64,000 nucleotides of DNA from Halovenus aranensis (GTDB taxonomy: Archaea > Halobacteriota > Halobacteria > Halobacteriales > Haloarculaceae): contig NZ_FNFC01000016.1 in assembly GCF_900100385.1 (NCBI RefSeq), positions 1-64,000 on the forward strand, in the 5' to 3' direction. A program made the translations under genes and the position numbers. Shown here one piece after another: positions 1 through 64,000 of the stretch. Under the pieces are notes generated by a model. It was not told the origin of the DNA. It did not search any database and saw nothing but the letters and a program-made list of their open reading frames with translations. The stretch's first letter is position 1. Every line of letters starts with the position of its first letter.

Positions 1-227
1 GGCGTCAATCGCTGATAGAACCCGCCAGGAGAGAGTGTCTTGTCCGCTGTGTTGTTGTAGCTACGCCGAAAGCCAGCCAGTGTTCGGCTCTCGCCTGCGG
101 CGAAGCCGAACACGAATGACCATACAAAGGCAGGCATCTGCAGTTTCCCATCCCGCTCGACCACGCCGAGTTCCTCGGCGTGCTCTTCGAGCAGATCAGA
201 TGGAAAAAGCGTAGTGAGTCGACGCAT
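1..227 (-). mobile_element. IS4-type (ISH8-like) transposase, N-terminal part
   Basis: The reverse strand reads from ATG at 227 off the left edge. The product begins MRRLTTLFPSDLLEEH and continues with VWSFVFGFAAGESRTLAG and LSPGGFYQRL. This is the conserved start of IS4-family transposases of haloarchaea such as ISH8, which cut and paste DNA with a DDE nuclease. Only about 75 residues are visible and the catalytic residues lie outside the window. The insertion-sequence end should fall between 228 and about 400, but I could not place its terminal repeat. Whether the element is intact cannot be judged here. Confidence 0.8.
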
Positions 228-235
228 TATTCTCG

Positions 236-273
236 ATGAGGAGGTTTTGGTGTGCACAGCCTTTCCTCCTCAT
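236..273 (-). promoter_or_regulatory. 9-bp inverted repeat in the transposase leader
   Basis: The arms atgaggagg (236-244) and cctcctcat (265-273) are perfectly complementary around a 20-base loop, which contains the palindrome tgtgcaca. The structure ends 8 bases before the transposase start codon. In an RNA it would place a purine-rich, Shine-Dalgarno-like arm in a stem. Such hairpins can shield insertion sequences from outside transcription; that role is inferred. Confidence 0.45.
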
Positions 274-399
274 TCCTCTCAAAAAGACGCCTCGATAAGC
301 CGCTGCTGTCTCGTTGTTTTTCGCTTAGCTAAAGACAGATGGAGTTTTGTGTTAAGACACCGCGAGACGGGCGCAAGCAGGTTCTACCGGACCACAGCC

Positions 400-408
400 T
401 TTTAATAC
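400..408 (+). promoter_or_regulatory. Box A (TATA) of the cold-shock gene
   Basis: The sequence ttttaatac lies about 28 bases before the ATG at 433, the spacing expected for a leaderless haloarchaeal transcript. It may lie just outside the insertion sequence to its left. Confidence 0.45.
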
Positions 409-432
409 ATCCACCACGTCAGAACAGTTGCA

Positions 433-627
433 ATGGCAGAAGGTACGGTTGATTTCTTCAACGACACTGGCGGCTACGGTTTCATCGACACAGAAGATGC
501 GGACGAAGACGTGTTCTTCCACATGGAAGACGTCGGCGGCCCTGACCTCGAAGAAGGTCAGGAAGTCGAATTCGAGATTGTCGAGGCCGACAAGGGCCCC
601 CGGGCGAAGAACCTCGAGCGCCTGTAA
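433..627 (+). CDS. cspA: Cold-shock domain protein (CspA family)
   Basis: A 64-residue single-domain protein with the RNA-binding face of cold-shock proteins: GTVDFFNDTGGYGFI (RNP1-like) and DVFFH (RNP2-like). These proteins bind single-stranded nucleic acid and melt RNA structure. It is the usual full length. Haloarchaea carry several copies, and a close paralogue sits on the reverse strand at 27635-27829; the two differ mainly in the last third. A box A is at 400-408. The gene stands alone beside the insertion sequence. Confidence 0.93.
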   Translation: MAEGTVDFFNDTGGYGFIDTEDADEDVFFHMEDVGGPDLEEGQEVEFEIVEADKGPRAKNLERL

Positions 628-758
628 ACGCGACCAGCGGTATCGCTCTGGTTATCCAGAACCACCGCAGGTGTAGTTAGCTGCTGCCTTGCAGTAGCTT
701 ATACTCTCCTGCTTTCTCAAATCGTGACCCCTTTCCACAGCGGCGCGTAGATTCAGGT

Positions 759-1193
759 ATGGACAAAACACTGGACTCGAATCTCACACGACGAGCGTGG
801 GAACTGTTACAGCCCGGTGACATCGAACTCGACGGGCTGGTCGTTTCGACAGCACTGGCAAACGAAGAGGAGCCAGAGATGCACCAGCAGACAGTCGAAA
901 TTGGCGACGTTATCGCCGACCACGCCGGCTACGACCCGGCCGAGACGTTCGTCTACTCGGGAACCGACGACTCGGAGTTCGCATCGAACCAACACCAGGG
1001 GTTGACACTCGACGACGAGACGTTCGTCTGGGAGTGTCAGCAACTCTATCGGGACGGCTCGTTCGACATCGTCTTCTATTTCGAGGCGAGTATCGACGCC
1101 GAGGGACTGCTCGCGACGCTTCGCGAGCGCTCGTTTGAGGTAACATACGTCCACGGAGAGCCAGACGACCCGGCAGACGCCGTCGGGCTGTGA
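759..1193 (+). CDS. Small acidic haloarchaeal protein (DUF5778-like)
   Basis: 144 residues, acidic and soluble, with no signal peptide or membrane segment. The stretch EFASNQHQGLTLDDETFVWECQQ and the following FDIVFYYE-type strand match my recollection of DUF5778, a family known only from haloarchaea and without an assigned function. The start ATG at 759 gives a full-length product, and it sits alone 180 bases upstream of hemA. No catalytic motif is recognisable. The family name is from memory and should be confirmed by a profile search. Confidence 0.65.
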   Translation: MDKTLDSNLTRRAWELLQPGDIELDGLVVSTALANEEEPEMHQQTVEIGDVIADHAGYDPAETFVYSGTDDSEFASNQHQGLTLDDETFVWECQQLYRDGSFDIVFYFEASIDAEGLLATLRERSFEVTYVHGEPDDPADAVGL

Positions 1194-1377
1194 CGGGAGG
1201 CGTTTTCACCTGCTGGGAGGACGCGAGATTTTTAAACCGACGCAATCCTGAGACGCGAGTAGTGACTGAGATGGCGTGCACGCGCAGTCTGTTTCGCCGC
1301 GTTTGGAAGGCTTTAGATAGCAGGAGATGGAACCACCGAAAAGTAACTGTGGTCGAAGCTCAATCAGGTGACAGGCC

Positions 1378-2700
1378 GTGACAGGGCGAGGGCTCATCGT
1401 CGGGTCGAGCGTGTCACACCGCGAGGCATCACTGGAGCAACTCGAGGCGGCGACCATCGAGAGTGACGCTGCCACGGTCGAGGCGCTGCTGGCCGAGCCG
1501 GGTGTCGACGAGGCGCTCGTCCTCCAGACCTGCAACCGGGTGGAGGCTTACGTCGTCGCCGCGGACGAGCAGGTCGGTCAAGAGGCACTCGACTCGTTTC
1601 GCACCACGACAAAAGCCCGTGAGATGGGACACGAGGAGAGTATCCGTCACCTGTTCCGTGTCGCCGCCGGCTTGGAGTCGCTCGTGGTCGGCGAAGACCA
1701 GATTCTCGGACAGGTCCGGGAGGCGTACGAGACTGCGCGGGCCGAGAACGCCATCGGTCCGGTACTCGACGACGCCGTCAGCAAAGCGCTCCGGGTCGGC
1801 GAGCGTGCACGCACAGAGACGGCAATCAACGACGGCGTCGTCTCGGTTGCCAGTGCCGCGGTCAAACTCGCCGAGGAGACACACGGACTGGCAGATACGA
1901 CAGCGGCGGTCGTCGGCGCCGGCGAGATGGGGTCACTCGCTGCAGAACATCTCGATGGAGCGGTCGACCGACTGGTGCTCGCCAACCGCACCGTCGAACG
2001 CGCCGAGCACCTGGCCGACTCGCTGGAAGCGGCCGAAACGACCGTCGACGTGGCCGGTCTCGACGACCTCCCGACGACGCTTGCGCCCTGTGATATCGTC
2101 ATCTCGGCGACCGGCAGCACGGACTGGGTGCTAGAGCCAGCGGCCTGTCGCGGCCTCGAAGAGACGTTCGTGGTCGATATTACGCGACCACGGGATATCC
2201 CGCCGGCCGCCGACGAGATGGAGCACCTCCGGGTGTACGACCTCGACAAGCTGGAGACGGTCACCGAAAAGACCAGACAGATGCGCCACGAGGCTGCCAC
2301 TCGTGTCGAAGACATCATCGACGAGGAGTTCGACCGTCTGCTGACCCAGTACAAGCGCAAACGAGCCGATACAGTCATCTCCACAATGTACGAGAGTGCA
2401 GAACGCATCAAGGCAAACGAGCTCGAAACCGCGTTCAGGGAAGCCGACTTCGACGCCGAGCAACAGGCCGTCGTCGAAGCGATGGCCGACGCCATCGTCA
2501 ATCAACTGCTCGCTGCGCCGACCAACAGCCTCCGAGACGCTGCAGAAGACGACGACTGGTCGACGATACACACAGCCCTGCAACTGTTCGACCCGAACCT
2601 CGAAGACGGACCTCCCGCGTTCGTCGAGGAGATGGATTTCGAGGAGATTCCCGAGGGAGTCAAACAGCAACTGCTGACCGGCCTCGAAGCCGACGATTAA
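1378..2700 (+). CDS. hemA: Glutamyl-tRNA reductase
   Basis: This enzyme reduces glutamyl-tRNA(Glu) with NADPH to glutamate-1-semialdehyde, the first step of tetrapyrrole (heme, cobalamin, siroheme) synthesis. The N-terminal catalytic domain has SVSHREASLEQLE and the active-site cysteine in LQTCNRVEAY (about residue 52). HLFRVAAGLESLVVGEDQIL follows, then a nucleotide-binding fold (VVGAGEMGSLAAEHL, about 178-192) and a C-terminal helical dimerisation domain. At 440 residues it is normal length. The start is GTG at 1378. In many haloarchaea a siroheme gene precedes hemA; here the upstream neighbour is the DUF5778-like gene. Confidence 0.95.
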   Translation: MTGRGLIVGSSVSHREASLEQLEAATIESDAATVEALLAEPGVDEALVLQTCNRVEAYVVAADEQVGQEALDSFRTTTKAREMGHEESIRHLFRVAAGLESLVVGEDQILGQVREAYETARAENAIGPVLDDAVSKALRVGERARTETAINDGVVSVASAAVKLAEETHGLADTTAAVVGAGEMGSLAAEHLDGAVDRLVLANRTVERAEHLADSLEAAETTVDVAGLDDLPTTLAPCDIVISATGSTDWVLEPAACRGLEETFVVDITRPRDIPPAADEMEHLRVYDLDKLETVTEKTRQMRHEAATRVEDIIDEEFDRLLTQYKRKRADTVISTMYESAERIKANELETAFREADFDAEQQAVVEAMADAIVNQLLAAPTNSLRDAAEDDDWSTIHTALQLFDPNLEDGPPAFVEEMDFEEIPEGVKQQLLTGLEADD

Positions 2701-2747
2701 ACGGAGCCGAACTGTTTTGAGGGTGGCTGCCCTTGGTAGTTGGTGGA

Positions 2748-3026
2748 ATGGCAGACCTGCTTTCAGACGATGAAATCGACGTACAGCTCCCCGAGGAGTG
2801 GGACCGCGAGGGCGAGGAAATCGTCAGAACCTACCAGTTCGATTCGTATCTCGACGGGGTCGGCTTTGCGGCTGGTGCGGGCGGCGTCGCCGAAGACGCC
2901 TGGCACCACCCGGAGATAACACTCACCTACGGTGAAGTTGAGGTCCGTTTGACGACCCACGACGCCGGCGGTATCACGGCCAACGACATCGAACTGGCCG
3001 AGCGATTCGACGACATCTACGAGTGA
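2748..3026 (+). CDS. Pterin-4a-carbinolamine dehydratase (PCD/DCoH family)
   Basis: A 92-residue protein of the 4a-hydroxytetrahydrobiopterin dehydratase family, which recycles oxidised pterin cofactors. The features are FDSYLDGVGFAAGAGGVAEDAWHHPE, where the HHPE motif carries active-site histidines, then VEVRLTTHDAGGITANDIELA. The ATG at 2748 is preferred over an upstream in-frame GTG at 2733 because family members begin with a short stretch such as MADLLSDDE. No aromatic amino acid hydroxylase is near, so the archaeal substrate is uncertain; a role in molybdopterin or folate-like cofactor repair is possible. Confidence 0.88.
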   Translation: MADLLSDDEIDVQLPEEWDREGEEIVRTYQFDSYLDGVGFAAGAGGVAEDAWHHPEITLTYGEVEVRLTTHDAGGITANDIELAERFDDIYE

Positions 3027-3029
3027 GTC

Positions 3030-3054
3030 GGTCGTGTCACGGTGACACACGACC
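3030..3054. terminator. Nested inverted repeat after the pterin dehydratase gene
   Basis: The arms ggtcgtgt (3030-3037) and acacgacc (3047-3054) enclose a second palindrome, gtgtcac-g-gtgacac. It lies 4 bases after a stop codon and just ahead of a box A (ggtttaatc, 3061-3069) for the next gene. It could end transcription or act as an operator; no T-run follows, so neither is certain. Confidence 0.4.
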
Positions 3055-3092
3055 GGGTGTGGTTTAATCGTCGTGACAGTCAATAGCAACGT

Positions 3093-4271
3093 ATGCGAAC
3101 GAAGTCTCGACGGGCTTTTCTGGCGGTAGCAGGCGCCGCCGCACTTGCAGGATGTACCGACGGACTCTCCGGCGGGAGTGAGTCGGCCGGCGAGGACGGC
3201 GCGTCCGGAAGCGAGGCGTCGACTCCCACCCACGGAGAGGAGCCACCCACCTCGGCCGGGAACAACGCACAAGACGGCGGCGGCGAGCAGTCGTCGACTG
3301 GGCCAGGAGACGTGGCGATGCCGCTGAGCGAGTCTGCAGTGTCACTCTCGTATGAGTTGCCGGCGCTGTCAGCGGACGCAGTCAGCGGCGGGCCGCCCAA
3401 AGACGGGATTCCGTCGATCGACGAGCCGAGCTTCGACGACGCGGCATGGGGTGACGAGAATATAGACCCGGCTGACCCGGTGTTCGGTGTCACATACAAC
3501 GGCGTGACGAAGGCATATCCACAGTACATTCTCGTCTTCCACGAGATCGTCAACGACACGTTCGACGGAGAGAACCTCGCCGTGACCTACTGTCCGCTGA
3601 CCGGTAGCGCGCTGGGTTTCGAGCGCGGCGACGTCGAGTTCGGCGTGTCGGGCCGACTGGTCAACAGCAACCTCATCATGTACGACAGGGCGACTGACTC
3701 GTGGTGGCCACAGATTCACCCCGTCAACCCGGACGGCGAACTTCAGGGCCAGAAGCTATCGGAAGTGCGGGTGACCTGGACCACCTGGGAGCGCTGGCGA
3801 GACACACATCCAGAGACGAACGTACTGACCGAGGATACGGGTTCGGTCCGGCGCTACGGCTCAGACCCGTACGGTGCGTACAACCCCCGTGGCGGCTACT
3901 ACGAGCAGGATGGAACGCTGTTTGGACCGCGCCACGAGAGCGACGAGTTCCACGCCAAGGAGGTGTTTCTCGGCGCACGAACAATCGACGGAAAGGTCGC
4001 GTTCAATAAGGATACGCTCCGGCAAGAACGTCTGCTCGAAACGACGGTCGGGGAAACCCCGTATCTCGCGGCCCATCACGAGGCGCTCGATTCGGCGTGG
4101 GTCTATCGCAACACCGAGGAGGCGTCAGTAACAGCGGTCACGGACGGCTACGAGGGGCCAGACGGTGCTGTACACGCCGCCGACGAGTTACCACTGGAAT
4201 CGGTCAACGCCTTCGACGTGTTCTGGTTCTCGTGGTACGGATTCTACCCGGAGACGGAGGTCGTCGCTTGA
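3093..4271 (+). CDS. DUF3179 lipoprotein with Tat-type signal
   Basis: 392 residues. The N-terminus carries twin arginines (SRRAFLAVAGAAALAG) and a lipobox ending in Cys at about residue 21 (LAGC), so the protein is probably Tat-exported and lipid-anchored on the cell surface. A low-complexity Gly/Ser/Glu linker follows to about residue 75. The rest is the DUF3179 domain, with its hallmarks AVTYCPLTGSALGFER and LIMYDRATDSWWPQI. The conserved cysteine and tryptophans suggest a redox or binding role, but the function is unknown. A box A at 3061-3069 predicts a leaderless message. The stop overlaps the next start (TGATG), so the two genes are likely co-expressed. Confidence 0.85.
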   Translation: MRTKSRRAFLAVAGAAALAGCTDGLSGGSESAGEDGASGSEASTPTHGEEPPTSAGNNAQDGGGEQSSTGPGDVAMPLSESAVSLSYELPALSADAVSGGPPKDGIPSIDEPSFDDAAWGDENIDPADPVFGVTYNGVTKAYPQYILVFHEIVNDTFDGENLAVTYCPLTGSALGFERGDVEFGVSGRLVNSNLIMYDRATDSWWPQIHPVNPDGELQGQKLSEVRVTWTTWERWRDTHPETNVLTEDTGSVRRYGSDPYGAYNPRGGYYEQDGTLFGPRHESDEFHAKEVFLGARTIDGKVAFNKDTLRQERLLETTVGETPYLAAHHEALDSAWVYRNTEEASVTAVTDGYEGPDGAVHAADELPLESVNAFDVFWFSWYGFYPETEVVA

Positions 4272-4894
4272 TGTCGGGAAACACGCCCACACGAGCGCGC
4301 CTCAGGGCGATTCCGGCAGCGGCCAGACGCCAACTTCGAAACGTGGGGCGTGTCTCGTTCGGTCTGTTCAGGCGACGAGACTCTCGGGTGGTCTTTGCAG
4401 TCGTCACAGTCGTGTATCTCGGTACGTACCTGTACGCAATCACCGACATCGCTATCGACACCTCGGCCGGATTCAGCTACAGCATGCCGGTTGCGGACCC
4501 GCTGGCGCGGATGTTCGAGCCCGGCCCGGGACAGTTCAGTTACGAGGCTATCGCCTTCATCGAACTCGGCGTCATAACGTGGGTTTTCTCCCCGCTCAAC
4601 ACGGCACTGGGGCTCGGGATTGCTACCCTCGTCGGCGTGAACCTCGCCGTGACCTATCTGGCGGTCACCCAGCCCGCGGCCTGCGGTATCGGTGCCGGAA
4701 GCGGCGTCCTCGCCTCATTGCCCGCGCTGCTCGCCGGCGGTGCCTGCTGTGGGCCTGTCGTCGCTATCGCGCTCGGCATCCAGATGGGTGGTGTCCTTCT
4801 CACGGTGTACAGCTGGCTACTCCCAGCAAGCGTCGTGTTACTGCTGTCGAGTCTGGTCTACGTTAGCCAAAAAGTCGACCCGACGGCGGTTTGA
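4271..4894 (+). CDS. Membrane protein of unknown function, partner of the DUF3179 gene
   Basis: 207 residues with a basic, arginine-rich N-terminus and about four to five hydrophobic segments (roughly residues 39-57, 93-112, 117-135, 144-172 and 177-196). Two cysteine pairs occur in or near membrane segments, QPAACGIGAG and GGACCGPVVAI. Such small polytopic proteins with paired cysteines resemble uncharacterised membrane proteins found near redox or lipoprotein genes. The ATG at 4271 overlaps the previous stop by one base, which argues for translational coupling; a longer reading frame from 4097 lies inside the upstream gene and is unlikely. No family assignment is firm. Confidence 0.75.
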   Translation: MSGNTPTRARLRAIPAAARRQLRNVGRVSFGLFRRRDSRVVFAVVTVVYLGTYLYAITDIAIDTSAGFSYSMPVADPLARMFEPGPGQFSYEAIAFIELGVITWVFSPLNTALGLGIATLVGVNLAVTYLAVTQPAACGIGAGSGVLASLPALLAGGACCGPVVAIALGIQMGGVLLTVYSWLLPASVVLLLSSLVYVSQKVDPTAV

Positions 4895-4971
4895 GACGCG
4901 TCAGTGGGCGGAATAGTGGACCGAGCAGACACAAGGTACTTATTTTCTCCGTCACCTACAGACGAAGCCCG

Positions 4972-5637
4972 ATGACCCGTGCCGGCTACGACTTCTGGCT
5001 GCTCGACCTGGACGGAACGCTCGTCGACATCGAGCAGCCGTACATTTACGAGGTATTCGACACGATTGGAACGCGGCTCGACGTTACCTTCACCGACCGC
5101 GAGTCGGAGCTGGTCTGGTACGGTATCGGCGAGGCGCGAAACGACCTGCTCGCCGAGAAGGGCGTCTCGCCGGAGCGGTTCTGGAACGTGTTCCACGAGG
5201 TCGAAGACCCGGACCGACGCACGGAGGCGACCTATCTCTACGACGACGCGTCGACGCTGGTTCCGTCTCTCTCCGGGCCGGTCGGAATCGTGACACATTG
5301 CCAGTCACACCTCACCGAGCCGGTGCTGTCGGCGCTGGATATCGGCGACTGGTTCGACACCGTCGTCTGCTGTACCGACGAAACGGGCTGGAAGCCCGAC
5401 CCACAGCCGGTCAGAAAGGCAATGGACGACCTCGGGGTCGGGGCCGGGCAGGACGGTGTCTTGGTCGGCGACGACCCGCAGGACATCGGCGCTGCACGGA
5501 ATGCTGGCCTGGAGGCAGTGCACGTCCGTCGGCGCGCCTATGACCGGCTCGCGCCGAGCCTTCGAGACGGCGGCGAATTCTCGTCGATGGGGGCCGACCG
5601 GCGCGTCGCCTCACTCGCCGAGCTCGCGAGCGCGTAA
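4972..5637 (+). CDS. HAD-superfamily hydrolase (phosphoglycolate phosphatase-like)
   Basis: 221 residues with all four HAD motifs: LLDLDGTLVD near the start (nucleophile Asp and acid/base Asp), the serine/threonine region GIVTHCQSHL, the lysine in TGWKPDPQPV, and VGDDPQDIGAARNAGL with the metal-binding acidic pair. The helical cap between motifs I and II marks it as a small-molecule phosphatase of the Gph type. The substrate cannot be read from the sequence. The ATG at 4972 immediately precedes motif I and is preferred over the open frame extending to 4891. It stands alone. Confidence 0.85.
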   Translation: MTRAGYDFWLLDLDGTLVDIEQPYIYEVFDTIGTRLDVTFTDRESELVWYGIGEARNDLLAEKGVSPERFWNVFHEVEDPDRRTEATYLYDDASTLVPSLSGPVGIVTHCQSHLTEPVLSALDIGDWFDTVVCCTDETGWKPDPQPVRKAMDDLGVGAGQDGVLVGDDPQDIGAARNAGLEAVHVRRRAYDRLAPSLRDGGEFSSMGADRRVASLAELASA

Positions 5638-5681
5638 TCGACACCGGGGGGTTTTTCGCTCCCGGGTCCTAACTGTCAAAT

Positions 5682-6035
5682 ATGTCAGCGCTCCGCGAGG
5701 CGTTACGGGAGCTCCCGGACGCCGTTTTCGGCGACGTACTGGAGAGCGACGACGCGTACTTGCTGGTGCTCGATTTGCCCGGCACGACGCCGGACTCAGT
5801 CGAGTTGTCCGTCGAGCGCGGGCTCCTCGAAGTCACAGCCAGCCGTGACCGGATGGCCCCCGAAGGGTTCGAGCGCGTCGTCGATGGGCGTGAGGACGAA
5901 CTCTCCTTCGAACTACCCGTCCCGATGGACGCGACCGGGCGCGACGCCGAGGCGTCGATCGGCGGTGGCGTGCTCGAACTCAAACTGCCCAAACAGGCAG
6001 CGTCAACCAAGACGACCATTCCCGTGACCGAATAG
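5682..6035 (+). CDS. Hsp20/alpha-crystallin family small heat-shock protein
   Basis: 117 residues forming one alpha-crystallin domain: DAYLLVLDLPGTTPDSVELSVERG, then LEVTASRDR, and the closing strand GGVLELKLPK, the usual position of the G-V-L motif. A short C-terminal tail follows, without a clear I-x-I motif. Such proteins hold unfolding proteins in solution without ATP. The gene lies 6 bases upstream of the UbiB-like kinase gene and may share its message. Confidence 0.85.
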   Translation: MSALREALRELPDAVFGDVLESDDAYLLVLDLPGTTPDSVELSVERGLLEVTASRDRMAPEGFERVVDGREDELSFELPVPMDATGRDAEASIGGGVLELKLPKQAASTKTTIPVTE

Positions 6036-6041
6036 CGAGGT

Positions 6042-7802
6042 GTGGTGTCGGTGAACCTCCGAGCCTACCGGCGGTTCGTGGTCGTTGCGTGGCAGTTCCT
6101 GCCGCTACTCGTCGCGTACGCCCGAGACCGCCGGCGGTTCCTGCTGTTTGGCAAGTCACGGAGTGTGAGCGCAGAGCAGCGACGCAAGCGCGCGACGAAG
6201 CTGCTCGACTCGCTAATCACCCTGGGGCCGACGTTTATCAAGCTCGGCCAGTTGCTCTCGACCCGGCCTGATATCCTGCCCCCGGAGTATCTGTCCGAGT
6301 TCTCCCGCCTGCAAGACGACGTTCCGCCGGCCGACTGGGCGGAGGCAGAACGCGTCATCGAGGCGGAACTCGGGCCAGTCGACGAACAGTTCGACGAGTT
6401 CGACACCGAGTCAATAAGCGGGGCGAGTCTCGGACAGGTGTACGTCGCTCGACTCGACGACGAGCCGGTCGCAGTGAAGGTCCGCCGCCCCGATGTCGAG
6501 GAGCTAGTCGAGGCAGACCTCAGGGTCATCCGCTGGTCGTTGCCGCTGTTGATGCGTTTTGTTGACGAGGCGCGGTCGTTCTCCTTAGAGACGCTCGCCG
6601 ACGAGTTCGCCAAAACGATTCGCGAGGAGATGGACTACGAGCGCGAGGCCGAGATGCTGACCGAGATTCGGGAAAACTTCAGCGACGACGAGAACGTCCG
6701 CATCCCAGATACTATCGAGAGCCACTCGACTGGTCGCGTGCTCACGATGGAGTACGTCAACGGGACGAAAATCTCTGACCTCGACCAGCTCGACGACAAA
6801 GGTCTGGACCGCTCGGAGCTGGCAGAGCGGCTCCAGCGGACCTATCTGCAGATGATAATCGACGACGGCGTCTTCCACGCCGACCCCCATCCGGGGAATC
6901 TCGCCGTCGCAGACGACGGGACCCTCGTGTTCTATGACTTCGGCATGAGCGGCTACGTCGACCCATTCGTCCAGGACCGCATCGTCGACTTCTACGGCGC
7001 GGTCGCCCGCCGAGACATCGACGCTATCCTCGATTCGCTTATCGAAATCGGGACGCTCTCGCCGGAGGCCGACCGTCAGCTGATGGCCGAGGTAGCTGAA
7101 ATCGCCATCCAGGACGCAAGCGGCGAAGAGGTCGAGCAGTATCGCGTCCAGCAAATCGTCCAGCAACTCGAAGACACGATTTACGAGTTCCCGCTTCGCC
7201 TACCGCCGAACCTGGCGCTCGTCTTACGGGTGGCGACCGTCGTCGAGGGAGTCTGTGTGACACTCGACCCCGAGTTCGATTTCATCTCTGTCGCGACGAC
7301 GTACCTCGGCGAGCAGGGCTACATCGAGGAGGGTGTGCGCGAGTACATCAGTGACCAGGGCGAACAGCTCCGCGAGTCGACAACCGCCGCCGTCCGCATC
7401 CCGCCAAAACTGGAGTCGGCGCTCGACCGTATCGAACGCGATAGCGTCCGGGTCACGGCCGAACTCGACGACGACCGGAACTACTTCGATCTGCTCGCAA
7501 AGCGAATCGTCCTCGGGCTGTTGATGACAGCGACGGTCGTCTCGGGCACCTTGCTGTATGTCGCCGAGGCGTTCCTGTTGAGTGGCGGGTTCGGCGCAGT
7601 CACGCTCGCTGTCGGGGTGGTGCTGTACCGGTCGTTCACGAAATCGCGGACCCTGCGTGGCAAGCCGCAGTTCACGCGCCAGCGGATGCGCCAGCGCGAA
7701 GAGGAACGCGACGAGGACGCCATGGGGCCGGCGAGCCTGGGCGTGCCTTCGACAGAGTCCGAGAGCGTCGACTCGCCGATTCTGGACGGGACAGAGGAGT
7801 AA
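6042..7802 (+). CDS. ABC1/AarF/UbiB family atypical kinase
   Basis: 586 residues. The family hallmarks are present in order: the KxGQ motif in FIKLGQLLSTRPDILPPEY (about residues 65-83), ASLGQVYVARL with VAVKVRRP (ATP-site Ala-rich loop and Lys), the acidic helix DYEREAEML, and the catalytic and metal motifs FHADPHPGNLAV and VFYDFGMSG. Two C-terminal membrane segments (about 487-535) anchor it, as in UbiB proteins. Bacterial and mitochondrial members support quinone synthesis; the archaeal role is not settled and may concern menaquinone or isoprenoid lipids. The start is GTG at 6042, with in-frame GTGs at 6045 and 6051 also possible. Confidence 0.9.
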   Translation: MVSVNLRAYRRFVVVAWQFLPLLVAYARDRRRFLLFGKSRSVSAEQRRKRATKLLDSLITLGPTFIKLGQLLSTRPDILPPEYLSEFSRLQDDVPPADWAEAERVIEAELGPVDEQFDEFDTESISGASLGQVYVARLDDEPVAVKVRRPDVEELVEADLRVIRWSLPLLMRFVDEARSFSLETLADEFAKTIREEMDYEREAEMLTEIRENFSDDENVRIPDTIESHSTGRVLTMEYVNGTKISDLDQLDDKGLDRSELAERLQRTYLQMIIDDGVFHADPHPGNLAVADDGTLVFYDFGMSGYVDPFVQDRIVDFYGAVARRDIDAILDSLIEIGTLSPEADRQLMAEVAEIAIQDASGEEVEQYRVQQIVQQLEDTIYEFPLRLPPNLALVLRVATVVEGVCVTLDPEFDFISVATTYLGEQGYIEEGVREYISDQGEQLRESTTAAVRIPPKLESALDRIERDSVRVTAELDDDRNYFDLLAKRIVLGLLMTATVVSGTLLYVAEAFLLSGGFGAVTLAVGVVLYRSFTKSRTLRGKPQFTRQRMRQREEERDEDAMGPASLGVPSTESESVDSPILDGTEE

Positions 7803-7823
7803 CCCCCGACTCCATTCCAAACC

Positions 7824-7830
7824 GTTTATA
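7824..7830 (+). promoter_or_regulatory. Box A of the aIF5A gene
   Basis: The sequence gtttata lies about 27 bases before the ATG at 7855, fitting a leaderless transcript that would run on into the overlapping agmatinase-family gene. Confidence 0.45.
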
Positions 7831-7854
7831 GTTGCAGGTAGATAATCCCGCCAC

Positions 7855-8229
7855 ATGGCAAAACAGCAGACAGAAGTGCGAGAACTGGACGAGGGAAGTT
7901 ACGTCATGATCGAGGACGTGCCGTGTAAGATAACGGGCTACAGTACCGCAAAACCCGGAAAGCACGGCAGTGCAAAGGCGCGTATCGAGGCAACTGGAGT
8001 CTACGACGGGCAGAAGCGGTCGCTCTCCCAGCCGGTCGACGCGAAAATCTGGGTGCCAATCATCAACCGCAAGCAGGGTCAGGTCCTCGACGTGCGCGAC
8101 GGAGAGATTCAGGTGATGGACCTCGAAACGTACGATAACTTCGTGATGCGGGCCGAAGACACCGAGGACCTCGCACCCGACGACGAAATCGAGTTCCTCG
8201 AACACGAGGACCAGCGAAAAATCGTCTGA
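7855..8229 (+). CDS. eif5A: Translation initiation factor aIF5A
   Basis: 124 residues with an SH3-like N-terminal domain and an OB-fold C-terminal domain. The loop [15 protein letters not shown] carries the lysine (Lys36) that is modified to deoxyhypusine or hypusine in archaea and eukaryotes. The factor helps ribosomes through difficult peptide bonds. It is normal archaeal length. The stop codon overlaps the ATG of the following agmatinase-family gene (TGATG), linking the factor to polyamine metabolism, from which the modification is drawn. Confidence 0.96.
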
Positions 8230-9032
8230 TGTTTCCCGGTGCGGTCACGGACAGGACAGACGCAGAGTACGCTGTCGTCGGTGCACCCCTCGACGTATCG
8301 ACGACGTTCCAGCCGGGGACGCGATTTGGTCCTCGGCTGCTCGAACACGTTGCAGAGGCATTTTCCGATTACGACCAACACACCGGCCAGCAGTTTACCG
8401 ACTTGAACGTCTACGACCACGGCCCGATTCGGCCGGGCGACGATGCCGCCGAATTTCTCGACTTTCTCCGGGGAACGGTCTGGGATTACCGCCAAGACGG
8501 CACAGTCCCGCTGCTGGTCGGCGGCGAGCATACCGTCACTGTCGGGGCACTGCGGGGTATCGAACCGGACGTGTACGTCTGTCTCGACGCCCATCTCGAC
8601 CTCCGGGAGTCCTACAACGGGAATCCACTCAGCCACGCGACAGTCACCCACCACGCCCTCGATATCGTCGACAGGGTCGTCCTGCTCGGCGCGCGCGCCG
8701 GGGGCAAAGCCGGCTGGGAGCGGGCCGAGCGCGACGAGCGGGTGACGGTCGTCCCGCCCGAAGACGTACCCTCGTGGGAGCCATCGTTCGACAGCGAAGA
8801 CGCCTACCTGAGCGTCGATATCGACGCAGCAGACCCCGGGTTCGCGCCCGGAACTGGAACTCCCGAACCGTTCGGGCTCGACCCGCAGACGATGCACCGG
8901 GTCGTCAGGACAGTTGCACCCCACTGTGTTGGGTTCGACACGGTGGAGGTGAACGACCGCGACGACGGCCAGGCGGCGACGCTGGCTGCGAAACTCCTCC
9001 GCGCGTTCGTGTTCGCACACGCTGACGGCTGA
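8229..9032 (+). CDS. speB: Agmatinase/arginase-family ureohydrolase
   Basis: 267 residues with the binuclear manganese site of ureohydrolases: GGEHTVT (first His), CLDAHLDLR (Asp-x-His-x-Asp), and SVDIDAADPGFAPGTGTPEP (Asp-x-Asp and substrate loop). Agmatinase converts agmatine to putrescine and urea. In haloarchaea, agmatine-derived groups are thought to supply the aIF5A lysine modification, and the one-base overlap with the aIF5A gene supports a role in that pathway. The exact substrate cannot be told from sequence. Confidence 0.9.
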   Translation: MFPGAVTDRTDAEYAVVGAPLDVSTTFQPGTRFGPRLLEHVAEAFSDYDQHTGQQFTDLNVYDHGPIRPGDDAAEFLDFLRGTVWDYRQDGTVPLLVGGEHTVTVGALRGIEPDVYVCLDAHLDLRESYNGNPLSHATVTHHALDIVDRVVLLGARAGGKAGWERAERDERVTVVPPEDVPSWEPSFDSEDAYLSVDIDAADPGFAPGTGTPEPFGLDPQTMHRVVRTVAPHCVGFDTVEVNDRDDGQAATLAAKLLRAFVFAHADG

Positions 9033-9179
9033 GACCTGCGATTGCTTTCGTGTTCTAGTGACAGATGCACAGTGACGCGGCTCGTAACGCCGGTTTGAGG
9101 GTGACCTTTCGGTAACGGCTCGCGGTACCCACTGTGACCTGGCGCTGGGTTTTTACTGTGACGACGCGCTCTTTAGGGT

Positions 9180-10340
9180 ATGACACATCTATCGTCGTGT
9201 TACTTCTGTGGAGACGGGCTGGAGACGCCGGTACAGACGTACGAACTCGCGGACGGCACGACAACCGTGTCGCTCTGTCGCACTTGCAGAGAGAAACTCG
9301 AAACCGTCATAGCGGCGGCCGGGGCCGTGCCACCGACGCCAGCGACCGCCCCTGAAACGGGTTCGGCAGCCGAGGACGACGTATCTGGCAGCGACAATCC
9401 AACAGAACAAGCCAACGGCAAAGAGACTGAGACCGACGAGACACCGTTCGAAGACGACCTCTCCTCGCTTGACGAGGAGACACCGGGGGGCAACGAGACC
9501 CCGAGCGGGGCGGAGACGACTATCGAAGAGGAGACGGTCGTGGCAGAGACGACTGTCGAGGAGACGGTCGACGAAACCGAAGACACAGCGGAGGCTGTCA
9601 GCGCCCAAGCGACCGAGCCTGTCGGTACAGACGATGCAGTCGACGGTGTCGAGGAGCAGTCGGCCGGGTCCGAGCCAGGGACTGCCGACGGTGACGAGAT
9701 GTTCGATTTTGAAGACTCGAGCGACGACGCGCTGGCCGAGGAGACGCTCGAACCAGAGCTGGATAACGGTGCTGACCTCGACGACCCACTAGAAGGCGAG
9801 GAACTGTTCGCAGAGGAAGAGTCGCTCAAAGAAGAAGCAGACGACTCACTCGGGACAGAGATGGGCGATGACTCTCCCGAGGATAACCCGACTGCAGCCG
9901 AAACGGGCGAGGTGACCGACGACGACCCGCTGGCCGGAGACTCAGTCGAGACGGACAACGAACCAGCAAGCGACGACACGGCAGACGGACCGACCGACAG
10001 TCCTGCGCCCCGGGAGTCGGCCGAGACGCCGCCCGAGGAGTCGACCGATAGTCAGCCGGGGACCGGGGAGCCAGCGTCCGAGACCGGCAAAAACGGTGGA
10101 AATCGTGCCGGCAAAGAACACGACACTCCCGCAGAGACGACGATATCCGCACTGGAGTACAACAGGGTGATGCGAATGTTACAGAATCGTAACTTCCCGG
10201 TCGACAGAACCGAAATCGAGGTCGTAGCGGCCAACGCCTACGACCTCGCCGAATCGGAGTGTGCACAGGTCATCGACCTGGCGGTCGACCGCGGGCTGTT
10301 AGAGGAACGAGACGGGGAACTGTACCGGCCAGACGACTGA
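9180..10340 (+). CDS. Zinc-ribbon protein with long acidic linker, unknown function
   Basis: 386 residues in three parts. The N-terminus is a four-cysteine zinc site (SCYFCGDGL at about 7-11 and LCRTCREKL at about 31-34). Residues about 50-320 are a low-complexity linker rich in Glu, Asp, Thr and Ser. The C-terminal 70 residues are a compact helical domain (ISALEYNRVMRMLQNRNFPV to LLEERDGELYRPDD) resembling a winged helix. I do not recognise a named family. The layout suggests a nucleic-acid or protein adaptor with two small domains on a flexible tether. It is monocistronic. Confidence 0.8.
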   Translation: MTHLSSCYFCGDGLETPVQTYELADGTTTVSLCRTCREKLETVIAAAGAVPPTPATAPETGSAAEDDVSGSDNPTEQANGKETETDETPFEDDLSSLDEETPGGNETPSGAETTIEEETVVAETTVEETVDETEDTAEAVSAQATEPVGTDDAVDGVEEQSAGSEPGTADGDEMFDFEDSSDDALAEETLEPELDNGADLDDPLEGEELFAEEESLKEEADDSLGTEMGDDSPEDNPTAAETGEVTDDDPLAGDSVETDNEPASDDTADGPTDSPAPRESAETPPEESTDSQPGTGEPASETGKNGGNRAGKEHDTPAETTISALEYNRVMRMLQNRNFPVDRTEIEVVAANAYDLAESECAQVIDLAVDRGLLEERDGELYRPDD

Positions 10341-10436
10341 GACTGATGTTGCGGTTATGCTGACAGTACAGGGAGATAGCGACGTGTCACGCATTGGACC
10401 ACGCCGAGATAGGAACACAAAAGATTCGGTAGCGCG

Positions 10437-12170
10437 CTACTCGCCCCAGACATCGGACAGCGGGTGGTCCTGTGTTCTGTCACTCGTCGACCGGGAGTGG
10501 TGGTGCGGGAACGACTGCCGGCTTTCGGTGTCGCCGACCGCCCGGTCGGGAGAGAATGCAGGGAGGTCGGGGCGCTCCATCCGGTCGACTTGCTCGGCAA
10601 ACCAGTCGGGCATGTCGGTTCGGGCGCGCTCGAAGAGATCGAGCAGCGACGAATCACCGAGATACGTCGCGCCGAAGTCGTCGGGCGAGCGGACGACTCG
10701 GCCACAGGCCTGGATGACGGTCCGGAGTGCAGTCCGGTAGTACCAGCCCCACTGCCCGTCTTCGAGCCGACGAGCAACACGAGAGTCTCGCGTGTTCGGA
10801 TACGGCGCTTTACACAGGAGTTGCCAGCGACAGAGCTCGCCCTCCAGGTCGAGGGCTTCCTCCATCTTCACCGAGAGAAAGACCGCGGGGTCGTCGCTGC
10901 GCTTCCAGGCCGCCAGCTGGCCGTCACGGTCGTCTTTATCGTGACTTCGAATCCGGGAGCCGACGCCGAACTCAGAGAGAAGTCCCTCCAGGCGCTCCTG
11001 TATCGCATACGAGTGACAGTGGACAAGCCCCTTCTCGTCGGCGTGGCGCTGCATAACTCGAAGGAGTATGCGAGCCATCGCCGGGAGCGTCTCGTCTCGT
11101 TTCTCGTAGGTCATCTTCCCCTGTGTCACGTCGTACAGCGGTCGGTTCTCGACCGGGAACGTGTGTGGAACGTCGACCAGCGCGACGTTTGCGGGGTCGA
11201 GACCGACACCCGCACAGAAGGCTTCCTTGCTGAGTATCGTCGCCGACAGCAAGACGAACGTCCGCCCCCGGTCCCAGACAGTGTGTTTGAGATAACGCTC
11301 GGGGTTCATCGGCTTGACCGTTACCCGCGTGCCGTCGCCGTCGGGCTGGTCGACGACCCACGTCGTCGAACTCTCGGGGTCTTCGTACTCCTCGATGAAC
11401 CACGACAGCTCCGAGCGAAGCTCTGTCAGGCGGTCGCGCTTTGCGACTTGCTCGGGCGTTAGCTCGGCGTTGCCACGGAGCGACTCGAGGCCACGGGTAC
11501 AGATAGTCGTCAGATACTGCGCGTAATCGACAGCATCGTCGAGGTCGTCGATCGTGCCGGGTTTCACGTCGCTCCAGGGCGGCACCGTCTCGGGACCCAG
11601 GTCGATAGCCGCGTACATCTCGGCCCAGTCGCCGAGTCCGTGCGCCTCGTCGATGACGACGACATCGCGCATCCCGAACACGTCCGAGCCAGCGGTCTGC
11701 ATGAAATACGCGAGTGTCATCGCGGCAATAGAGCGGTTCGCGGCGATAGCGCGGTCCGAGAAGTACGGACAACGGTGTTTGACCTGGCAGTCGAACTCGC
11801 GTTCGCGGACACAGGGGGCGCGATTGACCGGTGTGTCCGTCTCCCCGGGGAGGATACAGCTGTAGTTGTTCTTGCCTCGAATCACGTTCAAGTCCTCGAG
11901 CAACGAGTCGCTCGCCACGTCATCAAGCTGTGAAACCTGTGGCGTCGTGTAGTAGGCACCAATCGGCTCCTCTGGGCCGACCTCGGCGGGCGTCGCCGCA
12001 CAGCCAGCGACGGCACGGGCGAGTAGGGACTTGCCGCTGCCGGTCGGTGCCCTGACGAGGACCACATCGTTGTCGGCCGCCAGCGCATCCTGAATGTCTG
12101 CAAGCGCCTGTTGCTGCGCGCCGCGGTAGCTCGGCGCCGGAAACTCCTCGAAGATACGCGACGGGTCCAC
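10437..12170 (-). CDS. XPD/DinG-like ATP-dependent DNA helicase with Fe-S cluster
   Basis: 577 residues from the GTG at 12170. Superfamily 2 motifs are present: RAPTGSGKSLLA (Walker A, Lys about 47), VVIDEAHGL (Walker B), VLLSATIL (motif III-like) and a C-terminal QACGRVVRSPDDFG (motif VI). Four cysteines between SCILPG and HRCPYFSDR match the iron-sulfur domain of XPD, Rad3 and DinG helicases, which unwind DNA 5' to 3' during repair. An upstream ATG frame exists, but a cttaaa box (12195-12200) about 27 bases before the GTG supports this start and a leaderless message. The end faces away from the zinc-ribbon gene. Confidence 0.88.
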   Translation of the reverse strand: MDPSRIFEEFPAPSYRGAQQQALADIQDALAADNDVVLVRAPTGSGKSLLARAVAGCAATPAEVGPEEPIGAYYTTPQVSQLDDVASDSLLEDLNVIRGKNNYSCILPGETDTPVNRAPCVREREFDCQVKHRCPYFSDRAIAANRSIAAMTLAYFMQTAGSDVFGMRDVVVIDEAHGLGDWAEMYAAIDLGPETVPPWSDVKPGTIDDLDDAVDYAQYLTTICTRGLESLRGNAELTPEQVAKRDRLTELRSELSWFIEEYEDPESSTTWVVDQPDGDGTRVTVKPMNPERYLKHTVWDRGRTFVLLSATILSKEAFCAGVGLDPANVALVDVPHTFPVENRPLYDVTQGKMTYEKRDETLPAMARILLRVMQRHADEKGLVHCHSYAIQERLEGLLSEFGVGSRIRSHDKDDRDGQLAAWKRSDDPAVFLSVKMEEALDLEGELCRWQLLCKAPYPNTRDSRVARRLEDGQWGWYYRTALRTVIQACGRVVRSPDDFGATYLGDSSLLDLFERARTDMPDWFAEQVDRMERPDLPAFSPDRAVGDTESRQSFPHHHSRSTSDRTQDHPLSDVWGE

Positions 12171-12313
12171 GGTGATACTGGTGGCTGGCTCGGACTTAAA
12201 CCCCGGGATGACAGCCCCACAGAGCGCGAATACGGCCGATGGAACGGGACCGAAACCCCGTCGTCCGATTCCCATCCGGAGCGCTTACGGTCAGGCCCGC
12301 CGAGATATCAGCT

Positions 12314-13528
12314 ATGACCGACTCAGCGACCCTCGCCGACCGACTCCGGTCGGGTGAGCTACGGCTCCACGAACTGGACGACCACGCAGACGCCGAGACG
12401 GCTGCCGAGGCGCGACGGCGTTTTCTCGCCACGGAGACTGATGCCGACCTCGACGCTCTCGGAGCGTTTACCTTCGACGCCGGGCAGGCCACAGACGCAA
12501 ACGTCGAGAACCTCGTCGGCGGCGCACAGGTACCCATGGGCGTCGCCGGTCCCGTCACCATCGACGGCGGCTCAGCAGACGGCGAGTACTTCCTCCCGAT
12601 GGCGACGACGGAGGGTGCGCTGGTCGCAAGCGTCAACCGCGGACTCTCGGCCATCGACGACGCCGGCGGAGCGACCGCACGGGTGACCGATTCAGGGATG
12701 ACGCGCGCACCAGTATTCCGCGTCTCGGGCGTCGCAGAGGCCGAAACCGTCGTCGAGTGGGTCGACGACAACACCGAGCGGTTGCGTGAGGCCGCCGAAT
12801 CGACGACGAGCCACGGCGAACTGCTCGCTGTCGAGCCCTACGTCGTCGGCGATAACGTCTATCTCCGCTTTGCCTACGACACCAAAGACGCGATGGGGAT
12901 GAACATGGCCACTATCGCAACCGGCGAGGCAGCCGATGTCGTAGAAGCCGAGACGCCGGCGGAACTCGTCGCCATCTCGGGCAACCTCTGTAACGACAAG
13001 AAGCCGGCCGCCATCAACGCCGTCGAGGGGCGTGGACGGACCGTGACCGCAGACGTCGTCCTCGACCGCGAACTGGTCGAGGAGACGCTCAACACGACCC
13101 CCGAGGCGATAGTCGAGGGCAACACCAGAAAGAACCTGGTCGGGAGCGCGAAAGCCGGCAGTCTGGGCTTTAACGCCCACGCCGCAAACACCGTGGCAGC
13201 GATGTTTCTCGCTACGGGTCAGGACGCGGCACAGGTCGTCGAGGGTGCGAACGCAATCACGACGATGGACGCACGCGAGGACGGGCTGTACGCCAGCATC
13301 TCGCTCGCCTCGCTGGAAGTCGGCACCGTCGGCGGCGGGACCAAGCTGGCCACACAGTCGGCCGGACTGGAGATGCTTGGACTCGCCGGCAGCGGCGACC
13401 CACCCGGGTCGAACGCCGACGCGCTCGCAGAAGTGATTGCCGTCGGCGCGCTCGCCGGCGAACTCTCGCTGATTGCCGCCTTCTGCTCGCGCCACCTCGC
13501 CAGCGCACACGAGGACCTCGGGCGGTAG
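12314..13528 (+). CDS. hmgA: 3-hydroxy-3-methylglutaryl-CoA reductase (class I)
   Basis: 404 residues. It reduces HMG-CoA to mevalonate with NADPH, the committed step to archaeal isoprenoid lipids, carotenoids and quinones. The class I signatures are visible: VPMGVAGPV, TTEGALVAS (catalytic Glu), DAMGMNM (Asp), GNLCNDKKPAAIN (Lys), GTVGGGT, and a His near the C-terminus (LASAHEDLG). It is the soluble archaeal form without the membrane domain. The ATG at 12314 gives the usual length; the open frame to 12239 has no family counterpart. The stop abuts the stop of the convergent gene. Confidence 0.96.
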   Translation: MTDSATLADRLRSGELRLHELDDHADAETAAEARRRFLATETDADLDALGAFTFDAGQATDANVENLVGGAQVPMGVAGPVTIDGGSADGEYFLPMATTEGALVASVNRGLSAIDDAGGATARVTDSGMTRAPVFRVSGVAEAETVVEWVDDNTERLREAAESTTSHGELLAVEPYVVGDNVYLRFAYDTKDAMGMNMATIATGEAADVVEAETPAELVAISGNLCNDKKPAAINAVEGRGRTVTADVVLDRELVEETLNTTPEAIVEGNTRKNLVGSAKAGSLGFNAHAANTVAAMFLATGQDAAQVVEGANAITTMDAREDGLYASISLASLEVGTVGGGTKLATQSAGLEMLGLAGSGDPPGSNADALAEVIAVGALAGELSLIAAFCSRHLASAHEDLGR

Positions 13529-14572
13529 TTACTCGCCCGGTCGCTGGCGCTCGCGCTGGCGGTCGAGCAGGCGTTTGATTGCCCTCCCCGGGCCGCCCTC
13601 AAGTGGCCAGTCGCGCTGTCGCCAGGCCGGTGGCTCGGGCTCGAACTCGGGACAGGAGCCCGCACACTCTCGCTGTGTCTGGTGACAGTCTTTGGCCTCA
13701 CAGGCCGGCCGTGCGACCGCCGGTGTGGTGTCGAAGACGAAATGCCGACAGTCAGGACGCATCGAGTCGGCGTACGACCGCCAGCCCCGCTCGTAGGCGC
13801 GCTCGGCAATTTCGAGCCGCTTGCTCGCCTTCCAGTCCGGGGCTGCGACCTCGAATTGACAGGCCGAGGCGTCGAACGTGCCTCCTTCGGGTCGGTCGAC
13901 AATCCGCGTCCCGGGTTCGGTCGGGTCGAGCGCCCGCGGCTGCCAGGTCGCCTCGACGGCGCTAGCCCCCCGACTGTCACGCTCGACAGTGAGAACACCG
14001 GACTCGACGGGAATGTCTTCTAACAGGACCGGTTCGACAGCCCCTCCAGTCGCGCCCGTCGCCACCCAGACCGCATCAGCCAGTCCGAGGGCCACGTCTC
14101 GTTCGAGTTGTGGGGCGAGGTTGCGAGCGGCGCTGGCATCGAGATCGGGCTTGTTTTCGACCGCGACGATTCGCTCGACCCAGTCGGGATAGGGCCACTT
14201 CCGGCGGAGTTCGATGCGCCCGCCGTCGCCGCGGCGACGCTCGATTAGTCCCCGGTCGGCCGCCTGGTGGACGGCCTGGCGGACGTATCGCCACGGATAG
14301 CCGGGGTCTGGCAGCGCTTCCCGATACCACGCCCACGCCGCCGGCGCGTTCCTGACCACGTGTAACAGGTCCGAGTCCAGCCGCTGGGAGCCGAAGTTGG
14401 CGCGAGCCGCCAGTCCTTCGGGGTCACACTCGATGACGACCGTGTCCCACCGACGTCGTTTCGTTCCGAGCTGGCGGGCGACGACGACCGGGCTGTCTCG
14501 GGATTTCCCCGGCGGCCAGTGGTCTTCGGCCCACTGGCAGACCTGCAACTCGAAACCAAATTCCGTGCTCAC
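13529..14572 (-). CDS. Haloarchaeal DUF5787-like protein
   Basis: 347 residues, with no signal or membrane segment. The N-terminal half includes VVIECDPEGLAARANFG, WERIVAVENKPDLDASAARNLAPQL and a winged-helix-like stretch (YVRQAVHQAADRGLIERRR). The pattern VENKPDL followed by QL resembles the core of a restriction-endonuclease-like fold. The C-terminus has a cysteine cluster (CRHFVFDTTPAVARPAC, CHQTQRECAGSC) that could hold zinc or iron-sulfur. I place it in DUF5787 from memory; a nuclease role is speculation. The stop abuts hmgA's stop. Confidence 0.65.
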   Translation of the reverse strand: MSTEFGFELQVCQWAEDHWPPGKSRDSPVVVARQLGTKRRRWDTVVIECDPEGLAARANFGSQRLDSDLLHVVRNAPAAWAWYREALPDPGYPWRYVRQAVHQAADRGLIERRRGDGGRIELRRKWPYPDWVERIVAVENKPDLDASAARNLAPQLERDVALGLADAVWVATGATGGAVEPVLLEDIPVESGVLTVERDSRGASAVEATWQPRALDPTEPGTRIVDRPEGGTFDASACQFEVAAPDWKASKRLEIAERAYERGWRSYADSMRPDCRHFVFDTTPAVARPACEAKDCHQTQRECAGSCPEFEPEPPAWRQRDWPLEGGPGRAIKRLLDRQRERQRPGE

Positions 14573-14617
14573 GTCGGCTGTGACGAGGACTGCGCTGGCT
14601 TTGTATGTTGCGGCCGG

Positions 14618-15688
14618 TCAGCTCATCGCCTCAGACCGAACGTCCGGATGTTCGCGCAGAAAGTCGACGAGAGCGTCGACGTACGACGCTGCGGGCGGAC
14701 ACTCGATACCGGTATCGGCGAGTGCTCGTCTGGTGTTCGGGCACGCATAGCGGGTCGGGTGGTCGAGATAGTCGACTGTCGCTGGCTCGGCGGGCCAGCC
14801 GCGGTCGGCCAGTGTTGCCATTAGTCGCTTTGTCACAGATTTCGGGACGGGCAGCGAGATGACGCGGTGGCCGGTCGCCGCCTCGACTGCATCGAGGAGC
14901 GCCGGAACTGACAGCGGAGCCGGGTCACAGAGCTGGTACACCTCGTCGACGGTGTCGTCACGCCGACTGAGGGCCGCAATCGCGTCGACGACGAAATCAC
15001 GGGGGACGACGTTCAGTTCACAGTCTGTCGACCCTGGCAGCGTCGTCAGGACCGAGCAGGCAGCCGGCTGGGCGAGCACGAGCCGGAGGATGTAGTACGG
15101 GCCGTCGTACTTACCGGTCTCGCCGGTTTCGCTGTCGCCGACGACGATTGCCGGCCGGTAAATCGTCGTCGGGAGGCCCTCGTCCATGCGCTGTTGGACC
15201 AGCCGTTCTGCCTCGAATTTCGTCCGCTCGTAGTGGTTGTTGAACGCCTGTCCCTCCGCTAGGTGCTGTTCGGTGAAGACGCCGTCGTAGCGGCCACTGA
15301 CGTAGCAGGTACTCACGTACTGGAAGCGGTCGACGCCACAGGACTCCGCGAAATCGAGGACGTGCTCGGTCCCGCGGACGTTGACCGACTCGGCGAACTC
15401 GGCCTCGACAGCCAGGTCGTACACCGCGGCGAGATGGTACACCTCCGTTACCGACCCGAAGTCGTCGACAGCATCACCGAGGCCGAGGTCTGGCTCGGTG
15501 ATGTCTCCCTCGTAGAGGCGAATCGAAGCGTCGTCGGCAATCTCGGCCGCGCGCTGCTCGGCGCGCCCGTAATAGCGCGGCTGGACGAGGCAGGCCACCG
15601 GTCCGTCGCCTCGGTCGAGCAGGCGTTCGAGGAGTGCCGACCCCAGAAAGCCGGGAAAGCCGGTCAGAAACACCCGAGGCTCGCTCAC
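14618..15688 (-). CDS. Extended SDR reductase, fatty acyl-CoA reductase-like
   Basis: 356 residues from the GTG at 15688. A Rossmann motif opens the protein (VFLTGFPGFLGSALLERL), followed by VYHLAAVYDL, the catalytic Tyr-x-x-x-Lys (HYERTKFEAERL) and TIYRPAIVVGDSETG. This arrangement (NAD_binding_4 type) occurs in fatty acyl-CoA and carboxylic-acid reductases and in related sterol-type dehydrogenases. The start overlaps the stop of the upstream aldehyde dehydrogenase gene (GTGA), so both products likely act together on an aldehyde. The substrate is unknown. A longer frame upstream lies within the dehydrogenase gene and is rejected. Confidence 0.8.
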   Translation of the reverse strand: MSEPRVFLTGFPGFLGSALLERLLDRGDGPVACLVQPRYYGRAEQRAAEIADDASIRLYEGDITEPDLGLGDAVDDFGSVTEVYHLAAVYDLAVEAEFAESVNVRGTEHVLDFAESCGVDRFQYVSTCYVSGRYDGVFTEQHLAEGQAFNNHYERTKFEAERLVQQRMDEGLPTTIYRPAIVVGDSETGETGKYDGPYYILRLVLAQPAACSVLTTLPGSTDCELNVVPRDFVVDAIAALSRRDDTVDEVYQLCDPAPLSVPALLDAVEAATGHRVISLPVPKSVTKRLMATLADRGWPAEPATVDYLDHPTRYACPNTRRALADTGIECPPAASYVDALVDFLREHPDVRSEAMS

Positions 15689-17289
15689 GAGAACCACCGC
15701 CCGAGCACGGGCACAGTCGAGAGGCGACGCTGGAGTCGGGCCAATCCGAGCAGTCCGCGGGCGTACCACGACGACGAGACTCCACGCGGTTCGGTCAGCG
15801 GGCCGACACGCGAACTCGCGACGGTCCGAGACTCCAGGAATCGCTCGATACCGGCGCGCCCGTGTCGCCGTCCCAGCCCGGAGTCACCGAACCCACCCAT
15901 CGGCGCGTCGATGGCGGCCCACCCGGAGACGTAGCCGTCGTTGACACAGACGGTCCCGCAGTCGATTTGTCTGGGGAGCGCACGGCCGCGGTCGCGGTCT
16001 CCCGTCCAGACGCTCGCGTTCAGCCCGTACTCCGAATCGTTTGCCTTCTCGACCGCCGTTTCTGTGTCCGGGACCGATTCGACGGTCACGACGGGACCGA
16101 ACGTCTCCTCACAGGCGACGGTGGTGTCTGGTGTCACGTCGGTGAGAATCGTCGGCTCGTAACAGAACGGGCCGATATCGGGGCGGTGGCGTCCCCCCGT
16201 CAGAACCGTCGCGCCGTCCTCGACGGCAGCCGAGACGTGGTCGTCGACGCGGGCGAGCTGGTCGGCGTCGATGAGCGACCCCATATCGGGGCCATACGTG
16301 AACGCCGTTCCGAGCGAGAGCCGGCGAGTCGCCCCGACAAACGCATCGAGAAAGTCATCGTACAGCGACTCGTGGACGTAGACCCGTTCGGCAGCCAGAC
16401 AGAGCTGGCCGGCGTTGGTAAAGCAGGCCTGCACTGCGCCGCGGGCGGCTGTCTCGACGTCTGCGTCGTCGAGGACGAGAAGCGGGTTGTTCCCGCCCAG
16501 TTCCAGCGAGCAGCCGATGAGGTTTCGGCCGGCCTGTTCGGCGATGATTCGGCCGGTCTCGGTGCTGCCGGTGAAGGCGATGTAATCGACGCCGTCGACA
16601 AGCGGCGGTCCGACCTCGGCCCCTCGGCCGGTGACGACCTGGACGACATCCTCGGGCACGCCTGCGCGCTCCAGAAGCGCTGTGAGCGCGAGAGCGATGA
16701 ATGGCGTCTTCTCGTCGGGCTTGAGAACGACGGTATTGCCGGCAATGAGTGCCGGAATAATGTCGACCATCGAGAGTGTGAGCGGGTAGTTCCACGGTGA
16801 GATAGCGCCGACGACCCCGACCGGTTCGTAGCTCACCTCGGCAGTCGTCGCCGGCGGGACTGCTGCCTGACGTGGGTCCCTGTCGAGCATCTCCGGCCCG
16901 CGGCGTGCGTAGTACGAACAGTTAAGCGGCACGTCCGCGACTTCCTCGACGGCGTGCTTGCGTGATTTACCGGTCTCAAGCTGGACGATATCGAGCAGCT
17001 CCTCTTGGTTGTCGAGAACCAGCCCGGCGAACCGGTCGAGCAGTTCTCCGCGTCGCCCGACGGAGAGGTCTGCCCAGGATGGCTGTACCGCCCGGGCGCG
17101 GTCGACAGCACGCTCGACATCAGCCTCGTCGCACGCTGGCACGCTGCCGATGGCGTCGTCAGTGGCTGGCGCTCGAACCGTGAGTTCGTCGTCGCCTGCA
17201 GCGTCGACACGCGCCACCAGTGACGCGATCCGCTCGGACGAGATGTTCGTCTCGGAAAACAGGTTTCTGCCCGTCGTCTCCTGAGTCAT
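15685..17289 (-). CDS. Aldehyde dehydrogenase (succinate-semialdehyde dehydrogenase-like)
   Basis: 534 residues of the NAD(P)-dependent aldehyde dehydrogenase family. Landmarks in order: ISPWNYPLTLS (Asn-Tyr-Pro), NTVVLKPDEKTP (cofactor Lys), FTGSTETGRIIAEQ, LELGGNNPL (general-base Glu), NAGQLCLAAERV (catalytic Cys) and EETFGPVV. It is longer than usual through an N-terminal stretch (MTQETTGRNLFSE) and a C-terminal extension after GLGRRHGR, which ends in a basic amphipathic segment that could touch the membrane. It precedes, and overlaps by 4 bases, an SDR reductase gene. Confidence 0.9.
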   Translation of the reverse strand: MTQETTGRNLFSETNISSERIASLVARVDAAGDDELTVRAPATDDAIGSVPACDEADVERAVDRARAVQPSWADLSVGRRGELLDRFAGLVLDNQEELLDIVQLETGKSRKHAVEEVADVPLNCSYYARRGPEMLDRDPRQAAVPPATTAEVSYEPVGVVGAISPWNYPLTLSMVDIIPALIAGNTVVLKPDEKTPFIALALTALLERAGVPEDVVQVVTGRGAEVGPPLVDGVDYIAFTGSTETGRIIAEQAGRNLIGCSLELGGNNPLLVLDDADVETAARGAVQACFTNAGQLCLAAERVYVHESLYDDFLDAFVGATRRLSLGTAFTYGPDMGSLIDADQLARVDDHVSAAVEDGATVLTGGRHRPDIGPFCYEPTILTDVTPDTTVACEETFGPVVTVESVPDTETAVEKANDSEYGLNASVWTGDRDRGRALPRQIDCGTVCVNDGYVSGWAAIDAPMGGFGDSGLGRRHGRAGIERFLESRTVASSRVGPLTEPRGVSSSWYARGLLGLARLQRRLSTVPVLGRWFS

Positions 17290-17399
17290 GTGGTCCCCTC
17301 GGTGTTGGGGTGCCAGCGTTATTACCTCACGGGACCCACAGCCCCCTCGGAGACGGTACCGGGCGAGCATTCAAATACCGGAGCGAGCCCACCCCCAGT

Positions 17400-17999
17400 A
17401 TGGACGACTCACTCGCGGAACGCGTCGACGCTCTCGAACGGGCGGTAACCGACGGCGACCACGACCTCTCGGCACTGGCGACCGAGGCACAGGCACGCGA
17501 CCGGCTCGACAGCCTCGAAACGCAGTACGAGGAACTCGAAGCGCGCGTTGCCGAACTCGAAGCGGCGACACAGGCACTTCGGGGATACGTCGGCAACGTC
17601 CGTGCAGTCAACGAGGAGGTCGAAACACAGGCCCAGCGAGCGCTCTCGAAGACAGAATCACTCGAAGCACGGCTGTCGAACCGAAACGGCAGCCAACCAC
17701 CAGACGGTGGACTGGACGAGTCGGCCATCACACGGGACAGGACGGCAAGCGATGGCAGTATCGGGCAGCCATCGCCCGAACAGCCCGCAGGCCAACAACG
17801 CCGACGGGACCACGACGGGTCACACTCGGCCGACGGAGACAAGTGCTGTCAGGCGTGTGGTCGGCCCCACAGCCAGCAAAACCCCGAAGCCGACACCAGA
17901 GAGGAGTGGTCGACCGGCGAAATCGCAGACAACGACCCGCTCGTCTCTGAGGCGAGCGAGACGACAGGCGCGCTCGAACGCTTTAGACAACTCCTCTGA
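17400..17999 (+). CDS. Coiled-coil protein upstream of a pilus motor (DUF7310-like)
   Basis: 199 residues. The first 90 form a predicted coiled coil (LAERVDALERAVTDG, LDSLETQYEELEARVAELEAATQALRGYVGNV). A polar, disordered middle follows, then CCQACGRPH, a possible zinc site, and a C-terminal acidic helix ending ALERFRQLL. It sits 60 bases before the secretion ATPase gene, a neighbourhood I associate with small haloarchaeal coiled-coil families beside PilB-type ATPases. A scaffold or regulator of the motor is a reasonable guess. A box A-like tcaaatac lies near 17372. Confidence 0.7.
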   Translation: MDDSLAERVDALERAVTDGDHDLSALATEAQARDRLDSLETQYEELEARVAELEAATQALRGYVGNVRAVNEEVETQAQRALSKTESLEARLSNRNGSQPPDGGLDESAITRDRTASDGSIGQPSPEQPAGQQRRRDHDGSHSADGDKCCQACGRPHSQQNPEADTREEWSTGEIADNDPLVSEASETTGALERFRQLL

Positions 18000-18029
18000 G
18001 CAGGTACTGCGAGTCTGGCCTCCCGGACG

Positions 18030-18036
18030 TTTATAT
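18030..18036 (+). promoter_or_regulatory. Box A of the secretion ATPase operon
   Basis: The sequence tttatat lies about 27 bases before the ATG at 18060, indicating a leaderless promoter that separates the ATPase and platform pair from the upstream coiled-coil gene. Confidence 0.5.
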
Positions 18037-18059
18037 GCAATTCCGAGACCAGATACCCC

Positions 18060-19952
18060 ATGTCCGACAGCGCCACCGGAGTCATCGAGCGGGTCCAAAC
18101 ACTCCTCAACAGAGAGGAGGACGGCGGCTGTGGCTGTCGCTCTACGTTCGACGGAGAGACACTCGTTCTCGACGCAGCGGACTGTCCCCACGACGGCGTC
18201 CTCGAAGCCGCGCCGGCGTGTCGGGCGACGGCAATCGATGCACTGACCGAGCGCGACGCTGATGCCGTGTTGACAGAGACAAACGGCGTCGAGCGAGCGT
18301 ACGAAGACGAAGCCGCCGGGCTGTTGGTCGCCGCCGGGCGGTTCGTCGAAGCGGTCGCGTTCCACGACGAGCGCCTCGCGGCACAGGCGCGCCAGGACCC
18401 ACTGGGTGCCTGCCGAGAAGCGACCGGCCGGGCCGGAGCAGTGTCCGACATCGCCGCCGAGACTGGGCTGGCAGTACTCGCGTCAGCCGTCGACGGCTAC
18501 GCAGAGGCCCTTGGGCCGGCCGTCGGGCCGACGCTCAGTCACTGGCGAGTCGAGCCGACACCGCCGGACTCCAGGCTCAGTGAGGTCACCGACCTCGATA
18601 CCGGTGCGACGGTCAGACACTACGACCGGCCGAGAGGGCCACCTCATTATCATCTCGTCCCGCTCGAACAACAGCTCCCGCCTGAAGCGCTTGCGACCCT
18701 CGCGGAGGCATACCAGCGCCTGGCCGGTGGCAAGCTCGACGGCGGCGAGCGAGCGCCCGCCAGGGCAGTCCGAGCGGTTGCCGAAGGCGAGGCAACCGAG
18801 TGGACCGAACAGGTGAGACAGGTACTCCAGAAACACGCCAGAGGGTTCGGCCTGCTCGAAGATATCTTCGCCGACCCAGCCGTCACAGACGCGTTCGTTA
18901 CCGCACCAGCACCAGAGAATCGCCTCCGTGTGACTGTCGATGGGGAGACGTTCGTCACGAACCTGTGGCTGACAGCAGCGGGAGTGGACGCTCTCGCTTC
19001 GCGATTTCGCCGCGAGAGCGGTCGCTCGTTCTCACGGGCAGACCCGACACTGGACGCGACAGCCGAGGTTGCTGACCGACGGCTCCGAGTCGCCGGAGTC
19101 ACCGACCCACCGAGCGAGGGGACCGCGTTCGCGTTCCGCGCTCAAGGACGTGAGGTCTGGACACTGCCCGGACTCGTACGCAACGGTACCGTTACCGCAG
19201 CGGCGGCCGCCCTACTCTCTGTCGCTGTCGAGCGCGGGAGCGCGGTGCTCGTCGCTGGTCCGCGGGGTGCCGGGAAGACAACCACACTTGGAGCGCTTCT
19301 CTGGGAGTTGCCGCCGGCGGTCAGAACGGTCGTAATCGAGGATACGCCGGAGTTACCGGTCTCAGCGCTCCAGAACGCAAACAGAGACGTACAGCCGCTG
19401 CTAGCCAGCACCGACAGGGGACTTACCCCGACCGATGCACTCAGAACCGCACTCAGGCTCGGTGATGGAGCCCTTGCTATCGGCGAAGTCAGAGGAGAGG
19501 AAGCAGAGGTGCTGTACGAGGCGATGCGCGTGGGTGCAAATAGCGAGGCAGTGCTCGGGACGATACACGGAGACGGCGCAGAGGCAGTCTACGAGCGAGT
19601 CGTGACCGACCTCGGCGTGTCGTCGAGTTCGTTCGGCGTTACCGACCTCGTCGTTAGCCTGGAGCGGACCGCAAGCGGTGAGCGACGGGTTCGTGCCATC
19701 GAAGAGGTCGTACCGGGCAACGCAGGGACTTTCAGGACGCTCTATGAACAGACAGAAGACGGCTTACGGCCGACTGGCTGTCTCGACCGCGGAAACAGCC
19801 ACGCCGTCGAGAACCTCACAAAGCCAGACGAATCGTACGCTGCTGTCCGAGAGTTACTCGCCAGCCGAGAGCGCCTCCTCGACGCACTCGCGCGGCGGGG
19901 CGCAACGTCGGGGGACGCCTTGACCGAGTCACACACTGAGCGCCAGCGATGA
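18060..19952 (+). CDS. Type II/IV secretion (pilus assembly) ATPase, PilB/GspE-TadA family
   Basis: 630 residues. The C-terminal motor domain has Walker A (GPRGAGKTTTLGA), VVIEDTPELPV (Asp box region), LAIGEVRGEEAEVLYEAM (Walker B) and a His box (GTIHGDGAEAV). The N-terminal third carries a cysteine cluster (GGCGCRS, CPHDG, ACRATA) that may bind zinc and is not part of the core family. Such ATPases power assembly of type IV-like pili in archaea. The stop overlaps the start of the platform gene (ATGA). No pilin gene is visible in the window. Confidence 0.88.
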   Translation: MSDSATGVIERVQTLLNREEDGGCGCRSTFDGETLVLDAADCPHDGVLEAAPACRATAIDALTERDADAVLTETNGVERAYEDEAAGLLVAAGRFVEAVAFHDERLAAQARQDPLGACREATGRAGAVSDIAAETGLAVLASAVDGYAEALGPAVGPTLSHWRVEPTPPDSRLSEVTDLDTGATVRHYDRPRGPPHYHLVPLEQQLPPEALATLAEAYQRLAGGKLDGGERAPARAVRAVAEGEATEWTEQVRQVLQKHARGFGLLEDIFADPAVTDAFVTAPAPENRLRVTVDGETFVTNLWLTAAGVDALASRFRRESGRSFSRADPTLDATAEVADRRLRVAGVTDPPSEGTAFAFRAQGREVWTLPGLVRNGTVTAAAAALLSVAVERGSAVLVAGPRGAGKTTTLGALLWELPPAVRTVVIEDTPELPVSALQNANRDVQPLLASTDRGLTPTDALRTALRLGDGALAIGEVRGEEAEVLYEAMRVGANSEAVLGTIHGDGAEAVYERVVTDLGVSSSSFGVTDLVVSLERTASGERRVRAIEEVVPGNAGTFRTLYEQTEDGLRPTGCLDRGNSHAVENLTKPDESYAAVRELLASRERLLDALARRGATSGDALTESHTERQR

Positions 19953-21658
19953 GCGGAGCACTGTTGTGGGTCGTGGCAGGGGTTGCACGGCTGTATCCCT
20001 GGCCTGTCGAGGCGAGTGAGCAGCTACGCGATGCGCTTGCCTTTCTCGACGGCGAGTACGATGCCAGCACCGTTGTCCAGGCGGGCTACGGGGCAGGACT
20101 GGTCGCTGTCTGCGGGACCAGTGTCGCAGTGATACTGGTCCCCGGACGGTTGCGGGCTACCACCTTCGTACTCGGGAGCATCCTCGCTCTCGCGGTGGTC
20201 CACCTCGTACACGCCACACCGAAGGTGGCTGCGACCGCTCGGCGAACCAGCGCACTCGGTGCTGCACCCGACCTCGTCGCGCGCGCTGTCCTGCGTATGC
20301 GGCTCACACCGGCACCCGAACGGGCTGGGGCCTTCGCCGCACAGACCAGCGACGGCGTCCTCGCAGACGCGCTCGGAGCACAGGTCAGACGAGGGCGACA
20401 CACCGGCAAATCCGGGCTAGCGGCATTTGGAGACGCCTGGAGTGACCTGTTTCCGTCGCTCCGACGGGCGTGTTCGCTCATCATGGTCGCAGGCCGGACA
20501 CCAGAAACGGACCGTCACCAACTGCTGGACCGCGCACTGGCAGTCGTCCTCGATGGAACACGCGAGACACTCCAGTCGTTCGCCGCCAGTATACGTGGTC
20601 CTGTGACGGCACTGTACGCGTTCGGGGTTTTGTTGCCGACGGCGCTGGTGGCACTGCTTCCAGCCGCTGGTACAGCGGGCGTCGTTGTCACACCGCTGGT
20701 CGTGGTTGTGCTGTACGATATCGCGTTACCGGGGGCACTTGCGACTGCCGCTGTCTGGCTTCTTACTCGCCGCCCGGTCGCGTTCCCGCCCCCAGCGGTG
20801 ACACGCGCGCACCCCGACGTGGCCGACAGGCGACTCCACGGGGTAGTGGCCGGCGTCGGGATGGCGCTGGGAGCCTGGGTCGTCTGTACCCGGCTCTTGC
20901 CAGTCTGGGGGCCGCCGGTGGCGGCGGTTGGCCTCGGGTCCGGTACTGGGCTCGTCGTCGCCACCCGACCGGTCGTCGCCGTCTACAAGCGTGTCCGAGC
21001 AGTCGAGGACGGACTCTCAGATGCGCTGGAGCTAGTTGGAAGACGGGTCGCCAACGGACAGGCAGTCGAAGCCGCAATCGACCAAGTCAGCGACGACCTC
21101 GGAGGGCCGACCGGCGACCTGCTCGCCGACGGGGCGCGACAACAGCGACAGCTCCACGTCGGGGTTCACGAGGCCTTTCTCGGCCGCCACGGTGTCCTCG
21201 ACAGCGTGCCGAGCCCGCGGGTGCGGGGGAGTCTCGCCCTCCTCTCGGTGGCCGCAGACGAGGGACCGCCCGCAGGGTCGGCGCTGCTCGCACTGGCAGA
21301 GCACGTCGACGACCTGCAGCGAATCGAACAGGAGGCGAGACAGCAACTCACCCCGGTTTGTCGGACTCTGACCAACACGGCGATGGTATTCGGCCCACTC
21401 GTCGCGGGAGCGACCGTCGCACTCGCCGGCGGCATCAGCGGCGGCACGGAACTTGCGGGAGGCGAGCAGACTCTGCAGTGGCTCGGTGGCCCCGTCGGAG
21501 TGTACGTGCTCGTACTGGCGGCGATTCTGACCACGCTCTCTGTCGGCCTGGTTCGTGGCGTCGACACCGAGCTAGTCGGCCACCGGGTCGGTCGTGCACT
21601 GGTCACAGCAACGGCAACGTACCTCGGGTCGTATCTAATCGTCCGGGCGATGCTGTGA
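19949..21658 (+). CDS. Type II secretion system F (pilus platform) membrane protein
   Basis: 569 residues with two repeats of the T2SSF/TadC-type helical bundle, each followed by membrane helices. About nine hydrophobic segments are visible, including those near residues 32-50, 60-85, 225-275 and 480-560. It is the inner-membrane platform on which the ATPase acts. The 4-base overlap with the ATPase gene supports co-translation. The length matches archaeal PilC-type proteins. Confidence 0.85.
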   Translation: MSGALLWVVAGVARLYPWPVEASEQLRDALAFLDGEYDASTVVQAGYGAGLVAVCGTSVAVILVPGRLRATTFVLGSILALAVVHLVHATPKVAATARRTSALGAAPDLVARAVLRMRLTPAPERAGAFAAQTSDGVLADALGAQVRRGRHTGKSGLAAFGDAWSDLFPSLRRACSLIMVAGRTPETDRHQLLDRALAVVLDGTRETLQSFAASIRGPVTALYAFGVLLPTALVALLPAAGTAGVVVTPLVVVVLYDIALPGALATAAVWLLTRRPVAFPPPAVTRAHPDVADRRLHGVVAGVGMALGAWVVCTRLLPVWGPPVAAVGLGSGTGLVVATRPVVAVYKRVRAVEDGLSDALELVGRRVANGQAVEAAIDQVSDDLGGPTGDLLADGARQQRQLHVGVHEAFLGRHGVLDSVPSPRVRGSLALLSVAADEGPPAGSALLALAEHVDDLQRIEQEARQQLTPVCRTLTNTAMVFGPLVAGATVALAGGISGGTELAGGEQTLQWLGGPVGVYVLVLAAILTTLSVGLVRGVDTELVGHRVGRALVTATATYLGSYLIVRAML

Positions 21659-21677
21659 GACTCGAAAGGAGTAGGGG

Positions 21678-21685
21678 CTTATATC
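21678..21685 (+). promoter_or_regulatory. Box A before the DUF5791-like gene
   Basis: cttatatc lies about 24 bases before the ATG at 21705, so the two following overlapping genes probably have their own leaderless promoter. Confidence 0.45.
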
Positions 21686-21704
21686 TCGCCGTCTAAGGAC
21701 AGGT

Positions 21705-22133
21705 ATGCTCAGAGGGAGGTTCGAGGACGCTGGCGAGTTGTCACCCGAGGAACTTCGTGCCGCCTACGACGACCGACTCGCCACGGCGATAGATACAGTC
21801 GGGAAAACAATCGTTGCCGAAGCAGTCGATGTCGACGAGGCAGTACTCTCGGGTCTCGTCGAAGGCGAGTCACCCGAGCTAACACTCACGACGGCGGCCG
21901 AGATTCTCGCACTCGACGACGAGCTGCCAGACGCCGAGAGCATTGTGGCAGAGGCCCGGGATATCCTTCTCATGGGGATGTCGATTGCCGTCCTCGACGT
22001 GGAAGCAATCGCGTCGGGCCTCGACGACGAGATGGAGCCAAAGGAAATTCAACAAAAGACAGAGGGTCGGTTCCCGATGACCCTCGACGAGTACGCGCTC
22101 GTCCACAACTATATCGAGCGAAACAAGCAATGA
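21705..22133 (+). CDS. Small acidic haloarchaeal protein (DUF5791-like)
   Basis: 142 residues, all helical in appearance, beginning MLRGRFEDAGELSPEELRAAY. It includes AVDVDEAVLSGLVEGESPEL, which resembles a small helix-turn-helix, and ends MTLDEYALVHNYIERNKQ. It fits my memory of DUF5791, a haloarchaeal family without a known function. The last bases overlap the next ATG (ATGA), so it is translated with the following oxidoreductase. Confidence 0.65.
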   Translation: MLRGRFEDAGELSPEELRAAYDDRLATAIDTVGKTIVAEAVDVDEAVLSGLVEGESPELTLTTAAEILALDDELPDAESIVAEARDILLMGMSIAVLDVEAIASGLDDEMEPKEIQQKTEGRFPMTLDEYALVHNYIERNKQ

Positions 22134-23032
22134 CAACCGTCGCCATACTCGGTTGTGGCTACGTCGGCATCGCGCTCGGAGAAACACTGTTGAGGGATGG
22201 AACGGCCGACCGCGTCGTCGGCGTGCGACGCTCGGACAGCGGGGTCGATGCGATGGAAGCTGCCGGAATCGAGGCGATACAGGGCGACGTAACTACCGAC
22301 AGTACGCTCTCGGCGCTCCCAGACGTCGACGCGGTCGTCTTCGCAGCGAGCGTCGGGCGAGGCAGCGAGACGACTGCCCGTGAGCTGTACGTCGAGGGAC
22401 AAGAGACGGTGCTCGACCAGTTGTGTTCCCGTGATGACCCGCCAGAACGCTACATCTACACGTCGAGTACCGGCGTCTACGGCGACCACGGCGGCGATTG
22501 GGTCGACGAGGAGACGCCACTCGACCCTGCGACGGAGCGACAGCAGGCACTCGCCGACGCTGAACGACTCCCACAGGAAAGCGACATCGATGCCACAGTC
22601 GTGCGGTTCGCGGGGCTGTATGGTCCAGACCGGCACCGTCTCGAGCGCTATCTCGACGGACCGGTTACGGAAGGAGTGTTGAACCTGACCCACCGCGACG
22701 ACGCTGCCGGGGCGATTGCGTTTTTGCTCGACGAAGACGCCGCCCGAGACGACCTGTTACTCGTCGTCGACGACGAACCAGTCTCGAAGTGGGAGCTCGC
22801 TGACTGGCTTGCCACTGAGTGTAACGAACCAACACCACCCAAACAGACGAAAGCCGAGCGTCTCGCGGACGACTCGCTCTCTGCAGGTGCCAGACAGCGG
22901 CTCAGCGCCGACAAACGCTGTCGGAACCGAAAGCTCCGGTCGCTCGGGTACGACCTGCGGTATCCGACATTCAGGGAGGGGTACCGGACAGCAATCGAAG
23001 AGTACACCGGCACCGACACGCAGGACAAATAG
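22130..23032 (+). CDS. NAD-dependent epimerase/dehydratase-family protein (atypical SDR)
   Basis: 300 residues with a glycine-rich nucleotide site near the start (VAILGCGYVGIALGE) and YIYTSSTGVYGDHGG followed by VRFAGLYGP, the typical extended-SDR strands. The usual Tyr-x-x-x-Lys pair is not evident after the TSS motif (the region reads LDPATERQQALADAE), so it may be an atypical SDR of the YeeZ kind without classic dehydrogenase chemistry. It overlaps the DUF5791-like gene. The substrate is unknown. Confidence 0.75.
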   Translation: MTTVAILGCGYVGIALGETLLRDGTADRVVGVRRSDSGVDAMEAAGIEAIQGDVTTDSTLSALPDVDAVVFAASVGRGSETTARELYVEGQETVLDQLCSRDDPPERYIYTSSTGVYGDHGGDWVDEETPLDPATERQQALADAERLPQESDIDATVVRFAGLYGPDRHRLERYLDGPVTEGVLNLTHRDDAAGAIAFLLDEDAARDDLLLVVDDEPVSKWELADWLATECNEPTPPKQTKAERLADDSLSAGARQRLSADKRCRNRKLRSLGYDLRYPTFREGYRTAIEEYTGTDTQDK

Positions 23033-23118
23033 CGCCACTGCAGCCGGACCTATCGGGAGAAATCGGCAGTCCTGTGGCAAAGCAGTACACATTTGTATCC
23101 GCGCGGACCCGTTGGGGT

Positions 23119-24303
23119 ATGAGCATAGTCGACACGGTGAGCGATGAACTCGACGCGCTGGCGTCGACGCTCGCCGACGAGCCGCTGCTTGCGGTCGCCC
23201 TCCTCGTCTTCAGTGTCGCCGTCGTCGCCGGAATCGGCCTCCTGTACCGGTCGGTGACCCGAACACTCGGGGAGCGATTTGCGCGCGTGCTCGGCTCGTA
23301 CGACGCCGTCGCCGTCCTGATGCATCCTGACCCTGATCCGGATGCGATGGCCTGTGCGCTGGCGGCCGAAGAGATTGCGACCGACAGAGAGACAGCGGTG
23401 ACGCTGTACTATCCCGGACAGATTCGACACCACGAGAACCGCGCGTTCGAGACTGTCCTCGAGACGGACTTCGAGCAGATAGAGAACGCGAGTGAAATCG
23501 AGGAGTCGACAGTCGTTCTCGTCGACCACAACGAGGCCCGCGATTTTCACGGTGCCGACGACATCGACCCGGTCGCCGTCGTTGACCACCATCCCGGCGG
23601 CGGAACAGGCGGACGACACACCGACGTACGGACGGAGTACGGTTCGTGTGCCAGTATCTTTACGGAGTACTTCGAAGAACTCGGCCAGGAGCCAATATCC
23701 CCAGAGGAACTCGACGACAGCGGCGAAGACGACCCGCTTGCGGGTAGACTCTCGCCCACGACGGCAACGGGACTACTCTACGGGATACAGGCCGACACGA
23801 GCCAACTCACCAAAGGCTGTGCCGGAGCAGATTTCAGCGCGGCGTCGTTTCTATATCCTGGTATCGACGAGGAGAAACTCGACCGCATCGCCAACCCGGA
23901 GATGGACCCCGAATCGCTCGACGTGAAAGCGCGTGCAATCACCGGACGCGAAGTCCGGTCGGCGTTTGCGGTCAGCGACGTGGGCTCTGTCTCGAACAGC
24001 GATTCGATACCACAGGCCGCCGACGAACTCCGTCGGCTCGAAGGCATCAACGCCGTCGTCGTCCTCGGCGACAAAGACGAGACACTCCGGTTTGCCGGTC
24101 GGTCGAACGATGACCGCGTTCACATGGGAAAAGTGCTCGAGTCCGTCCTCGAGGACATTCCGATGTCAGGTGGCGGCGGCCACGCTCGGATGGGCGGTGG
24201 CCAATGTTCGCTCGAACACATGGAAGGACTCGGCCCGAGTGAAGGCATCTCTCGTGAGGAACTCCGCGAACGGCTGTTCGCGGCGATGAATGGAGAAATG
24301 TGA
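23119..24303 (+). CDS. Membrane-anchored DHH/DHHA1 phosphoesterase
   Basis: 394 residues. One hydrophobic segment (about 23-44, LLAVALLVFSVAVVAGIGLLY) anchors the protein. Then come the DHH motifs: MHPDPDPDAMACALAAEE, VVLVDHNEARDF, and AVVDHHPGGG. A DHHA1 domain ends in GGGGHARMGGGQ. The family includes RecJ-like nucleases, nano-RNases and cyclic-di-AMP phosphodiesterases; membrane tethering and domain order recall GdpP-type enzymes, but PAS and GGDEF domains are absent. The ATG at 23119 follows a GTG at 23074 that I consider less likely. It converges on radA. Confidence 0.82.
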   Translation: MSIVDTVSDELDALASTLADEPLLAVALLVFSVAVVAGIGLLYRSVTRTLGERFARVLGSYDAVAVLMHPDPDPDAMACALAAEEIATDRETAVTLYYPGQIRHHENRAFETVLETDFEQIENASEIEESTVVLVDHNEARDFHGADDIDPVAVVDHHPGGGTGGRHTDVRTEYGSCASIFTEYFEELGQEPISPEELDDSGEDDPLAGRLSPTTATGLLYGIQADTSQLTKGCAGADFSAASFLYPGIDEEKLDRIANPEMDPESLDVKARAITGREVRSAFAVSDVGSVSNSDSIPQAADELRRLEGINAVVVLGDKDETLRFAGRSNDDRVHMGKVLESVLEDIPMSGGGGHARMGGGQCSLEHMEGLGPSEGISREELRERLFAAMNGEM

Positions 24304-24446
24304 GAGGAATCGTAGCTCACTCATACGGAGTATGTAACCGACCAGATTTAGGTGGAACCCGCCTGCCTGCTGTGCGTTTTCTGGCGTGACAAGTACGTTC
24401 ACTCCGGTTCGTCAGACACAGATGCCGAGGTGTATAAAAGAGTCGA

Positions 24447-25490
24447 TTACTCTGGGTCGAGTCCGTCGCCGGTCACACGCATGACCGATTCACCGTCGGC
24501 GAGGTTCGGTGCGTCGACGAGACGGACGATGCGTTTGTCGCCTTTGGATTTGCGCAGATAGATGCGGAACGTCGAGGTGTGACCGAGGATGTTGCCACCG
24601 ATGGGCTGAGTCGGGTCCCCGAAGAAGGAGTCGGGGTTGGCCGCTACCTGGTTGGTGACGATGACTGCGGTGTTGTTGAGGTCACCGACACGCATGAGAT
24701 CGTGGAGATGTTTGTTGAGCTTCTGCTGGCGCTCGGCGAGTTCGCCACGACCGACGTACTCTGCACGGAAGTGGGCCGTCAGTGAGTCGACACAGAGCAG
24801 ACGTACCGGGAACTCGTCGTCCTGGCTCTCGCTTGCAATCTCCTGGGCCTTCTCCGCAAGCAGAATCTGATGGTTCGAGTTGAACGCCTTGGCGACGTGA
24901 ATCTTGTCGAGAACCGCCTCCAGTAGGTCATCGAGTAACGCCTCGTCAGTCGCGTCTGCCGCGTCCTCGTCGGCGACGCCGTGGAGGACCATCGTGTCCT
25001 CGATAGCCTCGTCGTCGAGCCCGCGGACCATGTCGTCGATACGTTCGGGACGGAACGTGTCTTCGGAGTCGACGAAGATGGCGCTCCCTTCGAGCCCACC
25101 GTGTTCGGCAGGCAACTGGACGTTGACTGCGAGCTGGTGTGTCACCTGAGACTTACCGGCCCCGAATTCGCCGTATACTTCAGTGATAGACTGGGTTTCG
25201 ACGCCCCCGCCGAGCAGTTCGTCGACTTCTTCGACCCCCCAGGTGAGTTTGCCGATTTTCTCGCGTCGCTCTAGTACTGTTGCCCCGCTCTCGAACCCAC
25301 CGATGTCGGCGGCTTCACGCGCGGCCTGGATGATATCGGCGGCGCTCGACTCGCCGATGTCTGCGGTGTTCGACAGCTCACCGGGGCTGGCGACCGCAAT
25401 CCCCTGAAAGTCGTCGAATCCGTTGTCGTGAAGCTTCTCTGCTGTCGCCGGACCGACGCCCGGCAGCTCTTCGAGGTCTTGTGATGCCAT
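24447..25490 (-). CDS. radA: DNA repair and recombination protein RadA
   Basis: 347 residues. The N-terminal helix-hairpin-helix domain ([19 protein letters not shown]) binds DNA. The RecA core has Walker A ([13 protein letters not shown]), Walker B ([14 protein letters not shown]) and the L2 region up to [22 protein letters not shown]. RadA forms filaments on single-stranded DNA and drives strand exchange. The ATG at 25490 is the conserved start; an upstream ATG at 25517 lies inside the promoter. A TATA element (tttatgta on this strand, 25513-25520) about 27 bases upstream indicates a leaderless message. Confidence 0.97.
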
Positions 25491-25512
25491 ACTCGGCGGT
25501 TGTGCGGCCTCA

Positions 25513-25520
25513 TACATAAA
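25513..25520 (-). promoter_or_regulatory. Box A of radA
   Basis: On the reverse strand the sequence tttatgta is centred about 27 bases before the radA ATG at 25490. Confidence 0.5.
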
Positions 25521-25611
25521 CCCCAGTTAACACCAAGGTGAAAGTGTAAGTCGGTTACTGCGTGATGCTATCGGGTTCCGCAACACGCGGTTTAATATAA
25601 GAGCAGGAGAT

Positions 25612-25968
25612 TCAGGCGGATTCGTCGCCGGGAGGCAACCACTCTTCAGACCAGGATTCCAGCTCGCTGAAGACGGGACAGAGGGCCTGCCCTTTCTCTG
25701 TGAGACTGTAATAGGTGGCAATTGGTTTGTCCTCGACACGCCGGGCGACGAGTTCGGCCTCACCAAGGTCGTCGAGCACCCGCGAGAGCGTCCGTGAACT
25801 GGCTCCAGTCGAGCGCTTGAGTTCGTTAAACCGCTTTTCACCGTCGGCCAAGTCGTACAGCACGATGAGTCGCCACTCCGACCCGATGCGCTCGACGGCT
25901 CGAACGACCGAACACGCACCCTCGTTTTTCGATTCGACCGTCTCCGTGTCGTCGACTGTCGATGACAT
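25612..25968 (-). CDS. HxlR-family winged-helix regulator
   Basis: 118 residues. The core ACSVVRAVERIGSEWRLIVLYDL, RFNELKRSTGASSRTLSRVLDDL and ATYYSLTEKGQAL are typical of HxlR regulators. The conserved cysteine near residue 19 is the redox-sensing residue in several bacterial members. It is transcribed away from a DoxX-type membrane protein across a 145-base AT-richer gap, suggesting that it controls both itself and its neighbour in response to reactive electrophiles or quinones (inference). Confidence 0.88.
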   Translation of the reverse strand: MSSTVDDTETVESKNEGACSVVRAVERIGSEWRLIVLYDLADGEKRFNELKRSTGASSRTLSRVLDDLGEAELVARRVEDKPIATYYSLTEKGQALCPVFSELESWSEEWLPPGDESA

Positions 25969-26113
25969 CTGTGTTACCTACTTACTATTATGTCGCCTAA
26001 AGTAAATATACATTCCGGTACGAACCAAGTAACGTAATGAAACTACAAGCTGTCGTCGACGGTAGGCAGAGAAGCGGACGAACCGGGAGCATCAGAGCGG
26101 GGGTGTCGGCCTG
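25969..26113. promoter_or_regulatory. Divergent promoter between HxlR regulator and DoxX gene
   Basis: The left half is AT-rich, with ttacctacttactattatg followed by agtaaatatac; its reverse strand holds a TATA-like tatattta serving the regulator. The repeated ttac/agtaa pattern (ttacctacttact and agtaa) could be the HxlR operator. The right half is GC-rich and shows no clear box A for the DoxX gene. Confidence 0.35.
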
Positions 26114-26530
26114 ATGTCCGTGACTGGGACAGCCGCAATCGGGCTGCTAGTCGGACGCGTCGTCTTTGGGGCCACACTCGCGTTCATGGGGCTAAACCAC
26201 TTCATGCAGCGCGAGGAGATGGCGGGCTATGCAGAGTTCAAGGGACTTCCAGCACCGACGCTGTCGGTAATTGCGTCGGGTGCGCTTTTGATTGCCGGCG
26301 GACTGTCTCTCATCACGGGAGTAGCCCCTGTCGTCGGTGGACTGGGGCTGGCTGGTTTTCTGCTCGTCGCCGCGGTGACGATGCATAACTTCTGGGCGGT
26401 ACCCGAAGAGGACCAGCAAGACGAGATGACAGCGTTTCTGAAAAATATCGTGATGGCCGGCGGGGCAATCGCTGTTGCCTCCGTCGGGACTCTCTCCTGG
26501 GAGTACGCGCTCGATATCGGACTGTTCTGA
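26114..26530 (+). CDS. DoxX-family membrane protein
   Basis: 138 residues with four membrane helices and the family signature FMGLNHFMQREEMAGYAEFKGLPAP, followed by SGALLIAGGLSLI and VTMHNFWAVPEED. DoxX proteins are linked to quinone or thiosulfate oxidation and to thiol stress in various prokaryotes. The divergent HxlR regulator supports a stress role. The ATG at 26114 gives the family's normal length. Confidence 0.87.
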   Translation: MSVTGTAAIGLLVGRVVFGATLAFMGLNHFMQREEMAGYAEFKGLPAPTLSVIASGALLIAGGLSLITGVAPVVGGLGLAGFLLVAAVTMHNFWAVPEEDQQDEMTAFLKNIVMAGGAIAVASVGTLSWEYALDIGLF

Positions 26531-26673
26531 GCGGCCCACAGTCGACAATTCCGCCACATAACGTCGCCGCCACGGTGTAGCTGTTTCACGTGTGATACAC
26601 CCTTGAAACAGCGAGGGACAGACAAGGTAGCGAGCCGTGACCACTAAAGGGAGTGCCCGTCTGAGTACCAGCC

Positions 26674-27516
26674 ATGACAGATGTAGCACAGGCGTTCGTA
26701 CCGGGGCACGTGACGGGCTTTTTTACGAGTGACCCCGACCCCGATCCGACGAAAGCCGGCTCTCGGGGCTGTGGTATCGCCCTCTCTGACGGCGTCGTTG
26801 TGACGGTTCGCCCCGCGGATGCCGTCTCGATAGAGCTCAACGGCGAGCCGATAGCGATGGGCGCAGTCGAGCGCGTTCTCGATACACTCGAAGCCCCCGC
26901 CGCGGTCAGCGCCACAACAGACCTACCGCTCGGGTCTGGGTTCGGCGTCTCGGGAGCGATGGCATTTGGAACCGCTCTGGCCACGAACGCAGCGTTCGAC
27001 CGGCGGCTCTCCCGGAACGAACTCGTTACAATCGCTCACGGGGCGGAGGTACAAGCAGGGACGGGGTTAGGTGACGTGGTGGCACAGGCCCACGGCGGCG
27101 TCACGATACGCCTCGAACCCGGCGGTCCACAGGACAACGTACTCGACCGGATTCCCGCCCGCCGCCGTATCGAGTACCACGTCATCGACGAACTGGCAAC
27201 CGACGACGTACTCGACGGAGAGACGACAGCGCTGACGATGGCCGGCAAGAAAGCACTCTCTGAGGTGGTCCAAGAGCCTACGCTTGACCGGTTTATGCGT
27301 GCCTCCCGAACGTTCGCCCGTGAGTCTGACCTCCTTACCGCCCGCGTCCGCGATGTCGTCCTCGACGTGAGCGAGGCCGGGGGAAGCGCCACCATGGCGA
27401 TGCTCGGCGAGACAGTCGTCGCTCTCGGCACTGGACTGACCGATGCTGGCTACGACCCGGGAGTCTGCCAGATACACCCTGCGGGAGCGACACTCGAACC
27501 GGACCCGAGCATGTGA
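26674..27516 (+). CDS. Pantoate kinase (archaeal GHMP kinase)
   Basis: 280 residues. It phosphorylates pantoate with ATP, the archaeal route to 4-phosphopantothenate in CoA synthesis. The GHMP features are AFVPGHVTGFF at the start, the phosphate loop DLPLGSGFGVSGAMAFGTAL (about 87-106), and ARVRDVVLDVSEAGGSATMAMLGETV near the end. The partner enzyme, phosphopantothenate synthetase, lies at 27935-28684; a cold-shock gene on the opposite strand separates them. Confidence 0.92.
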   Translation: MTDVAQAFVPGHVTGFFTSDPDPDPTKAGSRGCGIALSDGVVVTVRPADAVSIELNGEPIAMGAVERVLDTLEAPAAVSATTDLPLGSGFGVSGAMAFGTALATNAAFDRRLSRNELVTIAHGAEVQAGTGLGDVVAQAHGGVTIRLEPGGPQDNVLDRIPARRRIEYHVIDELATDDVLDGETTALTMAGKKALSEVVQEPTLDRFMRASRTFARESDLLTARVRDVVLDVSEAGGSATMAMLGETVVALGTGLTDAGYDPGVCQIHPAGATLEPDPSM

Positions 27517-27537
27517 GCTGTACTCGTTTCGCACTGT

Positions 27538-27567
27538 GGTCGCTGTAGTCATGCCACAACAGCGACC
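27538..27567 (+). terminator. Perfect 9-bp hairpin after the pantoate kinase gene
   Basis: Arms ggtcgctgt (27538-27546) and acagcgacc (27559-27567) with a 12-base loop lie 21 bases after the stop codon. The position suits a transcript end, though no T-run follows directly. Confidence 0.4.
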
Positions 27568-27605
27568 GCTCTGGTGAGGGAAATAGTGTCGAAATATAGC
27601 GTCTG

Positions 27606-27624
27606 GCGTCACTCGTCGTGACGC
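27606..27624 (-). terminator. 7-bp hairpin after the antisense cold-shock gene
   Basis: Arms gcgtcac (27606-27612) and gtgacgc (27618-27624) enclose five bases and begin about 10 bases beyond the cold-shock stop at 27635. It may stabilise or end that transcript. Confidence 0.4.
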
Positions 27625-27634
27625 GTGTCAGTTC

Positions 27635-27829
27635 CTACGGGCGAACGACGTTTTTCGCGCGTGGGCCTTTGGGGGCCTGTTCGATATCGAACTCGATGTC
27701 CTGTCCTTCTTCGAGGTCCGGGCCGCCTACGTCTTCCATGTGGAAGAAAACGTCGTCGTCCGCGTCCTCAGTCGAAATGAATCCGTAACCGCCTGTGTCG
27801 TTGAAGAAATCAACCGTACCTTGCGTCAT
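27635..27829 (-). CDS. cspA: Cold-shock domain protein (CspA family), second copy
   Basis: 64 residues starting MTQGTVDFFNDTGGYGFIS, with DVFFHMEDVGGPDL, the nucleic-acid binding face of cold-shock proteins. It differs from the copy at 433-627 mainly in the C-terminal third (IEQAPKGPRAKNVVRP). It lies antisense between the two CoA-synthesis genes. A TATA-like gtatac on the reverse strand near 27856-27862 fits a leaderless start. Confidence 0.93.
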   Translation of the reverse strand: MTQGTVDFFNDTGGYGFISTEDADDDVFFHMEDVGGPDLEEGQDIEFDIEQAPKGPRAKNVVRP

Positions 27830-27934
27830 TACAAACAAACGTACACCCGGGGGACGTATACCACTTCCGAGAGTCGTGGTACCACGGCGACACCAAACGA
27901 CGGGCTTTCCTCGCTGGCAAGCGAGTACACGGGT

Positions 27935-28684
27935 ATGACCGATGTCGACGTACCCGAGAGTCATCCACGCTACGAGTCGCTGCTGACCCGCCACCGCATC
28001 GAGGAGGGAGTCGAGAAAGGCATCACGAGCAGGCAGGGACTCATCGCACAGGGCCGGGGCGAGGCCTTCGATTACCTGCTCGGCGAGGAAACGATACCGA
28101 GTGCAGACCGGGCCGAGCGTGTGGCGGCAGCGCGCCTGCTTTTGGCCGAGCGGCCGGTGCTGTCGGTCAACGGCAACGTCGCCGCACTCGTACCCGGAGA
28201 GATGGTCGAGTTGGCAACAGTGGTCGACGCAGATATCGAGGTGAATCTGTTCAACCGGACAAAACAGCGCATGGAGGCCATCGCGGCCCACCTCCGGGAC
28301 CACGGCGCAGACGAGGTGAAAGGACTCACTGCCGACGCGCGCATCCCCGGACTCGACCACGAGCGCGCCAAAGTCGACGCCGACGGTATCCACGCCGCCG
28401 ACGTGGTGTTGGTCCCACTGGAGGACGGTGACAGAGCCACAGCGCTGGCAGAGATGGGAAAATCTGAAATTGTCATCGATCTTAATCCGCGGTCCCGTTC
28501 TGCAGAAGCTGCGGCCGTTCCACTCGTCGACAACATCATCAGGGCTGTCCCGAATATTACTCGACACGCACGCGAGATGGCCGACGCCGATGCGGAGATA
28601 CTGCGAGAACACGTCGAGCGGTTTGACCCATCAGAGGCACTTGCAGACGCAGAACAGCGAATCCGCGACGGCGACTTGGCGTAA
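27935..28684 (+). CDS. 4-phosphopantoate-beta-alanine ligase (phosphopantothenate synthetase)
   Basis: 249 residues. It joins 4-phosphopantoate with beta-alanine using ATP, following pantoate kinase in archaeal CoA synthesis. The family signatures are HPRYESLLTRHRIEEGVEKGITSRQGLIAQGRGEAFDYLLGE, then PVLSVNGNVAALVP, VNLFNRTKQRMEAI, and IDLNPRSRSAEAA with VDNIIRAVPN. The ATG at 27935 is chosen because the longer frame from 27740 would cross the antisense cold-shock gene. The stop abuts the convergent transducer gene's stop. Confidence 0.93.
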   Translation: MTDVDVPESHPRYESLLTRHRIEEGVEKGITSRQGLIAQGRGEAFDYLLGEETIPSADRAERVAAARLLLAERPVLSVNGNVAALVPGEMVELATVVDADIEVNLFNRTKQRMEAIAAHLRDHGADEVKGLTADARIPGLDHERAKVDADGIHAADVVLVPLEDGDRATALAEMGKSEIVIDLNPRSRSAEAAAVPLVDNIIRAVPNITRHAREMADADAEILREHVERFDPSEALADAEQRIRDGDLA

Positions 28685-30475
28685 TTATTCGTCGTCGCCG
28701 GTGTGTCGCCCGGGACTCTGTGCGCCGCCGGTCGGCCCGACCGAGAAGACGAACTCGTGTTCCGCCTCGGTCTCGAACCGGCCGAGAATATCACGAAGCG
28801 GCTGTGCGTACCGCTGGAGGTCGTTGGCCCGCTCTGAGACCTCGTTGAGTTCGGCCGCCTGTTCCTCGGCGGCCCCGGCGACGTGTTCGGCCTCTGCCAT
28901 TGTTTCCTCGCTCAGTTCCGCGATGTTGTTGACGTTCGTGGCGACCTCTCTGATGTTTGCCAGCGAATCCTCGATATCGACGCCCTCCTCGGCGGCTGCG
29001 GCTTCGAGCTCGTCGGTCACTTCGTCCATCGTCTCGGAGATTTCCTTGAGCCGTTCTTTCTGGTTGTAGGCGTCGTCGGAGATTTTCTGAATCGAGTCGG
29101 CAACCTGCTCACTCGCGTCCCGGACCGTCTCTGCGCTCTGTTCGACCTCTGCCCCGGCTTCCTCGACTTCGTCGACGTAGCTTTTGAGCTGGCCGGTCGT
29201 CTTCTCCAGTTCCTCGATCATCTCGTTGAACTGCTCGGCAATCTGGTCCATGGACTCCTCTTCGCCGTCTGGCTCCATGCGCTGGGTCATATCTCCCATG
29301 CCGACCTCCTGCATAATTTTCGAGTACGTCTCGGCTTTCTCTTGGAGGTACGTCGCCATCTCTTCCGCCTCGGCGCGTGCTACCTCGGCCTCCTTGCGGG
29401 CGCTCTCAGCCTCGTCTCTGGCGTCCTCGGCTTCAGTGATGCGCTCTTTGAGGTCGCTGCGCATGTCGTCGAACTCGTCGTAGAGGATGCCGATTTCGTC
29501 TTTCCTGTTCGTTTCGAGGTCGACATCGAGGTCTCCCTCGCCCATCTCCTCGGCCCGCGATGCGAGACTGTTCAGGTCCCGAATTGCGACCCAGCCACCG
29601 GCACCGATACCAACGAGCAAGAACAGGAACGCAAACCCAAGCGTCAGCCCGAAGTTCTGGGCGACGATATCCCGCACCTCGAAGGCCGCACTCTTGGGCG
29701 TCTCGGTGACGACATAGAGGCCCTCCTGTGATTGTACCTGCCGATACGCGTAGATGTTCTCGCCTGTCTCGGTGGTCGTCAGGTTCACGTCACCGTTTGG
29801 CCGAGTAATCTCCGGGTCGTTACCGATAACGAGGTCGTCACTTGCGGAGACGACACCAGTCGCTGCGCCCTCGGTAGTCTGTTCGATTTGTGGGCCGATG
29901 GCCTCCCGCGAGGTGTTTATCTCGCCGAGCAACACCGCGTTGTCGTTTTGCGGGAATCTAAGATACACCCCCACAGCCATCATTCCGTCCCCGTACTGCC
30001 CTGGGAGGACGAACTCGTCTTGTTCGAGTGTCTCCTGGTCGAAGTTCGGGCCGTCCCCTTCGTAGAAGTTCGTCCCGACGAAGCCGTTGTCCGAACTCGC
30101 CAGCACCTCACCGGACTCGGCACTCACGTAGTGCAGATTGGATATTTGGTCGCTCGTTTCGAACCGTTGGTTGTAGAGGAACTCCGATATTTGGCCCCCA
30201 TCCTGGAACTGAATCCCCTCTTCAGTTATCGTGCTCTCGATGCCCCCCACCTCGTCGAGCCGGTCAGCGAACCAGTTGTCGTACGCGTTCTCTTGGAGGA
30301 CTGTCGACGCCTCTACCTGTCGGTCGACCTGGTCGTTGAGTTCCTGGTCGAGCCCCTGGTAGAAATAAAAGCCGACACCCCCTGTGAGTAACATTATGAT
30401 GATAACAGCAAGAGTCAGTTTGACTAAGACACTCTTCTGAACGAAGCCTGGCATGATGGTATCTATTGCGCTCAT
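28685..30475 (-). CDS. Membrane HAMP-domain transducer lacking the chemotaxis hairpin tip
   Basis: 596 residues. A membrane segment at about 16-40, an extracellular sensor to about 280 and a second membrane segment at about 283-306 are followed by HAMP domains (SLASRAEEMGEGDLDVDLETN; a second at about KIMQEVGMGDMTQRM). The C-terminal helices resemble methyl-accepting transducers (AEHVAGAAEEQAAELNEVSERANDL), but the conserved tip that touches CheA and CheW, normally including a run like QTNLLALNASIEAARAG, is absent. The chain passes from the descending helix to the ascending helix near residues 495-525. It may signal without CheA. Confidence 0.8.
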   Translation of the reverse strand: MSAIDTIMPGFVQKSVLVKLTLAVIIIMLLTGGVGFYFYQGLDQELNDQVDRQVEASTVLQENAYDNWFADRLDEVGGIESTITEEGIQFQDGGQISEFLYNQRFETSDQISNLHYVSAESGEVLASSDNGFVGTNFYEGDGPNFDQETLEQDEFVLPGQYGDGMMAVGVYLRFPQNDNAVLLGEINTSREAIGPQIEQTTEGAATGVVSASDDLVIGNDPEITRPNGDVNLTTTETGENIYAYRQVQSQEGLYVVTETPKSAAFEVRDIVAQNFGLTLGFAFLFLLVGIGAGGWVAIRDLNSLASRAEEMGEGDLDVDLETNRKDEIGILYDEFDDMRSDLKERITEAEDARDEAESARKEAEVARAEAEEMATYLQEKAETYSKIMQEVGMGDMTQRMEPDGEEESMDQIAEQFNEMIEELEKTTGQLKSYVDEVEEAGAEVEQSAETVRDASEQVADSIQKISDDAYNQKERLKEISETMDEVTDELEAAAAEEGVDIEDSLANIREVATNVNNIAELSEETMAEAEHVAGAAEEQAAELNEVSERANDLQRYAQPLRDILGRFETEAEHEFVFSVGPTGGAQSPGRHTGDDE

Positions 30476-30529
30476 GTGTGAGTTCGGGTAGTCCGTCCGA
30501 GACAGGCTGTCTCACTGACTTGGTTTTTC

Positions 30530-30580
30530 CGGGACCGTTATAGTATTTTTTAACAATTAATGTACAATTTTACGAGTCAC
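30530..30580 (-). promoter_or_regulatory. AT-rich promoter of the HAMP transducer
   Basis: The reverse strand reads ttgttaaaaaatactata near 30541-30558, a strong box A candidate about 70 bases before the ATG, implying a leader of roughly 40 bases. It is among the most AT-rich stretches of the left half of the window. Confidence 0.4.
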
Positions 30581-30600
30581 AGGGCGTCGTTACTCGCCGG

Positions 30601-32412
30601 TTACTCCCGGCCGTGCCGGGTCACGCAGTGCGGGAGCCCGACGAGTTCGACCGGTTCGGAGTTGTCCGGCGAGTAGACAACCATCTGTCCTTTTTCCATG
30701 TAGGGCACCTTCGATTCGAGGTTCGAGGGGATATTGACCGCAGAGATAGCGTCCTCGTCGCCCAGATTGAGGACAATCGTCGTGTTTATTTGTTTGAACA
30801 CCGGGTCGGCGATGTCCTGGGGGTCCTGTGTGATGAGAAACAGCCCGAGACGCTCCTTGCGGCCCTGTTTCGCCGCGTCGGTGAACTTGCCGATGACCTT
30901 CCTAGCCTGGACCGTATCCGCGTCGGTCAGGAAATTGTGAGCCTCGTCCATCCCAACAATCAGGGGTGTCTCCTTGATGCGGTCGTAGGTTGGGTCGTTC
31001 GAGAGTTTCTGGTCGACGAGCAGCGAAGCGAGTGCGAGCACGACTGTCTCGGCGTGGCGACTCTCCGCGATGTGATAGGTCGGGACCACCGTGAGCCGTC
31101 CCGGCCGGACGAATTCGTGGACCCGGTCGGTTATCGAATGGGCGTCTTGGTCGAAGACTGGGCCGAAGCCACGCACACGCCGGCTAATCGCATCGAACGT
31201 CGCTTCGTGAACCCGGCCAGTTTCGTCGAGTTCCTCGCGGAGCGCCGGGTCGTCCATGAACGAACAGAACTGCTCGTAGGTCCCGTCTCGGCCGTACTGG
31301 TCTCGGAACCGGTTGAGCAGGACGTTCACGAGCGCGCTGTATTGGTTGTCGTTGAGTCCGCTTCCGGCGACGAGCCACGGATTATCGTGGACCATACTGA
31401 ACGGAATTGTGAACTCGACTTGCTCGGCTCGGTGGTGGCTCGCGGCGTAGCTCGACGCACCTACCTTCGGCACGAACGCGACCGTGTCGTCGTGACCGCC
31501 GTGGGCGATGCCCTCGCCCTCGAGCGTGCTGGCGAACGCGCCGTCGTATTCACCGTCGTCGTGCATCTGTGCGTACTCGTCCTGTGGGTCGAACTGGACG
31601 ACCGCCGGCCGGACCTCGCGGCCGCTACTCGTCTCGATTGGGTACGACCGGTCGTCGTCGAGAAGCTGCCGGAGGATGTTCTTCGCGGCATGTGTCTTGC
31701 CCGACCCGGTACCGCCGGCGATAAGCGAGTGCCGGAAGACGAGCGGGTCCCCGTCGTCGTAAGCGTCTTTCAGCCGGTAGTCGATGGTCGGCGGCTCGGC
31801 TGCCGTCTGGACTTTCTGGCCCCCCACCGAGAGGTGGCCCAGGAAGACGCCGTCTGCGGGGATGTTCAGGCCGGTCTTGAGAGCGTGTTTCTCCCGTGCC
31901 TGCTGGACGACTGTTTCTGGCTTGGGGACCCGGTCTGTCATTCGACGCGTGAGCGTCCCGTCGTCCTCTGAGAGAATCGCCACCGGCTCCAGAGTCGCCA
32001 TCAGCTTGAAATCCTCCTCGTCGATAGCGTCCGAACGCATCGCCCGACGGGCGTGTATTTCGGTCGCATCGTCGGCTCGAAAGGTCTGTTCGTACTCTAG
32101 TTTGGTGACGCGACAGAACAGGCGTTCGCCGTCTGGGTATGGGGCAATGAGATACGCCCCCAGCCTGACGACCCCGCGGTTCTCTGCGGTGATGTACGCC
32201 CGCAGGTTCGTCTCGTCGCCGTCCTCTGCAATCTGCAACCCTCCGCCGGCCGAGAGCACGCCCAGCCCGCTGTCGCGACCCGAAGGCGTCACGTCGTAGG
32301 ACTCGAAGTCGTCTGTCTCGGTCGGCTGGTCGTCACCGGCGCTCGTCTCGGTCGTCCCCTCCTCGGTCGCTCCGTCGCCGTCGAACTCTGTGAAGTCTTC
32401 GAGGTCAGTCAT
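30601..32412 (-). CDS. HerA-like (FtsK/HerA superfamily) ATPase
   Basis: 603 residues. An acidic N-terminal tail precedes a HAS-barrel-like region (LGAYLIAPYPDGERLFCRVTKLE). The motor has Walker A (IAGGTGSGKTHAAKNIL), Walker B (PLIVGMDEAHNFL) and an arginine-finger region near the end. HerA proteins pump or translocate DNA, often with the nuclease NurA in end resection; no nurA is nearby, so this may be one of the HerA-like ATPases with other partners. The ATG at 32412 is preferred over a GTG nine bases upstream. Confidence 0.83.
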   Translation of the reverse strand: MTDLEDFTEFDGDGATEEGTTETSAGDDQPTETDDFESYDVTPSGRDSGLGVLSAGGGLQIAEDGDETNLRAYITAENRGVVRLGAYLIAPYPDGERLFCRVTKLEYEQTFRADDATEIHARRAMRSDAIDEEDFKLMATLEPVAILSEDDGTLTRRMTDRVPKPETVVQQAREKHALKTGLNIPADGVFLGHLSVGGQKVQTAAEPPTIDYRLKDAYDDGDPLVFRHSLIAGGTGSGKTHAAKNILRQLLDDDRSYPIETSSGREVRPAVVQFDPQDEYAQMHDDGEYDGAFASTLEGEGIAHGGHDDTVAFVPKVGASSYAASHHRAEQVEFTIPFSMVHDNPWLVAGSGLNDNQYSALVNVLLNRFRDQYGRDGTYEQFCSFMDDPALREELDETGRVHEATFDAISRRVRGFGPVFDQDAHSITDRVHEFVRPGRLTVVPTYHIAESRHAETVVLALASLLVDQKLSNDPTYDRIKETPLIVGMDEAHNFLTDADTVQARKVIGKFTDAAKQGRKERLGLFLITQDPQDIADPVFKQINTTIVLNLGDEDAISAVNIPSNLESKVPYMEKGQMVVYSPDNSEPVELVGLPHCVTRHGRE

Positions 32413-32637
32413 TGGTGACACATCGACGTGAAGGCACTAACACGTTTCCCCCCACAGCCAAGCAGCACAGAGTGTGCGCTAAGCCGTGAGACGGGACAAA
32501 CAGCCAGACTGCGACTGGGTTAAACAGTCATTCTCCTCGAGAATCGGCCGGGCCAGGACGCGGCGTTTGACTAAAATGCGTATTTGTGCCTTGGCTGCAC
32601 TATTTATTGTCCGGGGTAGAAGCAAAGATAACGAGAG

Positions 32638-33585
32638 ATGAGCAGTATCTTTCCGATACGCGAGAAGGTGTCGCTCGACCGCGACCCGGAGCCACGGCTG
32701 GTCGACCTCGACGAGGACACCGCCGACGAGGTGTTCGAGGCGCTGGCGTCGTCGACGACTCGGGAGATATTCCTGGAGTTGCACAACCAGCCACAGACTG
32801 CGTCCGACCTGGCGGACGTGACCGATACGTCGGTACAGAACGTCCAGTACCACCTCGAAAAGCTGGAAGACGTCGACCTCGTCGAGGTGGTCGACACCTG
32901 GTACTCTGAGCGTGGCTCGGAGATGAAAGTGTACGCCCCGGAAGACGAGTCACTCGTGTTGTTCGCCGGCCGGGATAAACAGGGCGCTTTCAGGCGGTTG
33001 CTCAACCGGTTCGCAGGGGTGTTCGCGCTGTTGGTCCCGCCGAGTATCCTCGCTGGCTGGCTCGCCAATCGCGGCGGGTCTGAAGAACAGATTCGCGGCG
33101 AGTGGGCGGGCGCAGACGCGGATGGGTCGGGCGGCGCTGTCCGGACGACCACAGAGGAGGGCGAAGACGTAGCCGCAGGCACAGACGGTGGAGACGGCGA
33201 TAGCGGCGGCATCGGAACACAAGACGTTTCGGGGACGGATACGCCCGCAGCGACCGAAACACCCCAACCCGAAGGTACACTGACCCCGGAGGGTACGCCA
33301 GCGCCACACGCGACACAGACGCCCGAACAATCCATACCACAGGCAACCGACGGTGGCGTTCCCGAGACGCCAGCAGACATCGACAACCAGTCAGTCGAAA
33401 TCGTCGTCGATAACGCCACAGACCTCGCAGAGGTCACGACCACACAGAACGATACGGTCTATCTGGCCGTCGACAGCGCCAGTAGCTCTGATATCATGGG
33501 TATCGACCCGACCGTCGCACTCGCCTTCTTCCTGGGCGGGCTGGCGGTGTACGGAGCCCTCGTCTTGCGACGGCGAGTTATCTGA
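32638..33585 (+). CDS. Membrane-bound ArsR-type winged-helix protein
   Basis: 315 residues. The N-terminal winged helix (ALASSTTREIFLELHNQPQTASDLADVTDTSVQNVQYHLEKLEDVDLV, about 34-81) resembles ArsR-family DNA-binding domains. A membrane segment follows (about 127-143), then a long Gly/Thr/Pro-rich disordered stretch (about 150-245) and a second membrane segment near the C-terminus (VALAFFLGGLAVYGALVL) ending in basic residues. It may link an outside or membrane signal to transcription. It diverges from the HerA-like gene, and a tatttatt box near 32601 precedes the start. Confidence 0.8.
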   Translation: MSSIFPIREKVSLDRDPEPRLVDLDEDTADEVFEALASSTTREIFLELHNQPQTASDLADVTDTSVQNVQYHLEKLEDVDLVEVVDTWYSERGSEMKVYAPEDESLVLFAGRDKQGAFRRLLNRFAGVFALLVPPSILAGWLANRGGSEEQIRGEWAGADADGSGGAVRTTTEEGEDVAAGTDGGDGDSGGIGTQDVSGTDTPAATETPQPEGTLTPEGTPAPHATQTPEQSIPQATDGGVPETPADIDNQSVEIVVDNATDLAEVTTTQNDTVYLAVDSASSSDIMGIDPTVALAFFLGGLAVYGALVLRRRVI

Positions 33586-33645
33586 CCGCGTGGCGATTAT
33601 CCCCCCGATATGTCGGCAAGCCGTGGAGCTATGTCGAGAGTGTAT

Positions 33646-33655
33646 TTATATGTTT
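33646..33655 (+). promoter_or_regulatory. Box A of the halocyanin gene
   Basis: gtatttatat, centred about 81 bases before the ATG at 33732, is a strong TATA candidate. It predicts a leader of about 55 bases, unlike the leaderless genes around it. Confidence 0.4.
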
Positions 33656-33731
33656 GTTCGTTTCTCAGGGGTCTGGAACCCCAAAACCGAAGCTTTCAAT
33701 CGGGCGTAGTCGTAACCCCAGATTGGAAACA

Positions 33732-34247
33732 ATGACTGAGTTTGATATCGACCGGCGGAAGGTACTGAAAGCTGGTGGAGCGACACTGATGTTGGCGACT
33801 GCCGGCTGTATGGGTGGCGGCGACGGCGACGACGGCAGTGACGGTGAAGACGGCAGTGATGGGAGCGACGGCAGTGATGGGAGCGACGGCAGCGACGGCG
33901 GCGACGTGCCGAGCGAGGTCGCTGACCACCTTTCAGATGCCAACGGCTACGACGGTACCGTCGAGGACATGACCGGTCAGGACTCGGTCACTATCGAGAA
34001 CGGGACCAACGAGCCAGACTACGCGTTCAATCCGGCAGCGGTCCGGGTCAGCACCGGAACGGAGGTCACGTGGAACTGGGTCAGCAACGGCCACTCTGTC
34101 AAAGCGACGAGTGGTGCTGACTTCGACTCGGGCATCGAAAGCGAAGGCTTCAGTCATACCGAGACCTTCGACGAGTCCGGCGTCGTGCTCTACGTGTGTA
34201 CCCCACACCAGGCAGTTGGTCAGCTCGGCGCGGTGATAGTGGAATGA
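33732..34247 (+). CDS. Halocyanin-like blue copper lipoprotein with Gln at the axial position
   Basis: 171 residues. Twin arginines (DRRKVLKAGG), a hydrophobic core and a lipobox (TAGC, Cys26) predict Tat export and lipid anchoring. A disordered Asp/Gly/Ser linker (repeats of DGSDGS) spans about 30-58. The cupredoxin domain holds copper ligands His121, Cys156 and His159. At the Met position of the C-x-x-H-x4-M pattern there is Gln164 (CTPHQAVGQLG). Gln is the axial ligand in stellacyanin and lowers redox potential. It lies upstream of an iron-sulfur/NrfD operon and may exchange electrons with it. Confidence 0.88.
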   Translation: MTEFDIDRRKVLKAGGATLMLATAGCMGGGDGDDGSDGEDGSDGSDGSDGSDGSDGGDVPSEVADHLSDANGYDGTVEDMTGQDSVTIENGTNEPDYAFNPAAVRVSTGTEVTWNWVSNGHSVKATSGADFDSGIESEGFSHTETFDESGVVLYVCTPHQAVGQLGAVIVE

Positions 34248-34332
34248 ACGCCGGGCCGGGATTTGAAGAGCTTAATAGTTGGAGTCCGAAGCGGTGCAGG
34301 AAACCCGGAAACAAACGCGGAGGAAACAAGAA

Positions 34333-35787
34333 ATGAGCGCGGACGATACAAACGACGAATCAAAACACCCCTACGAGACCGAGGATTCGTTCCATCCACT
34401 CGGCGCAGAGTGGGAAGACCAGATGCGCGACGAACTCGAAGACACCGAGTTCGACGCCGACCTCGGGATGGAGATGGCCCGAGACGCCCAGCGTCTCGTT
34501 GCGGGTGAACTATCAGAGGAAGAGTTCTACGCAGAGTATCACGAGGACATCGAAGACGAGTTCGAAGTCGATGAACGGCCCGTCTTCGACGACATCGACG
34601 ATGTCGACCTCGACGCCGCGGAGGACGAATCGATGCTCGAATCCCTCACGGACGTGGACTTCGAGAACGAGGACACCTCGCGGCGCGAGATGATGAAGAA
34701 GATGGGCGCTGGCGCGGCGTTCCTCGGATACGGTGCGTATGCAACGTACGACCAAGACGACGAGCAGATTCCTGAAAACGTCAGCGGCATCCGGCCGGCT
34801 GACAAGGACGAGCGGGAACACCGCTGGGGGATGGTTATCGACCTCGAACGGTGTGACGGCTGTCTCTCGTGTGTGACCGGCTGTATCAACGAGAACGGGA
34901 CCTCGACCGGTGCGAACTGGATGTACGTCTTCACGTACGACGACGAGGACACCGACCAGCAGAACTTCCTCGTGCGTCCGTGTCAGCACTGTTCGAACGC
35001 ACCGTGTGCAAAGGTCTGTCCGGTCCGTGCACGCCACGTTCGGTCGAAAGACGGTCTGGTGCTGACGGACTACGAAATCTGTATCGGCTGTCGGTACTGT
35101 CAGGTCGCCTGCCCCTACGGTGTCAACTACTTCCAGTGGGGCGAACCCGACGTGCCGATGTCCGACCTCGAGAACCTCGAGATGCGCCCGGAAGAGGTCC
35201 GCTCCCTCGACGAGGAGGAGCGTCACAAGAAGCTTTCCGAGGCCAACGACCACGTGTACGACGAGCGCGGGCGCTGGACCGACAGCCGGCCCCCGAAAGG
35301 AGTCATGGGCAAGTGTACGATGTGTCCGTCCCGACAGGATGGGCACACGGACAACCCCAAAGGAACTGTCGCGTGTCAGGACGCCTGCGACGAGGCGGGC
35401 ATGAGCGCGATTCACTTCGGCGACCTCGACGACCCCGAGAGCCGTCCGAACACGTACCTCGAACGGCGCCAGGAGGTCGAAGAGAGTCCCAAGGAGAAAT
35501 CCGAGAAGTTCGAGGACGCCGAGGACTACGAGCAGCCGCCGGCCCCGCATCCGGTCTCACAGCTGCCGACGTTCAAGCTGCTCGAAGACCTCAACACCGA
35601 GCCAAACGTCACGTACATCGGTAACCAGCCAGGGGCAAACGCCACGGAGACGCCAGAAGAGCGCCCCGTTCCCTACGAGAGTCTGAGCAACGACTGGGGC
35701 GTCAAAGTCGTCGCCGAGCGGAAAGAGCACCTCGACTACGGTGCACGCGCGAACGGCGGTCTCGAAGAAGGAGAGGGTGAAGCATAA
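34333..35787 (+). CDS. Iron-sulfur electron-transfer subunit (DmsB/NrfC-type) with acidic N-terminal extension
   Basis: 484 residues. An acidic N-terminus of about 120 residues comes before a Tat-like motif (SRREMMKKMGAGAAFLG). The core then holds four clusters' worth of cysteines: CDGCLSCVTGC, CQHCSNAPCAKVCP, CIGCRYCQVACP and CTMCPSRQ with later CQDAC. This is the pattern of B subunits in complex iron-sulfur molybdoenzymes and alternative complex III. No molybdopterin catalytic subunit is visible. A ggagg ribosome site precedes the ATG at 34333. The stop overlaps the NrfD start. Confidence 0.85.
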   Translation: MSADDTNDESKHPYETEDSFHPLGAEWEDQMRDELEDTEFDADLGMEMARDAQRLVAGELSEEEFYAEYHEDIEDEFEVDERPVFDDIDDVDLDAAEDESMLESLTDVDFENEDTSRREMMKKMGAGAAFLGYGAYATYDQDDEQIPENVSGIRPADKDEREHRWGMVIDLERCDGCLSCVTGCINENGTSTGANWMYVFTYDDEDTDQQNFLVRPCQHCSNAPCAKVCPVRARHVRSKDGLVLTDYEICIGCRYCQVACPYGVNYFQWGEPDVPMSDLENLEMRPEEVRSLDEEERHKKLSEANDHVYDERGRWTDSRPPKGVMGKCTMCPSRQDGHTDNPKGTVACQDACDEAGMSAIHFGDLDDPESRPNTYLERRQEVEESPKEKSEKFEDAEDYEQPPAPHPVSQLPTFKLLEDLNTEPNVTYIGNQPGANATETPEERPVPYESLSNDWGVKVVAERKEHLDYGARANGGLEEGEGEA

Positions 35788-37124
35788 TGGCAACAAAAGA
35801 GCAAAAAGAGCCGGAGCCGGCGGACATCATCCGGCCGATTCTGAACACCTCGAAGTGGTGGTACATCGGCTTCGGTGCCGCAGCGGCTGTTGCGCTGGTC
35901 TGGCTCGCGGCTTTCGGCTTCCAGCTTCAGGAAGGCCTCATCGTCACCAACCTCGCCGACTGGGGGAGCGGTGGCGGTGTCACCTGGGGGCTGTACATCG
36001 GCGCGTTCATCTGGTGGGTCGGTATCGCCCACGGCGGGATTATCCTGTCTGCTGCGGTCCGGCTGTTCGGTATGACGAAATACCAGCCTGTCGCCCGCAT
36101 GGCCGAACTGCTTACGCTGTCGGCGCTTGCGATGGCTGGATTGTACATCGTCGTTCACATGGGCCGTCCCGACAGGCTCGTGACGAGCGTCGTCAACGCC
36201 TATCCGTGGACCGTCCAGACCTCACCGCTTGCATGGGACGTGACGGTGATTACGTTGTACTTCGTCATGACGGCGACGTACATCGGCCTCACGCTCCGAT
36301 ACGACACCTACCAGCTCCGTGACCGGCTTCCAGACATCCTCAGTCCACTGTACAGCGTCGTGCTCATCGGGTACAGCGAGAAAGAGGACGAAGTCATCGA
36401 ACGGATGGTCTGGTGGCTGGCACTCGGTATCATCGTGATGGCTCCGCTGCTGCTCCACGGCGGTGTGATTCCGTGGCTGTTCTCGCTGATTCCGTCGATG
36501 CCCGGCTGGGACGGCGCAATCCAGGGACCGCAGTTCCTCTCGATTGCGCTTACCTCGGCACTCAGCGGCGTCATCATCCTCGCGTACTCCACTCGCATCG
36601 CCTACGACTGGGACCACATCTTCACCGACCGCGTCGTCCGCGGTCTGACCAACTGGCTGGGTATCTTCAGCCTGATGTTCGTCTGGCTCCAGCTCCAGCA
36701 GGTCATCAACGGCCTGTTCGCTGCCCACGTCCGCCCAGAGGTCGTGATGACCGCGAAGCTGGCGAACCCGGTCTACCAGATGGCAATCGGCATCATGGCG
36801 GTCGTGCTGGCGTACATCTTCGCGCAGGCAGTCAAGCCAAGCGTCTTCTCACAGACGCGGTCGCTCATCGCTTCCTTCGGCGTGCTGATTGCGACGCTCT
36901 CCGAGAAGATACTGTTCGTCTACGAGGGACTGGCCTACCCGCAGTTCGGCCTTTACGACCAGGTACCCGGCCACTACACACCGAGCCTGGTCGAGCTCTC
37001 CTCGCTTGCCGGGACGGTCGCACTGTGTGCGATTATCTTCATGGTCATCCTGAAGCTGTTCCCGGTCATCGAACTCCACGCAGTCGAGGGTCACGACGAC
37101 CACGATGAGGAGGTGTCATCATGA
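35787..37124 (+). CDS. nrfD: NrfD/PsrC-type polytopic membrane subunit
   Basis: 445 residues with about ten membrane helices. The segments YIGAFIWWVGIAHGGIILSA, TLSALAMAGLYIVVHMGRPDR and LAWDVTVITLYFVM match NrfD/PsrC, the quinol-binding anchor of polysulfide reductase, DmsC-like complexes and alternative complex III. It probably passes electrons between menaquinone and the adjacent iron-sulfur protein. It overlaps both neighbours (TAATG upstream, ATGA downstream), so the three proteins are likely made together. Confidence 0.88.
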   Translation: MATKEQKEPEPADIIRPILNTSKWWYIGFGAAAAVALVWLAAFGFQLQEGLIVTNLADWGSGGGVTWGLYIGAFIWWVGIAHGGIILSAAVRLFGMTKYQPVARMAELLTLSALAMAGLYIVVHMGRPDRLVTSVVNAYPWTVQTSPLAWDVTVITLYFVMTATYIGLTLRYDTYQLRDRLPDILSPLYSVVLIGYSEKEDEVIERMVWWLALGIIVMAPLLLHGGVIPWLFSLIPSMPGWDGAIQGPQFLSIALTSALSGVIILAYSTRIAYDWDHIFTDRVVRGLTNWLGIFSLMFVWLQLQQVINGLFAAHVRPEVVMTAKLANPVYQMAIGIMAVVLAYIFAQAVKPSVFSQTRSLIASFGVLIATLSEKILFVYEGLAYPQFGLYDQVPGHYTPSLVELSSLAGTVALCAIIFMVILKLFPVIELHAVEGHDDHDEEVSS

Positions 37125-37387
37125 ATCTCATGACCGCACTCATGACAGCAGTCTGGAACGTTCCGCTCAAAGCGTACTTCGACCCCTGGGCAATTCCGCC
37201 TGGCGTCTGGGTCATCTTCGGCGTCATCGGTCTGCCGGTGTATACAGCCTTCTTGGGCTGGTTCATCGGCAAGCCGCGCGACCTCAAGACGCTCGCACTC
37301 GGGTCGACGCTGTTCTTGCTGTTCGTTAGCGCGCTCTGGGGCGGTCTGTTCGTGACGACGATGCAGATTCGCCTCCTGTTCTTCTGA
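37121..37387 (+). CDS. Small two-helix membrane protein of the iron-sulfur/NrfD operon
   Basis: 88 residues with two or three hydrophobic stretches (about 26-48 and 59-82), the motif GKPRDLKTLALGST between them, and very few charged residues. It overlaps the NrfD stop by 4 bases and is therefore a probable extra subunit of that complex. I know no named family. Confidence 0.8.
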   Translation: MNLMTALMTAVWNVPLKAYFDPWAIPPGVWVIFGVIGLPVYTAFLGWFIGKPRDLKTLALGSTLFLLFVSALWGGLFVTTMQIRLLFF

Positions 37388-37454
37388 GCGGTCGTCGGTG
37401 CCGTTTTCCGCGCGATTCCGAAAGGGACACACTTCTTGGGCCCTTATCTATGAT

Positions 37455-38594
37455 ATGGACGTCTCACCTGCAGACGTAGAAGACGCTCTACGAGAGGTAG
37501 AGGATCCGCGAATCGGTGACGACATCGTCTCGCTGGACCTCGTCAACAGCATCGCCATCGAGGACGACACCGCCGACGTCTCCGTCGCGTTCAATACGCC
37601 GTTTGCGCCCTCTGAGATGGAGCTGGGCAAGGAGATTCGGTCGGTTGTGAGCGACCTCGGGCTCGACCCCGAACTGCACGCCGACGTGAGCGCAGACCAG
37701 GGGTTCGACGAGGAGGTCTTCCCAAACATCCGCAACGTGGTCGCCGTTGCCTCCGGAAAGGGTGGCGTCGGCAAGACGACCGTGGCCGCAAATCTCGCGG
37801 CAGGATTCGACAAACTGGGCGCACGGGTCGGACTGCTCGACGCCGACATTCACGGTCCAAATGTCCCTCGGATTTTGCCCGTCCCCGAGGAGCCGAAGGT
37901 CACGCCTGACGAGGAGCGCCTGATTCCGCCAGAGTCAGATGGCGTGAAGGTCATGAGTATGGGCTTTCTCGTCAAGAACCAAGACGACCCCGCAGTTATG
38001 CGTGGTCCGATGGTCAACAACGTGATGACCCACTTCCTCGAAAACGTCGAATGGGGCACGCTCGACTATCTCGTCGTCGACTTGCCGCCGGGGACTGGTG
38101 ACGCCTCGCTCGACCTGCTCCAGTCACTGCCGATTGCGGGAGCAGCCATCGTGACGACACCACAACAGATGTCACTCGACGACGCCCGGAAGGGACTGCG
38201 CCTGTTCGAGAAACACGACGCACCCATCATGGGTGTCGTCGAGAACATGAGTTCGTTCCACTGTCCGACCTGTGATGACACCCACGACCCGTTCGGGTCG
38301 AAAGGGGCCGAGGCAATCGCCGAGGACTACGACGTAGAGTTACTCGGTAAGCTCCCGATTCACGAGGACTTCGGTGCCGACGGGACGGAAGCGCCGGTCG
38401 TCAAAGACGAGGCCAGCGCCGCGTACGGCCCGACAATCAAGCTCGTCGAGGAGATGGCCGACCGCGTCAGCGAACTGAACCGCCGGAAAGTCGCCGGCCG
38501 AACAGAGAGCGTCAACGCAGGCTCGGCATTCGAGGACCAACCCGCCGGTACCGCGCAGGTCACGACAGACCCCGGACAGGGACCAGGCCGATAA
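37455..38594 (+). CDS. apbC: Mrp/NBP35-family ATP-binding protein
   Basis: 379 residues. An N-terminal MIP18-like domain (about 1-75, DVEDALREVEDPRIGDDIVSL) is fused to the Mrp ATPase, with the deviant Walker A ASGKGGVGKTTVAANLA and VVDLPPGTGDASL. The pair of cysteines FHCPTCDD forms the cluster-binding site. Such proteins carry and transfer Fe-S clusters and often sit near Fe-S enzymes, here after the ferredoxin/NrfD operon. The ATG at 37455 follows a ttatcta box. Confidence 0.93.
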   Translation: MDVSPADVEDALREVEDPRIGDDIVSLDLVNSIAIEDDTADVSVAFNTPFAPSEMELGKEIRSVVSDLGLDPELHADVSADQGFDEEVFPNIRNVVAVASGKGGVGKTTVAANLAAGFDKLGARVGLLDADIHGPNVPRILPVPEEPKVTPDEERLIPPESDGVKVMSMGFLVKNQDDPAVMRGPMVNNVMTHFLENVEWGTLDYLVVDLPPGTGDASLDLLQSLPIAGAAIVTTPQQMSLDDARKGLRLFEKHDAPIMGVVENMSSFHCPTCDDTHDPFGSKGAEAIAEDYDVELLGKLPIHEDFGADGTEAPVVKDEASAAYGPTIKLVEEMADRVSELNRRKVAGRTESVNAGSAFEDQPAGTAQVTTDPGQGPGR

Positions 38595-38645
38595 CAGGTC
38601 AGTCCACCGAAAATTTATATCCAAGGCGGCTATCCAGATGTAGAG

Positions 38646-39050
38646 ATGTCAGCGTCCGATACGGGATACGGCCGCGGCCAGTTGATGGGTATCGTCGCAG
38701 TACTCACCTTCGGGCTCACGTCGCTCACGGCGGTACTCGGCGGCGGTGGACTCGTCCCGGCGATTTTTGTTACCGGCTTTTTCCTGATTGTGCCACTTAT
38801 CGGGTTACTCGGCGACGACTTCCCGCTGGTCGAAGAAAGCGAGGAGGCACCACAGCCAGCACCACGACAAGACCCCGTCGAGACACTACGAGAGCGGTAC
38901 GCCAGCGGCGAGATTACCCAGGCCGAGTTCGAGCGCCGCCTGGAGTATCTCGTCGAGACCGAAGACCTCAATTTCGACGTGGGAAACGACCTCGGTCAAC
39001 TCGACACAGAGCGAACTGACACGAGAGAACTCGAACGCGAGCGCCGGTAG
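38646..39050 (+). CDS. Small membrane protein with SHOCT domain
   Basis: 134 residues. Two membrane helices (about 12-33 and 37-54), an acidic linker, and the C-terminal SHOCT motif (LRERYASGEITQAEFERRLEYL, about 82-103) are visible. SHOCT is a short helical module of unknown function at the ends of many small proteins. It is not obviously linked to its neighbours. Confidence 0.82.
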   Translation: MSASDTGYGRGQLMGIVAVLTFGLTSLTAVLGGGGLVPAIFVTGFFLIVPLIGLLGDDFPLVEESEEAPQPAPRQDPVETLRERYASGEITQAEFERRLEYLVETEDLNFDVGNDLGQLDTERTDTRELERERR

Positions 39051-39152
39051 CACTCCATCGTCAGTCGGTCACCGGTCATACTGTCTCTCCAACCCAGTCA
39101 CCCGTCTGCGGTGAGAGGTCCCGGTAAATCGACATATTCTGTGCTAGACCAT

Positions 39153-39170
39153 GGTATGTAAAAACATACC
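39153..39170. promoter_or_regulatory. 7-4-7 perfect palindrome upstream of fumC
   Basis: ggtatgt-aaaa-acatacc lies about 80 bases before the fumarase ATG and about 50 bases before a ctttacg box. Size and symmetry suit a dimeric regulator's operator. Confidence 0.4.
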
Positions 39171-39249
39171 GCTTACAGACTCAACAGCGATAATGGGCCG
39201 AGCACAGTATCAGAACTCTTTACGCAGGTCGGTGCGAACCCCCGACCGT

Positions 39250-40659
39250 ATGACTGACGACGACTTTCGCACGGAACGGGATAGCCTCGGCGAGATGCAG
39301 GTTCCTGCCGACGCGTACTGGGGTGCCCAGACCCAGCGCGCAGTCGAGAACTTCCCGGTCAGCGACGCGACCTTCGGTCGACGGTTCATTCGGGCGCTCG
39401 GTGTCGTCAAGAAGGCTGCGGCACAGGCCAACGACGACCTCGACCTGGTAGACGAGGAGACAGCCGGACACATCGTCGCGGCCGCCGATGAGGTCATCGC
39501 CGGCGAACACGACGACCAGTTCCCGGTCGACATCTTCCAGACCGGCTCTGGCACCTCCTCGAATATGAACGCAAACGAGGTCATCGCCAACCGCGCGACC
39601 GAACTCGCAGGCGGTGAGGTCGGGAGCCGGGATATCCACCCCAACGACCACGTCAACTACGGCCAGTCGAGCAACGACGTGATTCCGACGGCGATGCACA
39701 TCGCCGCACTGGAGGCCGTCGAGAACGACGTGTTGCCCGCACTGGAGACACTCAAAGAGGAACTCACGGCCAAGGAAGACGACTTCGAGGACGTCGTCAA
39801 GACCGGCCGGACCCACCTCCAAGACGCGACGCCCGTCACCCTCGGTCAGGAGTTCGGCGGCTACCGGACTCAGATAGAGAAGGGAATCCAGCGCGTCAAG
39901 GATAGTCGTGACCATCTCTCCGAGCTGGCACTGGGCGGCACCGCGACCGGCACCGGCCTCAACACACATCCCGAATTCCCGTGGCGCGCCGCCGAGTACA
40001 TCTCCGAGGAGACGAATATCTCCTTCCGGGAGGCAGACAACCACTTCGAGGCCCAGGCCGCCCACGACGCCATGAGCGAGGCCCACGGTGCCCTGCGGAC
40101 GGTCGCTGGCAGCCTCAACAAGATTGCGAACGACCTCCGCCTGCTCGCCTCCGGCCCCCGCAACGGACTGGGTGAAATCGAACAGCCCGAGAACCAGCCC
40201 GGCTCCTCGATTATGCCCGGCAAAATCAACCCCGTCGTCGCCGAGTCGGTCAATCAGGTTCACAAGCAGGTGGTCGGCAACGACGCGGCCATCGCCGCTG
40301 GCGCGGCCGAGGGTCAGATAGACCTCAACCTCTACAAGCCGGTGCTGGCCTACAACTTCCTCCAGTCGGCCAAGATTATCGCAAACAGCAGCGAGGTATT
40401 CGCCGAGCGGTTCGTCGCAAAGCTCGAAGCCAACCGCGAGCACTGCGCCGACAAGGTCGAACAGAGCATGGCGCTTGCGACGGCGCTCAACCCCGCAATC
40501 GGCTACGACAAGGCGAGCGAAGTCGCAAAGACTGCACTCAAAGAAGACAAGACCGTCCGCGAGGTCGCCATCGAGAAAGGCTACCTGAGCGAAGACGAGG
40601 CCGACGAGGTGCTCGACCCCGCGAAGATGACCGACCGCGTCATTCTCGGCGACGAGTAA
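39250..40659 (+). CDS. fumC: Fumarate hydratase, class II
   Basis: 469 residues. It interconverts fumarate and malate in the citric acid cycle without iron-sulfur. The signatures are TGSGTSSNMNANEV, GRTHLQDATPVTLGQEFGGY and the superfamily loop GSSIMPGKINPV, with the catalytic serine. The full length is as expected. The ATG at 39250 is chosen over upstream frames that lack homology. A ctttacg box near 39217 suggests a leaderless start. Its 3' end overlaps the convergent flavin enzyme by 20 bases. Confidence 0.96.
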   Translation: MTDDDFRTERDSLGEMQVPADAYWGAQTQRAVENFPVSDATFGRRFIRALGVVKKAAAQANDDLDLVDEETAGHIVAAADEVIAGEHDDQFPVDIFQTGSGTSSNMNANEVIANRATELAGGEVGSRDIHPNDHVNYGQSSNDVIPTAMHIAALEAVENDVLPALETLKEELTAKEDDFEDVVKTGRTHLQDATPVTLGQEFGGYRTQIEKGIQRVKDSRDHLSELALGGTATGTGLNTHPEFPWRAAEYISEETNISFREADNHFEAQAAHDAMSEAHGALRTVAGSLNKIANDLRLLASGPRNGLGEIEQPENQPGSSIMPGKINPVVAESVNQVHKQVVGNDAAIAAGAAEGQIDLNLYKPVLAYNFLQSAKIIANSSEVFAERFVAKLEANREHCADKVEQSMALATALNPAIGYDKASEVAKTALKEDKTVREVAIEKGYLSEDEADEVLDPAKMTDRVILGDE

Positions 40660-41662
40660 CGGGCAGGTCACCGAGTGCGGCGTTCGTCCCGGCTGCTAGT
40701 TCGTCGACGAGGTCGCCTGCGGCCTGTGTATCCTCGGTCAGTCCAACGCTCTGTCCGGCATACAGCGGCAGTTCCTCGACAGCGCCGTCCATTCCCGGGA
40801 CCGCCAGCGAGTCCTCGTAGCGTCGAACCGGGTCGCAGTCGGGCGTCTGTGCGACGGTCTCGCCCGCGCCGGGCCGGTCTGATTCCGGACGGCCGGCGTC
40901 TGTCCAGCGCTCGACTGTCTCGTTTTCGAGGACGCGATGTGGAACATCGGGCCACCCCTCGTCGAACGGCGTCCCAAAGACCGTTGCCGTCTCGTCTGCC
41001 GTGAGGACGCGCTCCCGGTAGAGCCGGTGGATACGCGCCTCGTCGGTCGCCAGAAAACGCGTGCCGAGCCACGCGCCGTCGGCTCCGAGCGCGAGCGCCG
41101 CGGCGACTCCTCGCCCGTCGGCGATACCGCCGGCAGCGACGACCGGCGTCTCGGGGACGGCGTCGACGACACGAGGAACAAGCGGGAGCGTGGCGACCTC
41201 GCTCTGGACGTGTCCCCCGGCCTCCCACCCCTGCGCGACGACGATATCGACACCGGCCTCGACCGCCTCGGTCGCCTCGACACCACTGCCGACAGTCTGG
41301 AGGACCGTGCCGCCGTTGTCGTGAATCTGCTCGACGTACGGCCTGGCGTCACCGAACGAGAACGAGAACACCTCGACGCCCTCGTCGAGACAGCACTCGA
41401 CCTGTCGTGCTGTCGACGTGGACTTCGCCTCCGGGTCGAGGACAATATTTACCGCGACGGTGCCCGCTGTCTGGTCGAGCATCTCGGAGACAGCGGCTCG
41501 TATCGCCTCGGGGTCACGCCAGGTGACAGCGAGCGTACCGAGCCCCCCTGCGTCGGCGACGGCACAGGCGAGGTCGGGACAGGTCGCGCTCCCTATCGGT
41601 GCCTGGACAATCGGTACATCGAGGTCGAGACGCTCGGTGAGTCGCGTCGATAGCTGAGCCAT
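40640..41662 (-). CDS. NAD(P)H-dependent flavin oxidoreductase (nitronate monooxygenase-like)
   Basis: 340 residues with a TIM-barrel FMN fold: VPIVQAPIGSATCPDLA, GGLGTLAVTW, VAQGWEAGGHVQSE (catalytic His region) and VVAAGGIADGRGVAAALALGADGAWLGTRFL. Family members oxidise nitronates or reduce quinones and enoyl groups. It resembles class II nitronate monooxygenases; a quinone-reductase role is as likely. The last 20 bases overlap fumC on the other strand. Confidence 0.88.
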   Translation of the reverse strand: MAQLSTRLTERLDLDVPIVQAPIGSATCPDLACAVADAGGLGTLAVTWRDPEAIRAAVSEMLDQTAGTVAVNIVLDPEAKSTSTARQVECCLDEGVEVFSFSFGDARPYVEQIHDNGGTVLQTVGSGVEATEAVEAGVDIVVAQGWEAGGHVQSEVATLPLVPRVVDAVPETPVVAAGGIADGRGVAAALALGADGAWLGTRFLATDEARIHRLYRERVLTADETATVFGTPFDEGWPDVPHRVLENETVERWTDAGRPESDRPGAGETVAQTPDCDPVRRYEDSLAVPGMDGAVEELPLYAGQSVGLTEDTQAAGDLVDELAAGTNAALGDLPVTRRRE

Positions 41663-41707
41663 GCCATCTGCATGCAGGTGGGCTCCCTTCGTTCTTGCTG
41701 TCGTGGG

Positions 41708-42091
41708 TCACTCCGTTCCGACCTGCTGACAGCGGTCGATCCAGACCTCCTGGAACGTGTCGGGTTCGACGATTCGACCCCGGAGGTCGGTGACCGTCTC
41801 GACGCCTTCCTCCTCGCACCACGAGATACAGGCACGATACACCTCGAAGTCGTACTTCTCGCGGACCTTCGTGTCGCGCTCGACAGAGAGGGTCTCTTCG
41901 CCGGCGAGGTACGCCGCGAACGCACGCGTGTGTCCGTCCGAGAGATACCACTCCTCTTCGTGTTCGAAGACCGGGAGCGGCCCGTACTCGGGGTCGTCGA
42001 AATCGAACCACGCCAGCACGTCCGCGAGCTTCTCACTCGAGAGATACAGCTGGGAAGGGTGAACGTCTTCGAGGGGCAGGTCCCGTGACAT
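41708..42091 (-). CDS. ParB/sulfiredoxin-like small protein
   Basis: 127 residues. The core LPLEDVHPSQLYLSSEKL, LPVFEHEEEWYLSDGHTRAFAAYLAG has the ParB-like SDGHTR motif, which in ParB-fold proteins binds a nucleotide or acts on a modified residue. It lacks the helix-turn-helix of plasmid ParB, so partitioning is unlikely. Neighbours give no clear clue. Confidence 0.75.
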   Translation of the reverse strand: MSRDLPLEDVHPSQLYLSSEKLADVLAWFDFDDPEYGPLPVFEHEEEWYLSDGHTRAFAAYLAGEETLSVERDTKVREKYDFEVYRACISWCEEEGVETVTDLRGRIVEPDTFQEVWIDRCQQVGTE

Positions 42092-42159
42092 CGGCGACGG
42101 ATTCAGACCGAAAACGCCTAAGCGTACCGACTCGCCGGGAATTTAATTGTCGAGCTAAA

Positions 42160-42174
42160 TATTGTGATACAATA
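42160..42174. promoter_or_regulatory. 6-3-6 palindrome in the promoter of the STAS-like gene
   Basis: tattgt-gat-acaata lies immediately before a catatag box A (about 42180-42187) and about 34 bases before the ATG at 42208. A second AT-rich motif, tttaattg, lies about 10 bases upstream. Confidence 0.45.
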
Positions 42175-42207
42175 ACAACCATATAGACTGCCACCGTTGT
42201 TGGTCGT

Positions 42208-42600
42208 ATGGAGTACTTCGACTCCAGTTTTGCAACAGTTCAGTACGACGAACGAACCGGGGCAGTGGTCGGGGAATTGCGCGAGTTCGTCAAGGGAGAG
42301 CCGTTTCAGGAGTATATGGACGCGATAATTGACGCCATCGCGGACCAGTCCACGACGAAAGTCATCGCGGACACGAGTTCGTTCGAGGGTGCCCTCACCG
42401 AAGACGACCAGGTGTGGTCGGTCCAGGACTGGGCACCGCGTGCCGAAGAAGCCGGCCTGGAGACGATGGCGCTCGTGAGGCCCGAGTCAGTCCTCGCGAA
42501 GATGAGCGTCGACAACATCATCGAGATGACCGACGACTCCATCAAGCGTGACGTGTTCAGCGACCGCGAGAAAGCAGAAGAGTGGATTCGACAACAGTGA
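42208..42600 (+). CDS. STAS/SpoIIAA-like protein
   Basis: 130 residues with the fold expected of SpoIIAA-like STAS domains: TGAVVGELREFVKGEPFQEYMDAIIDAI, STTKVIADTSSFEGALT and PRAEEAGLETMALVRPESVLAKMSV. These domains bind partner proteins or lipids. A classic phosphorylatable serine is not evident; the DTSS motif could serve. A palindrome sits in its promoter. Confidence 0.72.
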   Translation: MEYFDSSFATVQYDERTGAVVGELREFVKGEPFQEYMDAIIDAIADQSTTKVIADTSSFEGALTEDDQVWSVQDWAPRAEEAGLETMALVRPESVLAKMSVDNIIEMTDDSIKRDVFSDREKAEEWIRQQ

Positions 42601-42710
42601 CCAACACTCGCATCGCCGGAAACGGTCTTTTTTCGGCGATTCGAAGCGAGCATCGACCACAACGGCGGTCGACCCGTCGGCTTTAGTCGGCCCGTGTCGT
42701 ACTGTTTTCT

Positions 42711-43451
42711 GTGTGTACGCTAACCTTCGCCTGGCAGGTCTTCGAGGACGCACCGCTGCTCGTGGCGGCCAATCGCGACGAGGTGCTTGATAGACCTTCG
42801 GAGCCACCGGCACGCCGTGACTGGGAGACAGATGTCGTCGCGCCGAGAGATAGTCGAGCCGACGGGACCTGGCTCGGCTACAACGAACACGGCGTCGTCG
42901 TCGGCATCACGAACCGCTGGCTCGACGCCGATATCGAGGGCGAACGCTCGCGTGGCCTGTTGGTTCGGGACGCTCTCGGGGCCGAAACCGCAGAGGAGGC
43001 AGTCAGGACCGTCGAGCGGGAACTCGTCGAGCAGACCTACGACGGCTTCAACCTCATCGCGGCAGACACGAACGCCGCAGTACTCGTGGAGTCAGGGCAC
43101 GAGCGGCGGGTGAGGGCGCTCTCGCCGGGCGTTCATGTCGTCGTCAACGTCGGCGCAGACGGCGGGTACGCTGTCCCGGCGCGCCGACAGGAGGCCGGCG
43201 AACAACAGGCCAGAAACGCCGACGCCGTCCGAGGAGCGCTCAAACCAGAACCGGGCGAGCGGCCCGCGGGCTGGCTCGACCGGGCAGCGGCAGTGCTCGG
43301 AGACCACGAGTACGGCGTCTGTGTCCACGGCGACGGGTTCGGGACGAAGAGCGCCTCCCTGCTGTGGCTGGCCGACGACAAGCGCCGCTACGAGTTCGCA
43401 GACGGGCCGCCCTGTGAGAGCGACTTCGAGCGAGTTGCTGCCGAGGTCTGA
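42711..43451 (+). CDS. NRDE-family protein (TANGO2-like)
   Basis: 246 residues. The product starts MCTLTFAWQ, so the second residue, Cys2, can become the exposed nucleophile after Met removal. VAANRDEVLDRPSEPPARRDW carries the N-R-D-E signature. GTWLGYNEHGVVVGITNR follows. TANGO2-type proteins are widespread and linked to heme handling or secretion; the reaction is unresolved. The start is GTG at 42711, with a ttta box about 30 bases before it. Confidence 0.9.
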   Translation: MCTLTFAWQVFEDAPLLVAANRDEVLDRPSEPPARRDWETDVVAPRDSRADGTWLGYNEHGVVVGITNRWLDADIEGERSRGLLVRDALGAETAEEAVRTVERELVEQTYDGFNLIAADTNAAVLVESGHERRVRALSPGVHVVVNVGADGGYAVPARRQEAGEQQARNADAVRGALKPEPGERPAGWLDRAAAVLGDHEYGVCVHGDGFGTKSASLLWLADDKRRYEFADGPPCESDFERVAAEV

Positions 43452-43473
43452 CCCCGACAGACTCCGAACCGAA

Positions 43474-43490
43474 GCTACTATTTAAGTAGC
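43474..43490. promoter_or_regulatory. Palindrome enclosing the box A of an HTH gene
   Basis: gctact-attta-agtagc is a perfect 6-5-6 inverted repeat whose centre is the TATA box of the gene at 43510, about 28 bases upstream. A dimer bound here would block TBP, which suggests autoregulation by the encoded protein. Confidence 0.55.
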
Positions 43491-43509
43491 GCAGTGACAC
43501 AACGTACAT

Positions 43510-43860
43510 ATGAGCACCACATCCGCGGAGGAGGAACTCGACGAGGACGAGCGTCGAGGACTGGAACTCATCCGGGAGACGGGCGGGATTCACCAGAGTA
43601 ACTTCTGGAAGGAACTCGACGTGTCGTCGCGCAAGGGGAGTCGCATCGTCGATACGCTGTCCGAGAACGACCTCATCGACCGTGACGAGACCGTCTACGA
43701 GGGTCACAACACGTACTACCTATCGCCGACAGCGAAAGACCTCGAATTCTCGCTGCTGATGGCCGGTGATATGCTCTCGCCGTTTGTCGGCGACGAGGAA
43801 GTCGACCCACAGAGCGACCTGTTCTCTCAGTGGGTCATGAACCTCGCCTACGAGGAGTAA
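43510..43860 (+). CDS. Winged-helix transcriptional regulator
   Basis: 116 residues. The helix-turn-helix lies at about 22-60: LELIRETGGIHQSNFWKELDVSSRKGSRIVDTLSENDLI, followed by a wing (YEGHNTYYLSP). It resembles small MarR/Lrp-like haloarchaeal regulators with a short C-terminal helix for dimer formation. The TATA box is enclosed by a palindrome that may be its own binding site. Targets beyond itself are unknown. Confidence 0.83.
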   Translation: MSTTSAEEELDEDERRGLELIRETGGIHQSNFWKELDVSSRKGSRIVDTLSENDLIDRDETVYEGHNTYYLSPTAKDLEFSLLMAGDMLSPFVGDEEVDPQSDLFSQWVMNLAYEE

Positions 43861-43861
43861 C

Positions 43862-44956
43862 TCACGGCTGCGGGAGCCGCGCTGACTGTTCTGACCCGTC
43901 GACAAACGGGAGCGTAACTGCGGTCGCAGCGACATCGCTGCCGTCGATGCGAACGGTCAGGGCGGCGTCGACTTCGATTTTCTCGCCGACTGCTCTGTCG
44001 ACCAGCGCGAGTGCAAAGGGCACGTCTCGGAGCGGGCTCTCGGCAGTCCGAGTTATCTCGCCGACGTGTTCGTCGCCGTCGAACACTGCGGCTCCTGCCT
44101 CCGAGACCTCCTCTGTGACGAGTCCAACCAGCCGCTTTGTCGGTTCGCCGCGGTTCTCGACCCGTGAGACGACCTCCTGGCCGACGAAACAGCCCTTGTC
44201 GTAGTCGACGGCGTTGGCGAGTCCGAGATTGTTCGGCACACCGCCGTCGAGTTCTGTCTCGAACAGGGGCGTGCCCGCTTCGAGCGTGAGTGATTCCCAG
44301 GTCCGGTAGCCAAATGGGGCCGCGTTCTGTCCGCGGTTGACCAGCGTATCGAAGACGTACAGGGCATCGTCGGCCTCCGCGACGACGTGATACCCCTCCT
44401 CACCGGCCGGTCCGTCCATCCGGATGACGGTGACGCCCACGTCGGCCATCGAGCCCCGCACAAACGTCAGCGGCTCTCGGGGCGTTTCCGCCGAGATGAC
44501 ACTCGCTATCTTCTCTGTCGCCTTGGGGCCGTGGACACCGAAGTAGGCGAACTGGTCGGTGACGAGTTCGACCTCGACGTCCTGAATGAACGTCTTCTCG
44601 CCCCAGTCGTCGGCAACTGCGTCTCCGTTCCCCGGCGGGAGGAACACGAGGAGGCGCTCGCCGGCGTTGAAGATGTACATGTCGGTCCGAATCCGGCCCT
44701 GTGGCGTCAACAACAGCGCGTAGACCCCGTGTCCGTCGGCCTCCGGGACGGTGTTCGAAACCGCGTTGTCGACGAATTCGAGGCGGTCCTCGCCGGTCAC
44801 CGACAGGATGTCGGCGGCGTACTCGATGACCCCCGATGCGTTTCGGACGGCCCGATGTGACCGTTCCGGCCGGCCGTAGTCGGTGACGACCTCGCGGCCG
44901 CCACGCGTTCCAAATGCCGCACCGTGGTCGTCGTGAACGTCTGTGAGTAGCGTCAT
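43862..44956 (-). CDS. ygfZ: YgfZ/GcvT-domain folate-binding protein
   Basis: 364 residues. It belongs to the GcvT fold, with the YgfZ signature YDKGCFVGQEVVSRV (the redox-active Cys in K-G-C-x-x-G-Q-E), and DRLEFVDNAVSNTVP near the start. YgfZ (IBA57) proteins use folate to help maintain iron-sulfur enzymes. It lacks the glycine-cleavage neighbours expected for a true aminomethyltransferase. The sugar-kinase gene lies 4 bases upstream and may be co-transcribed. Confidence 0.85.
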   Translation of the reverse strand: MTLLTDVHDDHGAAFGTRGGREVVTDYGRPERSHRAVRNASGVIEYAADILSVTGEDRLEFVDNAVSNTVPEADGHGVYALLLTPQGRIRTDMYIFNAGERLLVFLPPGNGDAVADDWGEKTFIQDVEVELVTDQFAYFGVHGPKATEKIASVISAETPREPLTFVRGSMADVGVTVIRMDGPAGEEGYHVVAEADDALYVFDTLVNRGQNAAPFGYRTWESLTLEAGTPLFETELDGGVPNNLGLANAVDYDKGCFVGQEVVSRVENRGEPTKRLVGLVTEEVSEAGAAVFDGDEHVGEITRTAESPLRDVPFALALVDRAVGEKIEVDAALTVRIDGSDVAATAVTLPFVDGSEQSARLPQP

Positions 44957-44960
44957 TCCG

Positions 44961-45926
44961 TTATCGGGACTGTTCGTCCACCTGCTCCGTTAGTGATTCG
45001 ATTTCGTCGCCGTCGACGCTGAGGAACGGGCCAGGAATCGTCTTCACGAGGACAGAACTGGCGACGGCGACACTGAGTGCGCGCGCGGCGTCTGACCCCT
45101 GGACGAGTTCGTGAAGCAGCCCACCGGTGAACGCGCTCGCGTCCCCCATTGGGTCGACTATTTCGGCGTCGATGGCGGTCCGCTCGTGGACGACGTTGGT
45201 CCCGGGCGTATCGTGAAGTGCAATTGCGCTGCCGTCAGCTCGTCTGATGACGACCATCTGGAGGTCGTATATCGCAGAGAGTGTGTTCGTCAGTTCCCGG
45301 GGTGAGCCGGTTTCGTTGAGTACCTCGCCGACCGCGTCGTCGGTCGTGATGAAGACATCGACCTCGTCAGCGAGTGTCTCGAAAGCCTGTTTGAACGACT
45401 CCGGAGACGCCAGCCCGGGTGTGTAATCGAGTTCGACCGCGGTGACCGTCCCGCTGCCCGCACTCGCTCGGAGGATCGCCTCGGCGGTGTCCGCGGCGGC
45501 CGAGGAGAGGACGGCCGAGCTCACAGCGGTATAGACGAGCGAGGCGTCTTGCATTCGCTCTATCGGGAACTCACCGGGTTGAGCAGACGAGAGTGCGGTA
45601 TCTCGGCGGTCGTGCCAGTATCTGCTTTCGCGTGGTGGTGCGGCCGCCTCTCGAAACGAGATGCCCTGGCGGTAGCTGTCGTCGGTCCAGGTGACGGCCG
45701 TCTCGACGCCGGTGGCGGCAATCTGGCGGGTGACGTTGCGCCCGATAGCAGTGTCGGGTACCTTGCTCACCCAGGCCGCGTCCGTCCCGTGTGCGGCGGC
45801 TGCGACAGCCGCGTTACTCTCGGTTCCGTCGGCATACAGTTCGAGCGTCTCAGTCATCTCGATGCGTCCATTACCCGGCGGCGACAGCCGAACCGGGGTC
45901 TCCCCAAACGTTACGAGCCCGTCCAT
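44961..45926 (-). CDS. PfkB-family sugar kinase with altered catalytic motif
   Basis: 321 residues with the ribokinase fold. It opens with FGETPVRLSPPGNGRIE, and DGTESNAAVAAAAHGT is the N-terminal sugar-binding motif, most like 2-keto-3-deoxygluconate kinases. The C-terminal family motif D-T-x-G-A-G-D is here DPMGDASAF (residues 258-266): the catalytic base Asp is replaced by Ser264. Either the base lies elsewhere or the protein no longer phosphorylates sugars. The gene ends 4 bases before the YgfZ-type gene. Confidence 0.8.
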   Translation of the reverse strand: MDGLVTFGETPVRLSPPGNGRIEMTETLELYADGTESNAAVAAAAHGTDAAWVSKVPDTAIGRNVTRQIAATGVETAVTWTDDSYRQGISFREAAAPPRESRYWHDRRDTALSSAQPGEFPIERMQDASLVYTAVSSAVLSSAAADTAEAILRASAGSGTVTAVELDYTPGLASPESFKQAFETLADEVDVFITTDDAVGEVLNETGSPRELTNTLSAIYDLQMVVIRRADGSAIALHDTPGTNVVHERTAIDAEIVDPMGDASAFTGGLLHELVQGSDAARALSVAVASSVLVKTIPGPFLSVDGDEIESLTEQVDEQSR

Positions 45927-45963
45927 ACCGGCTCATGCACACCGAGGGGCTTAACGGTCGGGG

Positions 45964-46686
45964 TCACGCCTGGCCGTCGCCGTCGTCGATATCGTCGACG
46001 ACATCGGTGACGGTCTCCTCGACAGTCTGTTCGACGGTTTCCTCGACGCTATCTTCGACGGTCTCCTCGACGGCCTGTTCGACTGTCTCTTCGACGCTGT
46101 CCTCAACAGTCTGTTCGACGGTCTCCTCGACGCTATCTTCGACAGTCTCCTCGACGGCCTGTTCGACTGTCTCTTCGACGCTACCCCCGACCGTGTCCTC
46201 GACGGCCTGCTCGACGGTGTCTTCGACGGTTTCCTCGACGCTATCTTCGACGGTCTCCTCGACGGCCTGTTCGACGGTGGCTCCGACTGATTTTTCGACA
46301 GTATGTTGCATCTGCTCGGAGACCGTCTCCTCGACGGCCTGCTCAACCTCCTTACCGACGGCGTCCTCGACAGCGTCGTCCATCGACTGTCCGACAGACT
46401 CCTGAACGGCGTCGTCGACCTGGTCGCCGACGGCGTCTTCGACGGTCTGTTCGACCGTTTCGTCGACGCTTTTCTCGACAGTTTCTTGAACGGTCCGGGT
46501 CATCCACTCGGGGTCGAACCGCGCCATCTTCCAGACGACGTGGATGACATACGAGAGCAATACACCGATACCAAAGGCGATGCCCACCCCCTGCGGACCA
46601 AACAGCATCACGACGACTGCACCGAAAATCAACGCCCCGTAGGTGAGGTCGACGAGCGCATCGACACGCACCGGATTCACGTTCAT
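45964..46686 (-). CDS. Membrane protein with unbroken tetrapeptide repeat tail
   Basis: 240 residues from the ATG at 46686. Two membrane segments (about 16-30 and 34-52) precede a tail in which every fourth residue from 66 to 230 is Val (Met at 102 and 126): VEET, VEDS, VEQA and similar units, 42 in all, without a single insertion. The tail is very acidic and should be helical, but its period of 4.0 fits neither heptad nor hendecad coiled coils. The function is unknown. An open frame to 46737 would overlap the amidohydrolase gene and is not favoured. Confidence 0.8.
   Translation of the reverse strand: MNVNPVRVDALVDLTYGALIFGAVVVMLFGPQGVGIAFGIGVLLSYVIHVVWKMARFDPEWMTRTVQETVEKSVDETVEQTVEDAVGDQVDDAVQESVGQSMDDAVEDAVGKEVEQAVEETVSEQMQHTVEKSVGATVEQAVEETVEDSVEETVEDTVEQAVEDTVGGSVEETVEQAVEETVEDSVEETVEQTVEDSVEETVEQAVEETVEDSVEETVEQTVEETVTDVVDDIDDGDGQA
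45997..46491 (-). repeat. 12-bp imperfect tandem repeat encoding V-E-x-x units
   Basis: About 41 copies of a 12-base unit (consensus gtcgaggagacc on the reverse strand) encode the four-residue repeats of the membrane protein. Copies in 46000-46300 are most alike, those toward 46490 more diverged, suggesting growth by slippage or unequal exchange while the frame was kept. Confidence 0.85.
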
Positions 46687-46733
46687 ACTGTCACTAACGA
46701 TCCGGGTCTTTAATCCTCTGCTGGTCTGTCCGT

Positions 46734-48263
46734 TCACCCGCGGTCGTCGTAGACAGTCTCGCCGCCGACGACGGTCATCGACACGTCGATGCCGGCAATA
46801 TCGTCGCTCTCCCAGGGCGACTCCTCGAGTACCACGAAATCGGCGCAGTGGCCCGCTTCGACCGTGCCGAGGCGGTCCTCGTCGAAGCCAGCGTACGCCC
46901 CGCCGGCGGTGTAGGCCCGAAGCGCCTCCGTCACTGAGAGAGACTGTGCCTGTGTCGGTGCGTCGACGGCCTGTGCAACGCCAAACAGCGGGTCCATCGG
47001 CATGCAGTCACTCCCGAATGCGAGTGTCGCTCCCGACTCGAGTAGCGTCCCGAAGCGATTCGAGTCCTCCCGGCGCTGGTCGCCGATGCGGTCGGTGTAG
47101 AGGCCACCCTCTCGTGCCCACTTCAGGAAGTTCGGCTGTGCGGAGACGACGACATCCTCGTCGGCGAGGCGGTCGATGAGGTCGTCTCTGAGTATCTCTG
47201 CGTGTTCGATACGGTGGCGCTGGCCGTCGGTTGCCTCGTAAGCGTCGAGTGTGGTCTCGATTGCGCTGTCGCCGATAGCGTGGACCGTCATCTGGAGGCC
47301 GGCATCGTCGACACGCTCGATCAGGTCCTGTACTGTCTCCGGGTCGACGACCCAGGAGCCGTCTTCCCCGGGGGCGTCGGCGTACGGCGTCGAGAGCTTC
47401 GCGGTTCTGCCGCCGATGCTCCCATCGGTAAACGTCTTGATACCGCCGACACGGACGCGGTCGGTCCCGTGGTTCGTCCGGAGACCGGTCTCGATGACCG
47501 CGTCGAAGTGGTCTCGCCAGTAGTTGATGCGGACGCGGACCGACAGCTCGTCGGCCTGGTCGAGTTCCCTGTAGACCCGCGGGGCCGGGGAGTTGCGGAC
47601 CATGTCGTGGACCCCGGTAATGCCCAAGCTGTTTGCCTCTGCCTGTGCAGCGAGGAGGTACTCGCGCATTCCCTCGGGGTCGGGAGCTGTCTCCTCACGA
47701 AGCACGTCGAGTGCGTCTTCGACGACCACGCCGGTCGGCTCGCCGTCCGCTTTCCTGACATCCTCGGCGGGCATCTGGTCGACGTATGCTTCGAGGACGA
47801 CGCTGTTGACCGAGGCCAGATGGAGGTCCTCGCGGTAGGCGACGACGGGCCGGTCGGTGCTGACGCTGTCGAGTTGGTCGCGCGTGAGATACTCCCCGCC
47901 CCACGCGCTCTCGTCGTAGCCAAAGCCAAGTACCCAGCCCTCACTCTCCTCACGCTGGGCTGCGAGCAAGTCGAGACAGTCTGTCGGGTCGTCTGCCTCC
48001 GAGAGGTCAGCCTCGGTCGCGTACTTGCCGACGATGTCCATGTGCGTGTGCGCGTCGATGAACCCGGGGAGGAGCGTCCGCCCCTCCAGGTCGATTACTT
48101 CTGTCTCGACGCCGTTGAGGAACTCGACTTCGTAGGCCGAGTCCACGCGGACGATACTGCCGTCTCGGACGGCGACGGCCTCGGCTGTCGGCTCGCCCGT
48201 CTCCTCGGCCGTGAGCGGATGGACGGCCGCGTTCGTGAAGATGCGGTCAGCAGCCTGTGTCAT
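46734..48263 (-). CDS. Amidohydrolase (YtcJ-like, amidohydrolase family 3)
   Basis: 509 residues. Metal-binding motifs of the superfamily are present: LLPGFIDAHTHMDIVG (His-x-His), GGIKTFTDGSIGGRTA (Lys region), VHAIGDSAIE, HRIEHAEIL and FGSDCMPMDPL (Asp). These enzymes hydrolyse amides of diverse, usually unknown, substrates. The ATG at 48263 (MTQAADRIFTNAAVHPL) is the family-like start. It points toward the repeat gene, whose start lies 47 bases beyond its stop. Confidence 0.88.
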   Translation of the reverse strand: MTQAADRIFTNAAVHPLTAEETGEPTAEAVAVRDGSIVRVDSAYEVEFLNGVETEVIDLEGRTLLPGFIDAHTHMDIVGKYATEADLSEADDPTDCLDLLAAQREESEGWVLGFGYDESAWGGEYLTRDQLDSVSTDRPVVAYREDLHLASVNSVVLEAYVDQMPAEDVRKADGEPTGVVVEDALDVLREETAPDPEGMREYLLAAQAEANSLGITGVHDMVRNSPAPRVYRELDQADELSVRVRINYWRDHFDAVIETGLRTNHGTDRVRVGGIKTFTDGSIGGRTAKLSTPYADAPGEDGSWVVDPETVQDLIERVDDAGLQMTVHAIGDSAIETTLDAYEATDGQRHRIEHAEILRDDLIDRLADEDVVVSAQPNFLKWAREGGLYTDRIGDQRREDSNRFGTLLESGATLAFGSDCMPMDPLFGVAQAVDAPTQAQSLSVTEALRAYTAGGAYAGFDEDRLGTVEAGHCADFVVLEESPWESDDIAGIDVSMTVVGGETVYDDRG

Positions 48264-48327
48264 GGTACGCACACCGGCCGCGAGCGCGTTAACCGTTTGG
48301 GAACACGGTCACCTCGGACCAGAACTG

Positions 48328-48843
48328 TCACTCCGCGTCGCCGTGGACGGTGTCGACGACGGCTCTGACGGTTTCGTACTCCTCGTCGGCGTACGCGATG
48401 AACTGAACGTCTGTCAGCGTGTCTGGCTCGTAGCTGGCGACTGTCTCGGCGATGAGACGCGCACCCTCCCGGAGGTCGAACCCGGCGACGCCACAGCCGA
48501 GGGCCGGAACGACGAGCGACTCCGCCCCGAGGTCGTCGGCCCGTGCGAGCGCGTTCCGTGTCGCGTCGGCGATGCTCTCAGCGGTCGCCTGCCCGTCGCC
48601 GTAGTGTGGCATCGCGGCGGCGTGGATTACGTACTCGGCATCGAGGTCGTAGGCGTCGGTGACGGCGACCTCGCCGAGTTCGACCGGCCCCTTCGACATC
48701 GCTGCGTCGTTCAGTTCCTCCCCACCCGCCCGACGGAGCGCACCGGCGACACCTGACCCCATCTGAAGACTCGTTCCCGCCGCGTTGACCAGTACGTCCG
48801 CGGACTGTTGTGCGATGTCACCTTGTATCACCGCAACGTGCAT
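48328..48843 (-). CDS. Macro-domain protein
   Basis: 171 residues consisting of one macro domain: VIQGDIAQQSADVLVNAAGTSLQMGSGVAGALRRAGG (ADP-ribose loop), AYDLDAEYVIHAAAM, and VVPALGCGVAGFDL (phosphate loop). Such proteins bind or remove ADP-ribose and related O-acetyl groups. The ATG at 48843 matches the domain start; the open frame beyond it is not conserved. A tttttat element about 40 bases upstream lies back to back with the secF promoter. Confidence 0.92.
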   Translation of the reverse strand: MHVAVIQGDIAQQSADVLVNAAGTSLQMGSGVAGALRRAGGEELNDAAMSKGPVELGEVAVTDAYDLDAEYVIHAAAMPHYGDGQATAESIADATRNALARADDLGAESLVVPALGCGVAGFDLREGARLIAETVASYEPDTLTDVQFIAYADEEYETVRAVVDTVHGDAE

Positions 48844-48960
48844 ACACAGTTCACCTGGACAGTTGTTCGCTACGGGTGATAAAAATAGTAGCGCCAGACG
48901 ACAGCGACCGGGCGAGAGGATACAAAAAGGCTTATTCAGCACGGTGTAAGAGCACATTCC

Positions 48961-49830
48961 ATGGGACGTATCGATGTCGAGAGAGTCCCCTATGAGGACT
49001 ACTCTAACCGCCAGCTAATCGCCGTGCCACTGGCGATTCTCGCGGTTGCTATTGGGGTGTTGGCCCTCGCATATCTACTCACAGGGACGCCGGTCGCATT
49101 GGGATTTGATTTCACAGGCGGGACAACCGTCCAGTTCACCGCCGACGATGCCTCTGCCGGCGACATCCGTGACGACCTTTCCGGGTTCGAGACCGAGTCT
49201 GTCCGGTCGATTGGCTTTGGCAACGACTACGAGGTCGAGACGCAACTCGAAGAGACCGACGAACTCGAGTCGGCTATCGAAGACAGATACGGCGACGACG
49301 CCATACAGTCCGTCGAGACGCGGTCGGCGAAGTTCGGTGGCGACACACAACGGGAAGCGCTAGTGGGTGTCGTGGTTGCGTTTCTCGGCATGTCGGTTCT
49401 CGTTGCGCTCATCTTCCGGTCGCTCGTGCCGAGCGTCGCGGTTGTCGCCTCGGCGTTTTCGGATATCGTCGTGCCGCTCGCGCTGATGCGCGTGTTCGGT
49501 ATCGAACTGAGTCTTGGTGCCGTGGCCGCGCTGTTGATGATTATCGGATACAGCGTGGACTCGGACATCCTGCTGAACAACCACGTCCTGAAACGCCACG
49601 GCGAGTTCTACGACAGTGCCTACCGGGCGATGCGAACAGGTGTGTCGATGACGCTTACCTCCGTCGCCGCGATGGTCACGATGGCAATCGTTTCCCGGTT
49701 ACTCGGGATTCCGCTGCTCGATGACGTCGCCCTCATCCTGACTTTCGGATTAGTGACCGACCTGCTCAACACCTACATGCTCAACATAAGTCTACTTCGG
49801 TGGTACAAGTACGAAGGGGTGAAACGATGA
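48961..49830 (+). CDS. secF: Protein-export membrane protein SecF
   Basis: 289 residues with six membrane helices. The first is near 20-42, followed by GFDFTGGTTVQFT and an extracytoplasmic domain. The rest holds the SecF core (VALIFRSLVPSVAVVASAFSDI, IIGYSVDSDILLNNHVL). With SecD it uses the proton or ion gradient to aid Sec-dependent export. Archaea order the pair secF-secD, as here. The stop overlaps the secD ATG. A cttatt box lies about 30 bases upstream. Confidence 0.95.
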   Translation: MGRIDVERVPYEDYSNRQLIAVPLAILAVAIGVLALAYLLTGTPVALGFDFTGGTTVQFTADDASAGDIRDDLSGFETESVRSIGFGNDYEVETQLEETDELESAIEDRYGDDAIQSVETRSAKFGGDTQREALVGVVVAFLGMSVLVALIFRSLVPSVAVVASAFSDIVVPLALMRVFGIELSLGAVAALLMIIGYSVDSDILLNNHVLKRHGEFYDSAYRAMRTGVSMTLTSVAAMVTMAIVSRLLGIPLLDDVALILTFGLVTDLLNTYMLNISLLRWYKYEGVKR

Positions 49831-51425
49831 TTGACGTGCGAGACAACTGGCGAGTGTTGCTGTTGCTCGGCCTGTGTGTACTCGCTGCACTCGCGCTGTT
49901 TGGCCCGCTGGGTGCAGATTCCGGTGACACGGGACTCAACGAGAGTGAACAGCAGGTCAGCGACCCGACGAATCTCCAGTACGGGCTCGAACTCTCGGGT
50001 GGAACCCGAATCCGAGGCCTGCTAGAGGGACTCATCGCCGAGGATATGAACACCGGTGGGGAGGACCCCTCGACCGTAGCGCGAGACTTGGCAAGCGAAC
50101 TGGAAACCGATGGCATCAACGTCACAGTGCGCCAGCGCGGGCCCGACCGCGCCGACATCGAGCTGTTCGACAGGAGCATCACCGCCTCTGAGTTTGCCGA
50201 TGGACTCTCAGCCATCGGCATCGACGCCACGACTGACGATATCGAAGACGGGACGACCTCGGAAACACGAAGCGAAGCCGTCGACACGATTTCGGAACGT
50301 ATCGACAGAACCGGGCTTGGCGGGTCCAGCGTCACGACCGTCAGCTCGGCGACCGGCGAGGACTTCATCGTCGTCGAAGTTCCCGGCGAAGACCGTGAGA
50401 CGGTCGAGGAACTCATCGGAGACCCGGGACGTGTACAGGTCATCGCCGGCTACCCCGTCAGAACTGACAACGGGACTGAACTTCAGACAGAAGAAGTACT
50501 GACCGGCGAAGACTTTACTAACATCTCGCCCGCAGAGCGCCCAGGTAACCGGAATCCGTTCCCGCGAGTGCCGGTGGCGCTCACCGACCAGGCCGGCCAG
50601 CGGTACGCCAACCTGATGCAGGAGGCCGGTTTCACCGGCGAGGGTATCGGTGTCTGTGACTTCAACGCGACGGCCCACGACGGGCCACGCGAGGGACAGT
50701 GGTGTCTCTACACTGTCGTCGACGGCGAATACGTCTACGGCGCGAGCATGAGTGACGGTCTGGCGGAAGATATCAACGCCGGTGACTTCCGGACGAACCC
50801 CTCGTTCGTGCTCCAGACCCAGTCGTTCGAGGAGGCACAACAGCTCGAAGTCAACCTCCGTGCCGGCGCGCTGCCGACGAACCTGACCATCGAATCGTCG
50901 AGTTTCATCTCGCCGAGTCTGGCACAGAAGTTCAAGCCACTCGCACTGATAACGGGTATCGCCGCCTGGATATCGGTCGCACTCGTCGTCTACGTCTGGT
51001 ACCGTGACGTGCGCGTCGCCGTCCCGATGTTCCTCACAGCTAGCAGCGAGGTGTTCCTGTTGCTCGGGTTTGCGGCCTCTTTCGGGATGGCGCTCGACCT
51101 GTCTCACATCGCGGGGCTGATTGCCGTCATCGGGACCGGGCTGGACGACCTCATCATCATGGCAGACGAGATATTACAACGCAAGGAGAAAGTCCAGACC
51201 GGCCGTGTGTTCCAGAGCCGGTTCCGAAAGGCCTTCTGGGTCATTGGCATGGCTGCCGCGACGACCATCATCGCGATGAGCCCGCTGGCGGTGCTGAGCC
51301 TCGGCGACCTGCAAGGATTCGCTATCATCACCATCATCGGTGTGCTCATCGGGGTGTTCATCACCCGACCGGCCTACGGTGACGTACTCCGAACGCTGAT
51401 GCTCGACGACGTCGACCGGTCGTAG
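49827..51425 (+). CDS. secD: Protein-export membrane protein SecD
   Basis: 532 residues. The first membrane helix (about 9-25) is followed by LQYGLELSGGTRI, a large extracytoplasmic region (about 45-365), and five C-terminal helices containing AVIGTGLDDLIIMADEIL. It works with SecF. The ATG at 49827 overlaps the secF stop. The length is normal for archaeal SecD. Confidence 0.95.
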   Translation: MIDVRDNWRVLLLLGLCVLAALALFGPLGADSGDTGLNESEQQVSDPTNLQYGLELSGGTRIRGLLEGLIAEDMNTGGEDPSTVARDLASELETDGINVTVRQRGPDRADIELFDRSITASEFADGLSAIGIDATTDDIEDGTTSETRSEAVDTISERIDRTGLGGSSVTTVSSATGEDFIVVEVPGEDRETVEELIGDPGRVQVIAGYPVRTDNGTELQTEEVLTGEDFTNISPAERPGNRNPFPRVPVALTDQAGQRYANLMQEAGFTGEGIGVCDFNATAHDGPREGQWCLYTVVDGEYVYGASMSDGLAEDINAGDFRTNPSFVLQTQSFEEAQQLEVNLRAGALPTNLTIESSSFISPSLAQKFKPLALITGIAAWISVALVVYVWYRDVRVAVPMFLTASSEVFLLLGFAASFGMALDLSHIAGLIAVIGTGLDDLIIMADEILQRKEKVQTGRVFQSRFRKAFWVIGMAAATTIIAMSPLAVLSLGDLQGFAIITIIGVLIGVFITRPAYGDVLRTLMLDDVDRS

Positions 51426-51464
51426 TCTCTCCAGACTTTAGATGGCACCTAGTAACTCGGACGT

Positions 51465-52382
51465 ATGGACGGCCCCAACATCCTCGTCACCGGCGGTGCA
51501 GGTTTCATTGGGTCGAACGTCTCCAGTATGATCGCTGGGTCAAACGATGCCGTTGCCCTCAACGACGGTTATCTCGGCGACCAACGCAACCCCGGCGACA
51601 AAGTGACGTTTCTCGAACAGAACGTGCTGAACGCCGACCTGCCGACAGACGTGGACGTAGTCGTTCACCTCGCGGCGCAGTCTTGGTACGCGATGCACGA
51701 AGGGAAACACGGCTCACGGTGCGCGAAAACGTCGAAGGGTTCGTCAGCGTTGTTGAGCAGGCACGACACGACGGCTGTGACACCGTTGTCTACGCCTCAA
51801 CATCCTCGATTTACGGCTCACAGACCGACCCTTTCCCCGAGGAGATAGAGGTGACCGTAAACACCGGCTACGAGGCCTCGAAGATGGCCCCGAACGCTAC
51901 GTCGAGTACTTCTCGAACCACTACAACCTCACGGTGTGTGGACTCCGCCTCTTTTCGGTCTACCAGGGCTACGGCGGGTCGGAGGCACACAAGGACGAGT
52001 ACGCGAACGTCATCGCGCAGTTCGCCGACGACATCGCCCACGGCCGCTCGCCAGAGCTCTACGGCGACGGCACGCAGACCCGCGACTTCACGCACGTTTC
52101 CGACGTCGCCCGGGCGTTCGAACTGGCCGCGACCACGAGCTGGACGGGGTGTACAACGTGGGGATGGACCGGCACGTCTCGTGCGACGAACTGGTCGGGA
52201 TGCTCAACGACGAACTCGGGACGGATATCGAACCGACCTACGTCGAGAACCCGATTCCGGAGAGCGTCTACGTCCACGACACCTGTGCTGATGCGAGCAA
52301 GCTCCGGGAGGCAACGGGCTGGGAGCCGCAGGTGTCGCTGGAGGAAGGACTTCGGCAGGTCTGTTCGGCGTACGGAGAGTAG
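51465..52382 (+). pseudogene. NAD-dependent sugar epimerase broken by three single-base deletions
   Basis: The reading frame begins well (ILVTGGAGFIGSNV, VVVHLAAQSWYAMHEG) but must shift back one base near 51700 to continue as RLTVRENVEGFVSVVEQARHDG and YEASKMA, again near 51895 to give LRLFSVYQGYGG, RDFTHVSDVARAF, and a third time near 52130 to give HELDGVYNVGMD and the end VCSAYGE. Joined, it is a full epimerase of the GalE/GDP-mannose type. Each site is explained by loss of one base. It may be a decaying gene or a cluster of sequencing errors. Confidence 0.82.
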
Positions 52383-52412
52383 AATCTTCTCTCCGTTCGT
52401 TCAGTAGAATAT

Positions 52413-53876
52413 TTAACTCACGAACGGGAGTCCAATCGGAACGTTCCGATCAACGGTGGCACGAAAGGGAGGGGAGATGACGAACAGCGTCAGGAAATAT
52501 ACAGCTGCACCGCTCGGGACCAGCAGGGCGACTACAAGCGCGTTGTTGAGGATATCTACTGTCTCGATAGCGCCAAGAGTAATCCAGACAACTCCGCCCA
52601 TCACGAACGCGGAGATGACCTGCTTCGTCGGCTCGCGTATGGGGATATCGAAATCAATCAATCGGGAGAGCGCGACGTACGAGAGGAACAGTCCGACAAC
52701 TGTCGAGAACACCGTGGCGACCGCCGCCCCTTCAATGCCAAACTGCGAGATGAGCGCCAGGTTAAGAATAACATTGAGGGCGACAAAAACCGCGTTGATA
52801 CGAAACGTAATGTCTGGCCGATCAAGCGCGTTGAGCGCATTCAAGAACTGACTTTGGTAGGAGTAGATTAGCGTTGCGAGAATAAGAAGAGCCAGAACCG
52901 CTGCCCCTCTTCGAAACTCTGGTCCATAAAGGCGAAGGAGGTGTTCTGCGAGAATAGACCCGCCAACCAGTCCCGGTATTGCGATAAGGCCGGTGTAAGC
53001 CAATGCATCTTCAATCAACCCCACGGTAGACTGTTTTGAGGCCTGTGAAGACTTAAAACTAATTTCTGGGAAGATTGTCCTGCTAATTGACGAACCAAAT
53101 AGTTCAATAAATTTGGCGATAGACCAAGCGACGGAGTAAACACCAACTGACCCCGCCGAAACGAATACCCCCAGCAAGAGGATGTCGACCTGGTTAAATG
53201 CGCGTGATTCTAACTTACCTAGCCAAGAGAACTTGGCGTAGTCGAACAGACTCGTGAAGTGTTCTCTCGTGGGTCGTGCAGGCGATACAGTAATCCATCG
53301 GAGTCCGACAACACCGACAACGATCCCACCGAGAACCCATCCGATGAGCATACCAGCCAGACTGTACCCCAAGAGAACTAATCCGACCTGAAAGAGTGTT
53401 TTACCGCCGATATTAACGATGTCCAAGAGCCCCCGAATGTGAACCATCCGTTGTGCGACCAATAGCCGGAATACTGTACGAGAAAAGAGCCTGGCGAACA
53501 AAACAGCGATGACGAACCAGATGACAGCAGTGGAGACGTAGACATCGAACTCATCAATGTATGCAGTAACCCAGGGTTCGAACAGCACGAGACCTAACGA
53601 GAGGACACCAAGAATTGATAGCGTCCAGACCACTGCGGCTACCAAAAACTTCCCCTGGTTAGGACCCTCTCCCTCACTAATCCGCTTTTTCATTGCTTCG
53701 CCTATTCCGAGGTCAGCCGATAGCATCAACCAACTCGAAAAGGTCATAACTAGCGCGTAGAGACCCATGACCTCAGTGCCAAGGGTACGGGCAAAATAGA
53801 GTGTCGAGAGGAACCCTACAGCCGACGCAATTAATTGAGAGACAAAGACAATAATTGAAGTTTGTCCAATTTTCAT
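52413..53876 (-). CDS. Wzx-type polysaccharide flippase
   Basis: 487 residues with about fourteen membrane helices and the MATE/MOP fold of oligosaccharide flippases (AVGFLSTLYFARTLGTEVMG at the start, FQVGLVLLGYSLAGM, ALAYTGLIAIPGLVGGSIL). It would move lipid-linked sugars across the membrane. A ggag site before the ATG is visible. Base composition is more AT-rich than in the left half of the window. It lies last in a reverse-strand run with neuB and neuA-pseG. Confidence 0.88.
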   Translation of the reverse strand: MKIGQTSIIVFVSQLIASAVGFLSTLYFARTLGTEVMGLYALVMTFSSWLMLSADLGIGEAMKKRISEGEGPNQGKFLVAAVVWTLSILGVLSLGLVLFEPWVTAYIDEFDVYVSTAVIWFVIAVLFARLFSRTVFRLLVAQRMVHIRGLLDIVNIGGKTLFQVGLVLLGYSLAGMLIGWVLGGIVVGVVGLRWITVSPARPTREHFTSLFDYAKFSWLGKLESRAFNQVDILLLGVFVSAGSVGVYSVAWSIAKFIELFGSSISRTIFPEISFKSSQASKQSTVGLIEDALAYTGLIAIPGLVGGSILAEHLLRLYGPEFRRGAAVLALLILATLIYSYQSQFLNALNALDRPDITFRINAVFVALNVILNLALISQFGIEGAAVATVFSTVVGLFLSYVALSRLIDFDIPIREPTKQVISAFVMGGVVWITLGAIETVDILNNALVVALLVPSGAAVYFLTLFVISPPFRATVDRNVPIGLPFVS

Positions 53877-54034
53877 CGAATTCTCCTCATTTTTCGTTGT
53901 TATATTCAGGAATGGCGGTCATCATTGAGTCACAGTCACTCAACTGCCAAGAGAGGTTTCTCAGGTCAGAGTTAAAACGTCCTCGAAAGTCTAGCGCGAC
54001 ATTTGAACCAGCAACAGCCCTATTCATACGGGTG

Positions 54035-55108
54035 TTACAGCATATCCCACATCAGGATCTCGTCTGCATCGATGTCTTTTGGCGCAACTCTCCCGACTAC
54101 CTCGTCAAGCATCGCGGGTTCGATTCCAGTACCAGGGCGCTTGACTGCGATGTGCTCCCGTGTTATCGTCTCGGCTTCATCGATGTCCGTCGCTGCGACA
54201 AGACTCCTGCGCGCGTAAAGACGGCTGTCCTCCTCCGGTTCAATTGGGTGCTTGACGTGCTCGCCGGTCGTCCTCGCAATGAACGCCAGGTTGTCCCGGA
54301 ACTCTCGAACGTCGTCCGGATTCATGGCATGGTAGTGGTCGTTGCCCTCCAGCGTCTTGTCGAGCGTGAAGTGTTTCTCGATGACGTCTGCACCCCGAAC
54401 CGTCGCGTTGACCAGCGTCAACATGGCGTCGTCCGGAGGTACGTGGTCTGAATAACCGGTGGTGTACTCCGGGAACGCGCGGTCAATGTGCTCGATCATA
54501 CCCAGGTTCGCGTTCTCCGGATCGGTCGGATACTGGAGAATGCAATGCATTAGACAGAGGTTAACGTCGTCGGCCTCAGATTCGATGACTCGCACCGCCT
54601 CGTCGATCTCGCCGACCGTGCTCGCCCCGGTGGACAGGAGAATCGGCTTTCCCTTCCTCGCGATGTGTCGCAACAGTGGATAGTTCGTGATGTCCGCGCT
54701 GGCGACCTTGTAGGCTGGCACCAGATTATCGAGATAATCTACGGCCTCGTGGTCGAACGGCGTCGAGAGGAAGTCGATGTCGTAGTTGCTGGCTGACCAC
54801 GCCGCAATCTCTTCGAACTCCGCCGCGCCGAATTCGTCATACTGCGAGAACAGCTCATACTGCGAGGCCGTGGACTCCTCCTCGGTATCCCAGTAGGCCG
54901 GCGAGTTCCGCGATGCCAGGCTCTCCGCGGAGTAGGACTGGAACTTCACCGCATCGACGCCTGCATCGGCCGCCTGCGCAACCATCTTCTTCGCGGCCGC
55001 GACCTTCGAGATGTCCTCCTCGTCGGCGATGTCGAAGTGATTGACCCCAATTTCGGCTATCAGGTACGGTTGCTGGCGATTGGTCACGTCGGTGTCGTTA
55101 ATTCTCAT
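54035..55108 (-). CDS. neuB: N-acetylneuraminate-type nonulosonic acid synthase
   Basis: 357 residues. It condenses phosphoenolpyruvate with a six-carbon amino sugar to form a nine-carbon sialic-like acid. The barrel domain has LIAEIGVNHFDIADE, VDAVKFQSYSAESLA, LSTPFDHEAVDYL, KVASADITNYPL, ILLSTGAST and EKHFTLDKTLEGNDHYHAMNPDD. A C-terminal SAF domain ends in AVKRPGTGIEP. Which sugar (sialic, legionaminic or pseudaminic) is not decided by the sequence. Its start overlaps the end of the upstream fused gene by 11 bases. Confidence 0.93.
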   Translation of the reverse strand: MRINDTDVTNRQQPYLIAEIGVNHFDIADEEDISKVAAAKKMVAQAADAGVDAVKFQSYSAESLASRNSPAYWDTEEESTASQYELFSQYDEFGAAEFEEIAAWSASNYDIDFLSTPFDHEAVDYLDNLVPAYKVASADITNYPLLRHIARKGKPILLSTGASTVGEIDEAVRVIESEADDVNLCLMHCILQYPTDPENANLGMIEHIDRAFPEYTTGYSDHVPPDDAMLTLVNATVRGADVIEKHFTLDKTLEGNDHYHAMNPDDVREFRDNLAFIARTTGEHVKHPIEPEEDSRLYARRSLVAATDIDEAETITREHIAVKRPGTGIEPAMLDEVVGRVAPKDIDADEILMWDML

Positions 55109-56735
55109 GGTCTTTCTCGAAGATGATATTCTTGATCCGATCGATGCCGTTCGCGATGTCGGTGTCCTCAAGTGCCGCCCGCATCGCCTCACGTCTGTCG
55201 CTGTCGGTGATACAGTCTTCTACTGCCGTCCGGATGTTCCCCTCCGTGACGTAGTCCGCCTGTCCGAGCGCGAGAATGCCGCGCGAAACATGGGCGTAGG
55301 GGTGTTTCTGTTCGCGGTGATTCTGGGCGATAGAGATAGTCGGCAGGTTCATCGAACTGGCCTCGTATAGCGTCCGACCGTTCGACGTAATCAGGAGGTC
55401 AGCCTGTTCCATGTGCTCCGCCATCGAGTTGACGTTCTGGCTAATTTTCACATCGATCTGGGCTGGATATCCTTCGATAATTGGCCGCAAGGTCTCCTCC
55501 TGGGCATACCCTAGCCCGATCACAACGTCGAGATGTAGGTCGATATCTACGTCAGCGAGCGCGCGGAGCGTCTTGGCAGTGAGGTTGTTCTCGTCTGTCC
55601 CCCCGAACGAAATCATGATGCGCTCGACATCGGGTATCGCCTCGTGAGGGGTGGCATAGCGGAACTCGTTCCGCAGACAGAAGTACTTGAACCCGAAGTA
55701 GTGATTCTTGGGCGGGTCAGAGTACTCATATAGCGCGTTGACGACCGCATCCGCGTGTTCTGTTCCGTCGCCGAGGTCCTCGAAGTTGACCACACGACAG
55801 CCACAGTCCGTGAGCGCCCGCACGTACTCCGCGGAGGTGTCGAGCACGTCATTGACCACCACGTCGGGCGAGGACGACCGAACGTACTCGACGAATGAAT
55901 CCTCGCTGTCGAAGGTGCGATAGTCATAGTTGCTCTCGTCGAGATTCTCGATGGCGAGATCGTTCCCCTCGACGGTCGCGAACTCGACGTCGTGCTCGAA
56001 GATGTGGTCCGCAATAGTGATGCCGCGATACACGTGGCCCGTCCCGGCCTGCCCATTCCCGATTACCCGATACACCACCCGCTTTCTCCGGAGGTAGTTC
56101 TCCGCAAGAAGCCAGTCGGCGTACGTGTCAATATCGATGCCCTGACGGGCGGGAACTTCGTGGAATGCCGGGTCGTCGCCGACTCGCCGGCCGTCCCGAA
56201 TCAGCGAGTTGTGAGAGAGAAAAACGCCGATTTCCTCATAGATTTTGTCCATGTACTGCCGGTTCTTCCGCTCATCGGGGACTGGCGTGTACGAGTCGTC
56301 CTCAACCGCCCAGTACTGGTGAGTGCTGTCGCGAACGAAGACGACGCTGTCGCTGTGGGCGTCGAAACCGATCCGGATACCACGGTCGATAGCGTCGGTG
56401 GACAGGAGGGGGACGGTCGGCTGTAAACACAGAACGTACTCGAACGCACCGTCTAGCGCGTCGTAGGCGTGCTCCATCACGGGTGCGAGCGGAACCTCGT
56501 CAGTGGCCAACTCCACCGGGCGTTCGATGACCTCGTCTGCCCCGTACTTCCGGCCGACTTGTGCGATTTCTCGGCTATCGGTAGTGAGAACGACACTGTC
56601 GACAAGTTGTGCGTCCTTGCTCTTGGCGATCGTGTGAGCAACGAGCGGCCTGTCCCCGAGGGCCCGAACGTTCTTGCGGGGTATCCCTTTCGACCCTCCG
56701 CGAGCGGGGATGACTGCAACGACGTTACCAGACAT
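55098..56735 (-). CDS. Fused CMP-nonulosonate synthetase and PseG-like hydrolase
   Basis: 545 residues in two enzymes. The first 220 form a CMP-sialic acid synthetase (NeuA: VIPARGGSKGIPRKNVRALGDRPLVAHTI, LCLQPTVPLL). Residues about 222-545 form a PseG-like GT-B fold (GNGQAGTGHVYRGITIADHI, MISFGGTDENNLTAKTL, LLITSNGRTLYEASSMNLPTI), which removes UDP from an acetamido sugar before NeuB acts. One protein would thus supply the steps before and after NeuB. A tatataatta box lies at 56769-56778. Confidence 0.9.
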   Translation of the reverse strand: MSGNVVAVIPARGGSKGIPRKNVRALGDRPLVAHTIAKSKDAQLVDSVVLTTDSREIAQVGRKYGADEVIERPVELATDEVPLAPVMEHAYDALDGAFEYVLCLQPTVPLLSTDAIDRGIRIGFDAHSDSVVFVRDSTHQYWAVEDDSYTPVPDERKNRQYMDKIYEEIGVFLSHNSLIRDGRRVGDDPAFHEVPARQGIDIDTYADWLLAENYLRRKRVVYRVIGNGQAGTGHVYRGITIADHIFEHDVEFATVEGNDLAIENLDESNYDYRTFDSEDSFVEYVRSSSPDVVVNDVLDTSAEYVRALTDCGCRVVNFEDLGDGTEHADAVVNALYEYSDPPKNHYFGFKYFCLRNEFRYATPHEAIPDVERIMISFGGTDENNLTAKTLRALADVDIDLHLDVVIGLGYAQEETLRPIIEGYPAQIDVKISQNVNSMAEHMEQADLLITSNGRTLYEASSMNLPTISIAQNHREQKHPYAHVSRGILALGQADYVTEGNIRTAVEDCITDSDRREAMRAALEDTDIANGIDRIKNIIFEKDHEN

Positions 56736-56768
56736 TGTTCAAAGTATGTAGAATATTTAATCCACGGG

Positions 56769-56778
56769 TATATAATTA
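56769..56778 (-). promoter_or_regulatory. Box A of the nonulosonate operon
   Basis: tatataatta lies about 38 bases before the ATG at 56735 in an AT-rich gap that also holds ttattaatt serving the plus-strand gene at 56905. Confidence 0.45.
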
Positions 56779-56904
56779 GCCGGTTCGCCCAACGGGCAAC
56801 CTCTCGGTTGGTTGCGGTCACCGCCATCTGTACTCGGCGGAATCACCGATACGAGATACCCCCTGACTTATTAATTTCCAAGATAGAGGACGGTTATACA
56901 GTCA

Positions 56905-57882
56905 ATGTTGCCAGAGCGATACTCTCTAGAGAACTTCGAGCGGGCACTCAGGGACCCAGAGCACTTCCACGAAGAGTTGCGACGAGTCAACAGAGCACTA
57001 AACAGCCGCCTGTACGCGGGACGCTACGCGGATGCGTTCGATGTGATGGAGGAGGACTGGGACAACCTGATTATTCTCGACGGGTGCCGGTACGATATAT
57101 TCAAATCAGTTAGCACCATCGAGGGAGACCTGTCGCGCATCGTCTCTCAGGGAGGGCACAGTTTCGAGTTCATGGAGAAAACCTTCTCTGGCCACCAGTT
57201 TCACGACACCGTCTACATTACCTCGAATCCCTGGATAGAGCATTTCGAGGACAACATCTTCTTCGCACGGCGAACCACCTACGACGAGGAGAATCAGAGC
57301 GGGGAGCGACGGCGGCCCGAGGACGTCCTCGAACTCGCACTGGAAACGTTCGAGGAGTACCCGGACAAACGCTACATCGTTCACTTCATGCAGCCAAACA
57401 ACCCCTACGTGGGCCAGCGTGCGGAGGAACTTCGAGCGCGGTTACTTGAGGAGGAGTCTCTGGCACTGACCGAGTTACACCCTCACCGCGCGACTGACAG
57501 CAGTGGAGAGATAACGGAACTTCCTCACCTCCGCCGGGCGTATAAGAACGGGTATATCTCCCGTGACGAGATGATGGGCATCTACCGCGAGAACCTCGAG
57601 ATAGCGCTTGAACATGCGGAACACGTGATGGAAGAACTCGGCGGGAAGTCGGCTATCACAGCCGACCACGGGGACATGTTCGGGGAGCGCCTTCCGCCGC
57701 TGTACCTGCGCGAATTCTCACACTGGAAGTACACATACTCCAAGCAGTTACGGAACGTGCCGTGGCTGGTCACCGAGCGGGGAGCGCGTCGGGAGGTTGT
57801 GACGGAACAACCTGTAGAGAACAATCGACTCCAGGAGCGTGACGTCGAAGAACATCTGCGGTCGATGGGATATCTCTCCTGA
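56905..57882 (+). CDS. Alkaline-phosphatase-superfamily (sulfatase-like) protein, first paralogue
   Basis: 325 residues. Metal-ligand motifs of the superfamily are LIILDGCRYDIF (about 52-63) and ITADHGDMFGE. The place of the usual Ser/Thr/Cys nucleophile is occupied by QGGHSFEFMEKTF. Histidine-rich DKRYIVHFMQPNNPYVG lies between. Related haloarchaeal proteins sit in surface-glycan clusters and may move or remove sulfate, phosphate or phosphoethanolamine. There is no signal peptide, so it likely works in the cytoplasm. A paralogue follows at 57980. Confidence 0.82.
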   Translation: MLPERYSLENFERALRDPEHFHEELRRVNRALNSRLYAGRYADAFDVMEEDWDNLIILDGCRYDIFKSVSTIEGDLSRIVSQGGHSFEFMEKTFSGHQFHDTVYITSNPWIEHFEDNIFFARRTTYDEENQSGERRRPEDVLELALETFEEYPDKRYIVHFMQPNNPYVGQRAEELRARLLEEESLALTELHPHRATDSSGEITELPHLRRAYKNGYISRDEMMGIYRENLEIALEHAEHVMEELGGKSAITADHGDMFGERLPPLYLREFSHWKYTYSKQLRNVPWLVTERGARREVVTEQPVENNRLQERDVEEHLRSMGYLS

Positions 57883-57979
57883 CCGTCAAGGTCGCTCTTT
57901 TCTGAGGAACGACATGCTTTACTGGAGGGGAGAAGAAGGTGGAATATCCATCCGACGAGCTCACAGATACAACTGAACA

Positions 57980-58993
57980 ATGATAATTAACAAGGAAAAT
58001 ATACGGAAGGGGATCCAGAACCCGAGACAAGGCGTCGCCTTCCTTGCAAACTATCTGAAACGCTACTACAATCCAATCAACCTCTCGGAGACGATCCTAT
58101 CGGTAGGTGTCAACTCGCGGATTTCGCGGGGAACACACGTGCTGGAATGTGATTGGGATTTGCTAATTATCCTCGACACCTGTCGAGTCGACGCCATGGA
58201 ACGCGTCGCACCGGAGTACGAGTTCATCGATGAGGTAGACAGAGTCTGGTCGCGGGGCGGTAGCTCACCCGAGTGGATTGCACAGACGTTCGACGCCGAA
58301 TATCGAGATATTCTGCAAAACACGGCGCTTCTCACGGCCAACCCGAAGTCCGAGGTAGTCCTCGAAGACCGCGAGTACGTGCCAGAGAAACACACCGTCC
58401 ACCACAAGCGACTGTTCCGATACGGCAAGTGGAACCTGATAGAAGTGGAGGATTTGGCGCGGTACGAACGCCTCTGGAAGTTCGAGCCAAGAGAAGCCGA
58501 TGGCGAAGCGGTCCACACGGCGACGCCACCTCGCGTCGTCACGGACCGGGGGATCGAAGCCATGCGAAATGGGGACTACGAGCGGGTCATCCTTCACTAC
58601 ATGCAGCCACACTACCCGTACATATCGAATGCAATAACAGAAAGTCGTCAACTATGTGACTTTGAAATGAAACCCTCCGCTATGAAAAAGCACGGGAGAG
58701 AGAAAGTCTATCAAGCGTATCTTGATGACCTGCGCTACGTACTCAGTGATGTCTCACTCTTGCTGGAGAACGTCGACGCAGAGAAGGTCGTTCTGTCGGC
58801 CGACCACGGCGACGCCTTCGGTGAGTACTGGATGTACGGGCACGACCCCGGTCGTATCCACCCTGACGTACGATACGTGCCGTGGGTGGAAACCTCCGCA
58901 GAAGATACAGGGTCATACGAACCCGAGACAGAACCTGTCGAGACGAAGAACGTGTCCACAAAAGATCAACTTCGCGATCTGGGATACCTCTAA
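57980..58993 (+). CDS. Alkaline-phosphatase-superfamily protein, second paralogue
   Basis: 337 residues. It shares with the first paralogue the motifs LIILDTCRVDAM, RGGSSPEWIAQTF, VILHYMQPHYPYI and LSADHGDAFGE, and the same C-terminal form (RDLGYL). The N-terminal 50 residues are basic and helical and may touch the membrane or a partner. Substrate specificity is unknown. It ends 6 bases before a beta-propeller gene, suggesting an operon. Confidence 0.82.
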   Translation: MIINKENIRKGIQNPRQGVAFLANYLKRYYNPINLSETILSVGVNSRISRGTHVLECDWDLLIILDTCRVDAMERVAPEYEFIDEVDRVWSRGGSSPEWIAQTFDAEYRDILQNTALLTANPKSEVVLEDREYVPEKHTVHHKRLFRYGKWNLIEVEDLARYERLWKFEPREADGEAVHTATPPRVVTDRGIEAMRNGDYERVILHYMQPHYPYISNAITESRQLCDFEMKPSAMKKHGREKVYQAYLDDLRYVLSDVSLLLENVDAEKVVLSADHGDAFGEYWMYGHDPGRIHPDVRYVPWVETSAEDTGSYEPETEPVETKNVSTKDQLRDLGYL

Positions 58994-58999
58994 TAGATC

Positions 59000-60094
59000 A
59001 TGCGTTCTACGAGGAAAGAACGGCTGAAAGCGTACCTGGCGCGGTCGAAGCTTCTCCGGGCATCCTACTGGAAAGCCAGGCGGACGCAGTCGAAAGTTGC
59101 TAGGGGCCTCCACAGCAAGCGCCAGCCCGATTCACAGCAGTTTGACTCCTTTGCGAAGCTTGATGGGGAATCTGATTCCGAGGAAAATCCGGCCACACCC
59201 ATCGTAACGGATGAGTACGAACTGCGACCCCATCCCGACGCGTCTAACCCCGTCCTCACGCACGCTGACGTGCCGTTCCGACTGGCCAACTTCGTCGCCG
59301 ACCCTTTCGTTGTTTTCGAGGACGGCGTATATCACATGTTCTTCGAGATAAAGGACGTAGCCCGTCAGGTCTACATTGCCCATGCATACAGCCACGACGG
59401 TCTAGAGTACACGTACAACGACGTCGTCATCCACCCGGAAACGGCACAGCACACGTATCCGATGGTATTCGAACACGACGGGGAGTGGCTGATGGTCCCC
59501 TCCCCCGGACCAGGTGTGAAAGGAGAGTTTCAAATCTACCGTGCCACGTCTTTCCCGACCGACTGGGAACTCATTAAAGTGCCTCTTAAGACGGGCGTTC
59601 GACAGGATCCGACCCTGTTCCAGTATGACAGCAGGTGGTACTTACTATTCCAGGATACCGATCAGATGGACATTGAACTCTACCACGCCGAAACCCTACT
59701 TGAGGGGAACTGGCAGAGACACCCCGCAAGCCCGGTGTTCTGCAACGATTCCGAGAAGTTACGGCAGTGCTCTATCGGTAGTGCCGAGAACGTCCCCTCT
59801 GGGTACCCGCTGGTACACGACGGTGGTGTCGACATATTCTTCCGTCGCCATACGGTTCCCGACCTGCGCCACTACCGGATAACGAAACTGAATGAGACCA
59901 GCTTCGTTCACGAACAGGTGAATCCGGAGGGTCCGTTCCGAGACACCGACCGCGACCTGTGGAACGAGCAATTCATCCACACTGTCAACCCAGTGTACCC
60001 GTTTGACCACGGGCGGAACATAGTCGCAATAGACGGTCTACCGTCAGATTCGTACACGTGGAGTATCGGAATTTTCGCGGCCGTATCCCGATAG
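59000..60094 (+). CDS. Beta-propeller protein resembling the N-terminal domain of GIPC glucosaminyltransferase
   Basis: 364 residues. A basic N-terminus (about 1-45) precedes a five-bladed propeller of the kind seen in glycosyl hydrolase family 43-like domains: NFVADPFVVFEDGVYHMFFE, SHDGLEYTYND, TYPMVFEHDGEWLMVPS, RQDPTLFQYDSRWYLLFQ. The acidic residues in ADPF and QDPT correspond to the sites of GH43 catalytic or structural acids. The same domain occurs at the start of plant glucosamine inositolphosphorylceramide transferase. It may bind or trim the glycan. Confidence 0.78.
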   Translation: MRSTRKERLKAYLARSKLLRASYWKARRTQSKVARGLHSKRQPDSQQFDSFAKLDGESDSEENPATPIVTDEYELRPHPDASNPVLTHADVPFRLANFVADPFVVFEDGVYHMFFEIKDVARQVYIAHAYSHDGLEYTYNDVVIHPETAQHTYPMVFEHDGEWLMVPSPGPGVKGEFQIYRATSFPTDWELIKVPLKTGVRQDPTLFQYDSRWYLLFQDTDQMDIELYHAETLLEGNWQRHPASPVFCNDSEKLRQCSIGSAENVPSGYPLVHDGGVDIFFRRHTVPDLRHYRITKLNETSFVHEQVNPEGPFRDTDRDLWNEQFIHTVNPVYPFDHGRNIVAIDGLPSDSYTWSIGIFAAVSR

Positions 60095-60117
60095 CCGGTT
60101 GTTGGGGGGTGCGGATG

Positions 60118-61554
60118 CTATCGGCCCGAATCATCTTGTCCGGTTCGTAACCTACAGATTTCCTCGGTTATATTGTCGATGGCATTGGAACGGAATAGAT
60201 ACTCACTGCGTTCGAACTGAGTGGCGCCGCCCTCTCCGAGTTCCTTCTCCAGGTCGTCGACGGACGAGACGACGGTTGCAAACTCTTTTTCGACGAGGTA
60301 CTCCATCACTTCGAGACCAGCCAGATCCACAAGATAAGTATCGAGACCGAACTGCAATCCCTCGTAGATAGCCGTCGAGTATACGCCGACCTGTACGGTA
60401 GAGCTAGCGAATAGGTCGTATAGAGGGCGAGAGTTGTCACTCACAACGGTTATATCAGAATCAGCCAACCAGGGATACTTCCGTTCCCAATGGTTGTTCT
60501 CGGCAGGATGAGGTTTGTAAACAATGTCGAAGCCAATCTCCCGCTCGCTTAGCTCAGCAGCGAACTTAGACAGCTCGGGCCCGATGGTTGGTTGTGAAAT
60601 AAATATAATCTGGGAATTCTCTGTAACATCAGTGTACTGTTGACTCTCAGATTCGAGGTATGGGTAACCCACGGGATAAATATGGTCTCGGTCGATTGGA
60701 TAGCTTACACACTCATCCCAGTACTCGCCAAACGTGAGAAGATAGTCCGGAAAGAGCGTTTTCTGGCTGTCTCCAGGATAATGGTATCCAGGATGGTATT
60801 CGTGGATGACACCGTGTTGTAACTCAGCAACCGGAACATTATTTTGCTTGCATGCCCAGATAAAGGATTCTTTGCCGTACGAACACGAGAGTAGTGCAAG
60901 TTCTGGATTGGTCCGCCTAATCAGGATATCGAACAGGGGCTTTCTGATCTTTGCTTTGATGACTCTCCGCTTGGCTAGATTCTTAATATCCGGCGATACG
61001 CCGAACGTATCTGTAATAGTAGTCTCTATGTCAGCAATCAACTCGTAGTCTTCATTCGAAAAGTCCGCATCGACGAGACCAAGTTTCTCACAGATGACAC
61101 CAGAGTATTGGATGAAGTCGATGTACTTGAGATTGTCAGTCCTGGGCGGGGTTCTGTGTGTGTTCTGGTATGGCTTCTCGACGTGAAGATAATCGAGGTT
61201 CGTTTCCTCATAGAGAGGGTCAAAGTAGATGTCCCACCAGTATCCATTGTCCTGCTGCTTCCGTCGCGACGAACCGTAGCTGAGGACGGTACAGTCGCCG
61301 AAGAAGGGATTCCGGAGAACGATGTTCCGGCCCCAGAGGTAGCCGCCCTTAAGCGACGTCTGTACGCCGCCTTCGGTACTGGACTCTGAATCGCCCGATG
61401 AACTGACAACCTGGAATAATTTCCGGTGTGTCGGAGCACGGATGTAATCCCAGACGGGAACGTCATCAACGACCCAGTCAGACAGATCCAGACGAGTTTC
61501 GAGGTCGAACAGAAACTCACTCACGTCGTCGTATCTCACGTCCGCTTCGGACAT
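60118..61554 (-). CDS. Capsule-type glycosyltransferase-like protein (GT-B fold)
   Basis: 478 residues, soluble. The C-terminal half has VAELQHGVIHEYHPGYHYPG, a conserved loop of capsule and polysialyltransferase-like proteins, then FPDYLLTFGEYWDE, IIFISQPTIG and DIVYKPHPAEN followed by ITVVSDNSRPLYDLFASS. These match the GT-B enzymes that add sialic-like or other sugars to capsule chains. The ATG at 61554 is preferred over a longer open frame to 61680. The codon use is AT-richer than the left half of the window. Confidence 0.8.
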   Translation of the reverse strand: MSEADVRYDDVSEFLFDLETRLDLSDWVVDDVPVWDYIRAPTHRKLFQVVSSSGDSESSTEGGVQTSLKGGYLWGRNIVLRNPFFGDCTVLSYGSSRRKQQDNGYWWDIYFDPLYEETNLDYLHVEKPYQNTHRTPPRTDNLKYIDFIQYSGVICEKLGLVDADFSNEDYELIADIETTITDTFGVSPDIKNLAKRRVIKAKIRKPLFDILIRRTNPELALLSCSYGKESFIWACKQNNVPVAELQHGVIHEYHPGYHYPGDSQKTLFPDYLLTFGEYWDECVSYPIDRDHIYPVGYPYLESESQQYTDVTENSQIIFISQPTIGPELSKFAAELSEREIGFDIVYKPHPAENNHWERKYPWLADSDITVVSDNSRPLYDLFASSTVQVGVYSTAIYEGLQFGLDTYLVDLAGLEVMEYLVEKEFATVVSSVDDLEKELGEGGATQFERSEYLFRSNAIDNITEEICRLRTGQDDSGR

Positions 61555-61646
61555 CGTACGGAGAACGTCGCGGTGAGAGTACAAAATAAGTGGTCGTTTC
61601 GTCCGGAGTGTACACGATTTTACGTCCACGACGCGGATGGGGACAT

Positions 61647-62231
61647 ATGCAAAACGCCATTGTCGGGACCAACTGTACAATAGACGAGGGCGTCACGCTC
61701 GGCTACGAGTACGACCCCGAAAGCGAGCCCGCCAAGCTCGGCGACGACGTGACGCTCCGTGCTGGTGCCACGATTTACACCGACGTCACCCTCAACGACG
61801 GTGTCCAGACGGGCCACGACGTGCTCGTCCGCGAGCAGACGGAAATCGGGGCGGGGACGGTCATCGGGACGAAGACCGTCATCGACGGATACACCGACAT
61901 CGGCGAACACGTGAGCCTCCAGACGGGTGTGTACGTGCCATCAGAGACCACCATCGAAGACGAAGTCTTTGTCGGTCCGAACGCAGTGCTGACGAACGAC
62001 CCCTATCCTGTCCGACAGGACACTGATCTGGAGGGCCCCACAGTGAAGAAATCAGCCACCATCGGTGCCAACGCAACCGTCAACCCCGGCGTCACCGTCG
62101 GTAAACGGGCGTTCATCGCCTCTGGTGCGGTCGTTACCGAGGACGTACCACCCAACACACTGGCCGTCGGCGTACCAGCAGAGTTTAAACCGCTCCCGGA
62201 AAAACTACAGGGCAAGAACGACCTCCGATGA
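61647..62231 (+). CDS. Hexapeptide-repeat acyltransferase
   Basis: 194 residues formed by left-handed parallel beta-helix hexapeptide repeats (GTNCTIDEGVTLGY, DGVQTGHDVLVREQTEIGAG, ATIGANATVNPGVTVGKRA, and GAVVTEDVPPNTLAVGVPA at the end). It likely acetylates an amino sugar nucleotide using acetyl-CoA. Its neighbours, an aminotransferase and a Gfo/Idh oxidoreductase, make the trio of the WlbB/WbpD type, which makes UDP-2,3-diacetamido uronic acids. The ATG at 61647 suits the repeat start. Confidence 0.88.
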   Translation: MQNAIVGTNCTIDEGVTLGYEYDPESEPAKLGDDVTLRAGATIYTDVTLNDGVQTGHDVLVREQTEIGAGTVIGTKTVIDGYTDIGEHVSLQTGVYVPSETTIEDEVFVGPNAVLTNDPYPVRQDTDLEGPTVKKSATIGANATVNPGVTVGKRAFIASGAVVTEDVPPNTLAVGVPAEFKPLPEKLQGKNDLR

Positions 62232-63319
62232 TTCCGATTGCGAACCCACAGATAGAAACAGCGGAACACGAAGCAGTTGCCGACGTGCTCGACTCGGGAA
62301 TGCTGGCCGACGGCCCGGAGGTCCGCGCCTTCGAGGAGGAGTTCGCCGACCTCTGTGGCGTCGACCACGCGGTCGCCACCGGGAACGGGACGATGGCGCT
62401 GCACGCGGCGCTCGAAGCGCTCGGTCTCGGCGAGGGTGACAGGGTGCTGACGACGCCGTTCTCGTTCATATCCAGCGCCAACGCGATCCAACTCGTGGGC
62501 GCGGAGCCGGTCTTCGCCGACGTGCACCCGCACACGTACAACCTGGACCCCGACTCGGTCCGCGAGGTGCTGGAAACCGAGCGCGTCGACGCGGTTCTCG
62601 TGGTCCACCTCTACGGGCTGCCGGCGGACCTCGACGCGCTGGTCGACATCGCCGACGACCACGACGTCCCCCTCGTCGAGGACGCCGCACAGGCCCACGG
62701 CGCGACCGGCGACGGCGAGCGCGTGGGCGCGATCGGTGACGTCGGCTGTTTCTCCTTCTACCCGACGAAGAACATGACCACCGGCGAGGGCGGGATGATC
62801 ACCACCGACGACAAGGAGATAGCGAAGCGGGCAGCCTCGTTCGCCAACCACGGCCGCTCCCAGGAAGGGGGGAGCTACGAGCACGTTCGCCTCGGACACA
62901 ACTTCCGGATGAACAGCATCGCGGCCGCGCTAGGGCGGGTACAACTCGAACGGTTGTCGGAGTTCAACGAGCGCCGTCGGGAGAACGCGGCGGCGTTGAC
63001 CGACGGGCTCGAATCAACCTCGGTCACGACCCCGGTCGAACCCGAGGGGCGGACCCACGTCTACCACCAGTACACGATTCGCTACGAGGACCGCGACGGG
63101 CTACAGGAACACCTCAAAGAGCACGGCGTCGGGAGCGGCGTGTACTACCCGATCTGTATCCACGAGCAGCCCGCCTACGACCACGTCAGCGACGACGCAC
63201 CGGTCGCCGAGCGGGTCAGCCGGGAGGTGCTCTCGCTGCCGGTCCACCCGAACGTCGACGAGGACGACATCGAGACCATCGTCGACGCGGTCCGGTCGTA
63301 CACGGAGGGCGAGCGATGA
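62228..63319 (+). CDS. DegT/DnrJ/EryC1-family sugar aminotransferase
   Basis: 363 residues. It is PLP-dependent. The motifs are IPIANPQIETAEHEAVADVLDSG, ATGNGTMALHAALEALGL, VEDAAQAHGATGDGERVG, and FSFYPTKNMTTGEGGMI, where the lysine binds PLP. Members of this type (WbpE/WlbC) aminate the 3-keto sugar made by the oxidoreductase. It overlaps both neighbours by ATGA junctions. Confidence 0.93.
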   Translation: MIPIANPQIETAEHEAVADVLDSGMLADGPEVRAFEEEFADLCGVDHAVATGNGTMALHAALEALGLGEGDRVLTTPFSFISSANAIQLVGAEPVFADVHPHTYNLDPDSVREVLETERVDAVLVVHLYGLPADLDALVDIADDHDVPLVEDAAQAHGATGDGERVGAIGDVGCFSFYPTKNMTTGEGGMITTDDKEIAKRAASFANHGRSQEGGSYEHVRLGHNFRMNSIAAALGRVQLERLSEFNERRRENAAALTDGLESTSVTTPVEPEGRTHVYHQYTIRYEDRDGLQEHLKEHGVGSGVYYPICIHEQPAYDHVSDDAPVAERVSREVLSLPVHPNVDEDDIETIVDAVRSYTEGER

Positions 63320-64000
63320 CGAACGTCGGCGTCATCGGCGTCGGGAGCATGGGGAGCAACCACGCCCGGGTCTACAGCACGCTACCCGAGGTTGACCTCG
63401 TCGGCGTCGCGGACGCGGACGAGGAGCGCGCCGCCGAAGTCGCCGAACGGTACGAAACCACAGCGCTTGACCGGAGATCCCTCATCGAGCGGGCCGACGC
63501 GGTGTCTATCGTCGTCCCCACCCGGTTTCACTACGAGATAGCCCGCGAATGTATCGAGGCCGGGGTGGACGTGCTCGTCGAGAAGCCGTTCGTCGACGAC
63601 CCCGAGCGCGGCGAGGAACTCGTCGAACTGGCCGAGCGCGAGGGCGTCGTGGTCCAGGTCGGCCACATCGAACGGTTCAACCCCGCCGTCCTCGCGCTGG
63701 AGGACGTACTCGCGGACAAGGAAGTACTCGCCTACGAGGTTCGCCGCCTCGGTCCGGACCCCGGTCGGGACATCCAGGACTCGATCGTGACCGACCTGAT
63801 GATTCACGACATCGACATCGTCCGGACGCTCGCGGGTGAAGCGCCCGCGAGCATCGACGGAGTCGGTCGGTCCGATGGGAAACACGCGACGGCGACGCTG
63901 ACGTTTCCCGACGGGTCGATGGCGACGCTGACGGCGAGCCGGGTCACCCAGCGGAAGATTCGGGAGCTCGGCATCGCGACCGACGAGGGGTACGTGAGCG
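63316..64000 (+). CDS. Gfo/Idh/MocA-family oxidoreductase, cut by the window edge
   Basis: 228 residues are visible before the right edge. The N-terminal Rossmann motif is VGVIGVGSMGSNHARVY, then VPTRFHYEIARECIEAGVDVLVEKPF (catalytic Lys in EKP) and LMIHDIDIVRTLAG. Homologues of the WbpB/WlbA kind oxidise UDP-N-acetylglucuronate at carbon 3 before amination. It is co-translated with the aminotransferase through ATGA. Confidence 0.9.
   Translation, partial: MTNVGVIGVGSMGSNHARVYSTLPEVDLVGVADADEERAAEVAERYETTALDRRSLIERADAVSIVVPTRFHYEIARECIEAGVDVLVEKPFVDDPERGEELVELAEREGVVVQVGHIERFNPAVLALEDVLADKEVLAYEVRRLGPDPGRDIQDSIVTDLMIHDIDIVRTLAGEAPASIDGVGRSDGKHATATLTFPDGSMATLTASRVTQRKIRELGIATDEGYVS

Follow-up and report, generated by a model that had tools for sequence, protein, structure and literature searches.

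What does a protein do with a tail in which every fourth residue is hydrophobic, and with what does it work in the cell? The question is raised by one gene in the window, a stretch of 64,000 nucleotides from contig NZ_FNFC01000016.1 of Halovenus aranensis. The original prediction described a membrane protein with an unbroken period-4 tail and considered a right-handed bundle, an acidic brush fitted to high salt or a membrane-surface helix. The features concerned are collected in the table. Besides the ATG there is an alternative GTG start 2 codons 3' of it. An antisense low-complexity open reading frame was set aside, as it is the minus strand that encodes the conserved anchor. The gene belongs to a same-strand series, with an amidohydrolase upstream and, on the other flank, a PfkB-family kinase, after which comes a GCV_T-family protein; both the amidohydrolase and the kinase are kept as neighbours in two other Halovenus genomes (L003 and L004). 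Elsewhere in the window an apparent lipoprotein-like blue copper protein, its identity judged by eye, carries a (D/G)GSDGSDG linker, for which a 9-bp repeat array codes.

Table. The tail gene, its parts and other features of the window
Feature	Positions	Strand	Details
Gene, two-helix membrane protein with Val-tetrad tail	45964..46686	-	240 aa; ATG at 46686 (translation)
Conserved anchor, residues 1-64	46495..46686	-	AF2 helices 5-29 and 32-56
Val-tetrad tail, residues 62-230	45997..46503	-	43 units V-[E/G/D]-[E/D/Q]-[T/S/A], strict spacing 4
Acidic short C-terminal end, residues 231-240	45967..45996	-	Translation; variable among relatives
Antisense low-complexity ORF	45791-46405	+	Set aside
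Amidohydrolase	46734-48272		Upstream neighbour, same-strand series
PfkB-family kinase	44961-45926		Other flank, same-strand series
SecF/SecD-like genes	48961-51425		Near the tail gene
Blue copper protein	33654-34247	+	Apparent lipoprotein-like protein
9-bp repeat array	33816-33906		Encodes the blue copper protein linker

In the tail, 43 residues in succession, 40 Val and 3 Met, are spaced exactly 4 apart. Translation bears out the Val or Met claimed for each fourth position between residues 66 and 230 (40 Val and 2 Met, no indel); the run of 42 units counted from there actually begins at Met62, which makes 43. Its peak hydrophobic period is 4.00, as in most relatives, and the strictness of this period agrees with the earlier view that the pattern is neither heptad nor hendecad. 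In 20,000 shuffles of the tail the longest spacing-4 run had a mean of 3.4 and a maximum of 9. Position 1 of the unit is mainly Glu, position 2 Glu, Asp or Gln, and position 3 Thr, Ser or Ala, with a net tail charge of -56, with which the proposed acidic brush is compatible. At the DNA level the tail is a tandem 12n-bp array (24/48/84-bp units, 74–85% matches), which implies that its copies arose by duplication. Apart from one 2-mismatch match on another contig, the 3.29-Mb genome contains no other run of 12 or more Val-tetrad units.

A query with the 66-residue anchor retrieved 60 loci in haloarchaeal genomes, all of which encode Val-tetrad tails. A profile of the N-terminal conserved 64 residues (A2), searched in 392 sampled genomes of the class, matches 275 of them, in 67 of 84 genera; the combination of anchor and Val-tetrad tail was not found outside the class in any genome of the phylum sample. 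Fourteen anchor residues are invariant (D9, D13, Y16, G17, G41, H49, W52, K53, M54, R56, D58, W61, M62 and T63), and the region is predicted to be a two-helix membrane anchor; the original assignment as a membrane protein is upheld. The family is a real, conserved and uncharacterised group of haloarchaeal membrane proteins.

The number of repeats, which had been proposed for comparison between strains and was compared here among relatives, varies from 6 to 82 units (82 in L100), with the spacing conserved. In 91 distinct tails the hydrophobic gaps are exactly 4 in 91.3% of cases and 3 in 5.9%; across the family Val occupies position 0 in 92.5% and Thr position 3 in 57%, and Pro makes up 0.02% of residues. 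Homologues thus retain the spacing of 4, and irregular spacing, named in advance as a sign that the period is accidental, is not what they display. Since 91% of gaps are exactly 4 while the runs span 6–82 units, the period is under selection. The filler residues are lineage-specific (VGETVEKT, VTEEVTES, VSKEVEET, VEGAVEES); tails of other lineages contain more Lys, yet are acidic (-0.15 to -0.36 per residue). The homologue from Halovenus salina is 95% identical over the N-terminal 66 aa, and comparison of its tail with that of the window protein reveals 1 replacement and 10 synonymous changes at 42 Val positions, as against 14 replacements at position 2 of the units. Close species also differ by compensating 4-residue indels in the tail. 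These comparisons indicate that slippage supplies the copies, while Val is kept by selection and copy number drifts. An end piece that we read as heptad-like, e.g. EVDAVIERLEEVNDRVDRRPRADEVEE, stands at the end of or within about half of the complete tails (46 of 88 distinct ones). One tail (L306) contains two copies of the EVNERVDRRPREDEVEE end piece with tetrads between them.

An AF2 model of the monomer, based on 43 sequences (mean pLDDT 70.5, pTM 0.25), contains, in addition to the two anchor helices, helices at 59–99 and 113–233, the latter with pLDDT of about 65–83 and preceded by a low-confidence gap at 101–111. The tail is thus predicted, with moderate confidence, to be a long single helix. 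Basic residues flank the helix pair of the anchor (R7 before, K53/R56 after), which by the positive-inside rule suggests an N-in/C-in topology and a cytoplasmic tail.

The tail resembles coiled coils (heptad, hendecad, pentadecad, and YadA with 3.8) in being a long helix with periodic hydrophobic residues, but its period lies above their upper limit of about 3.9 residues, the most extreme known value being 3.8, and a period of 4.0 is stated not to be accessible to coiled coils (Hartmann et al. 2016, PMC4786415). Coiled-coil periodicities fall at about 3.3–3.9 residues per turn, and the window tail, at 4.00, is outside this range. According to a Crick-type calculation, a period of 4.0 would require a supercoil angle of 31, 45 or 54 degrees for 2, 3 or 4 helices and a radius of curvature of the helix axis of 12–18 A, compared with 113 A for a heptad dimer. 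Because this angle and curvature are untenable and the published limit is exceeded, a continuous right-handed coiled coil is very unlikely, and with it falls the continuous form of the right-handed bundle suggested originally. The order of the Val stripe is 0.96 when each residue turns by 90 degrees and 0.08 when it turns by 100; on a straight helix it is 0.08 for the whole tail versus 0.65 in 18-residue windows. Short local contacts of the stripe are possible, and there is no single continuous face. We infer a single helix with crossing contacts.

No credible Pfam, NCBIfam or PDB family was found for the window protein or its relatives, including LEA or other characterised repeat domains, for which no credible match exceeded the cut-off. 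Matches at or above the Pfam cut-off to COMPASS-Shg1 (L004), CdrL_M (L013) and YpjP (L036) were rejected as short compositional stretches in one or a few members each, as were weak, register-shifting and compositional matches to DUF445, CdrL_M, GvpQ, SseC, salactin and bL17; no Val tetrads were found in CdrL of the same genome. DUF445 (PF04286) matches the tail weakly, by its helical pattern, in 17 of the 43 family members, but its score (25.7 bits for the window protein, 24.8–32.3 for the relatives examined) is below the curated cut-off of 33.8 and its register shifts between members, so that the match is composition-driven.

When viral contigs were scanned for Val at every fourth residue, mostly Val-Gly/Val-Ala runs were recovered, together with DUF6745-type proteins (PF20530). 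The latter possess blocks of 22–33 Val-tetrad units (VWDSVRDSVGDS...; IMG/VR contigs L141, L146, L180, L220, L225 and L234) with small or polar residues at positions 2–3, but they lack such a membrane anchor, and the block is internal and rich in Trp, Arg, Gly, Asp and Ser rather than in Glu and Thr. The residue after Val in these blocks is mainly Trp, Arg or Gly, as if by single-base changes of NGG codons (predicted from the protein). The AF2 prediction for the block has pLDDT below 40. No homology between the two groups was found, and neither the window protein nor its 43 relatives matched the DUF6745 domain. Strict Val spacing in DUF6745 means that the pattern is not unique to the tail family; the original statement that no described domain has it holds for Pfam, NCBIfam and PDB matches of the tail protein, and uniqueness cannot be added to it. 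Searches of the literature for haloarchaeal tetrapeptide-repeat proteins and for DUF6745 returned no match, and the tail gene is undescribed in the papers found. Within the searched literature and databases the Val-tetrad pattern remains structurally undescribed.

Gene neighbourhoods, clustered with a composition filter against spurious GC-rich frames, provide a functional lead that the original prediction did not contain. A PHO4-family (PiT) phosphate permease, confirmed by PF01384, adjoins the tail gene in 48 of 86 usable loci, 33 times on the same strand with PiT downstream and 10 times divergently, often at a distance of -11 to +36 bp. In Halobacterium salinarum DSM 3754 (L022) the tail gene immediately precedes the PiT, and Halorussus too has an adjacent pair. 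The two genes do not adjoin in the window genome, in the genus Halovenus or in Halorubrum; in Halovenus, Halorubrum and Halostagnicola the tail gene is unlinked to PiT and lies in differing neighbourhoods. Halovenus and one Halorubrum-like genome nevertheless hold both the tail gene and the matching PiT, which in the window genome sits on another contig. A gene for a universal stress protein (Usp, PF00582) recurs beside the pair in several genera (L043, L057, L059, L060, L132). In the window, SecF/SecD-like genes occur close to the tail gene; in the Halorubrum-like genome G009 (L130:677-3192) such genes lie close to the matching PiT, possibly as a trace of an ancestral cluster.

The phyletic distribution points to one type of permease. 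A profile (A3) built from 14 PiTs adjacent to tail genes gave a score in 391 of the 392 class genomes, and very high scores are almost confined to genomes with the tail gene. With the cut placed at the gap from 3.6e-176 to 1.4e-179, chosen after the gap was seen, and with two genome presence tables transcribed by hand, 256 of 392 genomes have both the tail gene and an A3-type PiT, 19 the gene only, 14 the PiT only and 103 neither (odds ratio 99, Fisher p 2.8e-58), which leaves 33 discordant genomes. The Mantel-Haenszel odds ratio within genera is 92, and 0 of 20,000 within-genus permutations matched the observed concordance. In a tree of 76 PiTs the A3-type sequences form one clade of 34 (support 0.98), which takes in every high scorer, the unlinked copy from Halovenus (L112) among them. 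Genomes with the tail gene usually hold a PiT of this clade plus others, and gene-less genomes mostly only others: in 16 sampled genomes that lack both by the profile test, every PiT falls outside the clade. Two gene-negative genomes picked as exceptions (G028 and G219) do have clade members in the tree. Two PHO4 families were reported in all 80 haloarchaea studied, with little ATP-driven phosphate uptake (Becker et al. 2014, PMC4230888). The family is thus PiT-associated both by neighbourhood and by phyletic distribution, and the association is genomic. As the tail gene travels with one type of PiT, its product is probably an unrecognised partner of that transporter.

Proteins of the DUF47/PhoU_div family (PF01865) are the known type of cytoplasmic partner of PiT/PHO4 permeases. 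Like them, the tail protein is small and encoded beside a PiT permease (PF01384), but it differs in being a membrane protein of two helices that carries a repeat tail and lacks the signature of the PhoU fold, and no PF01865 match was found in the window protein or its 43 relatives. DUF47 was also considered as an alternative partner and rejected; among 97 class genomes sampled, PF01865 is present in only 20, and its distribution does not follow that of the tail gene.

We therefore favour, with a probability of about 0.58, an accessory membrane protein of one PiT (PHO4) clade whose cytoplasmic tail is a tetrad helix that varies in length. Neighbourhood and co-occurrence support the partnership well, whereas the mechanism of the tail is a proposal. 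The anchor would dock on the permease within the membrane. The tail, reaching into the cytoplasm, would be one long alpha-helix, acidic and free of Pro, around which four ridges of i,i+4 residues (Val, Glu, Glu/Lys and Thr) would wind right-handed, one turn per nine units. Such a helix would form no extended coiled coil, but its Val ridge would face every direction and suit short helix-helix crossings at about 50–60 degrees, whether the partner is another tail or a cytoplasmic part of the permease; this makes the tail a candidate length-tolerant spacer or scaffold that may cluster or regulate the permease. The end piece EVNERVDRRPR.DEVEE of Natrialbaceae, Halorubrum and others may supply a defined point of oligomerisation. 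A bolder version, which we regard as speculative and rather unlikely, is that the tail represents a helical repeat of a new class, with a period of truly 4.0, which forms a defined assembly other than a coiled coil. This would be a mesh of crossing ridges, or a set of underwound helices with close to 4 residues per turn; tuned by repeat number, it would control the PiT permease.

The protein could instead have its own function in the membrane or envelope, for instance as a general scaffold or in stress, and coincide with PiT by shared inheritance and loss of an ancestral cluster. The unlinked genes in differing neighbourhoods of Halovenus, Halorubrum and Halostagnicola and the 19 genomes that keep the tail gene without an A3-clade PiT would fit this idea, whereas the association persists inside many genera, the pair is adjacent in both same-strand and divergent layouts in many genera, and Halovenus and the Halorubrum-like genome hold both genes though unlinked; on balance we find it doubtful, if worth keeping in mind.

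Two further alternatives concern the tail itself. Neutral low-complexity sequence generated by 12-bp slippage, with only the anchor of importance, would account for the tandem 12n-bp array, the range of 6–82 units and the compensating 4-residue indels, but hardly for synonymous changes that preserve Val next to variable positions 2 and 3, nor for 92.5% Val and the near exclusion of Pro across lineages with different fillers, and we consider it improbable. The same low credence is due to a tightly supercoiled or beta-type assembly, such as a solenoid whose faces are four residues long or helices partly underwound to 4.0 residues per turn: against the strict 4.0 period, the adjacent beta-branched Val and Thr, the small residue preceding Val and the similar blocks in DUF6745 stand the helix predicted by AF2, a Glu-rich, Pro-free and heavily charged composition, and a drift in copy number that shows no steps matching a coil of fixed size.

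Coiled-coil theory sets its limit near 3.9, whereas haloarchaea of dozens of genera have kept tails in which as many as 82 four-residue units follow one another exactly; such conserved tails are a natural test of what a sequence with a period of 4.0 does. Haloarchaea favour sodium-coupled over ATP-driven phosphate uptake (PMC4230888). Judging from a probable genus assignment, the model species Haloferax volcanii may lack both the tail gene and its PiT, and if true, this could explain why the pair went unnoticed. Through its link to one PiT clade, what was an anonymous hypothetical protein becomes a candidate partner in sodium-coupled phosphate uptake that can be put to the test.
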